DNA of 64,000 nt from Sphingomicrobium marinum (GTDB lineage Bacteria; Pseudomonadota; Alphaproteobacteria; Sphingomonadales; Sphingomonadaceae), in NCBI RefSeq assembly GCF_026157105.1, contig NZ_JANPVQ010000001.1, positions 861,501 to 925,500 on the forward strand, written 5' to 3'. Every line of letters begins with the position of its first letter. The first letter of the stretch is position 1. The notes under the pieces were generated by a model that worked only from the letters and a program-made list of their open reading frames with translations, had not been told where the DNA came from and did not search any database. The translations under genes and the position numbers were made by a program. Positions 1 through 64,000 of this stretch are shown piece after piece.

Positions 1-504
1 GTCGAGATCAGACTGCAGGATTATCGGCAGATTTCCGAGCAATTTGACGCCATTGCCTCGGTCGAGATGGTCGAAGCCGTGGGCCAGCGCTGGTGGCCCG
101 CCTATCTCGACGCCGTCGCTAACAATCTCAAGCCCGGCGGCCGCGCTGCGCTGCAATATATCAGCATCGACCACGCGCTGTTCGCCGATTATGCGGCCAG
201 CGCGGACTTCATCCAGACTTATATCTTTCCGGGCGGGATGTTGATCGACGAGCCGACATTCGCATCACTGGCGGTCGAACGCGGTTTGAGCTGGGAAGGG
301 CACGAGGCCTTCGGCCTCGATTACGCGCGCACGCTCGCGACCTGGCGCGAGCGTTACGATGCTGCGGTGGCGCGGGGCCAGCTTTCTGACTTCAGCGAGC
401 GCTTCCACCGTCTGTGGCGATTTTACCTGATGTATTGCGAAGGCGGTTTTCGCGGTGGCGGGATCGATGTCGCGCAGATCACGATGAGGAAGGGTGCGGC
501 ATGA
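1..504 (+). CDS. Cyclopropane-fatty-acyl-phospholipid synthase family protein, C-terminal part (5' end outside window)
   Basis: The frame is open from the first base, so the gene starts upstream; 167 residues are visible. The segment VEMVEAVG, then FIQTYIFPGG and the closing LMYCEGGFRGGGID are hallmark stretches of CFA-synthase/mycolic-acid methyltransferases, which use SAM to methylenate unsaturated acyl chains of membrane phospholipids. The SAM-binding N-terminal half is missing only because of the window edge. Its stop overlaps the start of the next gene (ATGA), so the two are probably co-transcribed. Family assignment is firm; true CFA synthase versus a related methyltransferase cannot be decided from this part. 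Confidence 0.9.
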   Translation, partial: VEIRLQDYRQISEQFDAIASVEMVEAVGQRWWPAYLDAVANNLKPGGRAALQYISIDHALFADYAASADFIQTYIFPGGMLIDEPTFASLAVERGLSWEGHEAFGLDYARTLATWRERYDAAVARGQLSDFSERFHRLWRFYLMYCEGGFRGGGIDVAQITMRKGAA

Positions 505-1694
505 GACGCTTGGGATTGATGTTGTTGGCGGGCTTGGTGTTGACGGCGTGTCAGCCGGTGGATGAGCCTGCGCCAACCAATCCCGATCCCATGGCCAGCC
601 TTACCGAAGCGCAGCGCGCGGCGATCCAGCGCGATGCGGCGCAGGTGCTGTTCTGGACCGACGAACAACGCTTCGAGCGCTTCCGGGCCATGGATGAATA
701 TTTCCCGGGACGTACTGTCAAAGCCGCAAGGGCACGCACGTTGCCGGCGGGTGAGCCCCTTCCGGGCGCAGCCGCGCTCCAACGCTATGTCGAAGAGCAT
801 CGCATCACCGGGCTCATGGTGCTGCAAGACGGCAGGATCCGCTTCGAAGGCTATTCGAACGATTTCGGCCCCGACCAGCGCTGGACCAGTTTTTCGGTTG
901 CCAAGAGCCTGACCTCGACGTTGGTAGGCGCGGCGCTCAAGGACGGGCACATCGGCAGCCTCGACGATCCGCTGACCGATTACATTCCCGAGCTGGCCGG
1001 CACCGCTTACGACGTGGTGAGCGTCGAGGACCTGCTGACGATGCGATCGGGGGTAGATTGGGATGAGAATTATGCCGACCCGAACAGCGATATCGCGCAG
1101 CTTTATTCGCAGCCTTACCAGCCAGGTGTCGACCTCAACATCTTCTACTTGAGCAAGCGGGAGCGCGCTGCAGAGCCGGGGATGACCTTCAATTACAGCA
1201 CCGCGGAGACCAATCTTGTCGGGACTTTGGTCGAACGGGCGGTCGGCCGCTCATTGGCGGACTATGCGCGCGAGAAGATTGTCGGCCCAGCAGGCTTCGA
1301 AGGCGACTTGTTCTGGCAGGTCGATCCGGTGGGACAGAATATCGGTGGATGCTGCCTGATGCTGCGGCTCGCCGATTATGCCCGCTTTGGCCAGTGGTTC
1401 CTTGAAGGGACGCCCGATGGCAACGCTGGCTCGGTTCTCAGCGCGGAATATCGTCAGGCGGCCATCACGCCCGCGACCGCGTTCGAGAGCGCCCCGGGCT
1501 ATGGATATGGCTACCAGTGGTGGACCTATCCCGGCGCATACGGTGCGCAAGGCATATTCGGACAGGGTATCACCATCGTGCCGTCCCAGAACGTCGTGAT
1601 CGCCTATGTCGGCAACTGGTCGACCGCTGCGTCAGGCGGGCGTCGTCAGGAATTGCAGGCCGCCATCACGCGGGCTTTCGCCAACGCCGACTAG
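501..1694 (+). CDS. Serine hydrolase, class C beta-lactamase-like lipoprotein
   Basis: 397 residues. The start at 501 overlaps the preceding stop and gives a lipoprotein signal peptide with lipobox LTAC (Cys17), so the protein should be anchored in the envelope facing the periplasm. The beta-lactamase-fold nucleophile motif SVAK is at 132-135, MRSGVDWD at 181-188, and Tyr232 in NYST probably stands for the YxN tyrosine. This family includes esterases, D-aminopeptidases and 6-aminohexanoate-dimer-hydrolase-like enzymes; resistance to beta-lactams should not be assumed. Its stop overlaps the convergent SDR stop by 4 bases. Confidence 0.9.
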   Translation: MRRLGLMLLAGLVLTACQPVDEPAPTNPDPMASLTEAQRAAIQRDAAQVLFWTDEQRFERFRAMDEYFPGRTVKAARARTLPAGEPLPGAAALQRYVEEHRITGLMVLQDGRIRFEGYSNDFGPDQRWTSFSVAKSLTSTLVGAALKDGHIGSLDDPLTDYIPELAGTAYDVVSVEDLLTMRSGVDWDENYADPNSDIAQLYSQPYQPGVDLNIFYLSKRERAAEPGMTFNYSTAETNLVGTLVERAVGRSLADYAREKIVGPAGFEGDLFWQVDPVGQNIGGCCLMLRLADYARFGQWFLEGTPDGNAGSVLSAEYRQAAITPATAFESAPGYGYGYQWWTYPGAYGAQGIFGQGITIVPSQNVVIAYVGNWSTAASGGRRQELQAAITRAFANAD

Positions 1695-2398
1695 CCTTCG
1701 ACGACCAGGCGCCCGCCGGTTTCCGCGTCCGACTTCAGACGTTCCACAATCGCTTTGGCGACGACATCGGGCTTCTTGAGGTCGTTGGGATCTTCGCCAG
1801 GGAAGGCGTCGGCGCGCATCGCGGTGCGGGTCGCCCCCGGATCGACTATGTGAACGCGGACCTTGCCAGTCTGCGCGTTCTCCTCGGCATAGGAGCCGAG
1901 CAGCGTATCGAAGGCGGCCTTGCTCGCGCCATAAGCGCCCCAGAAAGCGCGCGGGTTAGCGCCGACCGACGAGGTGATGCCGACGAGTTCTGCCTTGCCC
2001 GAGTGGCGCAGCATCGGATCGAAGGCGGCGATCATCGCCTGGCTGGCGAGCAGGTTGAGCGCGATGGTCTGCGAAAATTCCTTGGGGTCGATATCCTGCA
2101 CGGGGCGCAGCTTGCCCAGCATGGCAGCATTGAGCACCATGATGTCGAGCGCGTCCCAGCGTCCGCCGACGGCCTGGGCCAATTTACCGATGGCGCCATC
2201 GGCGAGCATGTCGAGCGGGGCGAGCGTGGCACTGCCGCCAGCCGCATGGATGCGTTCCTCCACCTGTTCGAGGTCCTGGGACGAGCGCGCCACGAGGATG
2301 ACGTGCGCGCCTTCGGCGGCGAGCGCTTCGGCGGTTGCCGCGCCAATACCGCGGCTGGCGCCCGTGACGAGCGCGAGTTTGTTTTCGAATGCAGACAT
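1691..2398 (-). CDS. Short-chain dehydrogenase/reductase (SDR)
   Basis: 235 residues, classical SDR length. The NAD(P)-binding TGASRGIG lies at 12-19, the NAA motif at 90-92, and the catalytic Tyr156-x3-Lys160 in YGASK with serines at about 143-144. A cytoplasmic oxidoreductase of unknown substrate. Its ATG overlaps the purF stop by one base (TAATG), so it is probably translated from the purF mRNA; this linkage gives no clear clue to the substrate. Confidence 0.93.
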   Translation of the reverse strand: MSAFENKLALVTGASRGIGAATAEALAAEGAHVILVARSSQDLEQVEERIHAAGGSATLAPLDMLADGAIGKLAQAVGGRWDALDIMVLNAAMLGKLRPVQDIDPKEFSQTIALNLLASQAMIAAFDPMLRHSGKAELVGITSSVGANPRAFWGAYGASKAAFDTLLGSYAEENAQTGKVRVHIVDPGATRTAMRADAFPGEDPNDLKKPDVVAKAIVERLKSDAETGGRLVVEG

Positions 2399-3846
2399 TA
2401 GTGGTTGCCGACGAGGCTCAGTTGCTTGGGCCCGTCGCCTTGCTCCTTGTCGGTAAGGGAAGTCGGATAGTCGCCCGAGAAGCAGGCGTCGCAGCGCTGC
2501 GGGGCGCTGGCATCGCGTTCATCGCCAAGTGCACGGTAGAGACCGTCGAGCGAGATGAAGGCAAGGCTGTCCGCCTTCACATAGTCGCGCATTTCCTCGA
2601 TGCCCATCTGCGCGGCGAGCAGCTTGGAACGCTCGGGCGTGTCGACGCCGTAGAAGCAGCTGTAGCGTGTCGGCGGGGAGGCGATGCGCATGTGCACTTC
2701 GGCAGCGCCGGCATCGCGCATCATCTGGACGAGGCGGAGCGACGTGGTGCCGCGCACGACGCTGTCGTCGACGAGCACGATCCTTTTGCCTTCGACCAGC
2801 GCCGAATTGGCATTGTGCTTCATCTTCACACCCGAATGGCGGCTGTCCTGCGACGGCTGGATGAAGGTGCGGCCGATATAGTGCGAACGAATGATCCCGA
2901 GCTCGAACGGGATATTCGCGACCTGGGCATAGCCGATCGCGGCAGGGACGCCGCTATCGGGAACGGGGACGACATAATCGGCCTCGACCGGCGCTTCGCG
3001 CGCCAGTTCTTCGCCGATCGCCTTGCGGGTCTGGTAGACCGAGGTGCCGTCGACCTTGCTGTCGGGCCGCGAGAAATAGACATGTTCGAAGATACACGGG
3101 CGCGGGCGCGCCGGTTCGAACGGCTTAAAGCTGCGCAGGCCGTCGTCGTTGACGATGATGAGTTCGCCGGGCTCCACATCGCGCAGGTAGGTCGCGCCGA
3201 TCACGTCGAAGGCGACACTTTCCGATGCGAATACGATCGATTCGCCATAACGGCCCATGACCAGCGGACGGATGCCCATCGGATCGCGGCATGCGACGAG
3301 ACCGTCGGGCATCAGCAGGCAAAGCGAATAGGCGCCTTCGACCTGCTTCAATCCGTCGATCAAGCGCTCAACCGGCTCTTCCTTCCGGCTGGTGGCGACG
3401 AGGTGGATGATGACTTCGGTGTCGCTGGTCGACTGGAAGATCGAGCCGCGCTGAACAAGGCGTTCGCGCAGCGTAATCGCGTTGGAGATGTTGCCGTTAT
3501 GCGCGACGGCAAAGCCGCCAATGGCGAGATCGGCATAGAGAGGCTGAATATTACGCTGTGCGGTTTCGCCGGTGGTCGAATAGCGTACGTGGCCGATGCC
3601 GGCGCTGCCCGCCAGCTTGCGGATCACCTTAGGCTTGGAAAAGTTCGCGCCGACATGCCCCATGCCGCGGTGGGCATGGTAATTGGTGCCGTCATTGGTG
3701 ACGATGCCGGCGGCTTCCTGGCCGCGGTGCTGGAGCGCGTGAAGGCCCAGGGCGACGACGCTGGAGGCCTGTTCGGCACCCCAGATTCCGAAGACTCCGC
3801 ATTCTTCGCGCAGCTTGTCGTCATCAAATGGATTGGTCGTCAGCAT
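2398..3846 (-). CDS. purF: Amidophosphoribosyltransferase
   Basis: First committed step of purine synthesis: glutamine + PRPP to phosphoribosylamine. An N-terminal class II glutaminase domain begins after a short propeptide; the nucleophile is Cys16 in the ECGVFG segment, and the PRPP-binding loop reads VLVDDSVVRGTTS. I chose the ATG at 3846 (482 residues) because GGAAGGGA sits 9 bases before it; an in-frame upstream ATG at 3885 lacks a ribosome site and would lengthen the propeptide by 13 residues. As in other propeptide-type PurF, processing before the Cys is expected. Confidence 0.97.
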   Translation of the reverse strand: MLTTNPFDDDKLREECGVFGIWGAEQASSVVALGLHALQHRGQEAAGIVTNDGTNYHAHRGMGHVGANFSKPKVIRKLAGSAGIGHVRYSTTGETAQRNIQPLYADLAIGGFAVAHNGNISNAITLRERLVQRGSIFQSTSDTEVIIHLVATSRKEEPVERLIDGLKQVEGAYSLCLLMPDGLVACRDPMGIRPLVMGRYGESIVFASESVAFDVIGATYLRDVEPGELIIVNDDGLRSFKPFEPARPRPCIFEHVYFSRPDSKVDGTSVYQTRKAIGEELAREAPVEADYVVPVPDSGVPAAIGYAQVANIPFELGIIRSHYIGRTFIQPSQDSRHSGVKMKHNANSALVEGKRIVLVDDSVVRGTTSLRLVQMMRDAGAAEVHMRIASPPTRYSCFYGVDTPERSKLLAAQMGIEEMRDYVKADSLAFISLDGLYRALGDERDASAPQRCDACFSGDYPTSLTDKEQGDGPKQLSLVGNH

Positions 3847-3923
3847 GGCGGCGAATCCCTTCCGGCCCAGATACTTGCCCCGCATATAGGGAGGTGAGGC
3901 CGCTTTGTCTTCACCTAGTCACC

Positions 3924-3948
3924 GGAAAGGTCGGGCGGGTTGTGCGTT
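3924..3948 (+). promoter_or_regulatory. Candidate EcfG-type promoter, one mismatch
   Basis: GGAAA (3924-3928), a 16-base spacer, then CGTT (3945-3948), 20 bases before the ATG of the Rho-N-like small protein. The alphaproteobacterial general-stress sigma factor EcfG recognises GGAAC-N16/17-CGTT; only the last -35 base differs. Inference from consensus matching. Confidence 0.45.
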
Positions 3949-3968
3949 AGGCTCGCAAGGAGACGAAA

Positions 3969-4211
3969 ATGGCCGACAAATCGATCAAGGACAAAGACAC
4001 TTACGAGGCGCTGCGCGACGAGGGCTATTCGAAGTCCAAATCCGCCGCGATTGCCAATGCGCAAGCCAATGACAGCATCGATCATGATTCCACCCCGCTC
4101 GAAGATCGGACCAAGGACGAATTGTACGATCAGGCGCAGGAACTGGATATCGAAGGCCGTTCGGACATGACCAAGGACGAGCTGATCGACGCGATCCGCG
4201 ATAAGAATTGA
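3969..4211 (+). CDS. Small Rho-N-terminal-like protein (DUF7218-like)
   Basis: 80 residues, very acidic and hydrophilic, with no signal peptide. Residues 1-40 (EALRDEGYSKSKSAAIANA) resemble the ChaB/DUF7218 type of small protein; residues 46-80 contain TKDELYDQAQELDIEGRSDM and look like a Rho termination factor N-terminal helical module (SAP-like). Such small proteins are often stress-induced in alphaproteobacteria; the EcfG-like element upstream fits. A strong ribosome site (AAGGAGA) precedes the ATG. The molecular role is unknown; nucleic-acid binding is a guess from the fold. Confidence 0.8.
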   Translation: MADKSIKDKDTYEALRDEGYSKSKSAAIANAQANDSIDHDSTPLEDRTKDELYDQAQELDIEGRSDMTKDELIDAIRDKN

Positions 4212-4243
4212 GGCCTAGCGGCGTTTCGGGCAGGGTCGCCATT

Positions 4244-4666
4244 ATGCGCATTCTAGTCCTTTCGTTCGCTTTGCTTCTTGCTTCTTGCAGCGAGGTAGCT
4301 CCTGACGCCGACGCGCCGCCCGAAGGCGTGCTTGAGACCGGACTCTGGACGGGAGGCGAGCGTGACGGACTTTGCGTGGCCGCCGACGGAAAAGCCGCTT
4401 TGATTCGCTATGGCGAGAGCGATGCCAACTGCATGGCGCAAGGGACCATCGAAGCCGGCGGCGAGGGAATGGCCTTCGTGCCGCGCGGCGATGACGAATG
4501 CCGAATTTCCCTTTCGCAGGATGGCGATGTGCTGACGCTCCGCAGCGGCGACGACAGCTGTTCCTACTATTGTGGCGGGGATGCCAGTTTGAAAGGCGAA
4601 GGATTTCGACGCAGTGACGGCGATCCAAGCGAACTTCGCGATGTTGCCGGCGACCCGCTCTGTTGA
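4244..4666 (+). CDS. Small cysteine-containing lipoprotein, unknown function
   Basis: 140 residues. The ATG at 4244 gives a typical lipoprotein signal (MRILVLSFALLLASC, Cys15); a TTG further upstream would place charged residues before it. The mature part is acidic and has several more cysteines (GLCVAADG, NCMAQG, ECRISL, DSCSYYCGG, DPLC), suggesting disulfide bonds in the periplasm. No domain recognised. It ends 2 bases before the palindrome that precedes the MerR gene. Confidence 0.75.
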   Translation: MRILVLSFALLLASCSEVAPDADAPPEGVLETGLWTGGERDGLCVAADGKAALIRYGESDANCMAQGTIEAGGEGMAFVPRGDDECRISLSQDGDVLTLRSGDDSCSYYCGGDASLKGEGFRRSDGDPSELRDVAGDPLC

Positions 4667-4668
4667 CC

Positions 4669-4684
4669 TTTACGTGAACGTCAA
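4669..4684 (+). promoter_or_regulatory. Candidate MerR-family (LiuR-like) operator
   Basis: Imperfect palindrome TTTACGTGAACGTCAA: each 8-base half shares TT-ACGT when read on opposite strands. MerR regulators of acyl-CoA catabolism of the LiuR type bind TTTACGT-NN-ACGTAAA-like sites. It lies 13 bases before the MerR gene start, a position that suits autoregulation of the MerR-dehydrogenase operon. Binding is inferred. Confidence 0.55.
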
Positions 4685-4697
4685 GTAAGAAGCGCCC

Positions 4698-5087
4698 ATG
4701 TTGGCGACCCCGAATGACGCCGCGTCGCGGCAATATACGATCGGTGAGATGTGCGAGGAATTCGACGTCACCGCCCGCGCTTTGCGCTTCTACGAAGATG
4801 AAAACCTGATCGCGCCGACCCGCAAGGGATCGCAGCGGCTTTACTCCGATCGCGACCGTGCGCGCGTCGCCTGGATCCTGCGCGGCAAGCGCGTCGGCTT
4901 CAGCCTCGCCGAGATTGGCGAATTGCTCGACCTTTATGACCTTGGCGACCAGCGTGAGACGCAAAAGAAGGTCACACTCGAAAAGTGCAAGGAGCGGATC
5001 GACGCTCTCATGCGGCAGAAAGCCGATATCGACGAAACCATCGAAGAACTGGAAGGCTATGTGCGCCTTCTGGAAGAAGAGGACTGA
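4698..5087 (+). CDS. MerR-family transcriptional regulator (LiuR-like)
   Basis: 129 residues. The N-terminal winged helix (about 13-80) contains YTIGEMCEEFDVTARALRFY and the YSDRDRARV wing; the C-terminal part (85-127) is a charged coiled coil for dimerisation. It lacks the metal-binding cysteines of MerR/CueR types. The acyl-CoA dehydrogenase gene starts 3 bases after its stop, and this pairing is common for regulators of fatty-acid or branched-chain acyl-CoA breakdown. The palindrome just upstream is the likely operator. The effector is not readable from sequence. Confidence 0.88.
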   Translation: MLATPNDAASRQYTIGEMCEEFDVTARALRFYEDENLIAPTRKGSQRLYSDRDRARVAWILRGKRVGFSLAEIGELLDLYDLGDQRETQKKVTLEKCKERIDALMRQKADIDETIEELEGYVRLLEEED

Positions 5088-5090
5088 TTC

Positions 5091-6887
5091 ATGCCCGTCT
5101 ACAATGCCCCTGTCCGTGACACCCAATATGTGCTCGATCATATCGTCGGGTTGCAGAATTACGCCAACGTTCCCGGTTTCGAGAATGCCGATCCCGACGT
5201 GGTCGAAGCGATCCTCAACGAAGGCGGCAAGCTGGCAGGCGAAGTCCTGGCACCGCTCAATCGCGTTGGCGATGAACATGGGTGCATCCGCAACGACGAT
5301 GGCTCGGTAACGACGCCCCCGGGCTTCAAGGATGCCTGGGATCAGTTCCGCGACGGCGGTTGGTCGACGCTGGCTTTCCCCGAAGAATTTGGCGGGCAGG
5401 GCATGCCGCAGGTCGTATCGACCGCGATCAGCGAATATCTGATTAGCGCCAACCAGGGTTTCGAAATGTATTTCGGCCTGACCGCCGGCGCGATTGCGGC
5501 CATGCTGACGGTCGGCAGCGAGGAGCAAAAGGCGCTCTACGTGCCCAAGATGGTCAGCTGCGAATGGACCGGCACGATGAACCTCACCGAGCCGCATTGC
5601 GGGACCGATCTGGGGCTGCTGAAGACCAAGGCTGTGCCGCAGGATGATGGCACCTACAAGATTTCGGGCACCAAGATTTTCATTTCAGCGGGCGAGCATG
5701 ATCTGAGCGAGAACATCATCCACCTCGTTCTGGCGAAAATGCCCGACAGCCCAGACAACGTGAAGGGCATCTCGCTCTTCATCGTCCCCAAATATCTCGT
5801 CAACGAAGACGGTTCGCTGGGCGAGCGCAACAACGTCACCTGCGGCTCGATCGAAGAGAAGATGGGCATCCATGGCAACTCGACCTGCCTGCTCAATTAT
5901 GACGAAGCGACCGGCTACCTGATCGGCGAGAAGGAAAAGGGTCTCGCCGCCATGTTCATCATGATGAATGCGGCGCGTCTCGGCGTTGGTCTTCAGGGCC
6001 TGGCGCAGGGTGAGGTCGCGTATCAGAACGCGGTCGAATATGCGAAAGACCGCCGCCAGGGGCGCGCGCTCAATCCCGAAGAGCGCGATCCCGATGCCAA
6101 GGCCGACAGCATCTTCGTTCACCCCGATGTGCGCCGCATGCTGATGGATGCGCGCGCCTTCAACCAGGCGGCGCGCGCGCTGGTTCTGTGGGGCTCGCTG
6201 CAGGTCGACCTGTCGCGCAAGTCGGAAGATGAAGAGCAGCGCCAGACGGCGGACGATCTCATCAGCCTGCTGACGCCTGTCATCAAGGGCTATCTCACCG
6301 ACAAGGGCTTCGAGACCACGGTCAACGCGCAGCAGGTCTTTGGCGGTCACGGCTACATTCGCGAATGGGGCATGGAGCAGTTCGTGCGTGATGCCCGTAT
6401 CGCGCAGATCTACGAAGGCACGAACGGTGTGCAGGCAATGGACCTTGTCGGCCGCAAGCTTGCCAAGGATGGCGGCCGCGCCATTCGCCTGTTCTTCGAA
6501 ACGGTGGCGGGCGATATCGCCGCCGCTAAGGAAAATGGCGATCCCGCCGGTGTTGCAGAGCCGCTGGAAAAGGCCGTCGGACACCTTCAGGGCGCGACCA
6601 TGTGGCTGGCGCAAAACGGCATGCAGAACCCCGACAATGTCGGTGCCGCGGCCTATGCCTACATGAATCTGATGGGCCTGGTCAGCCTCGGCTGGATGTG
6701 GCTGAAGATGGCCGATGTCAGCGCCAAACTAAAGACTGAGCCGGGTGAGGACGTGGATTTCCACGAAGCCAAGCTGGTCACCGCGCGCCATTATGCCGAG
6801 CGGTGGCTGCCCGAAGCCAGCGGCCTGCGTCGCAAGGTCGAAGCGGGCTCGGAAACGCTGATGAAGCTGCCGGCCGAAGCCTTTTAG
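5091..6887 (+). CDS. Acyl-CoA dehydrogenase, long form (FadE/DmdC-like)
   Basis: 598 residues, the long FAD-dependent family with an extra C-terminal domain (about 470-598) that is often annotated as DmdC-like. Visible motifs: [14 protein letters not shown] in the FAD/substrate region, and [10 protein letters not shown] with Glu442 in the usual catalytic-base position. It oxidises acyl-CoA to trans-2-enoyl-CoA, handing electrons to electron-transfer flavoprotein. It forms an operon with the MerR gene. The true substrate (fatty acyl-CoA, branched chain or methylmercaptopropionyl-CoA) cannot be fixed from the sequence; no dmd or liu genes lie nearby. Confidence 0.93.
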
Positions 6888-6896
6888 GGTCGCAGC

Positions 6897-9566
6897 CTAG
6901 CGCTGTTCTTGAACGTAGCCGGGGCGATTGCCGTACCAGGTGCGCACGAGCTGGGACGTTTCCTTGCTCGTCTGCACCGGCACGAGACGCGCCATGTCGA
7001 ACATGCGTTCGAATTGGATGCCGAAACGGTTTTGCCCGGCCCAGCGCACCGTGCCGGTAACCGGTCCGACGCCGATGATGTCGATCGTCAGTTCGGTACC
7101 CGGCGAGACGGGCTGGGGACACTCGACCAGCGCGCCCATCGCCGAGATGTTACGCAAACGGATTTCGGTCACTTCGCCATCGATGGCCACGATGGCGCGG
7201 CGCATGAGACGCTGGCGCGGCTCGCGCGAATTTGAATAGCCTTCAGGTTCGACGATCGAGGCTAGCGCCAGTTCGCGCGCCTTTTCCGCTTCGACCGGTT
7301 TGCCGAAGATGTAGCCCTGGATCTGGCTGCAGCCGAGTTCGCGCACCAGCGCGAGATCGTCATGCGTTTCGACCCCCTCGGCGGTGGTGTCCATGCCGAG
7401 ACTTTCCGCAAGCGTGACGATGGCGCGGATGATCGCGCTATTCTTGCTCGACGGGTTGGAGGCGCCCCGGACAAAACCCTTGTCGATCTTGATCTTGTCG
7501 AACGGCGCCTTGCGCAGATAGCCAAGCGAGGAATAGCCGGTGCCGAAATCGTCGAGCGCCAGCCGCACGCCCAGATCTTTCAGCCGCTGGAAGGTGCTGT
7601 CGGTCGCATTGCTGTCGGCGAGGAACACGCCTTCGGTAATTTCCAGTTCGAGCCGTTCTGCGCGCATGCGGTGCGTCTGGAGCGCCTTGGCGATGGTTTC
7701 GACGATTTTTGGATCGTTGAACTGGATCGGCGACAGGTTGATGGCGATTCGCACCGTATCGGGCCATTCGGCAGCTTCCGCGACAGCGCGATCCATGACC
7801 CACGCGCCCACCTTGCCGATGAGACCGCATTCCTCGGCGATCGACATGAAGCGTTCGGGATCGATCGACCCGCGCGACGGGTGATCCCAGCGGACGAGCG
7901 CTTCGAAGCCGCAGACATCTTCGCCGGCGGCGCGAACGATCGGCTGGTAGGCGACCCACAACTCATCGCGTTCGATCGCACCGCGCAAATCGTTCTCGAG
8001 CATCTGGCGCTCGGTCGCTTCGCTATGCATCGATGGCTGGTAGAATTTGTGAACGCCGCGTCCGGCACCTTTTGCCGCATAAAGCGCCAGGTCGGCGTTG
8101 CGCGTCAGGCTGTCGGCATTGGACCGGCCAGGATCGCCGATCGCGATGCCAATCGAAGCGCCGATCGTGATGCGATGGCCTTCGATCTGGTAGGGGCGCG
8201 AGACCTGTTCGATCATCGTCTTGGACAGCGATTCCAGCAGTCCTGTTTCCACCGTGCCGGGGAGGACCGCGGTAAATTCGTCGCCGCCGAGGCGGCCTAC
8301 CTGGCCATGATTACCCATGCAGCTTTCGAGGCGCTTGGCGACTTCGCGAAGCAGTGCATCGCCGACGGGATGGCCAAGCGTGTCGTTCACGTTTTTGAAG
8401 CGATCGAGGTCGATCAGGAAGAGCGCACAACCTTTTTGGCGGCGGGCGGCATTGCGCATCGCCTCATCCAGCGTCTGGCGCATCATGGCGCGATTGGGCA
8501 GGCCGGTGAGCGAATCGAAACGGGCGAGGCGCGAGATTTCCTGCTCGGAGCGAAGCTGTTCGGTAAGGTCGGTCCCGATGCCGCGGAATCCCATGAAGCG
8601 GCCATTTTCGCTGAAAACAGGATTACCGGTGAGTGACCAGTAAGTCGTCTCGGGCAGGTCCGACTTGACCGACAGGTCGGCAAACGGAAATTTGGCTGAA
8701 AGGTGGAAGCCAAGCGAGCGTTCCTCGCGCATGTCGCCTTCCTGTTCGTCCTTGGCAAGCAGGTCGATGAATGGTCGGCCGAGGAGCTGTTCGGGGGTGC
8801 AATCAAATTCGTCTGCGAGCTGGATCGAGACGTAGGTCAGCACCCCGTCGCTGTTGGTCTCCCAGAACCAGCCATGACCCGATGTTTCATATTCGGTGAC
8901 AAAACGAAGCGCCTGCCGCGCCTTGAATTCGAGCACCAGGCGGCGGCGCACGACGGCGATCATGGTGCGCGCCTGTGCAATGGCATACCCCGATGTCGTG
9001 AGCGCCAACGCGCTCGCTGCCAGCATCATGACAGGTTCTGCACCTATGGCGAAAAGGCCAAAAGTGGCGGCAACACCGGATACGATGGCAATCGGCGGCG
9101 AAGCGACGGCAGCGATCGACATCACGGCGATAATCGATGCGAAGGCGACATGCTGGGTCGTCTGCATGTCGCTCGAGAACGAATCCACGCTGTAGCCAAT
9201 GAAGGCCCATCCGGCCCACATCACTGCCACGTAGGCCGCCACGGCGCGCGTCACGGCGAGCGGACTAAGGCGCAGCTGCTCGCGCTTGTTGACGATCAGG
9301 AACGCAATGGCGTCGATCAACAGGCATGCCGCGATGGCGGCCAGCATATCGAAGCGTAGGCCGAAGCCAGCGTAAATCGCCGCACCCCCGATGAGGTGGG
9401 CGATGGCGATCATCAAAGGGACGTGGTTAAGGTGGGGGACACGCTGCTCGGCAATGGCGGCGCCGTCTTCATCCTCATGCTTGATGACGTCGTGTAGCAA
9501 TGCATCGCGCAGCGACGCGCGCTGGCGCCGCTCCGGCTTCTTCATGTTGAAACGTGCCCTGCTCAT
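6897..9566 (-). CDS. Membrane PAS-GGDEF-EAL-PilZ cyclic-di-GMP protein
   Basis: 889 residues from the ATG at 9566 (a later ATG at 9545 and an upstream GTG at 9629 are possible). Order: several membrane helices (about 30-190), PAS (about 230-340), GGDEF with intact GGDEF near 426, EAL with intact EAL near 555 and the DDFGTGYSSL loop, then a C-terminal PilZ-like domain with NISAMGA and RFGIQF. Both synthase and phosphodiesterase signatures are complete, so the net activity cannot be predicted; a C-terminal PilZ could sense the product. It converges with the acyl-CoA dehydrogenase, 9 bases apart. Confidence 0.93.
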   Translation of the reverse strand: MSRARFNMKKPERRQRASLRDALLHDVIKHEDEDGAAIAEQRVPHLNHVPLMIAIAHLIGGAAIYAGFGLRFDMLAAIAACLLIDAIAFLIVNKREQLRLSPLAVTRAVAAYVAVMWAGWAFIGYSVDSFSSDMQTTQHVAFASIIAVMSIAAVASPPIAIVSGVAATFGLFAIGAEPVMMLAASALALTTSGYAIAQARTMIAVVRRRLVLEFKARQALRFVTEYETSGHGWFWETNSDGVLTYVSIQLADEFDCTPEQLLGRPFIDLLAKDEQEGDMREERSLGFHLSAKFPFADLSVKSDLPETTYWSLTGNPVFSENGRFMGFRGIGTDLTEQLRSEQEISRLARFDSLTGLPNRAMMRQTLDEAMRNAARRQKGCALFLIDLDRFKNVNDTLGHPVGDALLREVAKRLESCMGNHGQVGRLGGDEFTAVLPGTVETGLLESLSKTMIEQVSRPYQIEGHRITIGASIGIAIGDPGRSNADSLTRNADLALYAAKGAGRGVHKFYQPSMHSEATERQMLENDLRGAIERDELWVAYQPIVRAAGEDVCGFEALVRWDHPSRGSIDPERFMSIAEECGLIGKVGAWVMDRAVAEAAEWPDTVRIAINLSPIQFNDPKIVETIAKALQTHRMRAERLELEITEGVFLADSNATDSTFQRLKDLGVRLALDDFGTGYSSLGYLRKAPFDKIKIDKGFVRGASNPSSKNSAIIRAIVTLAESLGMDTTAEGVETHDDLALVRELGCSQIQGYIFGKPVEAEKARELALASIVEPEGYSNSREPRQRLMRRAIVAIDGEVTEIRLRNISAMGALVECPQPVSPGTELTIDIIGVGPVTGTVRWAGQNRFGIQFERMFDMARLVPVQTSKETSQLVRTWYGNRPGYVQEQR

Positions 9567-9681
9567 TGCCGCCCACTCTATTTTCCGAGACGTTGCCCAT
9601 AACGGATCGGCAGTTAAGCGAGCGGTCACTAATGAAGGTAAATGCGGCGTTAGGATTAGCCGCTAAATCGGGCAGCCACGC

Positions 9682-10938
9682 TTAGGTGGCGCGCGCTTCG
9701 TCCTCTGGATCGAAGGTCTTCGCGCGTCGCAATTCGGGGAACTTCCAGTTCCAGATCAGGACGACCGATATTGCGCCGATTCCACCGATCAAGGCGGCCG
9801 CCGTCGGGCCCAACAGGCCCGCCATCAGGCCGCTTTCCGCATCGCCCAGTTCATTGGACGCCGAGATGGACAGCGTGGAGACGGCGCCGACGCGTCCGCG
9901 CATTTCATCGGGCGTGTAGAGCTGGATGAGCGATTGGCGGACGTAGACCGAGAACATGTCCGCGCCGCCGAGGACGACCAGCAGGGCGAAGGTCAGCGGC
10001 ACCGAGCGCGAGAAGGCGAACCCGATGGTCGCAAGGCCGAAGATGCCGACGGCGATCAGCATCTTGCGGCCGACATCGGTCTTCAGTGGCCGGATGGCGA
10101 ACACAAGCGCAATCAGCGTGGCGCCCACCGCCGGGGCCGCGCGTAAATGGCCGAACAATTGGGATCCGCCGCCGAATATGTCGGCAGCGAAGATCGGCAG
10201 GAGCGCGGTGGCGCTGCCCAGCAGGACGGCGAAAAGGTCCAGCGTGATGGCCCCCAGCACAAGCCGGTTCTCGCGCACATAGCGAAGGCCGTCGACGATG
10301 CGCTGCAGCGGTCGGCGGTGGCCGGACAAGCGCGTTTGTTCGACCTCGCCGATGAACAGGTAAAATAGCAGCGAAAGGGCAAAGAGCCCGGTGGCGACAT
10401 AATATGCCAGATCCATCGACTGGGCGAGCAGATAGCCGCCCATCGCGGGGCCGATGATCGTGCCCGCCTGCCACGCGATCGAGGACAGCGCGATGGCGTT
10501 GGGCAGGATGGCGCGCGGCACGATGTTGGACGCCATCGCCGCCATTGACGGGCCCATGAAAACACGCGCGATGCCGATTAGTACCGCTACCGCGTAGATG
10601 ATCGGCAGCGTGATGGTGCCTGCCGCGGTGAAGTAGGCCAGCGTCGCTGCCGCGATAATTTCCAGCGTAATCGCGCCGCGCGCCACCCAGCGGCGATCGA
10701 CCCGGTCCGCCAGCCAGCCTGCTACCGGCGACAGGAAGAACAGCGGGACGAACTGCAAAAGACCGATCAGACCAAGACGGAACGCGGCCTCGCTCGGCCC
10801 CATCGTCTCGCGCGCGATCGCGTAAACCTGGAATTCGATCGCGGTAATCATCGCCAGCTGGGCCAGTGTCGCCAGCAATCGCCCGCTCCAGTAAAAGCGG
10901 AAATTGGCGATGCGGAACGGTTCGGGAAGCCAGCTCAC
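9682..10938 (-). CDS. MFS transporter (MFS_3/EntS-like exporter)
   Basis: 418 residues with about 10-12 membrane helices. The opening FRIANFRFYWSGRLLATLAQ and the loop GWLADRVDRRWV (MFS motif A) place it in the MFS_3 branch that includes the enterobactin exporter EntS and macrolide efflux proteins. No siderophore genes are adjacent, so the substrate is unknown. It is divergent from radA; the LexA box lies 47-61 bases upstream of its start and could affect it as well. Confidence 0.9.
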   Translation of the reverse strand: MSWLPEPFRIANFRFYWSGRLLATLAQLAMITAIEFQVYAIARETMGPSEAAFRLGLIGLLQFVPLFFLSPVAGWLADRVDRRWVARGAITLEIIAAATLAYFTAAGTITLPIIYAVAVLIGIARVFMGPSMAAMASNIVPRAILPNAIALSSIAWQAGTIIGPAMGGYLLAQSMDLAYYVATGLFALSLLFYLFIGEVEQTRLSGHRRPLQRIVDGLRYVRENRLVLGAITLDLFAVLLGSATALLPIFAADIFGGGSQLFGHLRAAPAVGATLIALVFAIRPLKTDVGRKMLIAVGIFGLATIGFAFSRSVPLTFALLVVLGGADMFSVYVRQSLIQLYTPDEMRGRVGAVSTLSISASNELGDAESGLMAGLLGPTAAALIGGIGAISVVLIWNWKFPELRRAKTFDPEDEARAT

Positions 10939-10984
10939 TCCCCGCGCCTAGGAGAGATGGGGCAGGGCATCAATAGGGCTTTTC

Positions 10985-10999
10985 GTTCTTAGTTTGTTC
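10985..10999 (+). promoter_or_regulatory. LexA (SOS) box upstream of radA
   Basis: GTTC-TTAGTTT-GTTC matches exactly the alphaproteobacterial LexA consensus GTTC-N7-GTTC. It ends 15 bases before the radA ATG, a usual repressor position. Match seen directly; SOS control inferred. Confidence 0.8.
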
Positions 11000-11014
11000 T
11001 GTTACCGCAAATGC

Positions 11015-12385
11015 ATGGCGAAACCCAAGAAGCGATATGTCTGCCAGGCCTGCGGTTCGGTCGCGACGCGGTGGCAGGGCCAATGCGCCGATTGCGCGGA
11101 ATGGAACACGTTGGTGGAGGACGCCGCCAATGTCGTCACAACCTTTGCCAAAAAACATAACCTGCAAGGCGGCGGCCGGCGGATAAGCTTCGTCGGGCTC
11201 GACGACGAAGTCGCGCTGCCGGCGCGCATGCAGACCGGGATCGCCGAATTCGACCGGGCGATCGGCGGCGGCTTGGTGCCGGGTTCGGCGACGCTGATCG
11301 GCGGCGATCCGGGGATCGGCAAGTCGACCTTGCTTTTGCAGGTGGCAGCGCGGCTGGCGGGCTCGGGCAAGCGGTCGATCTATATTTCCGGCGAAGAAGC
11401 AGCCGATCAGGTTCGGCTAAGGGCACGGCGGCTGGGGCTGGGCGATGCGCCGCTAAAGCTGGCGGCGGCGACGAGCGTGCGCGATATCCTGACGACACTG
11501 AGCGAGGAAGAGGAAGCGCCCGACTTCCTCGTCATCGATTCCATCCAGACGATGCATTCGGACATGATTGAGGGCGCGCCCGGCACGGTCAGCCAGGTCC
11601 GCGCCTCGGCGCACGAACTCGTGCGCTTTGCCAAGGAAAAGGGCTCGGCGCTGATCCTCGTCGGGCATGTCACCAAGGACGGCAATATCGCGGGACCGCG
11701 CGTGCTCGAACATATGGTCGATACGGTGCTGGGCTTCGAGGGCGAACGCAGCCACCAGTATCGCATCCTGCGCGCGGTGAAGAATCGTTTTGGCGGAACC
11801 GATGAAATCGGCGTGTTCGCGATGGAAGGGAAAGGGTTGAGTGAGGTCGCCAACCCAAGCGCCCTGTTCCTGACCGAACGTTCGGAAGAAGTGAGCGGGA
11901 CGGTCGTCTTCCCCGCACTCGAAGGCACGCGCCCGGTGCTGGTCGAGTTGCAGGCGCTTACCGTGCGGCTGGCGAGCGGGGCAACGCCGCGCCGTTCGGC
12001 GGTCGGCTGGGATTCATCGCGGCTGGCAATGCTGCTGGCAGTGCTCGAAGCGCGCTGCGGCGTCAGTTTCGCCTCGACCGAGGTCTACCTGAACGTAGCG
12101 GGCGGCTATCGCCTTTCGGACCCTGCGGCGGATCTTGCGGTAGCGGCCGCGCTGGTATCGGCGCTGAGCGAACGACCGATCCCCGGCGGTACCGTAATCT
12201 TGGGTGAAGTTGCGCTATCGGGCGAAGTGCGGCCGGTGGCGCATGGCGCCTTGCGATTGAAGGCAGCGGCAAAGCTGGGCTTCGAAAGCGCTTGGAGCCC
12301 GAAGATGAGCGACGCGCCCGCTGGTCTCCAAGCGGCCTATTTCGAGCGGTTGGGACAACTCGTCGATCGAATATTGGGCCGTTAG
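11015..12385 (+). CDS. radA: DNA repair protein RadA (Sms)
   Basis: 456 residues from the ATG at 11015. N-terminal C4 zinc finger (Cys10, 13, 24, 27), RecA-like ATPase with Walker A GGDPGIGKST near 95-104, the RadA-specific KNRFG motif near 256, and a C-terminal Lon-protease-like domain. RadA is a branch-migration helicase that processes recombination intermediates. An exact LexA box sits in its promoter region. A TTG seven codons upstream is open but would run into that promoter. Confidence 0.97.
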   Translation: MAKPKKRYVCQACGSVATRWQGQCADCAEWNTLVEDAANVVTTFAKKHNLQGGGRRISFVGLDDEVALPARMQTGIAEFDRAIGGGLVPGSATLIGGDPGIGKSTLLLQVAARLAGSGKRSIYISGEEAADQVRLRARRLGLGDAPLKLAAATSVRDILTTLSEEEEAPDFLVIDSIQTMHSDMIEGAPGTVSQVRASAHELVRFAKEKGSALILVGHVTKDGNIAGPRVLEHMVDTVLGFEGERSHQYRILRAVKNRFGGTDEIGVFAMEGKGLSEVANPSALFLTERSEEVSGTVVFPALEGTRPVLVELQALTVRLASGATPRRSAVGWDSSRLAMLLAVLEARCGVSFASTEVYLNVAGGYRLSDPAADLAVAAALVSALSERPIPGGTVILGEVALSGEVRPVAHGALRLKAAAKLGFESAWSPKMSDAPAGLQAAYFERLGQLVDRILGR

Positions 12386-12424
12386 GGCTGGAAGCGACCG
12401 CCAAAGCCCGCTAGCCCGCCTCAC

Positions 12425-12937
12425 ATGACGGCGATGGACATTATCGTGATCTTCTTGCTCGGCGGGGGAACCATTTTGGGGTTTCTGCGCGGGTTCGTGC
12501 ATGAAGTGCTGGCACTGTTCGCCTGGGTGGCGGGCGTGGTGGCGCTCAAGCTGTTCCACGGCACCGCGACGCTTGCGTTGGCCGATACGGTCGGCACGGT
12601 CGCCGGCGCGGCGGCGTTGGCCTTCATCGTCCTTTTCCTGCCGACCTATATCATCTTCAAACTGCTGGCGAACCGGCTTGGCAAGCGCACGCGACAATCC
12701 ATCGTAGGGCCGGTCGATCGGCTGCTTGGCGGTGGGTTCGGGATGATCAAGGGACTGCTCATTTCGACGCTGCTCTTCATGGCGTTCAGCTTCGCCTATA
12801 ACGGTTTTTACGGCGTCGACAGCGAGCGGCCCGACTGGATCCGCGACAGCCAGACTTATTCGCTGCTCAATGCTACCAGTCTTGCCGTGGTCGACTGGGT
12901 CGAGGAGCAGCGCGCCATCGAAGGCGGGCTGCTGTGA
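12425..12937 (+). CDS. CvpA family membrane protein
   Basis: 170 residues. Four hydrophobic segments, with the family opening DIIVIFLLGGGTILGFLRGF and a second conserved block GPVDRLLGGGFGMIKG. CvpA was named for colicin V production but is widely conserved and linked to envelope homeostasis. Its stop overlaps the cysS GTG start (GTGA), beginning a four-gene run of overlapping genes on this strand. Confidence 0.9.
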   Translation: MTAMDIIVIFLLGGGTILGFLRGFVHEVLALFAWVAGVVALKLFHGTATLALADTVGTVAGAAALAFIVLFLPTYIIFKLLANRLGKRTRQSIVGPVDRLLGGGFGMIKGLLISTLLFMAFSFAYNGFYGVDSERPDWIRDSQTYSLLNATSLAVVDWVEEQRAIEGGLL

Positions 12938-14244
12938 TCCGCCTGCATGACACAATGGCGCGCGAAAAGCGCGAATTCGTGCCCGCCGATCCAATGCGGA
13001 TTACCATGTATGTGTGCGGGCCCACGGTGTATGGGCGCGCGCATATCGGCAATGCGCGGCCGCCCGTCATCTTCGATACGCTCGCGCGGCTGATCCGCCA
13101 TCATTACGGGGAGGACAGCCTCGTTTATGCGCGCAACATCACCGATATCGATGACAAGATCATCGCCAAGGCTGCCGAGGAAGGCGTCGCGCCGTCGGTG
13201 ATCACCGAGCGCTACGAAAATTTCTACCTCGAGGACATGGGTGCGCTGGGCGTTGCGCCGCCGACGAGCGCGCCGCACGCGACCGAGGAGATCGGCCCGA
13301 TGATCGCGATGATCGAGGCGCTGATCGAGAAGGGGCACGCGTACGAAGCCGATGGCCATGTGCTTTTCTCGGTACCGAGCGATCCCGATTATGGCGCGCT
13401 GTCGCGGCGCGACCGCGACCAGATGATCGCGGGCGCGCGCGTTGAAGTGGCGCCGTACAAGAAGGACCCGGCCGACTTCGTGCTGTGGAAGCCATCGGAC
13501 GAGGGCGTGATCGGGTTCGACAGCCCGTGGGGCCGCGGGCGCCCGGGCTGGCATATCGAATGTTCGGCAATGATCCGCGCGCATCTGGGCGAGACGATCG
13601 ACATCCATGGCGGCGGGCTCGACCTCATTTTTCCGCATCACGAAAACGAGATTGCGCAGAGCCGCTGTACGCACGATGCGCCGCTGGCGCGCTACTGGGT
13701 GCATAACGGGTTCGTCGACATGGGCGCGGAGAAGATGTCCAAGTCGCTTGGCAATGTGGTGACGCCAAACGAACTGCTCAAGGAGCATAAGGGCGAGGTG
13801 CTCCGCCTGGCGCTTCTATCGGCGCATTATCGCCAACCGCTACCGTGGACGATCAAGCTGATCGAACAATCGCGCGCTACACTCGACGGGCTGTATCGCA
13901 AGGTCGGCGACGCCGCACCGGGCGAGGTCGATGACGGGGTGGTCGCGGCGCTTGGCGATGATCTCAACACGCCGCGTGCGCTCTCGCGGCTAGGCCAGAT
14001 CGATGATCCGGCGACGCTGAAAGCGAGTGCTGCGTTGCTCGGCCTGCTGGGCGAAACCGCCGACAGCTGGTTCAAGGGCGGCAACGATGGCGATGATGCC
14101 GAAATCGACGCCAAGATCGAAGCGCGCGCGCAAGCCAAGAAGGATCGAGATTTCGCGACCGCGGACCGTATCCGTGACGAGCTTGCGGGGGACGGCATCC
14201 TGCTCGAAGACGGGCCTGAAGGGACGACATGGCGCAGGGCGTAA
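12934..14244 (+). CDS. cysS: Cysteinyl-tRNA synthetase
   Basis: 436 residues. The class I signature HIGN is at 37-40 and KMSKS at 267-271; the zinc-binding segments MYVCGPTVY and GWHIECSAM are present. The GTG start at 12934 is preferred because the peptide IRLHDTMAREKREF aligns with the normal CysRS N-terminus. It is slightly short for the family, mostly in the C-terminal helical region. Translationally coupled to cvpA upstream and overlapping the next gene by 16 bases. Confidence 0.97.
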   Translation: MIRLHDTMAREKREFVPADPMRITMYVCGPTVYGRAHIGNARPPVIFDTLARLIRHHYGEDSLVYARNITDIDDKIIAKAAEEGVAPSVITERYENFYLEDMGALGVAPPTSAPHATEEIGPMIAMIEALIEKGHAYEADGHVLFSVPSDPDYGALSRRDRDQMIAGARVEVAPYKKDPADFVLWKPSDEGVIGFDSPWGRGRPGWHIECSAMIRAHLGETIDIHGGGLDLIFPHHENEIAQSRCTHDAPLARYWVHNGFVDMGAEKMSKSLGNVVTPNELLKEHKGEVLRLALLSAHYRQPLPWTIKLIEQSRATLDGLYRKVGDAAPGEVDDGVVAALGDDLNTPRALSRLGQIDDPATLKASAALLGLLGETADSWFKGGNDGDDAEIDAKIEARAQAKKDRDFATADRIRDELAGDGILLEDGPEGTTWRRA

Positions 14245-14660
14245 AGCCACCGCTTTATACGCGCGAGATTTTGCGTCTTGCGGCCCTGGTGCCGCCCCCT
14301 GCCGAACTTGAACCGCGTAACGCCCGCGTCGAGCTGCGCGCACCGACCTGTGGGAGCCGGCTGCGGCTCGATATTCGCGTCGAGATTGACGCGGTGTCGG
14401 AACTGGCGCTGGCCGTCGAGGCTTGTGCATTCGGGCAGGCCGCAACCGCGCTGATGGCCCGGCATGCCGTCGGCACGGATCTTGCGGGCGCCAAGGCTGC
14501 GGAAGCGGCGATCGCCGATTGGCTGGCCGGACGACGCGATGATCCGGGCGACTGGCCCGATATCGCGGTGTTGGAGCCCGCCAGGTCCCGGCCGGGCCGG
14601 CACGATGCGATCCTGCTGCCCTTCCGGGCACTGGTCGCGGCATTGGAGAAACAAGCGTGA
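14229..14660 (+). CDS. IscU/NifU-N-like scaffold-family protein
   Basis: 143 residues resembling the N-terminal NifU/IscU scaffold fold for iron-sulfur cluster assembly: APTCGSRL and VEACAFGQAA correspond to the first two cluster-ligand cysteines. The third conserved Cys is not seen; the matching C-terminal stretch reads GRHDAILLPF. The start lies 16 bases inside cysS and the stop overlaps the next GTG. No other Fe-S assembly genes are nearby, so function as a genuine scaffold is uncertain. Confidence 0.75.
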   Translation: MAQGVKPPLYTREILRLAALVPPPAELEPRNARVELRAPTCGSRLRLDIRVEIDAVSELALAVEACAFGQAATALMARHAVGTDLAGAKAAEAAIADWLAGRRDDPGDWPDIAVLEPARSRPGRHDAILLPFRALVAALEKQA

Positions 14661-16459
14661 TAGCGTTCGAATATCTGTTGGCCGCAGGCGGCAGCGAGGA
14701 AACCGGCGCCATGCTCGTCGACGGCGCGATCATGCTGGGCGCAGCGCTCGTCTTCGTCACGATCTTCCGCCGTCTCGGGCTCGGCGCAACGCTCGGCTAC
14801 ATCATCGGCGGTGCCATCATTGGACCCGGAGTGCTCGGCTTGGTCGGCAATGCCGAAAACATCATGGCGATTTCCGAATTCGGCATTGCCTTGCTGTTGT
14901 TCATTGTCGGGCTCGAGCTGCATCCCAGCCGCCTGTGGCGCCTGCGCCGCGACATTTTCGGACTGGGTATCGTGCAGGTGATCACCTGCGGCATTGCCCT
15001 TTCGGCGCTTATCCACCTCGTGATCGGTTTCTCTCTCGAAGCCAGCATCGCGATCGGACTGTCGCTAAGTCTGTCCTCGACGGCGCAGGTCTTGCCGATG
15101 CTGCGTTCGACCGGCGAATTGCACAAACCTTATGGCGAGCGCGCCTTCTCGGTGCTGTTGCTCCAGGATGTCTCGATCGTCCCGTTGATCACGATCATCG
15201 CTGCCCTGAGCCGTGCGCCCTCTGCTGCCGAAGGACCGCCGGGCTGGGTGCTCGCGCTCTACACGGTTGGTGCGATCGTGGGTCTCATCCTTGTCGGCCG
15301 TTTCATCATGAATCCGTTGTTCCGGCTGATCGGCCGGTTGGGGGAGCGGGAATTGTTCGTGGTGGCGGGGTTGTTCACGGTCGTGGGCGCGGCATCCTTG
15401 ATGCACTTCCTTGGCCTGTCGACCGCACTGGGCGCGTTCGTTGCCGGCGTGATGCTGGCCGAGAGCCCCTATCGCCATGAACTCGAAAGCGATGTCGAGC
15501 CGTTCCGCTCGATCCTGCTTGGTTTCTTTTTCCTGTCGGTCGGCATGTTGCTCGACCTTGGCGCGATTGCCGAGCGGCCTTTGATGGTCGTCGGGGTCGC
15601 CGCGATGATCATTGTCGTCAAAGCCACCATCATCACCGGGCTTGGCCGCGCTTTCGGCATGGAGCCGTTCGGCGCGCTGCGGCTCGGCCTGTTGCTGAGC
15701 CAGGCGGGCGAATTCGGGTTCGTCCTGCTCGCACAGGCGACCGGCGCCTTGCTGATCGAGAACGAAGCAGCCTCGCTATTTACCGCCTGTATCACGCTGA
15801 CGATGGCGACCACGCCCTTCCTCATGATGCTGATCGATTGGCTCGAAGCGCGGCACGGGCGTGATGACAAGGATATGGACGGCCCCGAAAAGGCACCCAA
15901 GGGTTCGGTCATCGTCGTTGGCTATGGGCGGTTCGGACAAACCGTGGCACAGATGCTGCAGGCCAAGAATATCGGCGTCACGTTGATCGACAAGAAGCAG
16001 GACCAGATCGAGTTGTCGGAGGAGTTTGGCACCAAGGTCTATTATGGTGACGGAACCCGCGTCGACCTTTTGCGAACGGCCGGCGGTGACAATGCGCGGG
16101 CTATTCTGTTCTGCAACGACAAGCAGGATCTGACCTCCAACGCGATCGAAGCGGCGATGGAGGCCTTCCCGCAGGCGGCGGTGATGGTGCGCAGCTTCGA
16201 TCGGCGCCATACGCTCGATCTCGACGGGCTGGATCTGGCTTTTTGCATCCGCGAACTGTTCGAAAGCGCGGTGCTCATGGGCAAAACGGCGCTGACCGAG
16301 CTCGGATTTTCGCAGGACGAGGCGGAGCGCGTCGAGCGCGAGTATCGCCGGCGTGATGAAGAGCGGCTGGAACGGCAGAGCGAGACCGGCGATCTGCACG
16401 CCGGCAAGGACCTGTCCTTCAATGCCGAGCGCTCGATGCCCGAAGCCGAAGAAGACTAG
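14657..16459 (+). CDS. CPA2 cation:proton antiporter with RCK/TrkA-N domain (KefB/YbaL-like)
   Basis: 600 residues. A long N-terminal region (about 15-400) of 12 or 13 membrane helices with GATLGYIIGGAIIGPG and the STALGAFVAGVMLAES block, followed by a cytoplasmic Rossmann RCK domain starting at VVGYGRFGQTVAQML (about 415-540) that binds a nucleotide. It exports K+ or Na+ against protons and may act in pH or electrophile defence. GTG start overlaps the stop of the IscU-like gene. Ancillary KefG/KefF genes are absent. Confidence 0.9.
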   Translation: MIAFEYLLAAGGSEETGAMLVDGAIMLGAALVFVTIFRRLGLGATLGYIIGGAIIGPGVLGLVGNAENIMAISEFGIALLLFIVGLELHPSRLWRLRRDIFGLGIVQVITCGIALSALIHLVIGFSLEASIAIGLSLSLSSTAQVLPMLRSTGELHKPYGERAFSVLLLQDVSIVPLITIIAALSRAPSAAEGPPGWVLALYTVGAIVGLILVGRFIMNPLFRLIGRLGERELFVVAGLFTVVGAASLMHFLGLSTALGAFVAGVMLAESPYRHELESDVEPFRSILLGFFFLSVGMLLDLGAIAERPLMVVGVAAMIIVVKATIITGLGRAFGMEPFGALRLGLLLSQAGEFGFVLLAQATGALLIENEAASLFTACITLTMATTPFLMMLIDWLEARHGRDDKDMDGPEKAPKGSVIVVGYGRFGQTVAQMLQAKNIGVTLIDKKQDQIELSEEFGTKVYYGDGTRVDLLRTAGGDNARAILFCNDKQDLTSNAIEAAMEAFPQAAVMVRSFDRRHTLDLDGLDLAFCIRELFESAVLMGKTALTELGFSQDEAERVEREYRRRDEERLERQSETGDLHAGKDLSFNAERSMPEAEED

Positions 16460-17535
16460 GCGGCGGCCAGAAAGTCTCGCAGTTGGCCGCGCGGCATGTC
16501 GTTCACGCGGATGGCCTTTCCGATCCGCTCGAGCAGGATGAGCGTCACATCCTCGCTTTCGTTCTTCTTGTCCTTGAGCATCGGTGCCAGCAGCGCCGGG
16601 GCCTTCCCGCCAAGCCCGACATGATCGAGGCGCGATGGCAGTTCGAGGTGGCGGAGCAATGCGTCGAGCTGTTCGGGCGTCTCCATGCTGCAGCGACCGG
16701 CGGCAGCGCTGAAGCGCGCCGCCAGCAGCATGCCGACAGAAACCGCCTCGCCGTGAAGCACGGTGCCGAGGCCCGCGATGCTTTCGATCGCATGGCCAAA
16801 AGTATGTCCGAAATTCAAGAGGGCGCGCTGGCCTGTCTTGTCCTCGACGTCGCCTTCCACAGCGGCAGCCTTCATCCGGATGCAACGCCCCGCGACTTCG
16901 GCGCAGGCGTCCGGATCAGCGGCGAGCACGGCGCGGCCATGGCGGCCGATCCAGTCGAAAAAGTTTGCATCGGCGATGGCGCCATATTTGACGATCTCGG
17001 CCATGCCCGCGCGCATCTGGCGAGCCTCGAGGGTGGTCAGGAAGGCGGGATCGGCAACCACGAGCGCTGGTGCGTGGAACGTGCCAACGAGGTTCTTCTC
17101 GCCTTCGGCATCGATGGCGGTCTTGCCGCCGACCGCGCTGTCGACCTGCGCGAGCAAAGTTGTCGGGATATGGATGATCGGGGTGCCGCGGCGGTAGAGT
17201 GCTGCCGCCAAGCCGGCAAGATCGCCGATGGCACCGCCGCCGAGCGCGATGACGGGACGCCCGCGCACATGATTGCGGTTCGCGAGCTCGCTGATGACTG
17301 CGGCGAGTTGGGTCCAGTTCTTGGCGTCCTCGCCGCGCGGCACGAAGATGGGATCGAGCGGGAGGATATCGGCGACGCGGCTGCCATGAAGTGACCAGAT
17401 ATGTTCGTCGGTGACGCAGGGCAGCGTGGCACCGCTATCGGCAAGCGCCAGGATATCCTCGGCATGGTCGCCAATCGCGCCGATCAGCGCGCGGCTCGTG
17501 CCACCTTGGCCGTCATCGAGAAGTATTGCGCTCAT
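16456..17535 (-). CDS. aroB: 3-dehydroquinate synthase
   Basis: 359 residues. Second step of the shikimate pathway: DAHP to 3-dehydroquinate, with NAD+ and a divalent metal. Signature segments are GGGAIGDLAGLAAA, PTTLLAQVDSAVGGKTAID and the metal-site region FGHTFGHAIE. The ATG overlaps the stop of aroK (ATGA), giving an aroK-aroB operon, the usual arrangement. Its stop overlaps the convergent antiporter stop by 4 bases. Confidence 0.97.
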   Translation of the reverse strand: MSAILLDDGQGGTSRALIGAIGDHAEDILALADSGATLPCVTDEHIWSLHGSRVADILPLDPIFVPRGEDAKNWTQLAAVISELANRNHVRGRPVIALGGGAIGDLAGLAAALYRRGTPIIHIPTTLLAQVDSAVGGKTAIDAEGEKNLVGTFHAPALVVADPAFLTTLEARQMRAGMAEIVKYGAIADANFFDWIGRHGRAVLAADPDACAEVAGRCIRMKAAAVEGDVEDKTGQRALLNFGHTFGHAIESIAGLGTVLHGEAVSVGMLLAARFSAAAGRCSMETPEQLDALLRHLELPSRLDHVGLGGKAPALLAPMLKDKKNESEDVTLILLERIGKAIRVNDMPRGQLRDFLAAA

Positions 17536-18086
17536 TGCCCGTCCAGATGCTCCGTCAGCGCGTCGACGATCGCGTCCACCACGACATCATGCGCCCCCTT
17601 ACCCGAGCGGACATGGAGATGGGCGTTGGCATAATCGTCGCGCCGCTTGTCGGCCAGATCGGCGAGGATGCGTTTGCGCTGCTTGACGTCGCCTTTCAGC
17701 AGCGGCCGCGTGTCCGGGCGGCGGGTGCGTTCGGCCAGTATGTCGATTTCGGCGTCGAGCCAGACGGTGATGGCGCGCTCGTTAAGGAGCTTGCGCGTTT
17801 GTTCATCAGTGTAGGCGCCGCCGCCGGTCGCGATCACCTGGATATCGCCTTCGTCGATCAGGCGAGCGACGACGCGGCGTTCGCCATCGCGGAAATCTTC
17901 CTCCCCGAAACGTTCGAAGATTTCGGTCGGCGTATACCCCGAGGCATCTATGATCGCATCGTCGCTATCGACAAAAGGCAGGTCGAGCCGCTTTGCCAGG
18001 CGGCGTCCGATGGTGGATTTGCCGGCACCCATCAAGCCCACCAGTACGACGGGACGATCGAGGCGCTGGAGTAGCGACTTGGTCAT
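17532..18086 (-). CDS. aroK: Shikimate kinase
   Basis: 184 residues. Walker A GLMGAGKSTIG near 17-27, the substrate-binding DSDDAI and GGGAYTD motifs. It phosphorylates shikimate at the 3-hydroxyl using ATP. First gene of the aroK-aroB operon; the 45-base divergent region toward the small membrane-protein gene must hold both promoters. Confidence 0.97.
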   Translation of the reverse strand: MTKSLLQRLDRPVVLVGLMGAGKSTIGRRLAKRLDLPFVDSDDAIIDASGYTPTEIFERFGEEDFRDGERRVVARLIDEGDIQVIATGGGAYTDEQTRKLLNERAITVWLDAEIDILAERTRRPDTRPLLKGDVKQRKRILADLADKRRDDYANAHLHVRSGKGAHDVVVDAIVDALTEHLDGQ

Positions 18087-18131
18087 AAGAGGGGCTATAC
18101 TGACTTAAAAAGCTAAGGCAAAAGCCCAATC

Positions 18132-18296
18132 ATGAAACTTCAATCTGCCTACTCAAAGCCGCGCCGGTCGAAGGTGCCCTTCGTTTTGCTCTTCCTCATC
18201 GTCCTGCTGGTCGGTGGGACAGTCTATTTGTCGACGAGCCTCGAGCCGCAACCGACACAGACCATCGAAGAAGAGATTGCGAGCGATGCCGAATAA
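18132..18296 (+). CDS. Small single-pass membrane protein (54 aa), unknown function
   Basis: An open frame from ATG 18132 to TAA 18294-18296. The protein has a basic start (KLQSAYSKPRRSK), one hydrophobic helix (about 16-33, VPFVLLFLIVLLVGGTVYLS) and an acidic end (EEEIASDAE), so an N-in, C-out orientation is expected. The next gene begins 11 bases before its stop, implying translational coupling. Conserved-looking charge layout and context make it credible in spite of its size; no family recognised. Confidence 0.65.
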   Translation: MKLQSAYSKPRRSKVPFVLLFLIVLLVGGTVYLSTSLEPQPTQTIEEEIASDAE

Positions 18297-20067
18297 GCGG
18301 ATCGCGTTGCTTGCGGGCATAGCGGTCGCGGTGACAGGCGCCGCGCTGGCGCAAGACCGACCGGATTCGTTGTTGCCGCCAGGTTTTGACGACGCGCCGC
18401 CGCCGCCGCCTCCTCCGCCACCCCAGCCGCGCGTGCCCGAACCAAGGCCAGCGCCTTCCCCCGCGCCCATTGTCGAAGACGACGACGAGGAGGAAGCGGC
18501 CGACGTATCGGTGGCAGAGGTCGAGCGCGAGGACGACGAGGACGACGAGGCCCTTGCCGAGATCGAAACCGCGCCTGCGGTGACGTCGACGGGTGCCATC
18601 ACTTTCGAGCAAGAACCGTTTGCCAATGCGATCGGGTCCTGGGCGCGTCCTTTCATGCGCGACATGGAAGCGCCGCTGCTTTCGCGCTGGGCACATATCG
18701 GTCTTCGCCAGGCGCTGCTGGCGTCGCAGGCGACTCCGCAGGAGCTCGACACGCGTGACTGGATCGCCGAGCGCATCTGGCTGTTGCTACGCATGGGCGA
18801 GGCGGATGCCGCGCGCCTCCTGCTCGCGACCGTGCCGCGGCGGTCATATAATGCACGTTTATCGCAAATGGCGCTCCAGGTGGCGCTGGCGACTTCGGAT
18901 CTGGGGGCAATGTGTCCGGTGCCGTCCTCGCTCGACGATGCCGAACCGGTGGCCGAGCCCTTGGTCGACGCGATATGCGAGGCATTGATCGGACAAGGCG
19001 AGCTGGCGGTGGAAACGATCCGCCGCGAACGGCGGGGCGACCGGATCGGCGGTATCGACCTGACGCTTGCGGAAAAACTCGTTGGCGCAGGCTCGGGGAC
19101 CGGGCGTGCCACGACCATAGAGTGGGACGCGACGCGGCGGCTTACTGCCTGGCGCTATGGCATGGCGACATCGACCGGGCTGTCACTGCCGACAAACTTG
19201 CTTGGCATGGCGCAGCCACAATTGCGCGCATGGCACGCCCGCGCATCGCTGCTCGATCCGGCAGAACGGCTCGATTCGGCGCGAATCGCTGCCGGCATGG
19301 GCGTCTTTTCCGGGCAAGCGATGACCGATTTCCATTCGCTCATTTACGCCGGGGCCGATGCCAATGAACGCGGCAACCTCGATGCGTGGCAGCTGCGCCT
19401 GGCCCATACGGCGGCGAGCAACGAGGACCGGATTGCCGCGATGCGTAGGCTATGGGCTGCGGCGGGCGACGATCCGCTGGCCACGATGGGTGCCCGCGCC
19501 ACGACGGCGCGCGCTGCGGCGCGCATCATGCCCAACGCCTCGCTTGCAACTGATGGCGATGCGTTGGTTTCGTCAATCATCACGGGCGGCTTCGAAGACG
19601 CCATCGGCGCGTGGGTGCCAGTTCTGTCACAGATGGACGAAGACGATGGCGATGCGCTGTGGGGATTGCTGACGCTCGCGGTCGTCGACGCGCGCTCGCT
19701 CGATTTGACCGAGGACCGCGTGCGCGATTTCATTCGCCGCGACGAAAGCGAAGGCCAGGTTCGCTCGAAGATGCTTGTTGCGGGGCTTGCAGGTCTGGAA
19801 CGCATCAGCCCGTCGCTGCTGGCGGAATTGGACGGCGACTACGAACTGGGCATCGGCCGCACGAGCGCGATGACCAATGCGCTTGAACTTGCGGCGCAGC
19901 GCGGTGATGCCGGATCTGCGCTGCTGGCGAGCGCCTTTGCGATGCAGGGTAGCGACATGCGCCAATTGCCGCCGCGTTATGTCTACCACGCGGTGCGCGC
20001 GCTGCGGGCCACCGGCCAGACCTTCCTTGCGCGGATGGTGGCGGCTGAGGCGTTGTCGCGGGCGTGA
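18286..20067 (+). CDS. Large exported proline-rich/helical protein, unknown function
   Basis: 593 residues from the ATG at 18286, which gives a clean signal peptide (about 1-20, ending AALA). Mature order: proline-rich stretch (about 33-55), strongly acidic stretch (about 60-90, EDDDEEEAAD), then a long alanine-rich, helix-dominated region (about 105-593) that looks like a solenoid. It is probably periplasmic. Overlaps the 54-residue membrane-protein gene upstream and xerD downstream (GTGA). Function not recognised; the genomic place next to aroK is where pilus or secretin genes sit in some other bacteria, but no such domain is visible. Confidence 0.8.
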   Translation: MPNKRIALLAGIAVAVTGAALAQDRPDSLLPPGFDDAPPPPPPPPPQPRVPEPRPAPSPAPIVEDDDEEEAADVSVAEVEREDDEDDEALAEIETAPAVTSTGAITFEQEPFANAIGSWARPFMRDMEAPLLSRWAHIGLRQALLASQATPQELDTRDWIAERIWLLLRMGEADAARLLLATVPRRSYNARLSQMALQVALATSDLGAMCPVPSSLDDAEPVAEPLVDAICEALIGQGELAVETIRRERRGDRIGGIDLTLAEKLVGAGSGTGRATTIEWDATRRLTAWRYGMATSTGLSLPTNLLGMAQPQLRAWHARASLLDPAERLDSARIAAGMGVFSGQAMTDFHSLIYAGADANERGNLDAWQLRLAHTAASNEDRIAAMRRLWAAAGDDPLATMGARATTARAAARIMPNASLATDGDALVSSIITGGFEDAIGAWVPVLSQMDEDDGDALWGLLTLAVVDARSLDLTEDRVRDFIRRDESEGQVRSKMLVAGLAGLERISPSLLAELDGDYELGIGRTSAMTNALELAAQRGDAGSALLASAFAMQGSDMRQLPPRYVYHAVRALRATGQTFLARMVAAEALSRA

Positions 20068-20945
20068 GGGAGGCCGACCGCGCGCTGGTCGACCGCTTCC
20101 TCGACATGATGGCAGCGGAAGCAGGGGCTTCGGCCAACACGATCGCTGCCTATCGCGCCGACCTCGAGCGGACCGCAGAGGCCATATCGGGACCGATCGG
20201 CGAAGCGGATAGCGACGCGTTGTCGGGGTTGGGGGCGAGTTGGTCGCATCTTGCTGCTTCGACCGTGGCGCGGCGCGCGGCATCGTTACGGCGATTTTAC
20301 GGTTTCCTGTTCGACGAGGGGCTGCGCGATGACGATCCGTCGGCGGCGCTGCCCCGGCCCAAATTGTCGCGGCCGCTGCCGCGTATCCTCGACCCCGACG
20401 AGGTTGAGCGCATGTTCGCCGCAATCGAAGATCGCGCCGCCAGCGGCCAGCCGTTAGCGCTGCGCAACCTTGCCCTGCTCGAGCTGCTTTATGGATCGGG
20501 GCTGCGCGCGACCGAGCTTGTCTCGCTTCCACGAGCTGCGTTGCTGCGGCGCGAACAGCCATTTCTCATCCTGCGGGGGAAAGGCGGCAAGGAACGGCTG
20601 GTGCCGATATCGGATCGCGCGCGCGCCGCGGTCGATGCATGGCTGGAACATTGCCCCGACGGCAAATGGCTGTTTCCGGGTGGAAAGGCGCATCTTTCGC
20701 GCGTGCGGTTGTTCCAGCTTGTTCGCGCCATGGCGGCGGAGGCTGGTATCGCGCCCGAACGGGTGAGCCCACACGTGCTTCGCCACGCCTTTGCCACCCA
20801 TTTGCTGGCAGGAGGCGCCGATCTTCGCGCGCTCCAGGCGTTGCTGGGTCATGCCGACATCGCGACGACCCAGATTTATACGCATGTGGACAGCACGCGC
20901 CTTGTCGAGCTGGTCAATCAGCGTCATCCGTTGGCCAACCGATGA
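20064..20945 (+). CDS. xerD: Tyrosine recombinase XerD-like
   Basis: 293 residues from a GTG overlapping the preceding stop. N-terminal SAM-like core-binding domain (about 1-90) and catalytic domain with Arg in GSGLRATEL, HVLRHAFATH, GH in LLGHADI, and the nucleophile Tyr272 in QIYTH. The length and lack of extra domains fit XerC/XerD, which resolve chromosome dimers at dif, rather than a phage integrase. XerD is favoured by resemblance; XerC cannot be fully excluded. Confidence 0.9.
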   Translation: MREADRALVDRFLDMMAAEAGASANTIAAYRADLERTAEAISGPIGEADSDALSGLGASWSHLAASTVARRAASLRRFYGFLFDEGLRDDDPSAALPRPKLSRPLPRILDPDEVERMFAAIEDRAASGQPLALRNLALLELLYGSGLRATELVSLPRAALLRREQPFLILRGKGGKERLVPISDRARAAVDAWLEHCPDGKWLFPGGKAHLSRVRLFQLVRAMAAEAGIAPERVSPHVLRHAFATHLLAGGADLRALQALLGHADIATTQIYTHVDSTRLVELVNQRHPLANR

Positions 20946-20985
20946 TTGACGCCGCTGCCAGCCTTATCTACCCGCCAAAGCCGAT

Positions 20986-21927
20986 ATGTTGACCTATCTC
21001 GATTTCGAACGGCCCATCGCCGAGCTTGAGAACCGCATCGCCGATTTGCGCAAAACCGCTGACAATGGTGAAGTGGACGTGGAGCAGGAAATTCGCCGCC
21101 TGGAGGTGAAGACGAAGAAACTGCTGCGCGACACCTACAGCAAGCTGACGCCGTGGCAGAAGGCGCAAGTGGCGCGTCATCCCGAACGGCCGCATTTCAA
21201 AAATTATGTCGAAGGACTGACAGAGGAATTCATTCCGCTGGCCGGTGACCGTGCTTTTGCCGATGACCAGGCGATCGTTGGCGGGCTTGCCACGATCGAC
21301 GGGCGCAAAGTCGTGCTGATGGGGCATGAGAAAGGCGATGATACCGCCAGCCGTCTCAAGCATAATTTCGGCATGGCCAAGCCCGAAGGATACCGGAAGG
21401 CAATCCGGCTGATGAAGCTGGCGGACCGGTTCGGTCTGCCGGTGGTCACGCTGGTCGATACGCCGGGCGCTTTCCCCGGGGTTCAGGCGGAAGAGCGCGG
21501 CCAGGCCGAAGCCATCGCGCGCGCGACCGAGCAATGCCTTGAGCTCAAGGTTCCCATGGTTTCGGTCATCGTGGGCGAAGGTGGATCGGGCGGTGCGGTC
21601 GCGATTGCTGCCGCCAACAAGGTCCTGATGTTCGAGCATGCGATCTATTCGGTGATTTCGCCCGAAGGGTGCGCGTCGATCCTGTGGCGCACGTCAGACA
21701 AGGCGGCCGATGCCGCCGAAGCGATGCGCATCACCGCCAAGCACCTGAAGGAACTGGGCGTCATCGATCGTATCGTAAAAGAGCCACTTGGCGGCGCGCA
21801 CCGCGACCCAGCCAAGGCGATCAGCCGCCTCAAAGACGCCGTCCTCGAGGAAGTGGACGCGTTGTCGGGCATGGATGAGCGCGAAATCCTCTCGCAACGC
21901 CGCAGCAAATTCCTGGAGATGGCGTAA
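20986..21927 (+). CDS. accA: Acetyl-CoA carboxylase carboxyltransferase, alpha subunit
   Basis: 313 residues, standard length. The start [12 protein letters not shown] with its helical N-terminus, and the crotonase-fold motifs [10 protein letters not shown] and [13 protein letters not shown] are typical. With AccD it transfers the carboxyl group from biotin to acetyl-CoA, giving malonyl-CoA for fatty-acid synthesis. Placement directly after xerD is common in sphingomonads and related alphaproteobacteria. Confidence 0.97.
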
Positions 21928-21931
21928 GCGC

Positions 21932-21957
21932 GGAACCCAACGCATTTTTCTTCCGTT
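21932..21957 (+). promoter_or_regulatory. EcfG-type promoter, exact consensus match
   Basis: GGAAC (21932-21936), 17-base spacer, CGTT (21954-21957), 33 bases before the M48 protease ATG. Exact match to GGAAC-N16/17-CGTT, the general-stress EcfG promoter of alphaproteobacteria. The element was read directly; use by EcfG is inferred. Confidence 0.7.
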
Positions 21958-21990
21958 GTTGGTGCAAAAGCAGCCACGAGGAGAGTTTTT

Positions 21991-23448
21991 ATGCGTCGCG
22001 CCGCCCTGATGATGTCCGTTGCCGCCCTTGCGGTGGCTTCCTGTGCCACGCCCGTTGCCGATCCCACGATCAGCCAGACCGAGTTCCAGCGCGCCAATGA
22101 GCAGCATGAAGCGATCGTCGCCGAATTCGGCGGTGCGGTCGGCGGCAGCAAGGCCGCTTATGTCGAACAGGTCGGTGATCGTGTCGCGGTCTATTCCGGC
22201 ACGCCCAATGCGGCAGCGGCCTACAAGTTTACCACTCTAAACAGCGCGGTCGAAAACGCCTTCGCCATCCCCGGCGGACGCATCTACATCACCCGCCAGC
22301 TGATGGGCCTGATGAATGACGAAGCCGAACTTGCCTTCGTGCTTGGTCACGAGGTTGGCCATATCGCGGCAGACCACGCGCAGCTTCGCCAGGCGACTGC
22401 ACAGCGCAATTCGATCCTGGGCGTGCTCGGGGCGATCGTCGGCGGCGTTGTCGGCGGCGATGTCGGCAGCCTGATCGCGCGCGGTTCGCAATATGGAACC
22501 CAGCTGCGCACGCTCAGCTACAGCCGCGACCAGGAATATGAAAGCGACACGCTTGGCATCGGCTACATGACGCAAGCCGGCTACGATCCCGATGCGGGCG
22601 CCGACATGCTCGCCGTGCTCGACCGTTCGACCAAGCTTCAGGCGCGCCTCCAGGGCCGCGAGAACCGCACGACGCCCGAATGGGCGCGGACCCACCCGCT
22701 GAGCGAGAACCGCGTCGCCCGCGCCGCGCAGCTTGCCGACCAGGTGGCCAATGCGCCGCAGACGCGCAATCGCGATGCATTTCTGGGCCAGATCGACGGC
22801 ATGTATTTCGACGATGATCCTGCACAGGGCATCATCGATGGTCGCACCTTTACGCATCCTGACCTGCGGCTGCGTTTCCAGGTGCCGACGGGTTTCCAGA
22901 TGCAGAACAGCACGCGCCAGGTCGGTATCTCCGGAAGCAGCGGACAGGCCATTTTCAGCCTCGCCCAGTATAACGGGAACCTCGACCAGTATGTTGTGCA
23001 AGTGATGCGCGGCATTGCCGGTCAGCAGGCCAACATCCAGGTGCCCCAGCCGCGCCGTACCACGGTCAACGGTATTCCGGCCGCTTACAGCACGGCGCGA
23101 GTGAATACGCAGAATGGCGCTGTCGATCTGTCGGTGTTTGCCTATGAGTTTAGCAATGACCGGGCGTATCACTTCGCCACGATCACGCGTGCCGGGCAGG
23201 GGCTGCAGCCCTTCAGCTCGATGGTCGGGTCGTTGCAGCGCCTGTCGGCACAGCAGGCCGCCGCGGTGCGCCCGCGTGTGATCGATGTCTACACGGTGCG
23301 TAGCGGCGATACGATCCAGTCGCTCGCGCGCCGGATGGCCTATAACGATTATCAGGTGGAACGGTTTGCAAGCCTCAACGGGCTCGCGACAAACCAGCAG
23401 CTTCGCGCCGGTCAGAAGGTCAAGTTGATTGTCTACGGTCGGCGGTAG
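21991..23448 (+). CDS. M48 metalloprotease with C-terminal LysM domain (lipoprotein)
   Basis: 485 residues. Lipoprotein signal with lipobox ASC near residue 18. Zinc site HEVGH at 120-124 with a downstream Glu in DQEYESDTLG, as in BepA/LoiP-type periplasmic proteases that survey outer-membrane protein assembly. A C-terminal LysM domain (about 431-483, VYTVRSGDTIQSLARRM) should bind peptidoglycan. A strong AGGAG site precedes the ATG, and an exact EcfG promoter lies upstream, so induction in the general stress response is likely. Confidence 0.93.
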   Translation: MRRAALMMSVAALAVASCATPVADPTISQTEFQRANEQHEAIVAEFGGAVGGSKAAYVEQVGDRVAVYSGTPNAAAAYKFTTLNSAVENAFAIPGGRIYITRQLMGLMNDEAELAFVLGHEVGHIAADHAQLRQATAQRNSILGVLGAIVGGVVGGDVGSLIARGSQYGTQLRTLSYSRDQEYESDTLGIGYMTQAGYDPDAGADMLAVLDRSTKLQARLQGRENRTTPEWARTHPLSENRVARAAQLADQVANAPQTRNRDAFLGQIDGMYFDDDPAQGIIDGRTFTHPDLRLRFQVPTGFQMQNSTRQVGISGSSGQAIFSLAQYNGNLDQYVVQVMRGIAGQQANIQVPQPRRTTVNGIPAAYSTARVNTQNGAVDLSVFAYEFSNDRAYHFATITRAGQGLQPFSSMVGSLQRLSAQQAAAVRPRVIDVYTVRSGDTIQSLARRMAYNDYQVERFASLNGLATNQQLRAGQKVKLIVYGRR

Positions 23449-23469
23449 GCACCGGCCGCAGCACGGAAC

Positions 23470-23652
23470 TTAAAGGATGTTGGTGGCCTCGTCGGCCACC
23501 TTCGTCCACATGCCGTCCGATCCGCCGCCAAGCGCGCGTAAACCGCCCATCATGGCAAGCACGATGAGCGCGGCGATAAGTCCGTATTCAATCGCCGTAG
23601 CGCCGCGTTCATCGCGGCGCATGGCGCGGAAAAATATCCGGATAGTATCCAC
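23470..23652 (-). CDS. Flp family type IVb pilin
   Basis: 60 residues from the GTG at 23652. The class is clear from RGATAIEYGLIAALI: a prepilin-peptidase site after Gly, then a hydrophobic helix with Glu at mature position 5. Flp pilins form Tad adhesive pili. The rest of a tad locus is not here; the matching ATPase gene cpaF is isolated at 59.2 kb. Two TTAACC elements lie upstream, which could be CtrA half-sites but are not at the usual spacing. Confidence 0.92.
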   Translation of the reverse strand: MDTIRIFFRAMRRDERGATAIEYGLIAALIVLAMMGGLRALGGGSDGMWTKVADEATNIL

Positions 23653-23657
23653 ACTAT

Positions 23658-23663
23658 CCTCCT
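23658..23663 (-). promoter_or_regulatory. Ribosome binding site that fixes the Flp pilin GTG start
   Basis: AGGAGG on the minus strand, 5 bases before GTG 23652. The upstream in-frame start at 23718 would add an unrelated 22-residue leader, so this site decides the start. Confidence 0.85.
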
Positions 23664-23727
23664 CTGGTCTGGTCCACGAGGAAGCTTTTACAGTATCAAA
23701 GGTTAACAACGCCCTCAAAGCGGAAGG

Positions 23728-24522
23728 TTAATTCCCGTTTTGCGCTAAGGGCGGGGCCCACCCCATGAAGTGCAGGATATCGAACCGTTCTTCGCTTTTG
23801 CCGTCCGAGGCGGCCTGTTTGGCGAAATGGGCCTTTGCCGCGGCAAGGGCGGCGCGGTGAAGCGGTTTGCGTGGGCGTTCCGAGAGGATGTTGGTGGCCC
23901 CCATGGCGCGCAGGTCGCCAATCAGTCGCTCGAAAGAGGAATAGCGCACGGTGACCGCGTCGACATCGACGACCGGCATTGCAAGCCCCGCATTCGTCAG
24001 CAGCTGGGTAAGCGACGCAGGATCGATGCGCGGGTGGACATGCGGCGCGCCGTGTCCGGTAGCCGCATCGGCCTGCGCCATGCAGGCGCGCAGAAGCGGC
24101 AGGCTGTCGCCGCCAGACATGGCGCCGATAAGCAGGCCACCTTCGCGCAAGGCGAAGCGCAAGCGGGCGAGCGCTTCGGGAAGGGCTTCGATCGTATCGA
24201 GCGTACCGAGCGAAACGACCAGATCGAAGGAGCCGGGTTCGACATCCAGCGTATCTTCGCTCGCGACCTCGCCCGAACTGGCCTTTTCCAGCATCGGTGA
24301 GGGATCGATTGTCTCGACATGGGCAGCACGGTTGGCGAGGCGCGCTCTCCATTCGGGGTTGAGGACACCTGAAAGAAGCACGCGGTCGAACTGCCGGTCG
24401 ACGAGATCGAGCCGATCCATGATGTCGGCGAAAGCGCGGTCGTGGAGAAAAGTTTCGGGGCCGACGCGATACGCGCGGTCGCGGCGCATGGCGCGTAGGG
24501 AAGAATCGAACAGGCCCGGCAT
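23728..24522 (-). CDS. SAM-dependent methyltransferase (BioC/NDUFAF5-like)
   Basis: 264 residues from ATG 24522. The N-terminus FDSSLRAMRRDRAYRVGPET and the later FDLVVSLGTLDTIEALP with LREGGLLIGAM match the alphaproteobacterial relatives of mitochondrial NDUFAF5 and BioC, class I Rossmann methyltransferases. Substrate not known in bacteria; in mitochondria the relative modifies a complex I subunit. Divergent from comF, with 46 bases between starts. Confidence 0.85.
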   Translation of the reverse strand: MPGLFDSSLRAMRRDRAYRVGPETFLHDRAFADIMDRLDLVDRQFDRVLLSGVLNPEWRARLANRAAHVETIDPSPMLEKASSGEVASEDTLDVEPGSFDLVVSLGTLDTIEALPEALARLRFALREGGLLIGAMSGGDSLPLLRACMAQADAATGHGAPHVHPRIDPASLTQLLTNAGLAMPVVDVDAVTVRYSSFERLIGDLRAMGATNILSERPRKPLHRAALAAAKAHFAKQAASDGKSEERFDILHFMGWAPPLAQNGN

Positions 24523-24568
24523 GTCGTGGCGGCTTGTGAAACAGGCGGCATCGGGCGACAAGGGGGCA

Positions 24569-25297
24569 ATGCAATTGGCCCCAACACGTATCTTGCTCGA
24601 TTTCGCACTGCCGCCGCGGTGCGCGGGCTGCGGCTCGATCGTCGAGGAGGTGGGACGCTTTTGCAGCGAATGCTGGGGGCAGGTCGATTGGCTGGTCGCC
24701 GGGGTCTGCGAGCGTTGCGGCATCCCCCTGGAGGGGCCCGAGGATGCCGAGTGCGGTGCGTGCGTAGCCGCGCCGCCGCGCTTCGACCGGCTGCGTGCTG
24801 CCACGCTGTACGATGACGTCTCGCGCGATCTGGCGCTCCGGCTCAAGCATGGGCGGCAGGTGGCGTTGGCCAAGACGATGGCCCTGTCGATGCGTCGTCA
24901 GCTTCGTGATTATGATCGGGGTGAACGCCCGATCCTGTTGCCGGTCCCGCTACATCGTTGGCGCCTGTGGCGGCGCGGCTTCAACCAGGCGGGGCTGCTG
25001 GCACGAGAGATTTCGCGCCTGTCGCACATCGATTGGTCACCCGATCACCTATTCAGGCGCAAGCGTACGCCGGCGCTTGGCGGACTTAATCGTAAGCAAC
25101 GTGCGCGAACGGTCAGCGGTGCTTTTTCCGTCGAGGATGGCGCATCATTGAACGATCGCACCGTTATCCTCGTTGACGATGTCTATACGACCGGTTCGAC
25201 AATCGAGGCCTGTGTGAAGGCCTTGCGCAAGGCGAAACCGGGAAAAATTGAAGCAATTGTGTGGGCGCGCGTATCGCGGCCACGGTATGTGGAGTAA
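24569..25297 (+). CDS. comF: ComF family phosphoribosyltransferase-like protein
   Basis: 242 residues. N-terminal zinc-ribbon-like region with CAGCG, CSECW, CERCG and CGACV, then a PRTase-fold domain with VILVDDVYTTGST. ComF is linked to DNA uptake in competent bacteria but is also present where competence is unknown. AAGGGGG lies just before the ATG at 24569. grxC starts 2 bases after the stop, so comF, grxC and the nitrilase form an operon. Confidence 0.93.
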   Translation: MQLAPTRILLDFALPPRCAGCGSIVEEVGRFCSECWGQVDWLVAGVCERCGIPLEGPEDAECGACVAAPPRFDRLRAATLYDDVSRDLALRLKHGRQVALAKTMALSMRRQLRDYDRGERPILLPVPLHRWRLWRRGFNQAGLLAREISRLSHIDWSPDHLFRRKRTPALGGLNRKQRARTVSGAFSVEDGASLNDRTVILVDDVYTTGSTIEACVKALRKAKPGKIEAIVWARVSRPRYVE

Positions 25298-25299
25298 GC

Positions 25300-25560
25300 A
25301 TGGCACAAGTTGAAATCTACACGAAGATGTTCTGCGGGTTTTGCGTGCGAGCAAAAGAGTTGCTCAAGCGCAAGGAGATCGAGTTCACCGAATATGGCGT
25401 CGATGGCGGCGGACCCAAGAAGGACGAGATGGTCGAGCGGGCAGGAGGGCGCACGACCGTTCCCCAAATCTTCATCGGCAACAAACATGTCGGTGGCTGT
25501 GACGAGCTGATGGCGCTCGAGCGTGAAGGCAAACTCGACACGCTGTTGGCCCGCGCCTGA
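25300..25560 (+). CDS. grxC: Glutaredoxin 3
   Basis: 86 residues. Active site CGFC (Cys12, Cys15), where most GrxC have CPYC; the glutathione-binding TVPQIFIG and GGCDEL segments are intact. It reduces disulfides and mixed disulfides with glutathione. The replaced proline may alter redox potential. Coupled to the nitrilase gene by a TGATG overlap. Confidence 0.93.
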   Translation: MAQVEIYTKMFCGFCVRAKELLKRKEIEFTEYGVDGGGPKKDEMVERAGGRTTVPQIFIGNKHVGGCDELMALEREGKLDTLLARA

Positions 25561-26384
25561 TGCCTAAGGTCGCGCTCTTCCAGGCGACGAGCGGGATCGA
25601 CCCGGCCGAGAACGCACGCGACCTGGTCGCAGCGATCGACGAGGCGGCCGAGCACGGTGCCGCCATGCTTTTCACCCCGGAAATGTCGGGGATGCTCGAT
25701 GGTGACCGAGCGCGGGCGGCATCGAACATCCGGACCGAGCAAGAGGACACGGTGCTGGCGGAGGTGTGCGAGGCAGCGGCGCGGCGCGGCATCTGGGTGC
25801 ATCTTGGGTCATTGGCACTCGATCGCGGTGATGGTCGCTGGGCCAACCGCGCCTTCGTGATCGATCGCACGGGGACCGTGCGGGGACGCTATGACAAAAT
25901 GCATCTGTTCGACGTCGATCTACCGACGGGGGAAAGCTGGCGGGAGAGCGCCGTCTACAAAGGCGGCGAGGGACCTGTGCTGGTCGAAGGTACGCCGGTC
26001 GGGACGCTGGGTCTTACCATTTGCTACGATCTGCGCTTTCCCTCGCTGTTTGCGCATCTTGCCGAAGCGGGTGCCGATGTCATCGCGGTTCCCGCCGCCT
26101 TCACCGTCCCGACGGGCCAAGCGCATTGGCACACCTTGTTGAGGGCGCGCGCGATCGAGGCGGGCTTGTTCATCGTCGCTGCAGCGCAGGTCGGCGAACA
26201 TGCCGATGGGCGGGCGACTTATGGGCATAGCCTGGCCGTCGACCCGTGGGGAGAAGTGCTGCTCGACATGGAGAAGGCGAAGGGTGTTGGCTTCGTCGAC
26301 ATCGATCTGGCGCGTATCGAAGAGGTTCGGTCGCGGGTGCCCGCATTGTCGCATCGACGCGACATCGTCGCGCCAAGCGATTGA
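25560..26384 (+). CDS. Carbon-nitrogen hydrolase (nitrilase superfamily, Nit1-like)
   Basis: 274 residues. The catalytic triad is visible as Glu41 (FTPEMSG), Lys113 (YDKMHLFDVDLP) and Cys155 (TICYDLRFP). These features and length match Nit1/NitFhit proteins, which act as deaminated-glutathione amidases. Position directly after a glutaredoxin gene supports a role in glutathione housekeeping (inference). Confidence 0.92.
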   Translation: MPKVALFQATSGIDPAENARDLVAAIDEAAEHGAAMLFTPEMSGMLDGDRARAASNIRTEQEDTVLAEVCEAAARRGIWVHLGSLALDRGDGRWANRAFVIDRTGTVRGRYDKMHLFDVDLPTGESWRESAVYKGGEGPVLVEGTPVGTLGLTICYDLRFPSLFAHLAEAGADVIAVPAAFTVPTGQAHWHTLLRARAIEAGLFIVAAAQVGEHADGRATYGHSLAVDPWGEVLLDMEKAKGVGFVDIDLARIEEVRSRVPALSHRRDIVAPSD

Positions 26385-26419
26385 ACATGGCCTAAAAACC
26401 ACCTATTTGCGCCCTTCAT

Positions 26420-26496
26420 GGCTGCGTAGCTCAGTTGGATAGAGCGACGGTTTCCTAAACCGCAGGTCGCAGGTTCGAGTCCTGCCGTGGCCACCA
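26420..26496 (+). tRNA. tRNA-Arg (anticodon CCT)
   Basis: 77 bases including an encoded CCA. Acceptor GGCTGCG pairs with CGTGGCC through two wobbles; D arm GCTC/GAGC; anticodon loop TTCCTAA gives CCT; T arm GCAGG-TTCGAGT-CCTGC. The first anticodon-stem pair (A27-C43) is a mismatch, otherwise the cloverleaf is complete. Reads AGG codons. Confidence 0.95.
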
Positions 26497-26525
26497 TTTA
26501 ATAACGATTCCAAGGGGTTCTTTGC

Positions 26526-27143
26526 ATGGCTGATGAGCAGACACCGGCCGCCGGCGATCTTGTGAGCGCACCTGCGAAGATCGATGTGCCAAGCGAGGTG
26601 CAGGATGCGATCCGCACCTTGATCCGCTGGGCGGGCGATGATCCGGAGCGTGAAGGCTTGCTGGACACGCCCAAGCGGGTGGCGCGGGCATGGGCTGAAT
26701 ACGCCAAAGGCTATAACGAGGATCCTGCAGCCCATTTGTCGCGCACCTTCGAGGAGGTGGGCGGCTATGACGAGATCGTGCTGTTGAAAGATATTCCCTT
26801 CCAGTCGCACTGCGAGCACCACATGGCACCGATCATCGGCAAGGCGGCCATCGCCTATCTACCAGGCGACAAGGTCGTGGGGATTTCCAAGCTGGCGCGG
26901 GTGCTGCACGGTTTCGCGCGGCGGTTGCAAGTGCAGGAGCGGCTTACTGCGCAGGTCGCAGACTGCATTTGGGAGCACCTTGACCCCAAGGGTGTGGCGG
27001 TGGTGATCGAAGCCAGCCACGCATGCATGACCGCGCGCGGAGTCAATACGCCTGGCGTGATGATGACCACCAGTCGCATGATGGGGTGCTTTCGCGAGGA
27101 TCATCGCAGCCGCGAAGAAGTTTTGGCGCTGATGGGATATTAA
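26526..27143 (+). CDS. folE: GTP cyclohydrolase I
   Basis: 205 residues. Zinc and catalytic motifs [11 protein letters not shown] and HACMTARGV are present, plus [13 protein letters not shown]. It converts GTP to dihydroneopterin triphosphate, the entry to tetrahydrofolate and also to queuosine precursors; queA and tgt lie 20 kb downstream. An intrinsic terminator follows immediately. Confidence 0.97.
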
Positions 27144-27170
27144 GCCCGAATGTCGGTCGGGCTTTCTTTT
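27143..27170 (+). terminator. Intrinsic terminator of folE
   Basis: Perfect 7-bp stem AGCCCGA/TCGGGCT with a 7-base loop, followed by TTCTTTT. The stem begins at the last base of the folE stop codon. Confidence 0.85.
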
Positions 27171-27200
27171 ACGGCCAATACACCGTAGCGGGACATAGTT

Positions 27201-28745
27201 ATGGATGCGTCTTTATCCGAATGGAAGCCATTGCTTCGCCACGATTTTTGCGGCGATGAGAATGATAGCGCGCGCGTAGCTGTTCTAGAGCGATATGATA
27301 TCCCCAGTCTGGAGGATGATCCTGAACTCAACGCGCTGCGGGCATTTGCGGCCAAGTTGTGCGACGCGCCTATCGCGCTCGTGACGCTCGTCGATACGGA
27401 CACGCAGAAATTCTTGTCGCGTCAGGGCCTGGCGTCGACGTCGACCCCGCGATCGGTGAGCTTTTGCCAGTACGCGATGGTCGATGACGATATTTATATC
27501 GTGGACGATGCCAGCACACACCCGGATTATCGCGACAATCCACTGGTTACTGGCGAGCCCTATATCCGCTTTTATGCCGGTGCACCTTTGGTATCGGAGG
27601 AAGGCGCGCCGCTGGGTAGTCTTTGCATCATTGATCGAGAAGCGCGAAATGGCCTGTCCGAGCTGCAGCGCGACGGGCTCAAAGTGCTGGCCGATGCGGT
27701 CATGCGGCGCCTGACGGCGCGCCGGCGCGAGATCGAGAAGACTGCAGGCGAAATCGAATCCGAACGCTTGCTAGACCAAACCCAGCGTCAGTTCGACAAC
27801 CTTGCCGATGCCCTGCCGCAAATGGCCTGGTCGACCGATGCCGATGGTATCCCTGATTATTTCAATCAGCGCTGGTATGACTTCACCGGTATCGAAAAAG
27901 GTGAGTATTTCAGCGCCAATTGGCTGGAATTGGTACACGAGGACGACCGCCAGCGTGCCAGCGAAGTGTGGAAGGCGGCGGTGACGACCGGGGAGCCATA
28001 CGAAGTCGAATATCGGCTGCGCACTGCCGATGGCGAGTATCGCTGGACGCTTGCCCGCGGCCTCCCGGTGCGAGACGACAATGGCAACATCGTGCGGTGG
28101 TTTGGCAGCAATACGGATATTCACGAGACGAGCCTCCTGATGGAGAGCCAGCGCCTGCTGAGCCAGGAACTGAGCCACCGCATCAAGAATATCTTCAGCG
28201 TCGTGTCCGGCCTGGTAAGCTTTGCGAGCCGCGACAATCCGGAGATCAAGGGTATCGCTGCCGAGATCAGCGATCGCATCGCGGCCCTTGGACGAGCTCA
28301 TAATTATGTGCGACCGGTCGCCGACGAACCCGCATCGGAAATTACGCTGAAAGACATGCTGGACGATCTTTTCGCGCCGTACGCAGAAGACGGGGTGCCG
28401 CGCGTGGAAGTCGCAGGCGCCGAGATCGTCATTCGGGAATCGGCGGTGACGCCGCTGGCGCTCGCATTCCACGAACTGGCGACCAACGCCGTCAAATATG
28501 GCGCGCTGTCGCTGCCGGAAGGGCGCGTGTCGCTCAAGATCGAGGATGACGGCGACGCCTTGGTCATGGAGTGGCGCGAATCCGGTGGGCCGCAGCTTGA
28601 CGACGTACCGCATGAAGGGGGGTTCGGTACCGATCTCCTTGGGCTGAGCATCGAGCGGCAGTTACGCGGGTCGGTTGAGCGGGAATGGAAGCCCGAAGGG
28701 CTTGTCGCGACATTGCGGGTGCAAGCCGACGCTATCAAGGCATAG
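27201..28745 (+). CDS. HWE-family sensor histidine kinase (GAF-PAS)
   Basis: 514 residues, no membrane helix, so cytoplasmic. GAF domain (about 20-180), PAS/PAC (about 195-310, YRLRTADGEYRWTLARG), then an HWE kinase core: His326 in ELSHRIKNIF, N-box FHELATNAVKYG, and the W-x-E signature in MEWRESGGP. HWE/HisKA2 kinases in Sphingomonas commonly feed the PhyR-NepR-EcfG general stress pathway. No response regulator is adjacent. Its GAF/PAS input could be redox, light or a small ligand; no LOV cysteine motif (NCRFLQ-like) is visible. Confidence 0.92.
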   Translation: MDASLSEWKPLLRHDFCGDENDSARVAVLERYDIPSLEDDPELNALRAFAAKLCDAPIALVTLVDTDTQKFLSRQGLASTSTPRSVSFCQYAMVDDDIYIVDDASTHPDYRDNPLVTGEPYIRFYAGAPLVSEEGAPLGSLCIIDREARNGLSELQRDGLKVLADAVMRRLTARRREIEKTAGEIESERLLDQTQRQFDNLADALPQMAWSTDADGIPDYFNQRWYDFTGIEKGEYFSANWLELVHEDDRQRASEVWKAAVTTGEPYEVEYRLRTADGEYRWTLARGLPVRDDNGNIVRWFGSNTDIHETSLLMESQRLLSQELSHRIKNIFSVVSGLVSFASRDNPEIKGIAAEISDRIAALGRAHNYVRPVADEPASEITLKDMLDDLFAPYAEDGVPRVEVAGAEIVIRESAVTPLALAFHELATNAVKYGALSLPEGRVSLKIEDDGDALVMEWRESGGPQLDDVPHEGGFGTDLLGLSIERQLRGSVEREWKPEGLVATLRVQADAIKA

Positions 28746-28817
28746 AGACGTCATCGGCGGTTAACCCGATCCTTACGCTGTGTCCCTATTGGTGGGACGC
28801 GCAAGAAAGGGCCTGGT

Positions 28818-29399
28818 GTGGGTGGACTGATCGACACGATAGGATCAATGATGGTGACGGGGTTGGCGTTGGCCTTCTTCTTCGGCGTTGCCTATCGGAT
28901 CATGCATAATAGCGGGGCGAACTGGCGCCAGTTTTCGTCTGCCTATCCGCGCCGGGTGCACGGCGATGCGATCGCCAAGAAAGCATCGGGCGCGGTGCGC
29001 GTAGGCGAACCGGGCAGGCGCTGGGGCGTCTATTCGGGTGACCTTAAGGCCAATCACCTCCCGCCGGTATGGGTTAGCGTCTACGAAGACGGGCTGCTGC
29101 TGAGCGTCTACGGCTTTATCCACTACGGGCAGCCCGACATGTTCCTGCCATTCCAGGATATGCGCGTGCATCGCGCCAAGATGGGGCTGATCGATTGCTA
29201 TGGCGTGCAGATGCGTCGGGTGCCCGATTTGGAGGTGCTGCTCTACGACGACATCGTAGAGTGGGCGGCAGGCCATGCGCCCGCGTTGGACGCGATGATC
29301 AAACGGTCGGCGTTGGGCATGAACAGCTTTTCAGGTGATCTGCCGATGGCCGCAGAGCCATCGTTTGGACGCCGGCGCCGCGTCCGTGGTGCGCGGTAA
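28818..29399 (+). CDS. Membrane-anchored hypothetical protein
   Basis: 193 residues from a GTG with AAGAAAGGG upstream. One N-terminal membrane helix (about 8-26, MMVTGLALAFFFGVAYRIM), then a soluble region rich in beta-type sequence (VWVSVYEDGLLLSVYGFIHYGQP) and a basic C-terminus (GRRRRVRGAR). No known domain recognised. It ends at a bidirectional terminator. Confidence 0.7.
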   Translation: MGGLIDTIGSMMVTGLALAFFFGVAYRIMHNSGANWRQFSSAYPRRVHGDAIAKKASGAVRVGEPGRRWGVYSGDLKANHLPPVWVSVYEDGLLLSVYGFIHYGQPDMFLPFQDMRVHRAKMGLIDCYGVQMRRVPDLEVLLYDDIVEWAAGHAPALDAMIKRSALGMNSFSGDLPMAAEPSFGRRRRVRGAR

Positions 29400-29406
29400 A
29401 AAACCA

Positions 29407-29441
29407 GAGGCGCCCGCATTTCTGCGGACGCCTCAGTTTTT
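29407..29441. terminator. Bidirectional intrinsic terminator
   Basis: Stem GAGGCG-CCGCA against TGCGG-CGCCTC with a TTTC loop; TTTTT follows on the plus strand and an A-run (29396-29403) precedes it, serving the minus-strand lipoprotein gene too. Confidence 0.85.
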
Positions 29442-29456
29442 CGTGTCGAATTTGAC

Positions 29457-29717
29457 CTAGTTGCCGTTTGTATCGACGTCGACCGTGACGCCGTCTGCCA
29501 CTTCGGCGCGGCCTTCGACGCCGACGCCGTCGTCGTTGATAGAGATGGTCGCACCGTCTTCGTCAGCAGCGACAGGCGGCTGGGTCTCGTCGATCGTCTG
29601 CTCTTCAACGATTTCACCGTCCTCCTGAACGGAAGGGGCCGGCGTGGTGTTTTCCGGTTCGCCGCAGGCGCCCAGCGTGAAGGCCAACGCGGCGGTCGTA
29701 GCGATAATGATTTTCAT
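29457..29717 (-). CDS. Small acidic lipoprotein, probable general-stress protein
   Basis: 86 residues from ATG 29717. Lipoprotein signal with lipobox LGAC (Cys18 region); the mature part is nearly all acidic and low-complexity (EDGEIVEEQTIDETQ, ADGVTVDVDTNGN), without a known domain. An exact EcfG promoter lies 30 bases upstream and a GGGAG site precedes the start. Similar short acidic lipoproteins occur in sphingomonads; their role is unknown. Confidence 0.75.
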   Translation of the reverse strand: MKIIIATTAALAFTLGACGEPENTTPAPSVQEDGEIVEEQTIDETQPPVAADEDGATISINDDGVGVEGRAEVADGVTVDVDTNGN

Positions 29718-29746
29718 TTGTTGGTCTCCCAATGGAATTGTCGATC

Positions 29747-29772
29747 AACGTGCGAAAACTCCCCGATGTTCC
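29747..29772 (-). promoter_or_regulatory. EcfG-type promoter, exact consensus match
   Basis: On the minus strand: GGAAC (29772-29768), 17-base spacer, CGTT (29750-29747), 29 bases before the lipoprotein ATG. Exact match to the general-stress consensus. Confidence 0.7.
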
Positions 29773-29836
29773 AGCTTAAAGAAACCCAAGGAACACATGC
29801 GACCACAGAGGAAGTAACCAAACAGGCAAAAAATCC

Positions 29837-29865
29837 TTGACATTGTCACGCTCTATCGGTACATA
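29837..29865 (+). promoter_or_regulatory. Strong sigma-70-like promoter
   Basis: TTGACA (29837-29842), exactly 17 bases, TACATA (29860-29865). This is the best housekeeping-type promoter seen in the window. Initiation would fall near 29870-29872, just before two hairpins. Confidence 0.7.
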
Positions 29866-29869
29866 TTGA

Positions 29870-29934
29870 AACCATCGAGAAGTGCGAATCGCCGCGGTGG
29901 TTCAGTTCGAGGCTCCGGCAACGGGGCTTTTTTT
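29870..29934 (+). ncRNA. Candidate small RNA or leader/attenuator ahead of the GTA remnant
   Basis: Between the strong promoter and a complete intrinsic terminator lie about 65 bases without a reading frame of note. They fold as hairpin 1 (AACCATC 29870-29876 with GGTGGTT 29896-29902) and the terminator hairpin. It could be a free-standing small RNA, or a leader controlling read-through into the terminase genes that start at 29961. I recognise no known RNA family. Confidence 0.5.
29910..29934 (+). terminator. Intrinsic terminator of the candidate small RNA
   Basis: 8-bp stem AGGCTCCG/CGGGGCTT with a GCAA tetraloop (two G-T pairs), running into seven consecutive T (29928-29934). Confidence 0.75.
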
Positions 29935-29960
29935 GTGTCTGTTGTCGGGGAGAAGGCGAG

Positions 29961-30467
29961 GTGGGCGATCGACGGGACAACATCGTGCCGCTGACGCTGG
30001 AGAGTGGGGAAAAGCCGCGCAAGACACGACGTAAGTCGGCGATCAGCAAGGAGCAGGCGGAGACCTTCTTCGAGACGCTGGCCGAAACATGCAATGTGAC
30101 CCATTCATGCGACGCGGCCGGGATCAGCACTGGCAGCTGTTACAAGCGGCGCCGCGCGGATGCGGCGTTCCGGCAGCGCTGGGTGGAGGCGCTGGCGCAC
30201 GGATACGCAAAGCTGGAGCTGGCGCTGCTGGAGCGGGCGTTGGTGGGCACCGAAAAGGTCACGACATACAAGGATGGCAAGACCAGCGTGGTGCGCGAGT
30301 ACCCCAATGCGCTGGCGATGAGCTTGCTCAAGATGCATCGCGACACGGTACGCGAGGTCGAAAGCGAAGAGCCGGACCCGCACGAGGTGGAGGAAGCGCG
30401 AGAGCGCATCCTTATGAAGCTGGAGCGCATGGCAGCGCGCATGAAATCGGACGATGCCGACGCATGA
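29961..30467 (+). CDS. GTA/phage small-terminase-like protein
   Basis: 168 residues from a GTG with GGAGAAGG upstream. Residues about 28-75 form a helix-turn-helix-like region (ETLAETCNVTHSCDAAGISTGSCYKRR) typical of small terminases; the C-terminus is charged and helical (HEVEEARERILMKLERM). In Rhodobacter-type gene transfer agents this gene precedes the large terminase, as here (ATGA overlap). The reading frame is intact although its downstream partner is broken. Confidence 0.75.
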   Translation: MGDRRDNIVPLTLESGEKPRKTRRKSAISKEQAETFFETLAETCNVTHSCDAAGISTGSCYKRRRADAAFRQRWVEALAHGYAKLELALLERALVGTEKVTTYKDGKTSVVREYPNALAMSLLKMHRDTVREVESEEPDPHEVEEARERILMKLERMAARMKSDDADA

Positions 30468-30890
30468 ATCGGCAACTGTCGCAGCGGCGCATGCAGGCAC
30501 TTGCCAGCGCGCCGCCCGATCGGCTTGCAGCGATCCTTAGAAGGATTGGTGCGAGGGAATTACTGAAGTTCGATGCCTGGTTCGAGGCTTGGGCGCATCC
30601 GGGGCAATTGCCGCCGCCGGGGAAAGGATGGCGCACGTGGCTGATGATGGCCGGGCGCGGTTACGGAAAGACGCGGGCAGGCGCCGAATGGGTGCATCGA
30701 TTGGCGATGCCCAAAAGGCGCACCCGGATCGCACTGGTGGCGGCGACACTGGCGGAAGCGCGTAGCGTCATGGTGGAGGGTCGCAGCGGCCTAATCGCGG
30801 TGGCGGCGCTGCGGCAGGTGCGGCTGAAATGGGAGCCTTCGACCGGCCTGTTGACGTGGCCGAGCGGGACGAGGGCGCTCATGATTTTCG
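30464..30890 (+). pseudogene. Large terminase (GTA TerL) N-terminal fragment
   Basis: About 142 residues look like the N-terminus of a GTA large terminase: LKFDAWFEAWAH, Walker A GRGYGKT at 64-70 (AGRGYGKTRAGAEWV), and VAATLAEARSVMVEG. Homology fades after SGTRALM; the frame runs on without resemblance to a stop at 31030. Walker B and the nuclease half are absent, so DNA packaging is not possible with this protein. The family's normal length is above 400 residues. Confidence 0.8.
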
Positions 30891-31301
30891 GCGCTGGTGC
30901 AGCCCGTGCTTGCCTCAGTTCCGGTCACCAGTCCGGATCCTGCCGCGGTAATCGGGGACATCGTCATCGTGGGGGTCGGTGCGACGGGCGATTTTGCAGG
31001 CCGCGACAATGCGCTTGCGATCCTCGGTGAGAATGGATGGCGTTTCGTCGCGGCCTTCACTGGCATGGCCGCGCAAATCGCGCAAACCGGGATCGAATGG
31101 CGCTTCGATGGCACGAATTGGATCGAAGGCAGCCAAAACGTGCAAGAAATCCTAGTTTCCGGCGTAAAAGTCGTTGGAGCGCAACAACCTGACATTGTCG
31201 CGCCCACAGGCGGAACTACCCCCGATTCCGAGGCAAGAACAGCGATTTCGGCAATTCTTGGCACTCTGCGCGCGCACGGCCTAATCGCAGGTGCACAATA
31301 A
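30885..31301 (+). pseudogene. DUF2793-type GTA tail-protein C-terminal fragment
   Basis: In the third frame, open from a TGA at 30882, the sequence reads ALVQPVLASVPVTSP, GDIVIVGVGATGDFAG and WRFDGTNWIEG, resembling the internal part of DUF2793 phage/GTA tail proteins, which normally have an N-terminal part before ALVQPV. It continues to a stop at 31301. No good start codon or ribosome site. It is fused directly to the terminase fragment, so the structural genes that normally lie between are missing. Confidence 0.65.
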
Positions 31302-31323
31302 AAGCCACAGTCGTATCAGAAAC

Positions 31324-31345
31324 TTAACGTGGTTAACCCCATTAA
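31324..31345 (+). repeat. Three TTAA elements at exact 9-base spacing
   Basis: TTAA at 31324, 31333 and 31342 in a stretch containing GGTTAACC, about 110 bases before the beta-barrel gene. Spacing is N5, not the N7 of a full CtrA site. Otherwise 31302-31454 shows nothing coding. Confidence 0.4.
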
Positions 31346-31454
31346 ATGAGGCTTTTTGGTCACTATTCTCCCCTATTCTCGCTTGCGTCGGACCTTTCGG
31401 CCCCGTACTGTGTTTGGCAGTTCAGTTAGAACGTAAGTGAAAGGGGACTTTATT

Positions 31455-32294
<840 letters not shown>

Positions 32295-32343
32295 GCCAAG
32301 CGGGGCAGCAAAGCTGGCAACAGCTTAGCGGCCACCAAGAAAG

Positions 32344-32378
32344 AGGGATCGGTCTTCGGACCGGTCCCTTTTTCTTTG
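32344..32378 (+). terminator. Intrinsic terminator of the beta-barrel gene
   Basis: 11-bp stem AGGGATCGGTC/GACCGGTCCCT (one G-T pair) with the stable TTCG tetraloop, followed by TTTTTCTTT. Confidence 0.9.
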
Positions 32379-32417
32379 CGCTTGCGCGGGAGACATGGTC
32401 GTCGATACAGTTCGCTC

Positions 32418-32921
32418 ATGAGTAATTTGGTGAAGTTCGCTTGCGCCGCCGCGTTTTTGTCGAGCGCGCTTGTCGTGCCGTCCGCGGTGATCGCGCAAGA
32501 TCAAGCGACCATAAGCCAGACGATGGCTTGCGCTGACGGCCGCATCCCTACCAAGGACGGATCCTGCGCCGAAACCGAGACCGTGCCCGGGCCCTACATT
32601 GTCTTCTTTCCCTGGGGGGAGATGGGGGTCGACGTAGATGGCGCCATGATCGTAGACGACGCCGCCTCTTCATATTCGGATGGGCTCGCCATCACGCTCA
32701 CCGGCCATAGCGACCGTTCGGGTCCGGCCGCGGTGAACCGCCGGATCTCACAGCGGCGCGCCCAAGCCGTACGCGATGCACTCATCGCACGCGGTGTTCC
32801 GGCCGACGTCATCACCATCGAGGCGGAGGGCGAAGCGGCACTCTTGATCGGCACGTTGGATGGCGTGAGGGAGGCACAAAACCGGCGCGTCGAAATACTC
32901 TTTTCGCGCGCTTCGGATTGA
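32418..32921 (+). CDS. OmpA-family peptidoglycan-binding protein
   Basis: 167 residues from ATG 32418. Signal peptide (about 1-27, ending VIAQ), short linker that also contains a CADGRIPTKDGSCAE echo of the neighbour's CPDGSVILATEACP, then an OmpA C-terminal domain (about 58-163, GPYIVFFPW, TGHSDRSG, RRAQAVRDAL, RRVEILF). Asp and Arg positions that bind diaminopimelate are present. Should be periplasmic and cell-wall bound. It may work with the barrel encoded upstream. Confidence 0.88.
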   Translation: MSNLVKFACAAAFLSSALVVPSAVIAQDQATISQTMACADGRIPTKDGSCAETETVPGPYIVFFPWGEMGVDVDGAMIVDDAASSYSDGLAITLTGHSDRSGPAAVNRRISQRRAQAVRDALIARGVPADVITIEAEGEAALLIGTLDGVREAQNRRVEILFSRASD

Positions 32922-32943
32922 ACCAAGTATCCAATCTACCGTT
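32919..32943 (+). promoter_or_regulatory. Candidate EcfG-type promoter for sodC, one mismatch
   Basis: TGAAC (32919-32923), 16-base spacer, CGTT (32940-32943), 27 bases before the sodC ATG. The first -35 base differs from GGAAC; the -35 overlaps the stop codon of the OmpA gene. Confidence 0.45.
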
Positions 32944-32970
32944 AGCATTCGAGGATACTAGGAGACCGAA

Positions 32971-33531
32971 ATGAAGCCCCGCTTTTCCATGCTTGCCGCG
33001 TCTTTGCTGCTTGCCGCCTGTTACAACGCAGACGACAACGACCAGAATATCAGCATCGACGAAAATGGCTCCCCGGCGGCCGAGGGTGAGGTTACCTTGA
33101 TGTCCCCTACTGGCGAACAGGTCGGCACGGTCGCCTATCTGGAAGAACCCTCGGGTATGCAGCTTCGCATATCGGTCAACGGGTTGGCGCCCGGCGTTCA
33201 TGCCGTACATCTCCATACGACGGGGACGTGCGAAGCTCCTGACTTCAGCACAGCGGGTGGACACTGGAACCCGATGGGCAAGGAACATGGCCGCGACAAT
33301 CCCGACGGCGCGCACCTTGGCGATCTTGCCAATATGAATGTCGGCGAAGACGGGACCGGCACGGCGACCTATATGGTCGCCGGCGTGTCGTTTGAAGGTG
33401 TCGAGCCCGCGATGAGCGACAGCGACGGCACCGCGCTGGTTATTCATGAAGGGGCCGATGACTACGCTACCGACCCAACCGGCGATGCCGGCGGGCGAGT
33501 AGCCTGTGCAGTCCTTGCCGAAGCTGCCTAG
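32971..33531 (+). CDS. sodC: Cu/Zn superoxide dismutase, lipoprotein form
   Basis: 186 residues. Lipobox LAAC near residue 17 anchors it in the envelope. Metal ligands are visible in [23 protein letters not shown] and VIHEGADDY, and the active-site Arg with the disulfide Cys in GGRVACAV. It removes superoxide in the periplasm. AGGAGA precedes the start. Its stop overlaps the convergent uvrA stop within CTAG. Confidence 0.93.
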
Positions 33532-36455
33532 GCGGGAGTTTTCTCGCCCTGCTTCGCGGTAGCCGTTGCAGGCTTTTTCCCGAGCATCGGCTTGAGATAA
33601 CTTCCGGTATAGCTGTTCTTGTTGGCAGCGACCTGTTCGGGAGTCCCCTGGGCGACGACAGTGCCGCCATTGGCGCCGCCGCCCGGCCCGAGATCGAGAA
33701 TATGGTCGGCCGTCTTGATGACGTCGAGATTATGCTCGATGACAACCACGGTGTTGCCTTGCTCGACCAGCGTGTGGAGCACTTCGAGCAACTTGCGCAC
33801 GTCCTCGAAGTGCAAACCCGTGGTTGGCTCGTCGAGGATATATAGCGTTCTGCCTGTGGCGCGTTTGGATAGCTCTTTGGCCAGTTTGATGCGCTGGGCT
33901 TCACCGCCCGACAGCGTGGTCGCCTGCTGGCCAACCTTGATGTAGCCGAGGCCGACGCGCTGGAGCATTTCCATCTTGTCGCGGATCGAGGGCACCGCCT
34001 TGAAGAAGCTGGCGGCGTCGTCGACTGTCATGTCGAGGACGTCGGCAATCGACTTGCCCTTGAACTTCACCTCTAACGTCTCGCGATTGTAGCGTTGCCC
34101 GTGGCAGACGTCGCACGTGACGTAGACGTCCGGCAGGAAGTGCATTTCAATCTTGAGGAGGCCATCGCCCTTGCACGCTTCGCAGCGGCCGCCCTTCACG
34201 TTGAAGCTGAAACGTCCCGGCTTGTAGCCACGCGCCTGGCTTTCGGGCAGTCCGGCGAACCAGTCGCGGATTTGCGTGAAGGCGCCCGTATAGGTGGCGG
34301 GGTTCGAACGCGGCGTGCGACCGATTGGGGACTGATCGATATCGATGACCTTGTCGAGATGCTCGAGCCCGTCGATGCGGTCATATTTGCCCGACAGGAT
34401 GCGCGCACCATTAAGCGCGCGGGCGGCCGCGGCGTAGAGCGTATCGATCGTGAAGCTCGACTTGCCCGATCCCGACACGCCGGTCACACAAGTGAAGGTG
34501 CCGAGCGGTATCGAGGCGCTCACGTCCTGCAGGTTATTGGCCTTTGCGCCCTTGAGCGTCAGCTTCTTGCCTGAGCCCTTGCGGCGCTTTTCGGGAACCG
34601 CGATCTGGCGGCGGCCGGCAAGATAGTCGGCAGTCAGGCTGTCCTCGCATTGCAGGATCTCGTCTAGCGTGCCGGCGCAGACGACTTCACCGCCCTTGAC
34701 GCCTGCACCCGGCCCCATGTCGATGACATGATCGGCGGTGCGGATGGCGTCTTCGTCATGTTCGACGACAAGCACCGTGTTGCCGAGCTCGCGCAGTCGC
34801 TTGAGCGTCTCGAGCAACCGGTCATTGTCTTTCTGGTGAAGGCCGATCGAAGGCTCGTCGAGGACGTAGAGTACGCCGGACAAGCCGCTGCCGATCTGGC
34901 TGGCAAGCCGGATGCGCTGGCTTTCGCCGCCGGACAGCGTGCCCGATCGGCGGTCGAGGTTGAGATAGTCGAGGCCGACATTGTGGAGAAAGCCGAGGCG
35001 CTCGTTGATTTCCTTCAGGATGGCCTTGGCAATCGCCCTTTGCTGGTCGGTCAGCTTGTCCTCGACCGTCGAGAACCATTCGACCGCATCAGCCACCGAA
35101 CGGCGCGCCGAAAGGCTGATATCCTCGCCGGCAATCTTCACCGCGAGCGCTTCGGGCCGAAGCCGGGCGCCATGGCAGGCGTCGCAGGGGTGCGCAGCCT
35201 GATATTTCGAAAGCTCCTCGCGCATCCACGCGCTTTCGGTGGTGCGCATGCGGCGTTCCAGGTTGCCGATCACGCCTTCGAACGGCTTTTTGACCTCGTA
35301 GCTCTTCTTGCCGTCGATGAAGCGCAGCACCACCGGTTTACCCTTGGTGCCGTAAAGGATGACCTCTTTCGCTTCCTCGGGCAGGTCCGCCCAAGGCGTT
35401 TCCAACGAAAATCCATAAGCACGCGCCAGGCTGCCGAGCACCTGCATGTAATAGGGTGAGGGCGGCTGGCTTTTGGCCCAGGGCACGACGGCACCCTTCT
35501 TGAGCGACAGGCCGTGATTGGGGACCACGAGATCCTCGTCGAATTCCATCATCTCGCCGAGGCCGTCACACGAGGGGCACGCCCCTTGCGGCGCGTTGAA
35601 CGAGAACAGGCGCGGCTCGATTTCGCTGATGGTAAAGCCGGAGACGGGACAGGCGAAGCGTTCGGAAAACACAAGCCGTCCGGGCGTCGCGTGATCGAGC
35701 TTCATTCCGCCTTTGGCTTCGACCTGCTCCTCGCTCGGATCGGCAGGGTCGAGAAAGGCAAGCCCGTCTGCAAGCTTCAGCGCGGTTTCTAAACTATCGG
35801 CGAGGCGGGCCTCGATGCCCTCCTTGATGACGATACGATCAACGACGATCTCGATGTCGTGCTTGTACTTCTTGTCGAGCGCAGGCGCCTCATCGATCGG
35901 ATATACTTCACCATCGATACGGATGCGGGTGAACCCCTGCTTCTGCCACTCCGCAATCTCTTTCTTGTACTCGCCCTTGCGCCCGCGCACGACGGGCGCG
36001 AGCAGTAGATGACGGGACTTTGGTGGCAGTTGCATGGCACGATCGACCATCTGGCTCACCTGCTGCGCCTGGATCGGCTCGCCCGTCGCAGGGGAGTAGG
36101 GCACGCCGACGCGCGCCCACAGAAGGCGCATATAGTCGTAGATCTCGGTCACGGTCGCGACGGTCGAGCGCGGATTCTTGCTCGTCGTCTTCTGTTCGAT
36201 CGAGATGGCGGGAGACAGGCCGTCGATATGTTCGACATCGGGCTTCTGCATCATCTCGAGGAACTGGCGCGCATAAGCGCTCAGCGATTCCACGTAGCGA
36301 CGCTGCCCCTCGGCATAGATCGTATCGAAAGCAAGGCTCGACTTGCCCGAGCCCGACAGGCCGGTGATGACCGTCAGGCTTTCGCGCGGAATATCGATGT
36401 CCACGCCCTTGAGATTATGTTCGCGCGCCCCGCGCACCGAGATATTGGTCAGCAT
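33528..36455 (-). CDS. uvrA: Excinuclease ABC subunit A
   Basis: 975 residues from ATG 36455, chosen because [15 protein letters not shown] is the family N-terminus; an in-frame extension to 36524 would cover the LexA box. Two ABC ATPase modules with Walker [10 protein letters not shown] and GVSGSGKSS, signature LSGGE twice, and CxxC zinc modules (CPSCDG, CEACKG, CDVCHG). UvrA with UvrB finds bulky DNA lesions for nucleotide-excision repair. Confidence 0.98.
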
Positions 36456-36467
36456 TGCCGCCCTTTT

Positions 36468-36482
36468 GTTCCACAAATGTTC
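36468..36482 (-). promoter_or_regulatory. LexA (SOS) box upstream of uvrA
   Basis: GTTC-CACAAAT-GTTC on the plus strand (GAAC-N7-GAAC in the uvrA direction), 12 bases before the uvrA ATG; exact match to the alphaproteobacterial LexA consensus. Confidence 0.85.
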
Positions 36483-36591
36483 TTGGCGCGCAAGGTCGGC
36501 GCGTGTCGGATGAACGTGTCGCATAGGTGGTGGTTCAGCGCCGTATGATCAAGGCAGCCCAAGGTCGGGCGTGGTGAAAAGCCTGTTTAGC

Positions 36592-36620
36592 TTGAAACCG
36601 GAGCCAAATATGCCGATATT
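36592..36620 (+). promoter_or_regulatory. Candidate sigma-70-like promoter for the BI-1 gene
   Basis: TTGAAA (36592-36597), 17-base spacer, GATATT (36615-36620), 50 bases before the BI-1 ATG. Confidence 0.4.
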
Positions 36621-36669
36621 GCTGCACAACACAGGGCATAACCGGTCGATTACGGCCGAAGGAGAGAAC

Positions 36670-37428
36670 ATGGCTAATCAGTTTGACGAGCGTACGACGA
36701 CGCAGGGCTTCGACCCCGCGACGAGCGCCAGTGTTCCGCGCGCCAAGCGCGACGAGGGCCTGCGCAAGTATATGCTCGGCGTCTACAACTATATGGCCTC
36801 GGGCATCTTGCTGACGGGCATCGTGTCGCTGCTGGCCGCGCAGGCGGGCTTTGTCGGCCTGCTCTACGATCCGGCAACCGGCGCGCCGACGATGCTCGCT
36901 TGGGCGATGATGTTCGGTCCGTTCGCGCTGGTGATGTGGCTGCAGTTCCGCATCTTCAAGATGTCGGTGCAGACCGCGCGGGCGACCTACTGGATTTACG
37001 CCGCCTTGGTCGGCGCATCGATCAGTACGATCTTCATGACGTTCACACCGGTCTCGATCGCGCAGACCTTCTTCACGACGGCAATCGCCTTCGGGGGTCT
37101 CAGCTTCTGGGGCTACACCACCAAGAAGGACCTGTCGGGTTGGGGCACCTTCCTGATCATGGGCATCTGGGGCCTGTTTGCCGCGATGCTGCTCAACGTC
37201 CTCGTCTTCAAGTCGGCCACGGCCGACCTGGCGATGAGCGCGATCGGCCTGCTGATCTTCGCGGCCTTTACGGCCTACAAGACGCAGGAAGTGAAGAGCA
37301 TCTACTTCCAGGTGCGCGGCAATGCCGAGATGATGGCCAAGACCACCATCTACGGGGCGCTGCACCTCTACATGGCGTTCATCAACATGTTCCTGTTCCT
37401 GCTGCGCTTCATGGGCAGCCGCGAATAG
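36670..37428 (+). CDS. Bax inhibitor-1/YccA family membrane protein
   Basis: 252 residues from ATG 36670 (GAAGGAGAGA just before). Seven hydrophobic helices from about residue 35, with FMTFTPVSIAQTFFTTA and the C-terminal Asp/Glu-containing loop typical of TMBIM/YccA proteins. Relatives act as proton-sensitive calcium leak channels or FtsH modulators. Ends at an intrinsic terminator. Confidence 0.93.
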   Translation: MANQFDERTTTQGFDPATSASVPRAKRDEGLRKYMLGVYNYMASGILLTGIVSLLAAQAGFVGLLYDPATGAPTMLAWAMMFGPFALVMWLQFRIFKMSVQTARATYWIYAALVGASISTIFMTFTPVSIAQTFFTTAIAFGGLSFWGYTTKKDLSGWGTFLIMGIWGLFAAMLLNVLVFKSATADLAMSAIGLLIFAAFTAYKTQEVKSIYFQVRGNAEMMAKTTIYGALHLYMAFINMFLFLLRFMGSRE

Positions 37429-37452
37429 GCGATACGCCAATATGAACAGACG

Positions 37453-37486
37453 AATGGCCCGGCGTTCAGCGTCGGGCCATTTGTTT
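37453..37486 (+). terminator. Intrinsic terminator of the BI-1 gene
   Basis: Stem ATGGCCCG/CGGGCCAT with a short inner GCG-TTCA-CGT-like extension, followed by TTGTTTT. Confidence 0.8.
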
Positions 37487-37520
37487 TGGCGCAAAGCGCA
37501 GGTCTGAAAGGACGAAGCCG

Positions 37521-37673
37521 ATGATTAGCCTGACTGCCCTGAGCCTGCTTGCCATTCCCCAACAGCCGACGCTGCAGACACGCGAAAGCGCGCCCAAGGT
37601 AGCGCAATCGCGCGGCACGGCGTCAAGGGGCGCCGACAAGGCAACGCCCGCTCACACCCTTCCGTTGTTCTAG
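37521..37673 (+). CDS. Possible small protein of 50 residues
   Basis: ATG 37521 to TAG 37671-37673, with AAAGGA 9 bases upstream. The predicted peptide begins with a short hydrophobic stretch (MISLTALSLLAIP) and continues polar and basic. No homology recognised. The ribosome site and place after a terminator support a gene; short length leaves doubt. Confidence 0.4.
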   Translation: MISLTALSLLAIPQQPTLQTRESAPKVAQSRGTASRGADKATPAHTLPLF

Positions 37674-37678
37674 GCTGG

Positions 37679-38299
37679 TTACTTGGCCTGCGCTTGGGCG
37701 ATGAGATCGACATCGATCGCCTTGGCCTCTTTCCAGGCATCGCGCGCGGTCAGCCGTTCGGCATAGGCCTTGAAGCTACCGCGTTCGGGCATCGTCCCAA
37801 ATTGCATGCCCCAGCTGATGTGGCTGCCCAGATATACGTCGGCCATCGTGAACCGGTCGCCGACGACATAGTCATTCGCAGCGAAATGCTGCTCCAGCAC
37901 ATCCATCACGAGATCGTAGTCGCCGTACCCGAGCGTACCCCGCTTGTCGGGCTCGGTCACTTCGAACCCCATCGACTTGTTGGTCACCGCGGCCTCCACA
38001 GGGCCGGCGGCATAGAACAACCAGCGAAAATAGGCGGCCTTTTCGCCGTCGGTCGGTAACAGGTCCGGCTTGAACATCTCCGCCAGGTAATGGCAGATCG
38101 CGGCGCACTCGGTGACGATCGTGCCACCGTGGTCGATCGCCGGGACCTTGCCCATCGGATTGATCGAGATGTAGGGTTCCGACTTCATTTCCTCGCCGTA
38201 CTGCACGATCTTCTGATCGTAATCGACGCCTGCTTCATGCAACGCCCAGCGCGCGATCTGCCCGCGGCTCATCGGGTTGGTGTAGAAGGTGAGGGCCAT
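37679..38299 (-). CDS. Glutathione S-transferase family protein
   Basis: 206 residues. Thioredoxin-fold N-terminus (TFYTNPMSRGQIARWALHE) with the glutathione-binding cis-Pro region GKVPAIDHGG and ECAAICHYLA, then a helical C-terminal domain. Probably a detoxification or dehalogenase-type GST. Its ATG overlaps the stop of the M28 gene by one base, so both are translated from one mRNA. Confidence 0.93.
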   Translation of the reverse strand: MALTFYTNPMSRGQIARWALHEAGVDYDQKIVQYGEEMKSEPYISINPMGKVPAIDHGGTIVTECAAICHYLAEMFKPDLLPTDGEKAAYFRWLFYAAGPVEAAVTNKSMGFEVTEPDKRGTLGYGDYDLVMDVLEQHFAANDYVVGDRFTMADVYLGSHISWGMQFGTMPERGSFKAYAERLTARDAWKEAKAIDVDLIAQAQAK

Positions 38300-39966
38300 C
38301 AGTCGTCGCTTTCTTCCTGTCGGGCAAAATCGCTTTTGGCGCGAATGGCACCGAATTCGCTGCCCTCTGCCCATTGCGGCCACTCGCCGCCATTGGCGAG
38401 CCGTGTGCCGACCTGGTGCAGCAACTTGGCGTTGGCGACGATGCCATCGAGGTTCCATTCGGGCGACCATTCGTCGTCCGGCTGGTGGTAGCGATTGGCG
38501 ATATAGTCGGCGGCAAGCTCGGCGGCGCGATCGGCCCCGCCTTCGGTGAGTTGCTGGCCCGAGCGGAAGCTGACTGCAGGTACGCCGGCCTGCGCGAAGG
38601 GGAAGTGATCCGACCGGAAGAAGCTACCCGCTTCGGGGCGCGGATCGGGGGCAAAGGTCAGACCGAAATCCTCGGCCTCTTCGATCAGGATATCGAGCAG
38701 TTCGAGCCGCGCCGATCCGCTGATCGAAAAGTCGCTCGCCGGTCCGAACACGCCAAGGCTGTCGGTATTGAGCACGCCCGCCGTCTTTTCCAGCGCATAG
38801 AGCGGATTGTTGACGTAATATTTGGTACCGAGCAGGCCGCGCTCTTCGGCGCCGACGAACAGGAACACGATAGAGCGTTCCTGCGCCCCCATCTCGGCAA
38901 AGGCCCGCGCCTGTTCGATGACGTGCGCGACGCCAGTCGCATTGTCGAGCGCCCCGTTGAAGATGGTGTCGCCATTCTCGTCCGGATCGCCGACGCCTAT
39001 ATGATCGTGGTGCGCGGTGTAGACGACATATTCATCCGCGCGCGTTGTCCCGGGCAGGATACCGAGCACATTCTGGGCTTCGACCTGCTCGAGCTCGGCG
39101 AGAATCGCGACGTCCATCGTGGCTTTAAGCGTCATTGGCTGGAAGGCTTTGGTGCGCGCCATCGCCTTGGCGTCTTCGAAGTCGATCCCGCTATCGGCGA
39201 AGAGCTGGACCGCAAGGTCGCGGTGCATCCAGCCTTGCAAACCGCTATGCGCTTCGCCCGGATTGGCCCGAACGATGTCGAAGGTCTGGTTATTGGAGTT
39301 GCGTACGGTCGCCCACCCGTAGGAGGCGGGTTCGGTTTCGTGGATGACGAGAACACCTGCCGCACCGCGGCGCGCGGCTTCCTCGTATTTGTAGGTCCAG
39401 CGGCCGTAATAGGTCATTTCCCTGCCGCCGAAGTCGCCTTCGCCGCCTTCGAAATCGGGGTCGTTGACAAGGACAACGATGATCTTGCCGGCGACATCCA
39501 TGTCCTTGAAATCGTCCCAATCGCGCTCGGGCGCGGTCACGCCGTAGCCGGCGAACACGATCTCGGCATCGTCGAGATTGACCTGCGCTGCACCGTTCTG
39601 CGGGGCACGGATGGCGATATTCTCGCCCTGCGTCAGCTGCATCACGTCGCCGTCCGCCATCGTCACCGAGGCGGCGGGATCGTCGACCAGCGTCGATTTT
39701 TGCAGCGGCACGGCCTGCGTCCAGCTGCGCAAGCCCGTTTCATTGACCTCGCCGCCCGGCTGGACGCCCGCCGCAGCCAGCGCGCCCGAGATGTAGCCGA
39801 CCGTCATCGCTTCCCCGCGCGTATCGGGCGCGCGCCCTTCATAGACGTCGGCCGAAGTGGTGCGCACATGCATGTCGATCATGTCCGCATCGAATTCGGG
39901 ATCGTGGGCGAAAGCAGGGGTGGCCGACAGGGCGATCAGGCTGGCGGCAGCAAACAGGCGGTTCAT
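38299..39966 (-). CDS. M28 family metallopeptidase with PA domain
   Basis: 555 residues from ATG 39966. Signal peptide (ending AFA near 20), a protease-associated insert (about 140-250), and an M28 zinc aminopeptidase domain with ligands in YTAHHDHIG, LDNATG, VGAEERGLLG, NTDSLG and SDHFPFAQAG. Exported aminopeptidase of broad type. A CCGGAGA site is close to the start. Confidence 0.92.
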   Translation of the reverse strand: MNRLFAAASLIALSATPAFAHDPEFDADMIDMHVRTTSADVYEGRAPDTRGEAMTVGYISGALAAAGVQPGGEVNETGLRSWTQAVPLQKSTLVDDPAASVTMADGDVMQLTQGENIAIRAPQNGAAQVNLDDAEIVFAGYGVTAPERDWDDFKDMDVAGKIIVVLVNDPDFEGGEGDFGGREMTYYGRWTYKYEEAARRGAAGVLVIHETEPASYGWATVRNSNNQTFDIVRANPGEAHSGLQGWMHRDLAVQLFADSGIDFEDAKAMARTKAFQPMTLKATMDVAILAELEQVEAQNVLGILPGTTRADEYVVYTAHHDHIGVGDPDENGDTIFNGALDNATGVAHVIEQARAFAEMGAQERSIVFLFVGAEERGLLGTKYYVNNPLYALEKTAGVLNTDSLGVFGPASDFSISGSARLELLDILIEEAEDFGLTFAPDPRPEAGSFFRSDHFPFAQAGVPAVSFRSGQQLTEGGADRAAELAADYIANRYHQPDDEWSPEWNLDGIVANAKLLHQVGTRLANGGEWPQWAEGSEFGAIRAKSDFARQEESDD

Positions 39967-39978
39967 GAGCGGTCTCCG

Positions 39979-40014
39979 GAAAAACAAAATTGGCGCGACC
40001 ATAATGGCCGCGCC
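39979..40014 (-). terminator. Intrinsic terminator of clpA
   Basis: Reading the minus strand: 9-bp stem GGCGCGGCC/GGTCGCGCC (one G-T pair), loop ATTAT, then AATTTTGTTTT. It lies between the clpA stop and the M28 start. Confidence 0.8.
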
Positions 40015-40044
40015 GACTTTGTGAAACCGCGAAAGGAGAGGGGC

Positions 40045-42456
40045 TTAGCCCTTGTCCTTGCTGTCCGCTTTCTTCTTGGCTGGCGCCTTCTTCTTGGCGG
40101 CGGGCTTCTTGGCGGGCTTGCCCTCTGCCTTCTTGGCTTCGGGTGCCTGCTTTGGAGCAGCCTTTTTCCTTCTGCCGTTCTTCGGCGCGGCCGGAATGAT
40201 TTCGAAGTCGGGCTTGCCATCCTTCACATGCACCATGACCTCGCCGCCGTCGGCCAGCTTGCCGAACAATAGCTCTTCGGCCAGCGGCTGCTTGATTTTC
40301 TCCTGGATGAGGCGCGCCATCGGGCGGGCACCGTAGAGCTTGTCATAGCCCTTCTCGACCAGCCAGTCCTTGGCCTCCTCGTCGAGCTCGATATGCACGT
40401 CGCGATCGGCGAGCTGCAGTTCGAGTTCGAGGAAGAACTTCTCGACCACGCGGCGCACGACCGCGGGCGGCAGGTAGCCGAAGGGCACCACCGCATCGAG
40501 GCGGTTGCGGAATTCGGGCGTGAACATCTTCTTCACCGCATCATCCTGCGCATCTTCGCGCGTGATATTGCCGAACCCGATGCTCTCACGTGCCATGTCG
40601 GCAGCGCCGGCATTGGTCGTCATGATCAGCACCACGTTGCGGAAATCGACCGTCTTGCCGTGATGGTCTGTCAGCTTTCCGTTATCCATCACCTGCAGCA
40701 GGATATTGAACAGGTCGGGGTGCGCCTTCTCGATTTCGTCGAGCAGGATCACGCTATGCGGTTGCTGGTCGACCGCGTCGGTCAGCAGGCCGCCCTGGTC
40801 GTAACCGACATAACCCGGAGGCGCACCGATAAGGCGCGACACGCTGTGGCGCTCCATATATTCGCTCATGTCGAAACGCTGGAGCGGAATGCCAAGGATC
40901 GAAGCGAGCTGGCGTGCCACTTCGGTCTTGCCGACACCCGTGGGCCCCGAGAAGAGGTAGTTGCCGATCGGCTTGTTGGGCTCGCGCAAGCCCGCACGCG
41001 ACAGCTTGATCGCTGCCGAAAGCTTCTCGATTGCCAGGTCCTGGCCGAACACGACGCGCTTGAGGTCCTGCTCGAGCGTTTCAAGCACGCGCTTGTCGTC
41101 GCTCGATACCGATTTGGGCGGAATGCGGGCCATCGTCGCGACCACGGCCTCGATTTCCGCGACATCCATCTGCTTGCGCCGCTTGGAGGGGGGCTTGAGC
41201 ATCTGCATCGCCCCGACTTCGTCGATCACGTCGATTGCCTTGTCGGGCAGCTTGCGGTCATGGATGTAGCGATCCGACAGCTCCACCGCGGCCTTGATGG
41301 CATCGGGGAGGTATTTCACGTCGTGATGCTCTTCGAAATATGAGCGCAGGCCCATCAGGATCTGCACCGTTTCCTCGACCGTCGGCTCGTTGACGTCAAT
41401 CTTCTGGAAACGGCGTAGCAGCGCGCGATCCTTTTCGAAATGGTTGCGGAATTCCTTGTAGGTGGTCGAGCCGATGCAGCGGATCGAGCCCGAGGAAAGC
41501 GCGGGCTTCAGCAGGTTCGACGCATCCATCGCGCCGCCGCTGGTCGCACCGGCGCCGATGACGGTGTGGATTTCATCAATGAAGAGAACCGCGTGGGGGA
41601 GCTTTTCCAACTCGTTCACAACTTGCTTCAGCCGTTCCTCGAAATCGCCGCGATAGCGCGTGCCCGCCAGCAACGCGCCCATGTCGAGCGCATAGATCAC
41701 CGCTTCCTTGAGCACTTCGGGTACGTCGCCTTCGATGATCTTGCGCGCCAGGCCTTCGGCGATGGCGGTCTTACCGACACCCGGATCGCCCACGTAAAGC
41801 GGGTTGTTCTTGGAACGGCGGCACAGGATCTGGACCGTACGGTCGACTTCGGGACCGCGGCCGATCAGCGGATCGATCTTGCCGTCCTCGGCCTTCTTGT
41901 TGAGGTTGACCGTGAACTGATCGAGCGCGCTCTCTTTCTTGTCGCCCTTGGCGGTCGTCTCGGTCTTTTCATCGGGTTCGCCCGCGCCCTCGGGCGGGCT
42001 GGACGCAATGCTGTCGCTGCCTTTTCCGACACCATGCGAGATGAAGGTCACCGCATCGAGGCGGCTCATGTCCTGCTGCTGCAGGAAATAGACGGCATAG
42101 CTTTCGCGCTCGCTGAACAATGCAACCAGCAGGTTCGCGCCGGTCACTTCTTCGCGGCCCGAGCTTTGCACGTGCAGGATGGCGCGTTGCACCACCCGCT
42201 GGAAGCCGCTCGTCGGATTGGGGTCGGTGGCGCTGTCGCTCACCAACGCCCCGAGTTCGCCGTCGAGATATTGCTTGACGGTACCGCGCAATTCGGTGCG
42301 GTCCACGCCGCAGGCATCCATGACCTGCGCGGCGTGCTCATCGTCGATCAGCGCGATGAGAAGATGTTCGAGCGTCGCATATTCGTGGCGACGCTTGCTC
42401 GCCTCGCCCAGCGCATTGTGCAGCGTCTGTTCGAGTTCGCGGGCAAAACTAGGCAT
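40045..42456 (-). CDS. clpA: ATP-dependent Clp protease ATP-binding subunit ClpA
   Basis: 803 residues. N-terminal double-repeat domain (about 1-145), AAA1 with GDPGVGKT and AAA2 with GPTGVGKTE, and a ClpP-docking loop containing ESIGF. It unfolds proteins for ClpP, with adaptors such as ClpS; clpS is not immediately upstream. The last 45 or so residues form a lysine/alanine/proline-rich tail (AKKPAAKKKAPAKKKADSK) not found in the E. coli protein. Confidence 0.96.
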   Translation of the reverse strand: MPSFARELEQTLHNALGEASKRRHEYATLEHLLIALIDDEHAAQVMDACGVDRTELRGTVKQYLDGELGALVSDSATDPNPTSGFQRVVQRAILHVQSSGREEVTGANLLVALFSERESYAVYFLQQQDMSRLDAVTFISHGVGKGSDSIASSPPEGAGEPDEKTETTAKGDKKESALDQFTVNLNKKAEDGKIDPLIGRGPEVDRTVQILCRRSKNNPLYVGDPGVGKTAIAEGLARKIIEGDVPEVLKEAVIYALDMGALLAGTRYRGDFEERLKQVVNELEKLPHAVLFIDEIHTVIGAGATSGGAMDASNLLKPALSSGSIRCIGSTTYKEFRNHFEKDRALLRRFQKIDVNEPTVEETVQILMGLRSYFEEHHDVKYLPDAIKAAVELSDRYIHDRKLPDKAIDVIDEVGAMQMLKPPSKRRKQMDVAEIEAVVATMARIPPKSVSSDDKRVLETLEQDLKRVVFGQDLAIEKLSAAIKLSRAGLREPNKPIGNYLFSGPTGVGKTEVARQLASILGIPLQRFDMSEYMERHSVSRLIGAPPGYVGYDQGGLLTDAVDQQPHSVILLDEIEKAHPDLFNILLQVMDNGKLTDHHGKTVDFRNVVLIMTTNAGAADMARESIGFGNITREDAQDDAVKKMFTPEFRNRLDAVVPFGYLPPAVVRRVVEKFFLELELQLADRDVHIELDEEAKDWLVEKGYDKLYGARPMARLIQEKIKQPLAEELLFGKLADGGEVMVHVKDGKPDFEIIPAAPKNGRRKKAAPKQAPEAKKAEGKPAKKPAAKKKAPAKKKADSKDKG

Positions 42457-42530
42457 GAAATCTGTCTCCTTACACGACCAATGTCGGGATGCGCGGCGTT
42501 TTCATCAAGGGTGCCGATCGCATGTAGCCC

Positions 42531-42725
42531 TCAGCTCTTCTTGAAGAGCGCGTCGGCGGCGGAAAGATGGCTCGACTTGCCGGCCTTGTGCGCCTCGGTC
42601 CGGGTGATCTCGGCCTTCAACAGCGCAATGCGCTTGTCGAGCTCATGGACCGACAGCGGATCGAGGTCTTCCTTGCCGATTTGCACGATCGGGTCGCCGG
42701 GCTTGAAATCGTCTTCTTCATCCAT
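42531..42725 (-). CDS. DUF1192 family protein
   Basis: 64 residues from ATG 42725 (a longer open frame upstream has unrelated sequence). The segment PLSVHELDKRIALLKAEITR is the DUF1192 core, a short coiled coil found widely in alphaproteobacteria. Function unknown. Lies 75 bases upstream of clpA on the same strand. Confidence 0.88.
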   Translation of the reverse strand: MDEEDDFKPGDPIVQIGKEDLDPLSVHELDKRIALLKAEITRTEAHKAGKSSHLSAADALFKKS

Positions 42726-43183
42726 TTGGGCAGCGTCTGAAAGGACCGCGCACCTGTCAACGCGCCGACTCGCAAAACCTGTGGATAAGGGCGCGGCCCC
42801 GCCCACTACAACGGAACCGCGCCCGCCACCCTTCGTGTGTGCGCAGGGTGGCGAGCTCGATCCATATGCGTCCAATTACGGACGCCGACTCAACAAAGTT
42901 GGTAAAGAGGCGCGGCCCTTGTGTGCGCATTCCTGCTTGTTGACGCAGGAGGCGGACCACGCCCCTACCGCCCCTCGGAGCGGGCGGCATCTTGCCATGT
43001 AGACGAAGGCCGATGCCATCGCGACCTTCCCGACTATCTTGTGCCGAAAAGAAACAGCGATGGCGCCGCTTTGCAGGCTCGAAAACACGCCACAGACCGT
43101 CGATGTCAATTTACAAATATATTGATTTGTGTTAATCAAAGTCCCGCGGGACTCACCCCCCGTACGAAGCACAGGAGGATGTC
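42726..43183. other. 458-base intergenic region without a convincing gene
   Basis: Between the divergent DUF1192 and cold-shock-like genes. Several frames are open but none has a ribosome site or protein-like composition. It changes from GC-rich to AT-rich near 43100, where overlapping inverted repeats lie (listed separately). A weak EcfG-like element (GGAAC-N16-CGTG, 42813-42837) is one mismatch off and far from any start. Confidence 0.6.
43113..43139 (+). promoter_or_regulatory. Two overlapping perfect inverted repeats in an AT-rich promoter region
   Basis: ACAAAT-N6-ATTTGT (43113-43130) and TTGATT-N6-AATCAA (43122-43139) overlap, 45-71 bases before the cold-shock-like gene. They may be operators or part of its AT-rich promoter. 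Confidence 0.5.
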
Positions 43184-43426
43184 ATGTACGGCACTATTGT
43201 CGAACTTGATCGTAAGTCTGCGTGTGGGGTGATCCGTCCGGATGACGGTTCGCCTGACATCTATATCTCAGCTGAAGAGTTCATCACGAGCGGTCTGAAG
43301 GCCGCCCATAGTGGGGAACGCGTTTTTTTCGCGGAAGATATGGATACGCAGGGGAACAAGCATGCCGATCACATCGTGCCGGTGGCATTGATGTGTCGCG
43401 GCAATCACCGTTCCACCGTCTACTGA
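43184..43426 (+). CDS. Divergent cold-shock-domain-like small protein
   Basis: 80 residues with AGGAGG before the ATG. The first 70 residues keep the length and outline of a cold-shock domain (YGTIVELDRKSACGVIRPDDGSPDIY, ERVFFAED), but the RNA-binding motifs differ: RNP1 KGFGFI is replaced by KSACGVI and RNP2 VFVH by IYIS, losing most aromatic residues. Nucleic-acid binding of the usual kind may be lost. The assignment is to the fold, by eye. Confidence 0.7.
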   Translation: MYGTIVELDRKSACGVIRPDDGSPDIYISAEEFITSGLKAAHSGERVFFAEDMDTQGNKHADHIVPVALMCRGNHRSTVY

Positions 43427-43435
43427 CGCCGGAAT

Positions 43436-43479
43436 GCCGCCGCCCCTTGCGCCTTTCGGGGTTAGCCCGGGACGGCGGC
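43436..43479 (+). repeat. Strong GC-rich hairpin after the cold-shock-like gene
   Basis: GCCGCCG (43436-43442) pairs with CGGCGGC (43473-43479), extended inward by CCC/GGG around a bulged A. No T-run follows; it may protect the mRNA 3' end or be a Rho-type end. Confidence 0.5.
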
Positions 43480-43492
43480 GTCCCCGTTTATC

Positions 43493-43588
43493 ATGGGTGA
43501 TTTTGCTTCAGGAGCGGTCTCGGCCGCCTTCATCAGCCTGATCGGGCTGGTGGCGATCATGCTCGGTGCGTTCTGCCGGCGGCGCTGA
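43493..43588 (+). CDS. Possible 31-residue membrane peptide
   Basis: ATG 43493 to TGA 43588. The predicted peptide is one hydrophobic helix (FISLIGLVAIMLGAF) with a basic end (CRRR), a common layout for bacterial small membrane proteins. No ribosome site is evident, so this is tentative. Confidence 0.25.
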   Translation: MGDFASGAVSAAFISLIGLVAIMLGAFCRRR

Positions 43589-43675
43589 TTGCGTCTGCCT
43601 GCAACCCCGTTGGCAAGACGGCTTCGCGCTGCGACAAGCACCGACAACAAACATCCGTTCGTTGTTGGAGAGTAC

Positions 43676-44656
43676 ATGCCCGATCAAATGCGCTGCATCG
43701 CCATCCGCCAAGCCGGAGGGCCCGAGCAGCTGGTCCTCGAAGAGCGCGCGCGCCCAGTCCCGCGCGAAGGTGAGGTGCTGATCAGGGTGGAGGCGGCGGG
43801 GGTAAACCGACCCGACATCCTCCAGCGGCTCGGTGCCTATCCGCCGCCGCCTGGCGCAAGCGACCTCCCGGGGCTCGAGGTCGCGGGCGAAGTGGTCGAG
43901 GGACCCCACAACTTGGTTGGCCGCAAGGTGTGCGCGCTGGTCACCGGCGGCGGCTATGCCGAATATTGCGCCGCTCCGATCGGTAGCTGCATCGCGGTCC
44001 CCGAAGGCCTGTCCATGGAAGAAGCGGCGGCGATGCCCGAAACGCTCTTCACCGTCTGGACCAACCTGTTCGAGCGCGGCTTTGCGGCCGATGGCGATAC
44101 GGTGCTCGTCCATGGCGGGACCAGCGGCATCGGCACGATGGCCATCAAGCTGGGCCGATTGTTCGGCCTGACCGTCATCGTTACCTGCGGCAGCGATGCG
44201 AAATGCAAGCGCGCCGAGGAGGAAGGGGCGGCGCTGGCGATCAATTACAACACCGAAGACTTCGTCGATGTCGTCAAGGATCATAGCGAGGGCAGGGGCG
44301 TGCAAGTCGTGCTCGACATGGTTGGCGGCGACTATGTGCCGCGCAACCTTGCCTGCCTTGCCGATGAAGGCCGCCACGTGTCGATCGCCTTCCAGCGCGG
44401 CGCCAAGGCAGAAATATCCATAATGGACGCAATGCTCCGCCGTCTCATCCTCACAGGCTCGACGCTGCGCGCTCGCTCGCCCGCGTTCAAGACGATGGTG
44501 GCCGACGAACTGAAGGCGCATGTCTGGCCGTTCGTCGAAGGCGGTCGCCTGCGACCGGTCATGGACGAAGTGTTCGCGCTTGAAGACGCAGCCAAGGCAC
44601 ATGCCCGCATGGAAGCGGGCGAACATGTCGGCAAGATCGTGTTGAAAGTCGGCTAA
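43676..44656 (+). CDS. NAD(P)H-quinone oxidoreductase, PIG3 family
   Basis: 326 residues from ATG 43676 (GGAGAG upstream). Zinc-less medium-chain reductase with NRPDILQRLGAYPPPPGA, MPETLFTVWTNLF and the nucleotide-binding VHGGTSGIGTMAIKLG. PIG3-type enzymes reduce quinones with NADPH. Its stop overlaps the convergent hypothetical gene by 4 bases. Confidence 0.94.
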   Translation: MPDQMRCIAIRQAGGPEQLVLEERARPVPREGEVLIRVEAAGVNRPDILQRLGAYPPPPGASDLPGLEVAGEVVEGPHNLVGRKVCALVTGGGYAEYCAAPIGSCIAVPEGLSMEEAAAMPETLFTVWTNLFERGFAADGDTVLVHGGTSGIGTMAIKLGRLFGLTVIVTCGSDAKCKRAEEEGAALAINYNTEDFVDVVKDHSEGRGVQVVLDMVGGDYVPRNLACLADEGRHVSIAFQRGAKAEISIMDAMLRRLILTGSTLRARSPAFKTMVADELKAHVWPFVEGGRLRPVMDEVFALEDAAKAHARMEAGEHVGKIVLKVG

Positions 44657-44892
44657 CGCAGCGAGCGTGCGGCACCAGTGCGCGTCGCAAACGGCGCGCC
44701 ATCCTTGCAGATGGCCCGACCCGCACGCCAACCATCGTCGCTCTGCCATACGAAGCCGAGCCATTCATGGCGCGGCCCGGTTACCTCGTAGGCGTCGCCT
44801 TCCAGTCCGCTTGGTCGCGCCGCGCCGCGCAGCAGCGCGAGGTGCGGGGAACGTGTCGCCTTGAGAGCATCGAAAAACCTGGAAACGATCAT
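44653..44892 (-). CDS. Small hypothetical protein
   Basis: 79 residues; soluble, with GDAYEVTGPRHEWLGFVW and a charged end. No domain recognised and no clear ribosome site, but the composition is protein-like and it abuts the upstream gene end precisely (4-base overlap). Could still be a chance frame. Confidence 0.5.
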   Translation of the reverse strand: MIVSRFFDALKATRSPHLALLRGAARPSGLEGDAYEVTGPRHEWLGFVWQSDDGWRAGRAICKDGAPFATRTGAARSLR

Positions 44893-45009
44893 CGTCCAGT
44901 CTGATAGGCACGCACCCTCTCCGCGTCGTGCGAAAGAACGTCCAATGCGGTTATTTCCCTGCCATCCCTTGCGCTTACCCGGCCAAAGGCGTATCTCTCA
45001 TGGCAACGT

Positions 45010-45037
45010 GGCCGCTCCGGAAAGGGGCGGCCCTTTC
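45010..45037 (+). terminator. Hairpin with short T-run before trcR
   Basis: GGCCGCTCC (45010-45018) pairs with GGGGCGGCC (45024-45032), one mismatch-like T-G pair, followed by CTTTCT. It ends 22 bases before the trcR ATG; it may be an attenuator or the end of an unannotated upstream transcript. Confidence 0.5.
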
Positions 45038-45058
45038 TATGTCTAACGGAGATCCATC

Positions 45059-45763
45059 ATGGCCACGCCCCTGATGCCCCACGCGACCGCCGCATGGCTG
45101 GTCGACAATACGTCGCTTTCCTTCACGCAGATTGCCGAGTTCTGCGGCCTGCACATCCTCGAGGTCCAGGCGATCGCCGATGATACCGCCTCGACCAAGC
45201 TGACCGGCCGCGATCCGGTCCGCTCGGGTGAACTCACGCACGAGGAAATCGAGCGCGGCCAGGCCGATGAAGACTATGTCCTCGTGATGCAGAAGGCACC
45301 CGACTCGGTGACCCGCACCAAGGGCCCGCGGTATACGCCCGTGTCCAAGCGCCAGGATAAGCCCGACGGCATTGCATGGCTGCTGAAAAACCATCCTGAA
45401 CTATCCGACGCGCAGATCGGCAAGCTGATCGGCACGACTCGCACCACCATCGGCGCGATCAAGGAGCGGACGCACTGGAACATGGCGAACATCCAGCCCA
45501 AGGATCCGGTGACGCTCGGCCTGACCAGCCAGCGCGAACTCGACGCTGCGGTCGCCAAGGCGGCCAAGAAGGCGGGCAAGGAAAATGTCGCCGTCGACAC
45601 CACGCTCGATTCCGATCGCGAAGCGCTGATCGACGAGCTGCGCAAGGAGCGCGAGGACGCCGCCAAGGCCGCCGACGAAGCGCTCGCCGCCGAAGCCGAG
45701 CCCGAGGACAATCGTCCCGAGATTGTGCCGGGCATCAAGGATCCGTTCGCCAAGAGCGAGTGA
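45059..45763 (+). CDS. trcR: DUF1013 protein, cell-cycle transcriptional regulator TrcR-like
   Basis: 234 residues. The N-terminal part (AAWLVDNTSLSFTQIAEFCGLHILEVQAIADD) and the middle LLKNHPELSDAQIGKLIGTTRTTIGAI each resemble helix-turn-helix units, matching the DUF1013/TrcR family found only in alphaproteobacteria. The C-terminus is acidic and alanine-rich. Likely associates with transcription during the cell cycle; the direct role is known mainly from Caulobacter and Brucella work. Confidence 0.9.
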   Translation: MATPLMPHATAAWLVDNTSLSFTQIAEFCGLHILEVQAIADDTASTKLTGRDPVRSGELTHEEIERGQADEDYVLVMQKAPDSVTRTKGPRYTPVSKRQDKPDGIAWLLKNHPELSDAQIGKLIGTTRTTIGAIKERTHWNMANIQPKDPVTLGLTSQRELDAAVAKAAKKAGKENVAVDTTLDSDREALIDELRKEREDAAKAADEALAAEAEPEDNRPEIVPGIKDPFAKSE

Positions 45764-45790
45764 AGCTTGCCCGGGGGAGCATGAGCCGCC

Positions 45791-46048
45791 ATGGTCGCAG
45801 CAATGTCTGATACGCCTGTCGAAGAAATGGAATTCGAGGCCGCGCTGGCGGAACTCGAAACGATCGTGCGCACCCTGGAAGCCGGCGACGAAACGCTCGA
45901 CAAGTCGATTGCGCTCTACCAGCGCGCCGAAGCGCTCAAGAAGCATTGCGAGGCGCGGCTGACCTCGGCGCGCGAACGGATCGAGAAGATCACGCTGGAC
46001 GGCAACGGGCAGCCTGCGGGCACCGAGCCGTTCGACGCCGGTAAGTGA
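45791..46048 (+). CDS. xseB: Exodeoxyribonuclease VII small subunit
   Basis: 85 residues. The XseB core [26 protein letters not shown] is near-perfect in length and pattern, a helical hairpin. With XseA it degrades single-stranded DNA. Start at 45791 is taken with GGGGGAG upstream; ATG 45803 is an alternative. Its stop overlaps the ispA GTG (GTGA), the usual xseB-ispA coupling. Confidence 0.93.
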
Positions 46049-46947
46049 GCCTGCCGCCTCTTCTTGGAACAGAGGCCGACCGTGTCGGCAACAGCGTCGA
46101 TGCGCTATTCAAGGGCATCCTCGAAGTGCCCGGCGATCGCCGCGACACACTCTATGAAGCGATGCGCCACGCCGCCATCGGTGGTGGCAAGCGCATGCGC
46201 CCCCTGCTCACGGTGGCAGCCGCGCGCTTATTCAATGTTCCCGACGCTAGGGCCATTCGCGCCGGCACCGCGATCGAGGCGATCCACGTCTATTCGCTGA
46301 TCCATGACGATCTTCCCTGCATGGACGATGACGATCTTCGCCGCGGCAAGCCGACTGTGCACAAGGCGTTCGATGAATGCACCGCTGTATTGGCAGGGGA
46401 CAGCCTGTACGCGCTGGCGTTCGAACTCGCGGCCAATCCCAAGACCCACGATAGCGACCATGTGCGCGCCGAACTTTGCCTGGCGCTGGCCAAGGCGTCG
46501 GGCCCAAATGGCATGGCAGGCGGGCAGATGATGGACCTCGTCGCGGGGGCCGAGAAAGACGCGCTCGATCTCGGCGCCATCACCCGGCTCCAGCAGCTTA
46601 AAACGGGGGCGATGATCGAAGTGTCGGTCGAAGCCGCGTGCATCCTCGGCCAGATCCGCCCCGACCAGCGCACGCCGTATCACGGCTACGCGCGTAATGT
46701 CGGGCTCGCCTTCCAGATCGCCGACGATTTGCTCGATCATTCGGGCGACGAGGACAAGGCGGGCAAGCGGCTCCAGAAGGACGCCGATGCGGGCAAGGCC
46801 ACCTTCGTTTCGCTGATGGGCGAGGACAAGGCGCGTGAACAGGCGCGCATGTTGGTCGATCAGGCCATTGAACATCTGGACAAGCATGGCGAAGAAGCCG
46901 ACCTTCTGCGCGCTATCGCCCGCTATGCCGTAGAAAGGGACCGCTAA
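46045..46947 (+). CDS. ispA: Farnesyl/geranyl diphosphate synthase family protein
   Basis: 300 residues. First aspartate-rich motif [14 protein letters not shown] with long insertion typical of bacterial FPP synthases, second motif [10 protein letters not shown], and GGKRMRPLL for IPP binding. It joins IPP with DMAPP to C15 chains for undecaprenol, quinones and carotenoids. Sits between xseB and coaD on one transcript. Confidence 0.95.
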
Positions 46948-46948
46948 T

Positions 46949-47437
46949 ATGCGCATCGGCGTCTACCCCGGCACATTTGACCCCATCACGCTTGGGCATC
47001 TCGATATCATTCGGCGCGGCAGCGCGCTGGCGGACAAGCTCGTCATCGGGGTCACGACCAATTCGGCCAAATCGCCGATGTTCGACGTCGAGAAACGGTT
47101 GGAGATGGTACGCCGCGAAACGGCGGACATCGACAATGTCGAGGTGGTCAGTTTCAACTCGCTGCTGATGGATTTCGCCGTCGCGCACAACGCCAGCTTC
47201 GTGCTGCGCGGGCTGCGCGCCGTTGCCGATTTCGAATATGAGTATCAGATGGCGGGCATGAACCAGCAGTTGAACGACGACGTCGAAACCGTCTTCCTGA
47301 TGGCCGACGTGTCGTTGCAGCCCATTGCCTCGCGGCTGGTCAAGGAAATCGCCCGCTATGGCGGCCCCATCGATAAGTTCGTACCCGCTGAAGTGGCCCG
47401 CGACGTCGCGGCGGCGCTTGCTGGCGAGCAAAGCTAG
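46949..47437 (+). CDS. coaD: Phosphopantetheine adenylyltransferase
   Basis: 162 residues. Nucleotidyl-transferase motif TFDPITLGH near the N-terminus, LRGLRAVADFEYE and the late SRLVKEIARYGG. It makes dephospho-CoA from 4'-phosphopantetheine and ATP, the fourth step of CoA synthesis. One base separates it from ispA. Confidence 0.97.
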   Translation: MRIGVYPGTFDPITLGHLDIIRRGSALADKLVIGVTTNSAKSPMFDVEKRLEMVRRETADIDNVEVVSFNSLLMDFAVAHNASFVLRGLRAVADFEYEYQMAGMNQQLNDDVETVFLMADVSLQPIASRLVKEIARYGGPIDKFVPAEVARDVAAALAGEQS

Positions 47438-47516
47438 GTTCAGCAAACCCCGCCTAGGTGACTTGGCGAATCTGAAACGCCGCGCTAGGCGAGATGCGAT
47501 TTTTGGAAGGGATTTT

Positions 47517-48200
47517 ATGCGTACGTCACTGGCTCTCTTGGCACTCACCCTCGGCTTGGGCGCGGCACCTGCCGCTGCGCAGGATCAGGCACAGCCCCTG
47601 ATGACGCACATCGTTCCCGAAGAGGTCGCCAATAACCCCGCGAACAAGCTGACGCTCAACCTTTCCAACGGCGGCACGGTGGTCATCCAGCTGCGCCCCG
47701 ATGCGGCGCCGCAGCACGTCTATCGCGTGCAGCAGCTGGCCAGCGCCGGCTTCTACGACGGCCTGATCTTCCACCGCGTGGTTCCGGGTTTCATGGCGCA
47801 GACAGGCGATCCGCAAGGGACGGGCATGGGCGGTTCGGAGCTTCCCGACCTTCCGGCCGAATTCAATCGCCTGCCGCATCTTCGCGGTGCTTTCGCGATG
47901 GCGCGCGAAGGCGCACCGCAGGGCGCGACGCCCGAACAGCAGCAGGCTGCGCAAAATAGCGCCAATAGCCAATTCTACATCATGTTCTCGCCGCGCTTCG
48001 CACTCGACCGCGAATATACCGTGCTCGGCCGCGTCGTCTCGGGCATGCAGGCGGTCGACAATATCGCGCCGGGCGAACCGCCGGCGCAGCCGACCCGCAT
48101 CGTCAGTGCAACGATCGGCGGTCCGCTTCCGGCGCCGCCGACGCCAGCGCCGGTGTCGCAGGAAGACGTGGACGAGGTACGCGCCCCGACACCCGAATGA
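47517..48200 (+). CDS. Exported cyclophilin-type peptidyl-prolyl isomerase
   Basis: 227 residues from ATG 47517 (GGAAGGGA upstream). Signal peptide ending AAA near 20; cyclophilin domain with [20 protein letters not shown] and SQFYIMF; a proline-rich C-terminus ([11 protein letters not shown]). Helps fold periplasmic proteins. Its stop overlaps queA (ATGA). Confidence 0.94.
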
Positions 48201-49234
48201 GGGTTTCCGATTTTAATTTCGAGTTACCGCAGGAACGGATCGCACTAAGGCCGTGCCGTCCGCGTGATGCCGCGCGCATGCTGCTGGTCGACGGCAGCGA
48301 CATTTCCGATCGCAAGGTCATGGACCTGCCCGACTTGCTCGGGCCCGATGACGTCTTGGTCTTCAACGACACTAAGGTCATCCCGGCCCAACTGACCGGC
48401 AAGCGCGGTGATGCCACGATCGGCGCGACGCTGCACAAGCGCGAAGGCCTGCGCGGCTGGTGGGCCTTCGTGAAGAACGCCAAGCGCGTTCGCGACGGCG
48501 ACATTATCGACTTCGGCAATGATGTCACGGCCATCGCCGAGCGGCGCGATGAAAGCGGCGCCATCCTGCTGGAATTTCAGGGCGACGAGCCGGTCGAACT
48601 CTTGCTCGAGCGCGCCGGCACCATGCCACTGCCGCCCTACATCGCTACCAAGCGTGGCATCGATGATGCCGACCGCGACGATTACCAGACCATGTTCGCG
48701 CGCGAAGAAGGCGCCGTCGCGGCACCAACGGCATCGCTCCATTTCACCGACCGCCTCGTCGCCGCGCTGGATGCGGCGGGGGTGAAGCGCGAGACGCTGA
48801 CGCTGCATGTCGGGGCCGGCACTTTCCTGCCGGTGAAGGTCGACGATACCGACGATCACAAGATGCACGCCGAGTGGGGGCAGATCGATGCCGATACCGC
48901 GGCGCGGCTCAATGCCGCGCGTGCTAAAGGTGGGCGCCTGATCGCGGTCGGCACCACGCCGCTCCGCCTGCTGGAAAGCGCAGCGGACAAGGATGGCATG
49001 ATCCAGCCCTTTGCCGGTGACACCGATATCTTCATCACACCCGGCTATCGCTTCCGCGCCGTGGACGGCCTGATGACCAACTTCCACTTGCCGAGGTCAA
49101 CGCTGTTCATGCTGGTCTCAGCGCTAATGGGGTTGGAGACGATGCAGCGCGCTTATGCGCACGCCATCGCGCACGAATATCGCTTCTACAGCTACGGCGA
49201 TTCCTCGCTATTACTGCCTACTCGATCGGTCTGA
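48197..49234 (+). CDS. queA: S-adenosylmethionine:tRNA ribosyltransferase-isomerase
   Basis: 345 residues. Motifs [33 protein letters not shown] and [14 protein letters not shown] are diagnostic. It transfers the ribose of SAM to preQ1 in tRNA, making epoxyqueuosine. Together with tgt 1.5 kb downstream it represents the queuosine branch; the two are separated by two unrelated genes. Confidence 0.97.
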
Positions 49235-49733
49235 ATTCGGCGCCGTAGCCCCAGTCGGAGGGCTGCTCATCGACAGATTCGATGGCACCATTTTCACCAA
49301 AGCTCAGCAAGGTCGAGAAGCCGAACCCTTTCGAATAATCCATCACGGTCATCAGCTCGGGCTCGGCCTTCATGACGGCAGCGCGGTCCTTGCCGGGCTC
49401 CCGCAGCCGTTCGAGCGGCGGCCTGCGGTCCATCAGCAGCTTGAGTGCCTTGCTGCGTTCGGCCTCGTCCTCGACTTCGCTTGCGCAGGCTGCAATCGAC
49501 AATCCCTTGATGCTACGCGGGGACAGGACGTCGTGTCCGATGGCGATCCCGATCCGGGCATCGCGCTGGATATTTTCATATTTGCTGCCCGACTTGGAGA
49601 TGACGAAATAAAGCGTCATCCCATCGTTGGCGTAAGCAACCATCGTGCATTGCGGCCAGCCATTGTCCATCATGGTGGCAACCGACATGACGCGATTGTC
49701 ACGCAGCAAATAGGTAGCAAGTTCGATACTCAT
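49218..49733 (-). CDS. Pyridoxamine 5'-phosphate oxidase-like flavin/heme-fold protein
   Basis: 171 residues from ATG 49733, fixed by GAGAGGAG upstream. Split-barrel fold with [19 protein letters not shown] at 15-35 and [16 protein letters not shown]. Resembles general-stress PNPOx-like proteins that bind FMN, F420 or heme. Overlaps the 3' end of queA by 17 bases. Confidence 0.85.
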
Positions 49734-49812
49734 GCTAGGTCTCCTCTCTGGGGCGAGCCTTGAATACCATGATTGCCGCCCTCGCGCTTTGATCGAGATC
49801 ATGCCCCGTTGC

Positions 49813-49832
49813 ATCGGCAATGCGATGCCGAT
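49813..49832 (+). repeat. Perfect inverted repeat upstream of the DUF481 gene
   Basis: ATCGGCA-N6-TGCCGAT, 26 bases before the ATG, in the divergent region with the PNPOx-like gene. Possible operator or 5' leader hairpin. Confidence 0.45.
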
Positions 49833-49858
49833 AGGTCGGCGCGCGAAGGGATATTGCC

Positions 49859-50776
49859 ATGATGTTTCGATGTGTGGCGCTCGCCGCGACGCTTTCCTGC
49901 ATGCCTGCGGCGGCGCAAGCCGAACTTCCGGTTGCGGTGGAAGAGTTGATCGATGCCGCGGTCGCCACCGGCGATGCCAAGAAGGTCGATACCGTAATTG
50001 CGTTGGCGCGTTCCACCTATCCCGACGATCGCCCGACTATCGACGCACTAGCCGCACGTGCCAAGGAGCAAATGGCCGGAAAGGCCGCCGCGGTCGCAGC
50101 CGAGAAAGAAGCCGAAATCCGCACCGCCGGCATCCTTGAAAACTGGTCGGGGCGCGGCGAACTGGGGGCCTTCCAGTCATCGGGCAACAGCGACGATCTG
50201 GGCGTTACCGCAGGTCTCAAGGTCAAGCGCGAGGGCATCGATTGGCGCCACAAGCTGGGAGCGCTCGTCGACTATCGGGAGAGCGACGGCGTGGCGACGC
50301 GCGAGCAATTCCTGTTCGCCTATGAGCCCAACTACAAGATCACCGAACGGTTGTACGCCTACGGCCTTGGCCAATATGAGCGCGATCGCTTCCAGGGCAT
50401 CTCGACCCGCCTCGTCGCTTCGGGTGGCCTTGGCTATGACGTGATCGACACGGATCGCGTCTTCCTGTCGCTAAAGGGCGGCCCGGCATTCCGCTACACC
50501 GATTTCACCGACGGCACGAGCACCGAGCGGCTAGCGGGTCTCGCTGCGCTCGACTTCGACTGGACCATCAGTGAGCGGCTAGCCCTCACCGAAGACGCCG
50601 AGGCACTGGTCGAGGACGGCTCGACCAGCCTGCGCGCCGCCACCGGCCTTGAAGCCGATCTCGGCGGCAACTTGATCGCCCGCGTGTCCTATGTCGTCGA
50701 ACACGAAACCGACCCGCCTGCGGGTGCCGAGAAAACCGACACGCTGACGCGCGTGACCGTGGTGTATGATTTCTAG
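49859..50776 (+). CDS. DUF481 outer-membrane protein (YdiY-like)
   Basis: 305 residues. Signal peptide (ending AQA near 21), a helical charged linker (about 45-90), then a beta-rich DUF481 barrel (about 100-305, GRGELGAFQSSGNSDDLGV, ending with a Phe). Function unknown; the E. coli relative is salt-induced. tgt starts 3 bases after its stop. Confidence 0.9.
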   Translation: MMFRCVALAATLSCMPAAAQAELPVAVEELIDAAVATGDAKKVDTVIALARSTYPDDRPTIDALAARAKEQMAGKAAAVAAEKEAEIRTAGILENWSGRGELGAFQSSGNSDDLGVTAGLKVKREGIDWRHKLGALVDYRESDGVATREQFLFAYEPNYKITERLYAYGLGQYERDRFQGISTRLVASGGLGYDVIDTDRVFLSLKGGPAFRYTDFTDGTSTERLAGLAALDFDWTISERLALTEDAEALVEDGSTSLRAATGLEADLGGNLIARVSYVVEHETDPPAGAEKTDTLTRVTVVYDF

Positions 50777-51904
<1,128 letters not shown>

Positions 51905-51915
51905 CGCGCCGATTT

Positions 51916-53331
51916 CTACTTCCCGACGCCGCGCGACAGGAAAGCGGGGACCGGACCGCACCAGTCATCATCGGCCACATCGGGATGCAGACGCGCGGGA
52001 ATGCCGGGCGTTGCCTTCACCGGATCGGGAAGGTCTTCCTCATTGCCATTCCCGCTAGCGACATGCTCGATCGGCGCGTCATTCTTCTTGCGCGCGCGCC
52101 GCGCTGGCTTCTTGTCGGCCTTGGGCTCAGACTTTTTCTTAGGCTCGGCTTTCTTTTTGGGCGCGGGCTTCTTCTTGGCCGGCTTGTCGTCGGCTTCGTC
52201 CGCTTTTTCAGCCTTTGGCGCATCGCCCTTGCCGAGCTTCTGCTTGGTGAGTTTTTCGATCGCGTCGATGGCATCACCGTCGGCGCGGGTAGCCAGCGTG
52301 TAGGCGACCCCGGTCGCGCCAGCACGGCCCGTGCGGCCGATGCGATGGACATAATCGTCCGGATGCCACGGCACATCGTAATTGATGACCGTGGACACGC
52401 CCTTGATGTCGAGCCCGCGGGCGGCGACGTCGCTGGCGACCAGGATATTGATCTCGCCCGCCTTGAAGCGATCGAGCTCGGCGATCCGGTCCTTCTGGTC
52501 CATATCGCCCTGGATCTGGCCGACCTTGAAGCGGCTGCGCTTCAGGCTGGTGGCGAGTTCGCGCACGGTGACCTTCTTGTTGCAAAAGACGATCGCCGTG
52601 GTGACATCGTCCTGCTTCAGAATGTCCTTCAGCGCATCGCGCTTGCCGCGCGGGGACACGCTGACGAGGCGCTGCTCGATATTCTTGTTGGCCGTGGCCG
52701 GGCGCGCGACTTCGACGGTGCGCGGGTCGTTCTGGAACTGCTCGGACAGCTTGCGGATCGGCGGCGGCATGGTCGCCGAAAACAGCATGGTTTGCCGGTT
52801 CTTGGGCAGTTTCTGGCAGATGCTTTCGATGTCGGGGATGAAACCCATGTCGAGCATGCGGTCGGCTTCGTCGATGACGAGCAGGTCGCAGCCGGTCAGC
52901 AGGATCTTGCCGCGCTCGAACAGGTCGAGCAGGCGGCCCGGCGTCGCAATAAGGACGTCGACGCCCTTTTCGAGCGCCTTGACCTGGTCGCCCATTTGGA
53001 CGCCGCCGATCAACAGCACCATCGAGAGTTTTTCGTGATATTTCCCGTATTTCTCGAAATTCTCGGATACTTGCTGCGCCAGCTCTCGCGTCGGAGCGAG
53101 GATCAGCGAGCGCGGCATTCGTGCACGGCTGCGGCCCTGCGCGAGGATATCGATCATCGGCAGCACGAAGCTGGCCGTCTTGCCGGTACCGGTTTGTGCG
53201 ATGCCGATCAGGTCCTTGCCCATCAGGATGGGCGGGATAGCGCCCTTCTGGATCGGGGTCGGTTCGGAATAGCCCGCGTCATCGACGGCGCGAAGCAATT
53301 CATCAGATAGGCCGAGGACGGCAAAACTCAT
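51916..53331 (-). CDS. DEAD-box ATP-dependent RNA helicase (RhlE-like)
   Basis: 471 residues. Helicase motifs GIAQTGTGKTA, APTREL, DEAD, FSATMP and HRIGRTGRAG in about 370 residues, then a lysine-rich C-terminus (AKKKPAPKKKAEPKKKSEP) and an ending that mentions DWCGPVPAFL. Remodels RNA, likely in cold adaptation or ribosome assembly. The 5' leader holds a hairpin with a T-run (separate entry). Converges with tgt, 11 bases apart. Confidence 0.95.
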   Translation of the reverse strand: MSFAVLGLSDELLRAVDDAGYSEPTPIQKGAIPPILMGKDLIGIAQTGTGKTASFVLPMIDILAQGRSRARMPRSLILAPTRELAQQVSENFEKYGKYHEKLSMVLLIGGVQMGDQVKALEKGVDVLIATPGRLLDLFERGKILLTGCDLLVIDEADRMLDMGFIPDIESICQKLPKNRQTMLFSATMPPPIRKLSEQFQNDPRTVEVARPATANKNIEQRLVSVSPRGKRDALKDILKQDDVTTAIVFCNKKVTVRELATSLKRSRFKVGQIQGDMDQKDRIAELDRFKAGEINILVASDVAARGLDIKGVSTVINYDVPWHPDDYVHRIGRTGRAGATGVAYTLATRADGDAIDAIEKLTKQKLGKGDAPKAEKADEADDKPAKKKPAPKKKAEPKKKSEPKADKKPARRARKKNDAPIEHVASGNGNEEDLPDPVKATPGIPARLHPDVADDDWCGPVPAFLSRGVGK

Positions 53332-53343
53332 TCAAAATTCCGG

Positions 53344-53369
53344 AAAAAATGGGTGGGAGCATCGCTCCC
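53344..53369 (-). terminator. Terminator-like hairpin in the helicase 5' leader
   Basis: Minus strand: GGGAGC-GAT-GCTCCC, then ACCCA and TTTTTT, 12 bases before the helicase ATG. Since it precedes the gene, it could be an attenuator, or end the transcript of the secreted-protein gene upstream. Confidence 0.5.
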
Positions 53370-53430
53370 GAACAACGTGCGGGGGCCTGCCTGCGAAGGG
53401 CGCGAAAGTCAAGTTTTGCGCTGGCCGGAA

Positions 53431-53877
53431 CTATTGTGCGGCGCGCGCTTCGAGAAGGTGGAATTTCTCGATCTTGCAACTGCCCCCCATGCGTGTCCGG
53501 ATCACGTCGCGGTTGGCGCAGAGCCGGTCGTCGGTGGGTTGGAGATAAAAACCGCCGTAGAAATCGAGGCTGGGGCAATCGCTCGACATTTCGACGCGCA
53601 TGCGGCGGCGATCCGCCAGCAGGAAGTCGACCGATCGCTGGCCAGAGATCGCGGCGCCCGCGATCTGGCGGGACGACAGGCAGCGCGGTCCATCGCGTAG
53701 ATTGTAATAGACCGGTGTGCTGCCGGCTGTGGAGCGTGGGCGCACCGGAACACGCACGACCAGCTGCCCGCGTACGATGACGCGGCGCACTTTGGGCGCG
53801 GGGGGTTCTGGCGGCGTTTCCGCCTGTTGCACACCGAGTGTCGACAGCAACAGGGCCGAAAGCCCGGTCATGAACAT
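53431..53877 (-). CDS. Small secreted protein, unknown function
   Basis: 148 residues with a signal peptide (MFMTGLSALLLSTLGVQQA) and four cysteines (RCLSS, DCPS, LCANRD, SCKI) that may form disulfides. No family recognised. Same strand as, and 99 bases before, the helicase gene. Confidence 0.7.
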   Translation of the reverse strand: MFMTGLSALLLSTLGVQQAETPPEPPAPKVRRVIVRGQLVVRVPVRPRSTAGSTPVYYNLRDGPRCLSSRQIAGAAISGQRSVDFLLADRRRMRVEMSSDCPSLDFYGGFYLQPTDDRLCANRDVIRTRMGGSCKIEKFHLLEARAAQ

Positions 53878-54050
53878 GGACTGTGCTCCATAATTGGCCG
53901 CGCTTTTGGCACGAACGTCTTGAACCGTAAATGAATTTCCCTTGCATGGCGGCGCTGCAATTCGTAGAGGCAGCGCTGATTAAATCATGTCGGGCCGGGG
54001 TTTTGAAAGAGCACCCCCATTTCCGGCTTCATCCTTGGGAGATTATTCTT

Positions 54051-54842
54051 ATGGCGAGCCAGGCGCCGAGCCCGCAATTGCCCCTTCTTTATCAGGGTCT
54101 TGAACCGATCAATTCGCAAAAGCACGCAGGTTGGAACGTGCGTACGCTCGAAAGCGTGCCCCAGGCGGCCAGTGCGCATGCCATCCCCGCGACGGTGGAT
54201 GAATTCGCCATGCTGCAGCGCTTCTACCCGATTATTTTCTCGGCTGGTGATGATCCCATTCCGCTTGCGCTGATGGGCCTCAACGAAGGCGTGAACACCT
54301 TCCTCGACGAAAACGGCAAGCCGGTCGAAAAGAATTTCTATATGCCGGCGTACCTGCGTCGCTACCCCTTCATGCTCGCCAAGCTGCGCGCCGACACTGA
54401 AGAATTGTCGCTGTGCGTCGACCCGACCTCGGGTGGCATTGGCGAATTTAAAGAAGGCGAAGCGCTGTTCGCTGATGGCCAGCCGACCGACGCCACCAAG
54501 AACATCCTGCAGTTCTGCGAGCAGTTCGAAACCGCCGGCCAGCGCACCAAGTCGTTCATGGACGAACTTAAGGACGCCGACCTGCTGATGGACGGCGAAG
54601 TCGCGATCCAGCCGCAGGGCCTCGAAAAGCCGTTCGTCTATCGCGGTTTCCAGATGGTCAACGAAGAGAAGCTTCGCGACCTGCCGGGCGACAAGCTGCG
54701 CAAGCTCAACCAGAATGGCATCTTGCCGCTGATTTTCGCGCACCTGTTCAGCCTTGCACAGATCCGCGAAATCTTCGGCCGCCAGGTGAAGATGGGCAAG
54801 GGTCCGGTCGACGCCAAGCAGATGGAAGGCGCCGACGCCTAA
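54051..54842 (+). CDS. SapC family protein
   Basis: 263 residues from ATG 54051. The SapC domain is evident from EFAMLQRFYPIIFSAGDDPIPLALMGLNEG, YLRRYPFMLA and HLFSLAQIREIF. First known from Campylobacter S-layer transport loci; in sphingomonads and Caulobacter relatives such genes sit near TonB-receptor/tryptophan halogenase clusters. Here it stands alone, so its job is unknown. Confidence 0.92.
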   Translation: MASQAPSPQLPLLYQGLEPINSQKHAGWNVRTLESVPQAASAHAIPATVDEFAMLQRFYPIIFSAGDDPIPLALMGLNEGVNTFLDENGKPVEKNFYMPAYLRRYPFMLAKLRADTEELSLCVDPTSGGIGEFKEGEALFADGQPTDATKNILQFCEQFETAGQRTKSFMDELKDADLLMDGEVAIQPQGLEKPFVYRGFQMVNEEKLRDLPGDKLRKLNQNGILPLIFAHLFSLAQIREIFGRQVKMGKGPVDAKQMEGADA

Positions 54843-54863
54843 GCGTCAGCCGATCTGAAAAAA

Positions 54864-54900
54864 GGGCCCGCCCGGCAAAACGCCGCGGCGGGCCTTTTTC
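54864..54900 (+). terminator. Intrinsic terminator of sapC (probably bidirectional)
   Basis: GGCCCGCC/GGCGGGCC with an inner CGGC-AAAA-CGCCG, followed by TTTTT and preceded by AAAAAA, so usable by the convergent gene as well. Confidence 0.88.
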
Positions 54901-55742
54901 TATTCGGCGGCGCGAAGACCGTGTCGGTCCCATTCGGCCAGCAGGGCGTCGACTATCGCGCTGTAGAGCATCTGGGTGCGCCGCCAGCCGGGGCCTGCGT
55001 CGCGCAGGTACCGGTCGAGATAAAGGCTCCGGTCCACTTCGATCTGCAGGGCGTGGATATTGCGATCCGGATCGCCGTGGCGTCGGACGATTTCACCGCC
55101 GGCGAACGGATGATTGAACGCAGATTGGTAATGGCATGCGCGCACCGCGTACGCGGCAGCGGCAGACACCCAGCCGGCACAGCTCGTGCCATGCCGATCG
55201 CCGATGACGACCGGCGGCAGGCCGCGACGGCGCGGCGGCATGCTGTGGCAGTCCAGCAGGATGGCGCCGCCGTGGCGCGCGGCAACCTGGTCTATCAGTC
55301 GTTCCACCGCGTCATGATAGGGCAGCCATGCGGCAGCGATCCGGCTTTGCGCGATCACGCGCGGCAGCGGTTCGCGCCACAGCGGGCTCCCGCCCGGGCC
55401 GCGTGACGGAATGAGCCCCAGCCCCTTCGCTTCGCGACTGCGCGGGGGCGGCGGCGCGGCACCTTTTACCGCATTGGGTTCGAGCGCATCGGTGGCGCGG
55501 TTGGGGTCGATGGCGCCGCGCGGCGCGCGCGCGATGACGGCGCCAATACCGCGCTCCACCAATGGTGCCACGAGCAGATCAACCAACGGATCGGCAAGCC
55601 CGAGAATGGGCTTCGAACCACCGATCGCGGCCCTGGCAACGCTTTCCGGAAGGTCCCTTCCCGAATGCGGCACCGACAGGATGACCGGCAATCCGGCACC
55701 CGTCGGATAGACGGACGGGGAGGGGAGCGGCGTCTCTGACAT
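54900..55742 (-). CDS. N-formylglutamate amidohydrolase family protein
   Basis: 280 residues from ATG 55742. Zinc-dependent FGase fold: VPHSGRDLPES, ILLDCHSMPPR and HYQSAFNHPFAGG are family motifs. The founding enzyme ends the five-step histidine degradation route, but no hut genes are near; a related amidohydrolase role is possible. Divergent from cpdR. Confidence 0.9.
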   Translation of the reverse strand: MSETPLPSPSVYPTGAGLPVILSVPHSGRDLPESVARAAIGGSKPILGLADPLVDLLVAPLVERGIGAVIARAPRGAIDPNRATDALEPNAVKGAAPPPPRSREAKGLGLIPSRGPGGSPLWREPLPRVIAQSRIAAAWLPYHDAVERLIDQVAARHGGAILLDCHSMPPRRRGLPPVVIGDRHGTSCAGWVSAAAAYAVRACHYQSAFNHPFAGGEIVRRHGDPDRNIHALQIEVDRSLYLDRYLRDAGPGWRRTQMLYSAIVDALLAEWDRHGLRAAE

Positions 55743-55835
55743 CCACTCCAGCGTAGGCGTACCGTTTTGCGACAGCAAATGGTTAAGCGCTTTTCGACAC
55801 TTTCATTATTGGCGCGGCAACGGCATAACATCGGC

Positions 55836-56213
55836 ATGTACAAGATCCTTCTTGCTGAAGACGACAAGTCGATGCGCGAATATCTGGCGCGGGCGCTGGA
55901 ACGCGTTGGTTATGAGGTCGAATCCGTCGACTGTGGCACCAAGGCGCTACCGCTCTTGGAAAATGGCAAGTATGATCTGCTGCTTACCGATATCGTGATG
56001 CCTGAAATGGACGGGATCGAACTGGCGCAGAAAGCCAGCGCGATCGACGCCGAAATCCGCGTCATGTTCATCACCGGCTTTGCCGCCGTCGCGCTGCAGG
56101 GCGGCAAGACCGCGCCGGAAGCCAAATTGCTTTCGAAGCCCTTCCATCTGAAGGACCTGGTCGCCGAAGTGGATCGCATGTTCCAGTCGGAAGACCAGCA
56201 TGGGCGCCTTTAG
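55836..56213 (+). CDS. cpdR: Single-domain response regulator CpdR
   Basis: 125 residues from ATG 55836. Receiver with Asp52 (LLTDIVMPEMDG), Thr80 and Lys101 (LLSKPFHLKDLV); the run FITGFAAVAL is specific to CpdR. In Caulobacter, dephosphorylated CpdR drives ClpXP to the pole to degrade CtrA and others. Fits with an alphaproteobacterial CtrA-type cell cycle. Confidence 0.95.
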   Translation: MYKILLAEDDKSMREYLARALERVGYEVESVDCGTKALPLLENGKYDLLLTDIVMPEMDGIELAQKASAIDAEIRVMFITGFAAVALQGGKTAPEAKLLSKPFHLKDLVAEVDRMFQSEDQHGRL

Positions 56214-56300
56214 GCGCGATTAGGTCTTGGCAAGGCGGGGATAACCCCCTAAATGCCCTCCACCACACGGCCTCTCGATGATGGCCGGACCCGGAAATGT

Positions 56301-56375
56301 GGGCGTGTAGCTCAGTGGTAGAGCACTATGTTGACATCGTAGGGGTCGCAAGTTCAATCCTTGCCACGCCCACCA
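56301..56375 (+). tRNA. tRNA-Val (anticodon GAC)
   Basis: 75 bases with encoded CCA. Acceptor GGGCGTG/CACGCCC is perfect; D arm GCTC/GAGC; anticodon arm CTATG-TTGACAT-CGTAG gives GAC; T arm GCAAG-TTCAATC-CTTGC. Reads GTC/GTT codons. Confidence 0.97.
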
Positions 56376-56398
56376 TTTCCTCCCCCTAAATCAGTGAC

Positions 56399-57517
56399 TT
56401 AATCGACGCTTTCGAGCCACGCGGCCGCGCGGCTCGCCTGGTCGAAGCAGGGCGCGTCGCCTTTGCGAAGGACGACGCTGCCGGCCACCTGCTGGCCGCT
56501 ATCAGGTCGCCTGGCCGGGACGCGCGCGTCTCCGTGGTCGATCCTGTTCACCACTCGGCAAATATCGGCAGCGGTCTCCGGGCTGTAGATATAGTCGGCA
56601 TGACCCGAGAGCCCCCGGCTGACCTCGCTTGTATCCACGACCGTCACGTTGGCCGCGATCGGATCGGGATAGAGCGGCGGGGTGGGCCCGTTGCCCAGCA
56701 GTCCGGGATAGGTCGAGCCAAGATCACCGCCGCGCGGATAGCCGTTGGTCAGCCAGGCAGTCTGTAAGATCTTGTCGCGCGTCGACGCGTAGACCGTCAC
56801 CGGCGGCACGCCCTCGATCGCGGCGAGGCGCTTGAGCTTTCCGATCATGTCGGATCGATCGATATCGGGCGAGGCGAGGATAATCTGGTTGATCCTCCGC
56901 AGCCATTCGGGATGACGTTCACCCAGCGCGATGGCGGCATCGAGCGCAAGGCGCGCGCCCATCGAGTGGCCGAACAGGATCACGCCTTCGTGCCGCGCGG
57001 CAAGGTTGCGCAGCAGCGCATCGGCATAAGGCTGCGTCCAGTCGCGATTGGTCACTGACCAATAATAGGTCTCAGGCCCAGCAAGCGTGGGCCAGAATAG
57101 CGTCACCACCGCGCCCTTATGATCGATCGACCGCGCGATGGCGCGCGCATCCTGCGTCGAAACGCGCGCATTATTGTTGAAGCCGTGAATATATAGCAGC
57201 GCCGGATTGCCGCCGCCGCGCGCGGCCAGTTCTTCCTCCCATCGCTGATAGGGAAGAAAGACAGGCGCGCCGCCATCGTCGTGTGCGCCGACCGGGCGCA
57301 CGCCAAAACGCACTGCATCGGCACGAAGATCGGTCAGACGGGCCGGTTTGCCGGGCGCACAGTCGGGCTGGCGCATCGTCATGAAAAGGACGGCCTCGTT
57401 GTCGCTCACCTCTTCGACGACAGGGCAGGGTGCCGTGATGGCCGACGGTGTCTCGATTGTCGGCAGCCCGCAGGCGCCAAGGGCAAAGACGGCCAACAGT
57501 GATGTGACGATGCGCAT
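56399..57517 (-). CDS. Alpha/beta hydrolase, DUF900 family lipoprotein
   Basis: 372 residues from ATG 57517. Lipobox LGAC near 16. DUF900 features: YIHGFNNNARVS, a GHSMG nucleophile elbow, and the acid/His region toward GHADYIYSP. Esterase/lipase-like enzyme of unknown substrate, anchored in the envelope. No operon partner. Confidence 0.88.
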   Translation of the reverse strand: MRIVTSLLAVFALGACGLPTIETPSAITAPCPVVEEVSDNEAVLFMTMRQPDCAPGKPARLTDLRADAVRFGVRPVGAHDDGGAPVFLPYQRWEEELAARGGGNPALLYIHGFNNNARVSTQDARAIARSIDHKGAVVTLFWPTLAGPETYYWSVTNRDWTQPYADALLRNLAARHEGVILFGHSMGARLALDAAIALGERHPEWLRRINQIILASPDIDRSDMIGKLKRLAAIEGVPPVTVYASTRDKILQTAWLTNGYPRGGDLGSTYPGLLGNGPTPPLYPDPIAANVTVVDTSEVSRGLSGHADYIYSPETAADICRVVNRIDHGDARVPARRPDSGQQVAGSVVLRKGDAPCFDQASRAAAWLESVD

Positions 57518-57570
57518 GACAAAGCACGCTAGAGGCTCGCACCAGCGGCGCAAGCCGCCAATTGGGCAGC

Positions 57571-57942
57571 CTAGTCGGCCAAGAGCGAAACCGTCTCGAT
57601 CAGCTTTTCCTTGTCGATCGGTTTGGTGAGCCGGGGGCGCGGTTCGAATTCTTCGGGCATCGTCCAGTCGGCATAGCCGGAGAGGATGGTGAACGGGATC
57701 TCGCGCTTGTCGAGAACCGACATGACCTCGAAGCTCTTTTCTCCGCGAATGTTGAGATCGATGACGGCCGCATCGATCAGTTCGTCCTTCGCCAGGTCTA
57801 GAGCCTGCTTGATATCGAAGGCCGGCCCGACGACAAAAAATCCGGCGTCGGTCAGCATATCTTCGGTTCTCAGCGAAATAACCGGGCTATCTTCAACCAA
57901 TAAAATCCGTCGGCGTCGTTGCCGCTCGTCACGTTCGGGCAC
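57571..57942 (-). CDS. Single-domain response regulator (receiver only)
   Basis: 123 residues from a GTG with GGGGAG upstream. Acidic pocket in LLVEDSP, phospho-acceptor Asp62 (AAVIDLNI), Ser in FTILSGYA and Lys in LTKPID. The FTILSGYA region recalls the FATGUY-type receivers that act with HWE kinases in the Sphingomonas stress network (inference). A 12-base palindrome (TCGACATGTCGA, 57958-57969) and a GGAAC-N17-CTTT near-EcfG element lie upstream. Confidence 0.88.
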   Translation of the reverse strand: MPERDERQRRRRILLVEDSPVISLRTEDMLTDAGFFVVGPAFDIKQALDLAKDELIDAAVIDLNIRGEKSFEVMSVLDKREIPFTILSGYADWTMPEEFEPRPRLTKPIDKEKLIETVSLLAD

Positions 57943-58009
57943 GCGATGCTCCCCTGTTCGACATGTCGACTATTAAAGGTTCGCACGAGAGATTGGTTCC
58001 CACCCCGAA

Positions 58010-58336
58010 TCAATCAGCACAATTCACGCATTTCGCGACCGATGGGTCATGCGCGAGGCGCTTGGGCGCAATCGCTTCTCCGCAGGCGATGCACCAACCA
58101 TATTCACCCTCTTCGATCCGCGTGAGCGCAGCATCGATGCGGGCCTTTTCCGACTGGCGCCGCCGCTCCAGGGCCTGTGCCATGGCCTGCACCTGCATCG
58201 CATCCATGCGCGAAAGGCGCCCGACGCTTTCTTGGTCGAGCGTCACCGGCTTACGGCCGTCGTCATCGAGACGCGCTTCCTCCTCGAGCGCTCGGCGGCG
58301 TTCGAGGAGTTTGGTGCGCGCCTCTTCAGGCGTCAT
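58010..58336 (-). CDS. DksA/TraR-family C4 zinc-finger protein
   Basis: 108 residues. Coiled-coil N-terminal half and C-terminal C4 finger (CIACGE, CVNCAD), as in DksA-like proteins that bind the RNA polymerase secondary channel; it lacks full DksA length. Its ATG overlaps the stop of the methyltransferase gene (ATGA), so the two are coupled. Confidence 0.88.
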   Translation of the reverse strand: MTPEEARTKLLERRRALEEEARLDDDGRKPVTLDQESVGRLSRMDAMQVQAMAQALERRRQSEKARIDAALTRIEEGEYGWCIACGEAIAPKRLAHDPSVAKCVNCAD

Positions 58337-59145
58337 TCGGGCTTGCGGAACTTCAGCGTCATGCGGTCGCTTTCGCCGATCGCGCGCTTGCTTTCATCGC
58401 CGGTGCGAAGGGTGGGCGGCAGCGTCCACACGCCGGCTTCATGATCGGCCGTGTCGCGCGGATTGGCATTGATCTCGCTGGTATCGACCAGTTCAAATCC
58501 GGCCGCTTCAGCCAAGGAGATGACGGTCGACTGCTTCATGTAGCCCGACGACTTCATGTCGGCATCGGGCCGATCTTCCGGTAGGCGGTGATCGACGACG
58601 CCAAGCGTCCCGCCCGGGCGCAGCATGCGGTACATCGTGCCGAACATGACATCGGCATAAGGCTCGTCGCCCATCGCCCAGTTATGGACGTTCCGGAATG
58701 TCAGCACGACATCGGCGCTGCCTTCGGGGATGGTACCGAGATCGCTGGGAGAGCTGGCAAGCGAAAACAGGACGTTCGTATAGACCGATGGTTCGGCTTC
58801 CGCCTTGGCCCGCATGCGCGCCAGCCCGCGTTCGGAGGCGTAGAGGGCCAGGCTGCCATCGGCCTGCGTATAGGGAGCGAGAATTTCGCTGTACCAGCCA
58901 CCGCCCGGCCAGATTTCGACAACCATGTCGTCAGGCTGGACGCCAAAGAAAGCGAGCGTTTCAGCTGGGTTGCGATACTGGTCGCGTTCGACATTTTCGG
59001 CGCTGCGGCTGGGCGCGGCGACGGCAGCTGCCAACCGGTCTTCGCTGTTTTCGGCGGCTGCGCTGTTGCTGGTCATTTCCTCGGTCGGCGCGCAGGCAGC
59101 GGTAAGGACGGCCAGAACAAAGGCCGAAGCCATCATACTACGCAT
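58333..59145 (-). CDS. Exported class I SAM-methyltransferase-like lipoprotein (COG4798-like)
   Basis: 270 residues from ATG 59145. Begins with a lipoprotein-type signal (MRSMMASAFVLAVLTAAC), unusual for a methyltransferase, then a Rossmann domain with VVEIWPGGGWYSEIL, LTFRNVHNW and LRPGGTLGVVDHR. COG4798-type proteins share both traits. SAM is not expected outside the cytoplasm, so the catalytic role is unclear. An 11-bp hairpin covers its ribosome site. Confidence 0.85.
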   Translation of the reverse strand: MRSMMASAFVLAVLTAACAPTEEMTSNSAAAENSEDRLAAAVAAPSRSAENVERDQYRNPAETLAFFGVQPDDMVVEIWPGGGWYSEILAPYTQADGSLALYASERGLARMRAKAEAEPSVYTNVLFSLASSPSDLGTIPEGSADVVLTFRNVHNWAMGDEPYADVMFGTMYRMLRPGGTLGVVDHRLPEDRPDADMKSSGYMKQSTVISLAEAAGFELVDTSEINANPRDTADHEAGVWTLPPTLRTGDESKRAIGESDRMTLKFRKPE

Positions 59146-59150
59146 AAAAG

Positions 59151-59189
59151 ATTCTCCCCATGACGTGACCGGCACGACATGGGGAGAAT
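59151..59189 (-). promoter_or_regulatory. Perfect 11-bp inverted repeat sequestering the methyltransferase ribosome site
   Basis: ATTCTCCCCAT (59151-59161 on plus) and ATGGGGAGAAT (59179-59189) are exact complements; inside, CGTG-CCGGT-CACG adds 4 bp. On the mRNA the 3' arm contains GGGGAG, the ribosome site 9 bases before ATG 59145. May be a riboregulator, an operator, or (with only CTTTT after it) a weak cpaF terminator. Confidence 0.65.
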
Positions 59190-59221
59190 TTCCCTGTGAT
59201 CAAGCGCAAACGCGCCAACTT

Positions 59222-60751
59222 TTAGAGGCAGGCCTCGAGGAAAGGCTGGTCGAAACCGAACTGCTTGGCCTTGTCGAGCGTGTACGGACGCAGGCCCATC
59301 GATGCATATTCGCCGATGATCTTACCCTCTGCGGTCTCGTCATGATATTCGAACTTGAAGAGCTCCTGAGTGACGATGACGTCGCCCTCCATCCCGATCA
59401 CCTCGGTAATGTTGGTGGTGCGGCGCGAACCGTCGCGCAGACGCTTGACCTGCACGATGAGATCGACCGAGTCAGCGATCTGGCGCGAAATCGCGTCCTT
59501 CGGGATCTTGATGTCACCCATCATGACCATGTTTTCCATACGGGCGAGACACTCGCGCGGGCTGTTGCTGTGCAGCGTTGCCATCGACCCGTCGTGGCCC
59601 GTGTTCATGGCGGCCAGAAGGTCGAAACATTCCTGGCCACGAATTTCGCCCAGAATGATGCGGTCAGGACGCATACGCAGGGCGTTGATGACAAGGTCGC
59701 GAATGGTGATCGCGCCCTGGCCTTCAAGGTTTGCAGGACGGGTTTCCAGCGGCAGCCAGTGCGGCTGCTGCAGGCGAAGTTCGGCCGCGTCTTCGATGGT
59801 GATGACGCGCTCGCCCGGGTCGATCATTTTCGACAGGGCGTTGAGCATGGTCGTCTTACCCGAACCCGTACCGCCTGAAATGACGATGTTCATGCGGCAG
59901 GCGCCGGCAATCTTGAGCACGGTCGCCATCTGTTCCGACATCGAACCGAAGCCGCGCATCATGTCGATGGTGATCGGCTTGTCCGAGAACTTACGAATGG
60001 AGATCGCGGTGCCCTTCAGGGAGAGCGGCGGGATGATCACGTTGACACGCGAACCGTCCTGCAAGCGGGCATCGGCCAGCGGCGTGGTCTGGTCGACGCG
60101 GCGGCCGACCTTGTTCACGATACGCTGCGCGATCTGGAAGAGATGTTCTTCGTCGCGGAACTGGATCTTGGCAAGCTCGAGCTTGCCCTTGCGTTCGACG
60201 AAGGTCTGGTCGGGACCGTTGACCATGATGTCCGACACCGCCGGATCGGCGAGGAGCTCTTCGAGCGGGCCGAGACCCAGGAGTTCGTCGACCAGCACCT
60301 TTTCCAGCGCGAACTGTTCGCGGCGGTTCAAGGTGATCTTCAGCTCGGCAAGCACTTCGGAAATTATCGGGCGGAATTCTTCGGCCAGCTCGTCCTTGCC
60401 GAGCGTCGCGGCCGCTTCCGGATCGACACGTTCGAGCAGGCGCGGCAGCACCTGTTCCTTGATCTTGTGAACGCTCGCTTCGAAGCCGTCGCCGTCATCT
60501 GCGGCAACGTGGTCGTCGTTCATGCGCGCGTTGAGCTTGTCCATCGCAGCCAGGCTGGCGGTCGCATTGGCGCCGTCCACGGGCACCGCGCTGTCCTTGG
60601 CAAGGTCATCGACAGGCGGAAACTGGTCGCCACCGGATTCCTGTTCGTCCTTCTTCTCGGCATTCGACAGGCCCGAGCCCTTCATGGGCTTGGCCGTCCC
60701 GAAGCTCGGACGTCCGCCAGCAGCATTACCACGTTTGCCAAAAGCGCTCAT
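59222..60751 (-). CDS. cpaF: CpaF/TadA family pilus assembly ATPase
   Basis: 509 residues from ATG 60751 (MSAFGKR is the usual start; ATG 60760 is also possible). Disordered N-terminus, then DIMVNGPDQTFVERKG, Walker A GGTGSGKTT, ITIEDAAELRL and the His-box LHSNSP. Powers Tad/Flp pilus assembly. No other tad genes are adjacent; the Flp pilin gene is 35 kb away. Confidence 0.93.
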   Translation of the reverse strand: MSAFGKRGNAAGGRPSFGTAKPMKGSGLSNAEKKDEQESGGDQFPPVDDLAKDSAVPVDGANATASLAAMDKLNARMNDDHVAADDGDGFEASVHKIKEQVLPRLLERVDPEAAATLGKDELAEEFRPIISEVLAELKITLNRREQFALEKVLVDELLGLGPLEELLADPAVSDIMVNGPDQTFVERKGKLELAKIQFRDEEHLFQIAQRIVNKVGRRVDQTTPLADARLQDGSRVNVIIPPLSLKGTAISIRKFSDKPITIDMMRGFGSMSEQMATVLKIAGACRMNIVISGGTGSGKTTMLNALSKMIDPGERVITIEDAAELRLQQPHWLPLETRPANLEGQGAITIRDLVINALRMRPDRIILGEIRGQECFDLLAAMNTGHDGSMATLHSNSPRECLARMENMVMMGDIKIPKDAISRQIADSVDLIVQVKRLRDGSRRTTNITEVIGMEGDVIVTQELFKFEYHDETAEGKIIGEYASMGLRPYTLDKAKQFGFDQPFLEACL

Positions 60752-60829
60752 TCGACTCATTCCCATCCGCGTGTGTTGCGATTGAAAATGGTGAATAGAT
60801 CGAAAACCCTTCGAAAAATTTAATGCGCG

Positions 60830-62095
60830 TTATGCTTTTGCGGGTTTCCCGATTTTACCGGTTTCAAGGGCGGCACCGAGGCTGAGAACGCACCCGATCA
60901 TGAACAGGAAGATCGGCATCGTGTCGTAAAACGGCTCGTCGATCATGCCCAGCGCGAGAACCGAGATGACGATCAGAAACCCCGGTAATGCGGGAGTTTT
61001 CGCCTCGCGGGCCTTGTGAAAGATGTAAAGTGCCAGGGCCGCCAGCAGCACGATAGCGATACCGCCGCCAATCCAGCCCCAATTGAACAGGAATTGGAGC
61101 ATCGTGTTGTGCGGAAAGGCCTGCGGACGCGGGGCATCGACGATCGCGATAAATTGCGCCACGCCGTGACCGAATAAAGGACCGTCGATGATTTTCTCGA
61201 TGGTGAGCCGCCACAACTCGAGACGGCCTGAACTGATATCGCCGGCGCCGGGCATCTCGGAGATCCCGAGCAGCCGAAGTAGGCCGAAATAGGGATTGGG
61301 CACGGGCAGCAGCAGGGCCATGCCGCCAGCGACCACGCTACTGCCAACGCCAAGGCCGACAAGCTTGAGCCGGTCGCTCTTTGCGGTCACAAACAAGCCC
61401 ACGACCATTGCCGCGAGCCATCCCAGCGCAGGGCCGCGCGATCCCGACCAGAAGATGATCGTCAGCGCGGTGACAAGAGTGAGCACGGCAAGCCAGCGCT
61501 CCCATCCGCGCGCAATGACGGCGACGCCCAGGCCGAGCGCGGCGAACACCATCGCGTAACTGGCAATGCTGCGGATATTCTGGCTCGCCAGGCCGAAATA
61601 GGTCCAGTTGAAGCCCTCCTGTCCGATGGCACCGATCGCGAAGATGCCGACCAGTCCCAGAAAGGCCGCGCCACCCCAAAGGAGTCCTAGGCGCAGCGAA
61701 AACGCGGACAGCGCGTCGTCATATTTGACCAGTCCGTAGAGCGACAATCCAGCTAGGACATGCAGGTAGAGCGCGCTCGTCTTGAGCAACGAAAACGCCC
61801 GCATCGGCTCGGCCTGCGACGCCGCAATCGCCATAATGACAAAGAGCAGCAACAAGCCGCCCTGCACCCATGACGGCATGGCGCGCAAAACCCTGCCGAG
61901 CGCTCCGCTGATCAAACCAGCGATGATAACGACGAGCTCGGCAACCAGGACCGGATAAGCAAACTCGCGCAACAGATCGAGCGACCGCGGCTGGGCGTGA
62001 TCGAACGTCAGCAGCGCGGTGAGCGCAGGAGCAGCGGCGAGCAGGAAGACGAGCGCGCTTTCGCGTCTGTCGATTGCTTGAGAACCCCCACCCAT
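60830..62095 (-). CDS. O-antigen ligase-like polytopic membrane protein
   Basis: 421 residues from ATG 62095 (GGAAAG upstream; ATG 62107 is also possible). About 11-12 membrane helices with the Wzy_C-type periplasmic loop containing GRLELWRLTIEKIIDGPLFGHG and FPHNTMLQFLFNWG. Such proteins ligate or polymerise surface polysaccharide. No glycosyltransferase genes are beside it. Confidence 0.85.
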   Translation of the reverse strand: MGGGSQAIDRRESALVFLLAAAPALTALLTFDHAQPRSLDLLREFAYPVLVAELVVIIAGLISGALGRVLRAMPSWVQGGLLLLFVIMAIAASQAEPMRAFSLLKTSALYLHVLAGLSLYGLVKYDDALSAFSLRLGLLWGGAAFLGLVGIFAIGAIGQEGFNWTYFGLASQNIRSIASYAMVFAALGLGVAVIARGWERWLAVLTLVTALTIIFWSGSRGPALGWLAAMVVGLFVTAKSDRLKLVGLGVGSSVVAGGMALLLPVPNPYFGLLRLLGISEMPGAGDISSGRLELWRLTIEKIIDGPLFGHGVAQFIAIVDAPRPQAFPHNTMLQFLFNWGWIGGGIAIVLLAALALYIFHKAREAKTPALPGFLIVISVLALGMIDEPFYDTMPIFLFMIGCVLSLGAALETGKIGKPAKA

Positions 62096-62151
62096 GCCGC
62101 TTTCCATAGCAATCGTGTGGATTTGAAACAGCCCGGAAAAACGGGCGTGAC

Positions 62152-62169
62152 ATCGGTACTGTGACCGAT
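62152..62169 (+). repeat. Perfect inverted repeat just before the PAP2 gene
   Basis: ATCGGT-N6-ACCGAT, ending 11 bases before ATG 62181, in the divergent region with the ligase gene. Could be an operator. Confidence 0.4.
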
Positions 62170-62180
62170 AAGGTGGGCGC

Positions 62181-63116
62181 ATGGAACGCTGGCTCGCGCC
62201 TTCGCTCGCTATCACCGCGATCACTTGGGCCGCTGCGTTCGCGCTGATGCCCCTGGCGGGCTTTCGCGGCGCGCCGCCCTTTTTTTACGTGCTGCCAAAT
62301 TGGATGCTCCTTGCCGGTGCGCTCGCTCTTGCCTTCGGCTTTGTCCAGATCGTCCGTATGATGCTGGCGGGTGAAGAGGCGCCGATCGCGCGCATCAAGG
62401 CGCTGGACTGGAAGCGCGCATGCTTCGTCGCCGCGGGCGTTTTGCTCGGCGGCTTGCACATGGTCGCCTTCATGTCGATCAAGCCGCAGCTCAATCATGT
62501 CGTGCCCTTCTGGGCGGATCCGTTGCTGGCCGATCTCGACGCGATCATCTTTTTTGGCGACCCATGGCGTTATCTGGAATGGCTCAACCATTCGATCACT
62601 GCTGACTTCTATCATCGCGGCTGGTTTGCCGGCATCGTTGCGGTTCTCCTGTGGCAATTGTCACGCCCCGCGAGTGCGGACAAATCGGCGAAGCTGCTGA
62701 CCTATTTCGCTGTTTGGTCGGCGGGTCCGCTCATTCATTGCCTGCTGCCCGCGGGCGGCCCGATCTTCTATGACGAGTTAGGCTATGGCGACCGCTTCGC
62801 CGCCTTGGTTCCGCCGCAAGAGATTGAAAATATAGCCGACTATCTGTGGAGAACCTATGAGGCGCGACAGTTCGCGCCCGGCGCCGGCATTAGCGCGGTC
62901 CCCTCGCTCCATATCGCAACAGTGGCGTGGATGACGATCTGCTGCTGGAAAACCCGCTGGTTCTGGCCGGCACTAATCTTCTCGCTCGTAACCTTCGCGC
63001 TCAGCGTATCGCTCGGCTGGCACTACGCGGTGGACGGGATCATTGGCGCTGTAGTGGCATGGGCTATTTGGCGGATAGCGCAGGTTTGTCTTCATGCGCT
63101 GAAAGTTGAAGTTTAG
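62181..63116 (+). CDS. PAP2-family membrane phosphatase/transferase (AUR1/IPC-synthase-like)
   Basis: 311 residues, about eight helices. Family motifs LLPAGGPIFYDELGYGDRF, GISAVPSLHIATVAW (catalytic His) and GWHYAVDGIIG (second His with Asp) match the PAP2_3/inositolphosphotransferase branch. Such enzymes move phospho-alcohol groups between lipids, and sphingomonads make sphingolipids, so a head-group transferase is plausible; simple phosphatase activity is the alternative. Confidence 0.88.
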   Translation: MERWLAPSLAITAITWAAAFALMPLAGFRGAPPFFYVLPNWMLLAGALALAFGFVQIVRMMLAGEEAPIARIKALDWKRACFVAAGVLLGGLHMVAFMSIKPQLNHVVPFWADPLLADLDAIIFFGDPWRYLEWLNHSITADFYHRGWFAGIVAVLLWQLSRPASADKSAKLLTYFAVWSAGPLIHCLLPAGGPIFYDELGYGDRFAALVPPQEIENIADYLWRTYEARQFAPGAGISAVPSLHIATVAWMTICCWKTRWFWPALIFSLVTFALSVSLGWHYAVDGIIGAVVAWAIWRIAQVCLHALKVEV

Positions 63117-63948
63117 TCTCGGCCGATCTCCTTAGCACCAGCCAAAAAAGGGCTACCACCAATATCGAGACGATGCCGTCCACTGCGTAATGCCAACCAG
63201 TTGTTATGGAAAAAATGAACATCATAGAAGCCCACAAGCTAACTGGGAAGAAAAATGGTGTTCTCCAAAACACTAAAACCGCCCATGCCACTGTATAAAT
63301 ATGCATCGATGGCATGGCACTAATCCCACCTCCGACTATGGCCTGATTTTGAACGTAACCTTCCCAAAGATAATCTGCGTAGAGCGGGGTCTTGCCCACC
63401 GATGGCATGTCCGCAAAACGATCGCCGTATCCAAGTCGCTCGAAGAAAATCGGCCCACCCGCTGGCAGTAGCAGGTGAAGGGCTGGGCTTACGATTGCCC
63501 ATCCAACAAAAAACAGACTTAAAAGATATTCTCGGTGCAATGTTGCGTAGCCGAGCGTGAAAATGACTCCCGCAATCCAAGCCGGATGATAGAAGTGTGT
63601 CCACCCTGTCCCAAATGCCGGGATTAGGGTCCAAAGGTCCGCGCCAAAAATGAACGCGTCTACGTCAGCTAAAATTGGGTCGGCCCAAAAAGGGATGCGG
63701 TTGAGATGATGTTTGACGGTAGCGTAACTTGAAATGGCAAGGCCCGACAAAGCGTACACAATGCCTAGCTTTTTGAGGTTTTTCATCACCTCACGTGGCG
63801 AAGAAAACGGCAATCTTATTAAAGCATATATGCCCGCTACAGCAGCAGTGACACCCACCCACAGCGATACTTGAAGCCAGTTTGGTTGCCCGCCTAAAAC
63901 GAACGCGGCACTGACCAAGAATATCGTCCAGATAACGCTCCATTTCAT
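63064..63948 (-). CDS. PAP2-family membrane protein, paralogue of the convergent gene
   Basis: 294 residues with the same layout: LLPAGGPIFFERLGYGDRF, GISAMPSMHIYTVAW and GWHYAVDGIVS. Convergent with the other PAP2 gene; their 3' ends overlap by 53 bases. Base composition is clearly lower in G+C (25 of 60 in 63181-63240), suggesting separate origin by transfer rather than recent local duplication. From 63949 to the end nothing is seen. Confidence 0.88.
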   Translation of the reverse strand: MKWSVIWTIFLVSAAFVLGGQPNWLQVSLWVGVTAAVAGIYALIRLPFSSPREVMKNLKKLGIVYALSGLAISSYATVKHHLNRIPFWADPILADVDAFIFGADLWTLIPAFGTGWTHFYHPAWIAGVIFTLGYATLHREYLLSLFFVGWAIVSPALHLLLPAGGPIFFERLGYGDRFADMPSVGKTPLYADYLWEGYVQNQAIVGGGISAMPSMHIYTVAWAVLVFWRTPFFFPVSLWASMMFIFSITTGWHYAVDGIVSILVVALFWLVLRRSAETKLQLSAHEDKPALSAK

Positions 63949-64000
63949 GCTAAAATACTTCTTCTTCTTCTGCTGCCGTTAAGAAACTCGAGCACAAGAT

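Follow-up and report, generated by a model that had tools for sequence, protein, structure and literature searches.

A GTA cluster reduced to its two ends by a probable internal deletion in Sphingomicrobium marinum

GTA clusters are costly and have been argued to be lost by cheaters, and such loss is usually visible only as absence. Pseudogenisation and loss of GTA genes in several alphaproteobacterial lineages, which are proposed to be cheater lineages, are described in PMC10883770, which also lists DUF2793 as a GTA tail fibre protein co-evolving with the GTA genes. With regard to expression, the Caulobacter GTA promoter carries a GafZ element between its -35 and -10 regions, and a terminator is bypassed (PMC11150451). 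DUF6456, in turn, is the annotation under which homologues of GafA appear (PMC9638019).

Here we describe a locus of Sphingomicrobium marinum (RefSeq assembly GCF_026157105.1, contig NZ_JANPVQ010000001.1) in a stretch of 64,000 nucleotides, referred to as the window, to which the coordinates given below for the locus and its flanks refer. The locus resembles RcGTA-type clusters in its terS-terL start, in the presence of DUF2793 and in having a syntenic cluster in a relative, but nothing remains of what would separate TerL codon ~143 from DUF2793 codon ~32. In agreement with the losses covered in PMC10883770, genes have disappeared where relatives keep them; unlike the cases treated there, a single genus displays several internal deletions that differ from one another and in which the promoter and often DUF2793 are kept. 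Taken alone, the locus adds one more instance of GTA loss, and its value lies in the dating of the event by an undecayed TerL stub and in the genus-wide series of deletions. Complete clusters, varied internal deletions and empty sites occur side by side, so that the genus presents loss in progress; the undecayed stub dates one loss event as probably recent, and the persistence or extinction of non-producer lineages becomes testable by counting and dating deletions. A literature search on DUF2793, and on Sphingomicrobium or Sphingomonadales in connection with GTA, the coverage of which left most subscription papers outside, returned no account of this site or of the recurrent junctions described below.

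The remnant locus and its intact counterpart

The genome comprises 2,238,205 bases on 2 contigs with an estimated completeness of 99.99%, and the locus is present as a single copy inside the 2.24-Mb contig. Its features are compiled in Table 1. The small terminase is intact, as the first-pass annotation had proposed: its product matches the PHROG small terminase family (2.8e-19), while its best Pfam match (0.012) is sub-threshold with respect to the family cut-off. The better start of the TerL frame is the ATG at 30464, which overlaps the TerS stop, and the length of the stub, first read as ~142 residues from 30473, thereby becomes ~143 codons. It contains a Pfam Terminase_6N match (6.4e-9, above the cut-off) at residues 57-140 of the stretch starting at 30473. 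The TerL reading frame extends to 31030 and thus crosses DUF2793 in the wrong frame, the frames of TerL (30464) and DUF2793 (30897) being different. DUF2793 is entered from within, with a shortfall of ~31 N-terminal codons when measured against the 165-aa protein of the relative G013. The joint between both parts, initially placed at 30884-30893, held approximately, as comparison with relatives widens it slightly.

Table 1. Features of the GTA remnant and its upstream region (window coordinates)
Feature	Position	Strand	Evidence
Candidate activator site, AACC-N5-GG motif upstream of -35 (putative function)	29816..29826	+	Similar motif before most promoter copies compared, by eye
GTA promoter: TTGACA 29837-29842, spacer with GTCACGCT, putative -10 TACATA 29860-29865	29837..29865	+	TTGACANNGTNACGCT match
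Terminator-like hairpin followed by T run, between promoter and TerS	29909..29930	+	Scan: 1 found, shuffles mean 0.4 (weak alone)
terS, GTA small terminase, intact	29961..30467	+	ORF of 168 aa; PHROG match; dN/dS to G001 0.081
terL N-terminal stub, ~143 codons, truncated by deletion	30464..30892	+	Pfam, tblastn, comparison with relatives
Deletion junction	30880..30896	.	End of TerL homology and start of DUF2793 homology versus relatives; ~15.4 kb missing relative to G013
DUF2793 tail-fibre-type gene, open, without ~31 N-terminal codons	30897..31301	+	Pfam 1.3e-12, above cut-off; dN/dS to G001 0.113

The intact counterpart is found in the congeneric genome G013, in which a 16.7-kb RcGTA-type cluster (C1:368744-385487) is located between folE/histidine kinase and uvrA, the same genes that flank the S. 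marinum locus. This cluster begins with TerS and ends with DUF2793; in between, we take the order to be terL, portal, a protease-like gene and capsid, then additional head and tail genes, followed by an NlpC-type gene and a long gp15-type gene. Except for terS, terL and DUF2793, these names were assigned from sequence and order by analogy with RcGTA. Since the syntenic cluster has TerS first and DUF2793 last, the parts found in S. marinum constitute the two ends of one cluster, the middle of which has been deleted. The initial reading, in which only the two ends of a GTA cluster survive, was therefore correct. As judged from the G013 coordinates, the absent stretch, which reaches from TerL codon 143 up to codon 32 of DUF2793, amounts to ~15.4 kb. 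Hence, in place of a complete RcGTA-type head-tail gene set the site retains only terS, the terL stub and most of DUF2793, all of them homologous to and syntenic with the G013 cluster, and represents a degraded RcGTA-type remnant. The capsid (MCP) and portal proteins of G013 gave no match on either contig of the S. marinum genome at E up to 10, a search made without a positive control and thus proving little, though the same two proteins find homologues in the loci of relatives by tblastn.

That the middle was collapsed or dropped during assembly is very improbable, considering that the locus lies inside a 2.24-Mb contig of a practically complete genome, that no repeat bounding the junction was seen in the sequence by eye, that capsid and portal are matchless on the second contig as well, and that the separately recorded sister genome G001, a MAG, likewise is without the middle. 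An origin from an ordinary prophage instead of a GTA would be suggested by the resemblance of TerS and TerL to phage proteins as well, the GTA function of the relatives' clusters being itself putative. Yet site and gene order are common to several relatives, one type of promoter recurs and is nearly always single per genome, DUF2793 resides at the cluster end, and the 106 phage records matched by TerL in tblastn all show less than 60% identity, which leaves the prophage origin scarcely credible.

Altogether, a single recent deletion, joining TerL codon ~143 to DUF2793 codon ~32, very probably removed ~15.4 kb from the interior of an RcGTA-type cluster. This reading is supported by the synteny with G013, the missing capsid and portal matches, the intact promoter block and TerS, the undecayed TerL stub and the different deletion of G001. 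That a single large deletion took place, as first proposed, is the simplest reading, and two close steps may fit the junction equally. The deletion may have arisen by illegitimate or short-homology recombination. The cell would have lost the ability to package DNA and to form particles and would hence be a GTA non-producer, in which the promoter may still give rise to TerS and a useless TerL stub.

Age of the deletion and constraint on the remnants

In a uvrA tree built from 57 genomes, G001 is the sister of S. marinum with a support of 100. Its remnant consists of terS and ~27 TerL codons that continue in the same frame into DUF2793 at codon ~55, so that its deletion differs from, and includes, the one in S. 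marinum. Considered alone, these nested positions may reflect common ancestry with later enlargement in G001 or two events. Between both genomes, dN/dS is 0.081 for TerS (bootstrap 0.034-0.136; 168 codons, dS 1.09) and 0.113 for DUF2793 (0.055-0.188; 104 codons, dS 0.93), and the neighbouring genes, namely folE, the kinase gene and two small ones, range from 0.038 to 0.165. By themselves, the low values of TerS and DUF2793 would also be consistent with retained function.

The TerL stub offers a control in this respect. Devoid of its C-terminal two thirds, it should not work as a motor and therefore can be used to gauge decay since the deletion. In comparison with 17 relatives carrying a longer TerL, several of which have otherwise reduced clusters, the stub keeps 31 of 32 invariant sites, and the exception, codon 142 at 30887, lies in the junction itself. 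At conserved sites of this stretch, S. marinum shows 7 changes versus 8 in the intact G013; for TerS the numbers are 3 versus 10, with 20 of 20 invariant sites kept. According to a rough estimate, neutral evolution since the split from G001 would have led to ~28-38 changes at 31 such invariant TerL sites, which suggests, as an equally rough figure, that the stub was unconstrained for at most ~8-11% of that time. Because the stub has not decayed, the deletion is probably young, and in a young deletion it is unsurprising that TerS and the promoter still persist. Their survival, already pointed out in the first-pass annotation, is confirmed by the intact TerS and by the GTA-associated promoter block upstream of it. 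Most simply, the low dN/dS of TerS and DUF2793 would represent a carry-over from the intact cluster. Provided that the deletion is young, the sister deletions would be separate events, unless the stub itself is selected; one old deletion that was later enlarged in G001 is possible if the TerL stub is under selection.

An older deletion, preceding the split of S. marinum and G001, after which TerS and/or DUF2793 took on another role in the cell while still driven by the former GTA promoter, is compatible with the dN/dS values of both genes at a synonymous divergence of ~1, with the nested deletions and with the kept promoter. Moreover, the 26 TerL codons common to both genomes look less constrained, with a dN/dS of 0.41 (0.16-0.88) from 6 synonymous and 8 other changes. 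The first 26 codons of TerL are, however, variable among the 17 relatives as well (mean identity 0.23 versus 0.63 for codons 27-143), and none of the 32 invariant sites falls in this stretch. For DUF2793 itself, ten broken or end-only copies and that of G033 were set aside from a total of 52, and violations were counted in the rest: truncated or isolated copies show 12 violations in 16 genomes as against 18 in the 17 genomes with complete or probably complete clusters, and the full-length copies from reduced clusters 5 in 8. Thus, DUF2793 is not more decayed when truncated or isolated, which fits either recency or selection. On the other hand, recency explains all of these observations, given that the TerL stub, expected to be free to drift, is undecayed. 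In addition, the S. marinum DUF2793 lies out of frame with TerL, with GTG as its first usual start codon, ahead of which visual inspection gave no clear ribosome-binding site; ten other genomes have a broken DUF2793 or only its end, and in some nothing is left. Exaptation of TerS or DUF2793 as the main reading of the low dN/dS was rejected on account of the equally undecayed stub, and the older deletion with a new role is considered improbable in comparison with the recent one.

As a separate observation, the outer-membrane gene adjoining the locus (31437-32150) shows a dS of 0.23 to G001 versus ~0.8 for other flanking genes, and the intergenic region preceding it (~31282-31420) is nearly identical between both genomes. 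This closeness would be a sign of recent exchange or of strong constraint.

Promoter, leader and candidate regulators

The block upstream of terS qualifies as a sequence-defined candidate GTA promoter for sphingomonads. Among 71 genomes of the genus, TTGACANNGTNACGCT gives 54 matches in 52 genomes, compared to none of 71 in the reversed control. S. marinum has one exact match (29837-29852), situated at the GTA locus. In the loci examined, the matches belong to the GTA locus itself or precede a terminase that has been relocated; that of G091 precedes a decayed remnant at another site. A few matches fall outside the loci examined. A generic sigma-70 promoter scan did not call the GTA promoter in S. 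marinum, and a scan with AACCNNNNNGG alone, which yielded 863 matches versus 1217 in its reversed control, is too loose to be informative genome-wide. The promoter is followed by a conserved leader and, in many relatives, by a GC-rich, hairpin-like segment and a run of T ahead of TerS, features that were recognised by eye outside S. marinum. Rfam searches of positions 28000-33000 returned no match up to E 1.

A conserved element between -35 and -10 at the GTA cluster, a feature of GafY/GafZ-controlled promoters, is found in S. marinum at the level of sequence. The arrangement is like that of the GafY/GafZ promoter of Caulobacter crescentus (PMC11150451), comprising an element between -35 and -10, a terminator downstream and an activator site upstream. 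It differs from the Caulobacter promoter in that the sequence elements are not the same and in that the hairpin precedes the first gene in S. marinum whereas it follows it in Caulobacter.

The S. marinum genome encodes one strong and intact DUF6456 match (1.5e-39); 2 of 14 control genomes were matched, one of them being Caulobacter. At the corresponding locus, L259, the GafA-type DUF6456 gene (1492-2022 of that locus, minus strand) is divergent from a regulator gene (2078-2641, plus strand) that we take to be XRE-like. This divergent pair is reminiscent of the RogA-GafYZ control in Caulobacter.

Cluster states and recurrent junctions across the genus

The cluster site or a remnant of it was examined in 65 of the 71 genomes, a gene being counted as present at a tblastn E-value of 1e-4 and 60% of its length. 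Nearly complete clusters with at least 7 of 9 structural genes were found in 14 of these 65, reduced clusters in 43 and no structural genes in 8. Seven of the 43 (G012, G033, G036, G081, G084, G085, G092) may in fact be complete, their contigs breaking off inside the cluster or close to it. Among the 8, the contig of G082 breaks off and a decayed remnant is present at another site in G091. Cluster state often differs between sister genomes according to the uvrA tree, a single-gene tree with about a dozen nodes of support below 60. The combination of whole or partial TerS and DUF2793, with little or nothing between, occurs with different breakpoints in S. marinum, G001, G014, G023, G078 and G083.

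Other rearrangements were noted besides. Split clusters, in which terS-terL have been moved to another site and are preceded there by a separate GTA promoter copy, are present in G009 (L212 and L239), G008 (L245), G092 (L247), G093 (L246) and G004 (L213), and the main cluster of G009 begins directly with portal behind another promoter copy. In the otherwise complete clusters of G002 (L085) and G061 (L086), terL comes next after the promoter, and no terS can be recognised in the interval.

Two types of junction recur almost identically. In the first, capsid codon 353 is joined to DUF2793 codon 28 with the same Tyr-Ala-Thr in G069 (L074), G029 (L076) and G070 (L084), and G069 has a stop codon at the place of the junction. 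Each short form groups beside relatives that have the longer cluster: G069 beside G087 with support 100 in the uvrA, portal, capsid and DUF2793 trees; G029 beside G032 with 99, 84, 59 and 99 in the same trees; and G070 beside G011 with 83, 100 and 100 in the portal, capsid and DUF2793 trees, and with G011 plus G017 in uvrA (99). In the second, the leader of the promoter runs, within ~11 bases, into codons 14-16 of DUF2793 in G018 (L095), G004 (L105), G028 (L109), G024 (L101), G021 (L079) and G090 (L121). With G090 omitted on account of its broken copy, the DUF2793 tree distributes the other five over four places, some of them weak (G028 with G004, 56; G021 with G032 and G029, 72). No shared word longer than ~3 bases was found by eye at the capsid or leader joints. 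Since these genomes sit beside relatives with longer clusters or in separate places of the trees, and since no long shared word is apparent, the recurrent junctions are likely of independent origin. Horizontal spread of the whole deletion allele was considered for the capsid-DUF2793 junction and found unsupported, as every short form groups with relatives carrying longer clusters in the trees of portal, capsid, DUF2793 and uvrA; transfer of a short stretch around this junction is possible.

The junction of S. marinum, at DUF2793 codon ~32, falls in the same stretch of DUF2793 as the recurrent ones. The S. marinum locus itself is a case of ordinary GTA decay, and what is unusual is the recurrence of near-identical junctions in separate lineages. 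Tentatively, and with the odds rather against it, GTA deletions in the genus could be directed, in view of recurring junctions that leave the GTA promoter and, in most cases, the C-terminal portion of DUF2793 untouched, either through a recombination hot spot or through a useful, particle-free expression of DUF2793 in non-producers. As a further observation, the same foreign-looking stretch (GGCGGCTCAAGCTTAGGAGCGAG) is joined to DUF2793 at codon ~23 in G071 (L071) and G081 (L112).
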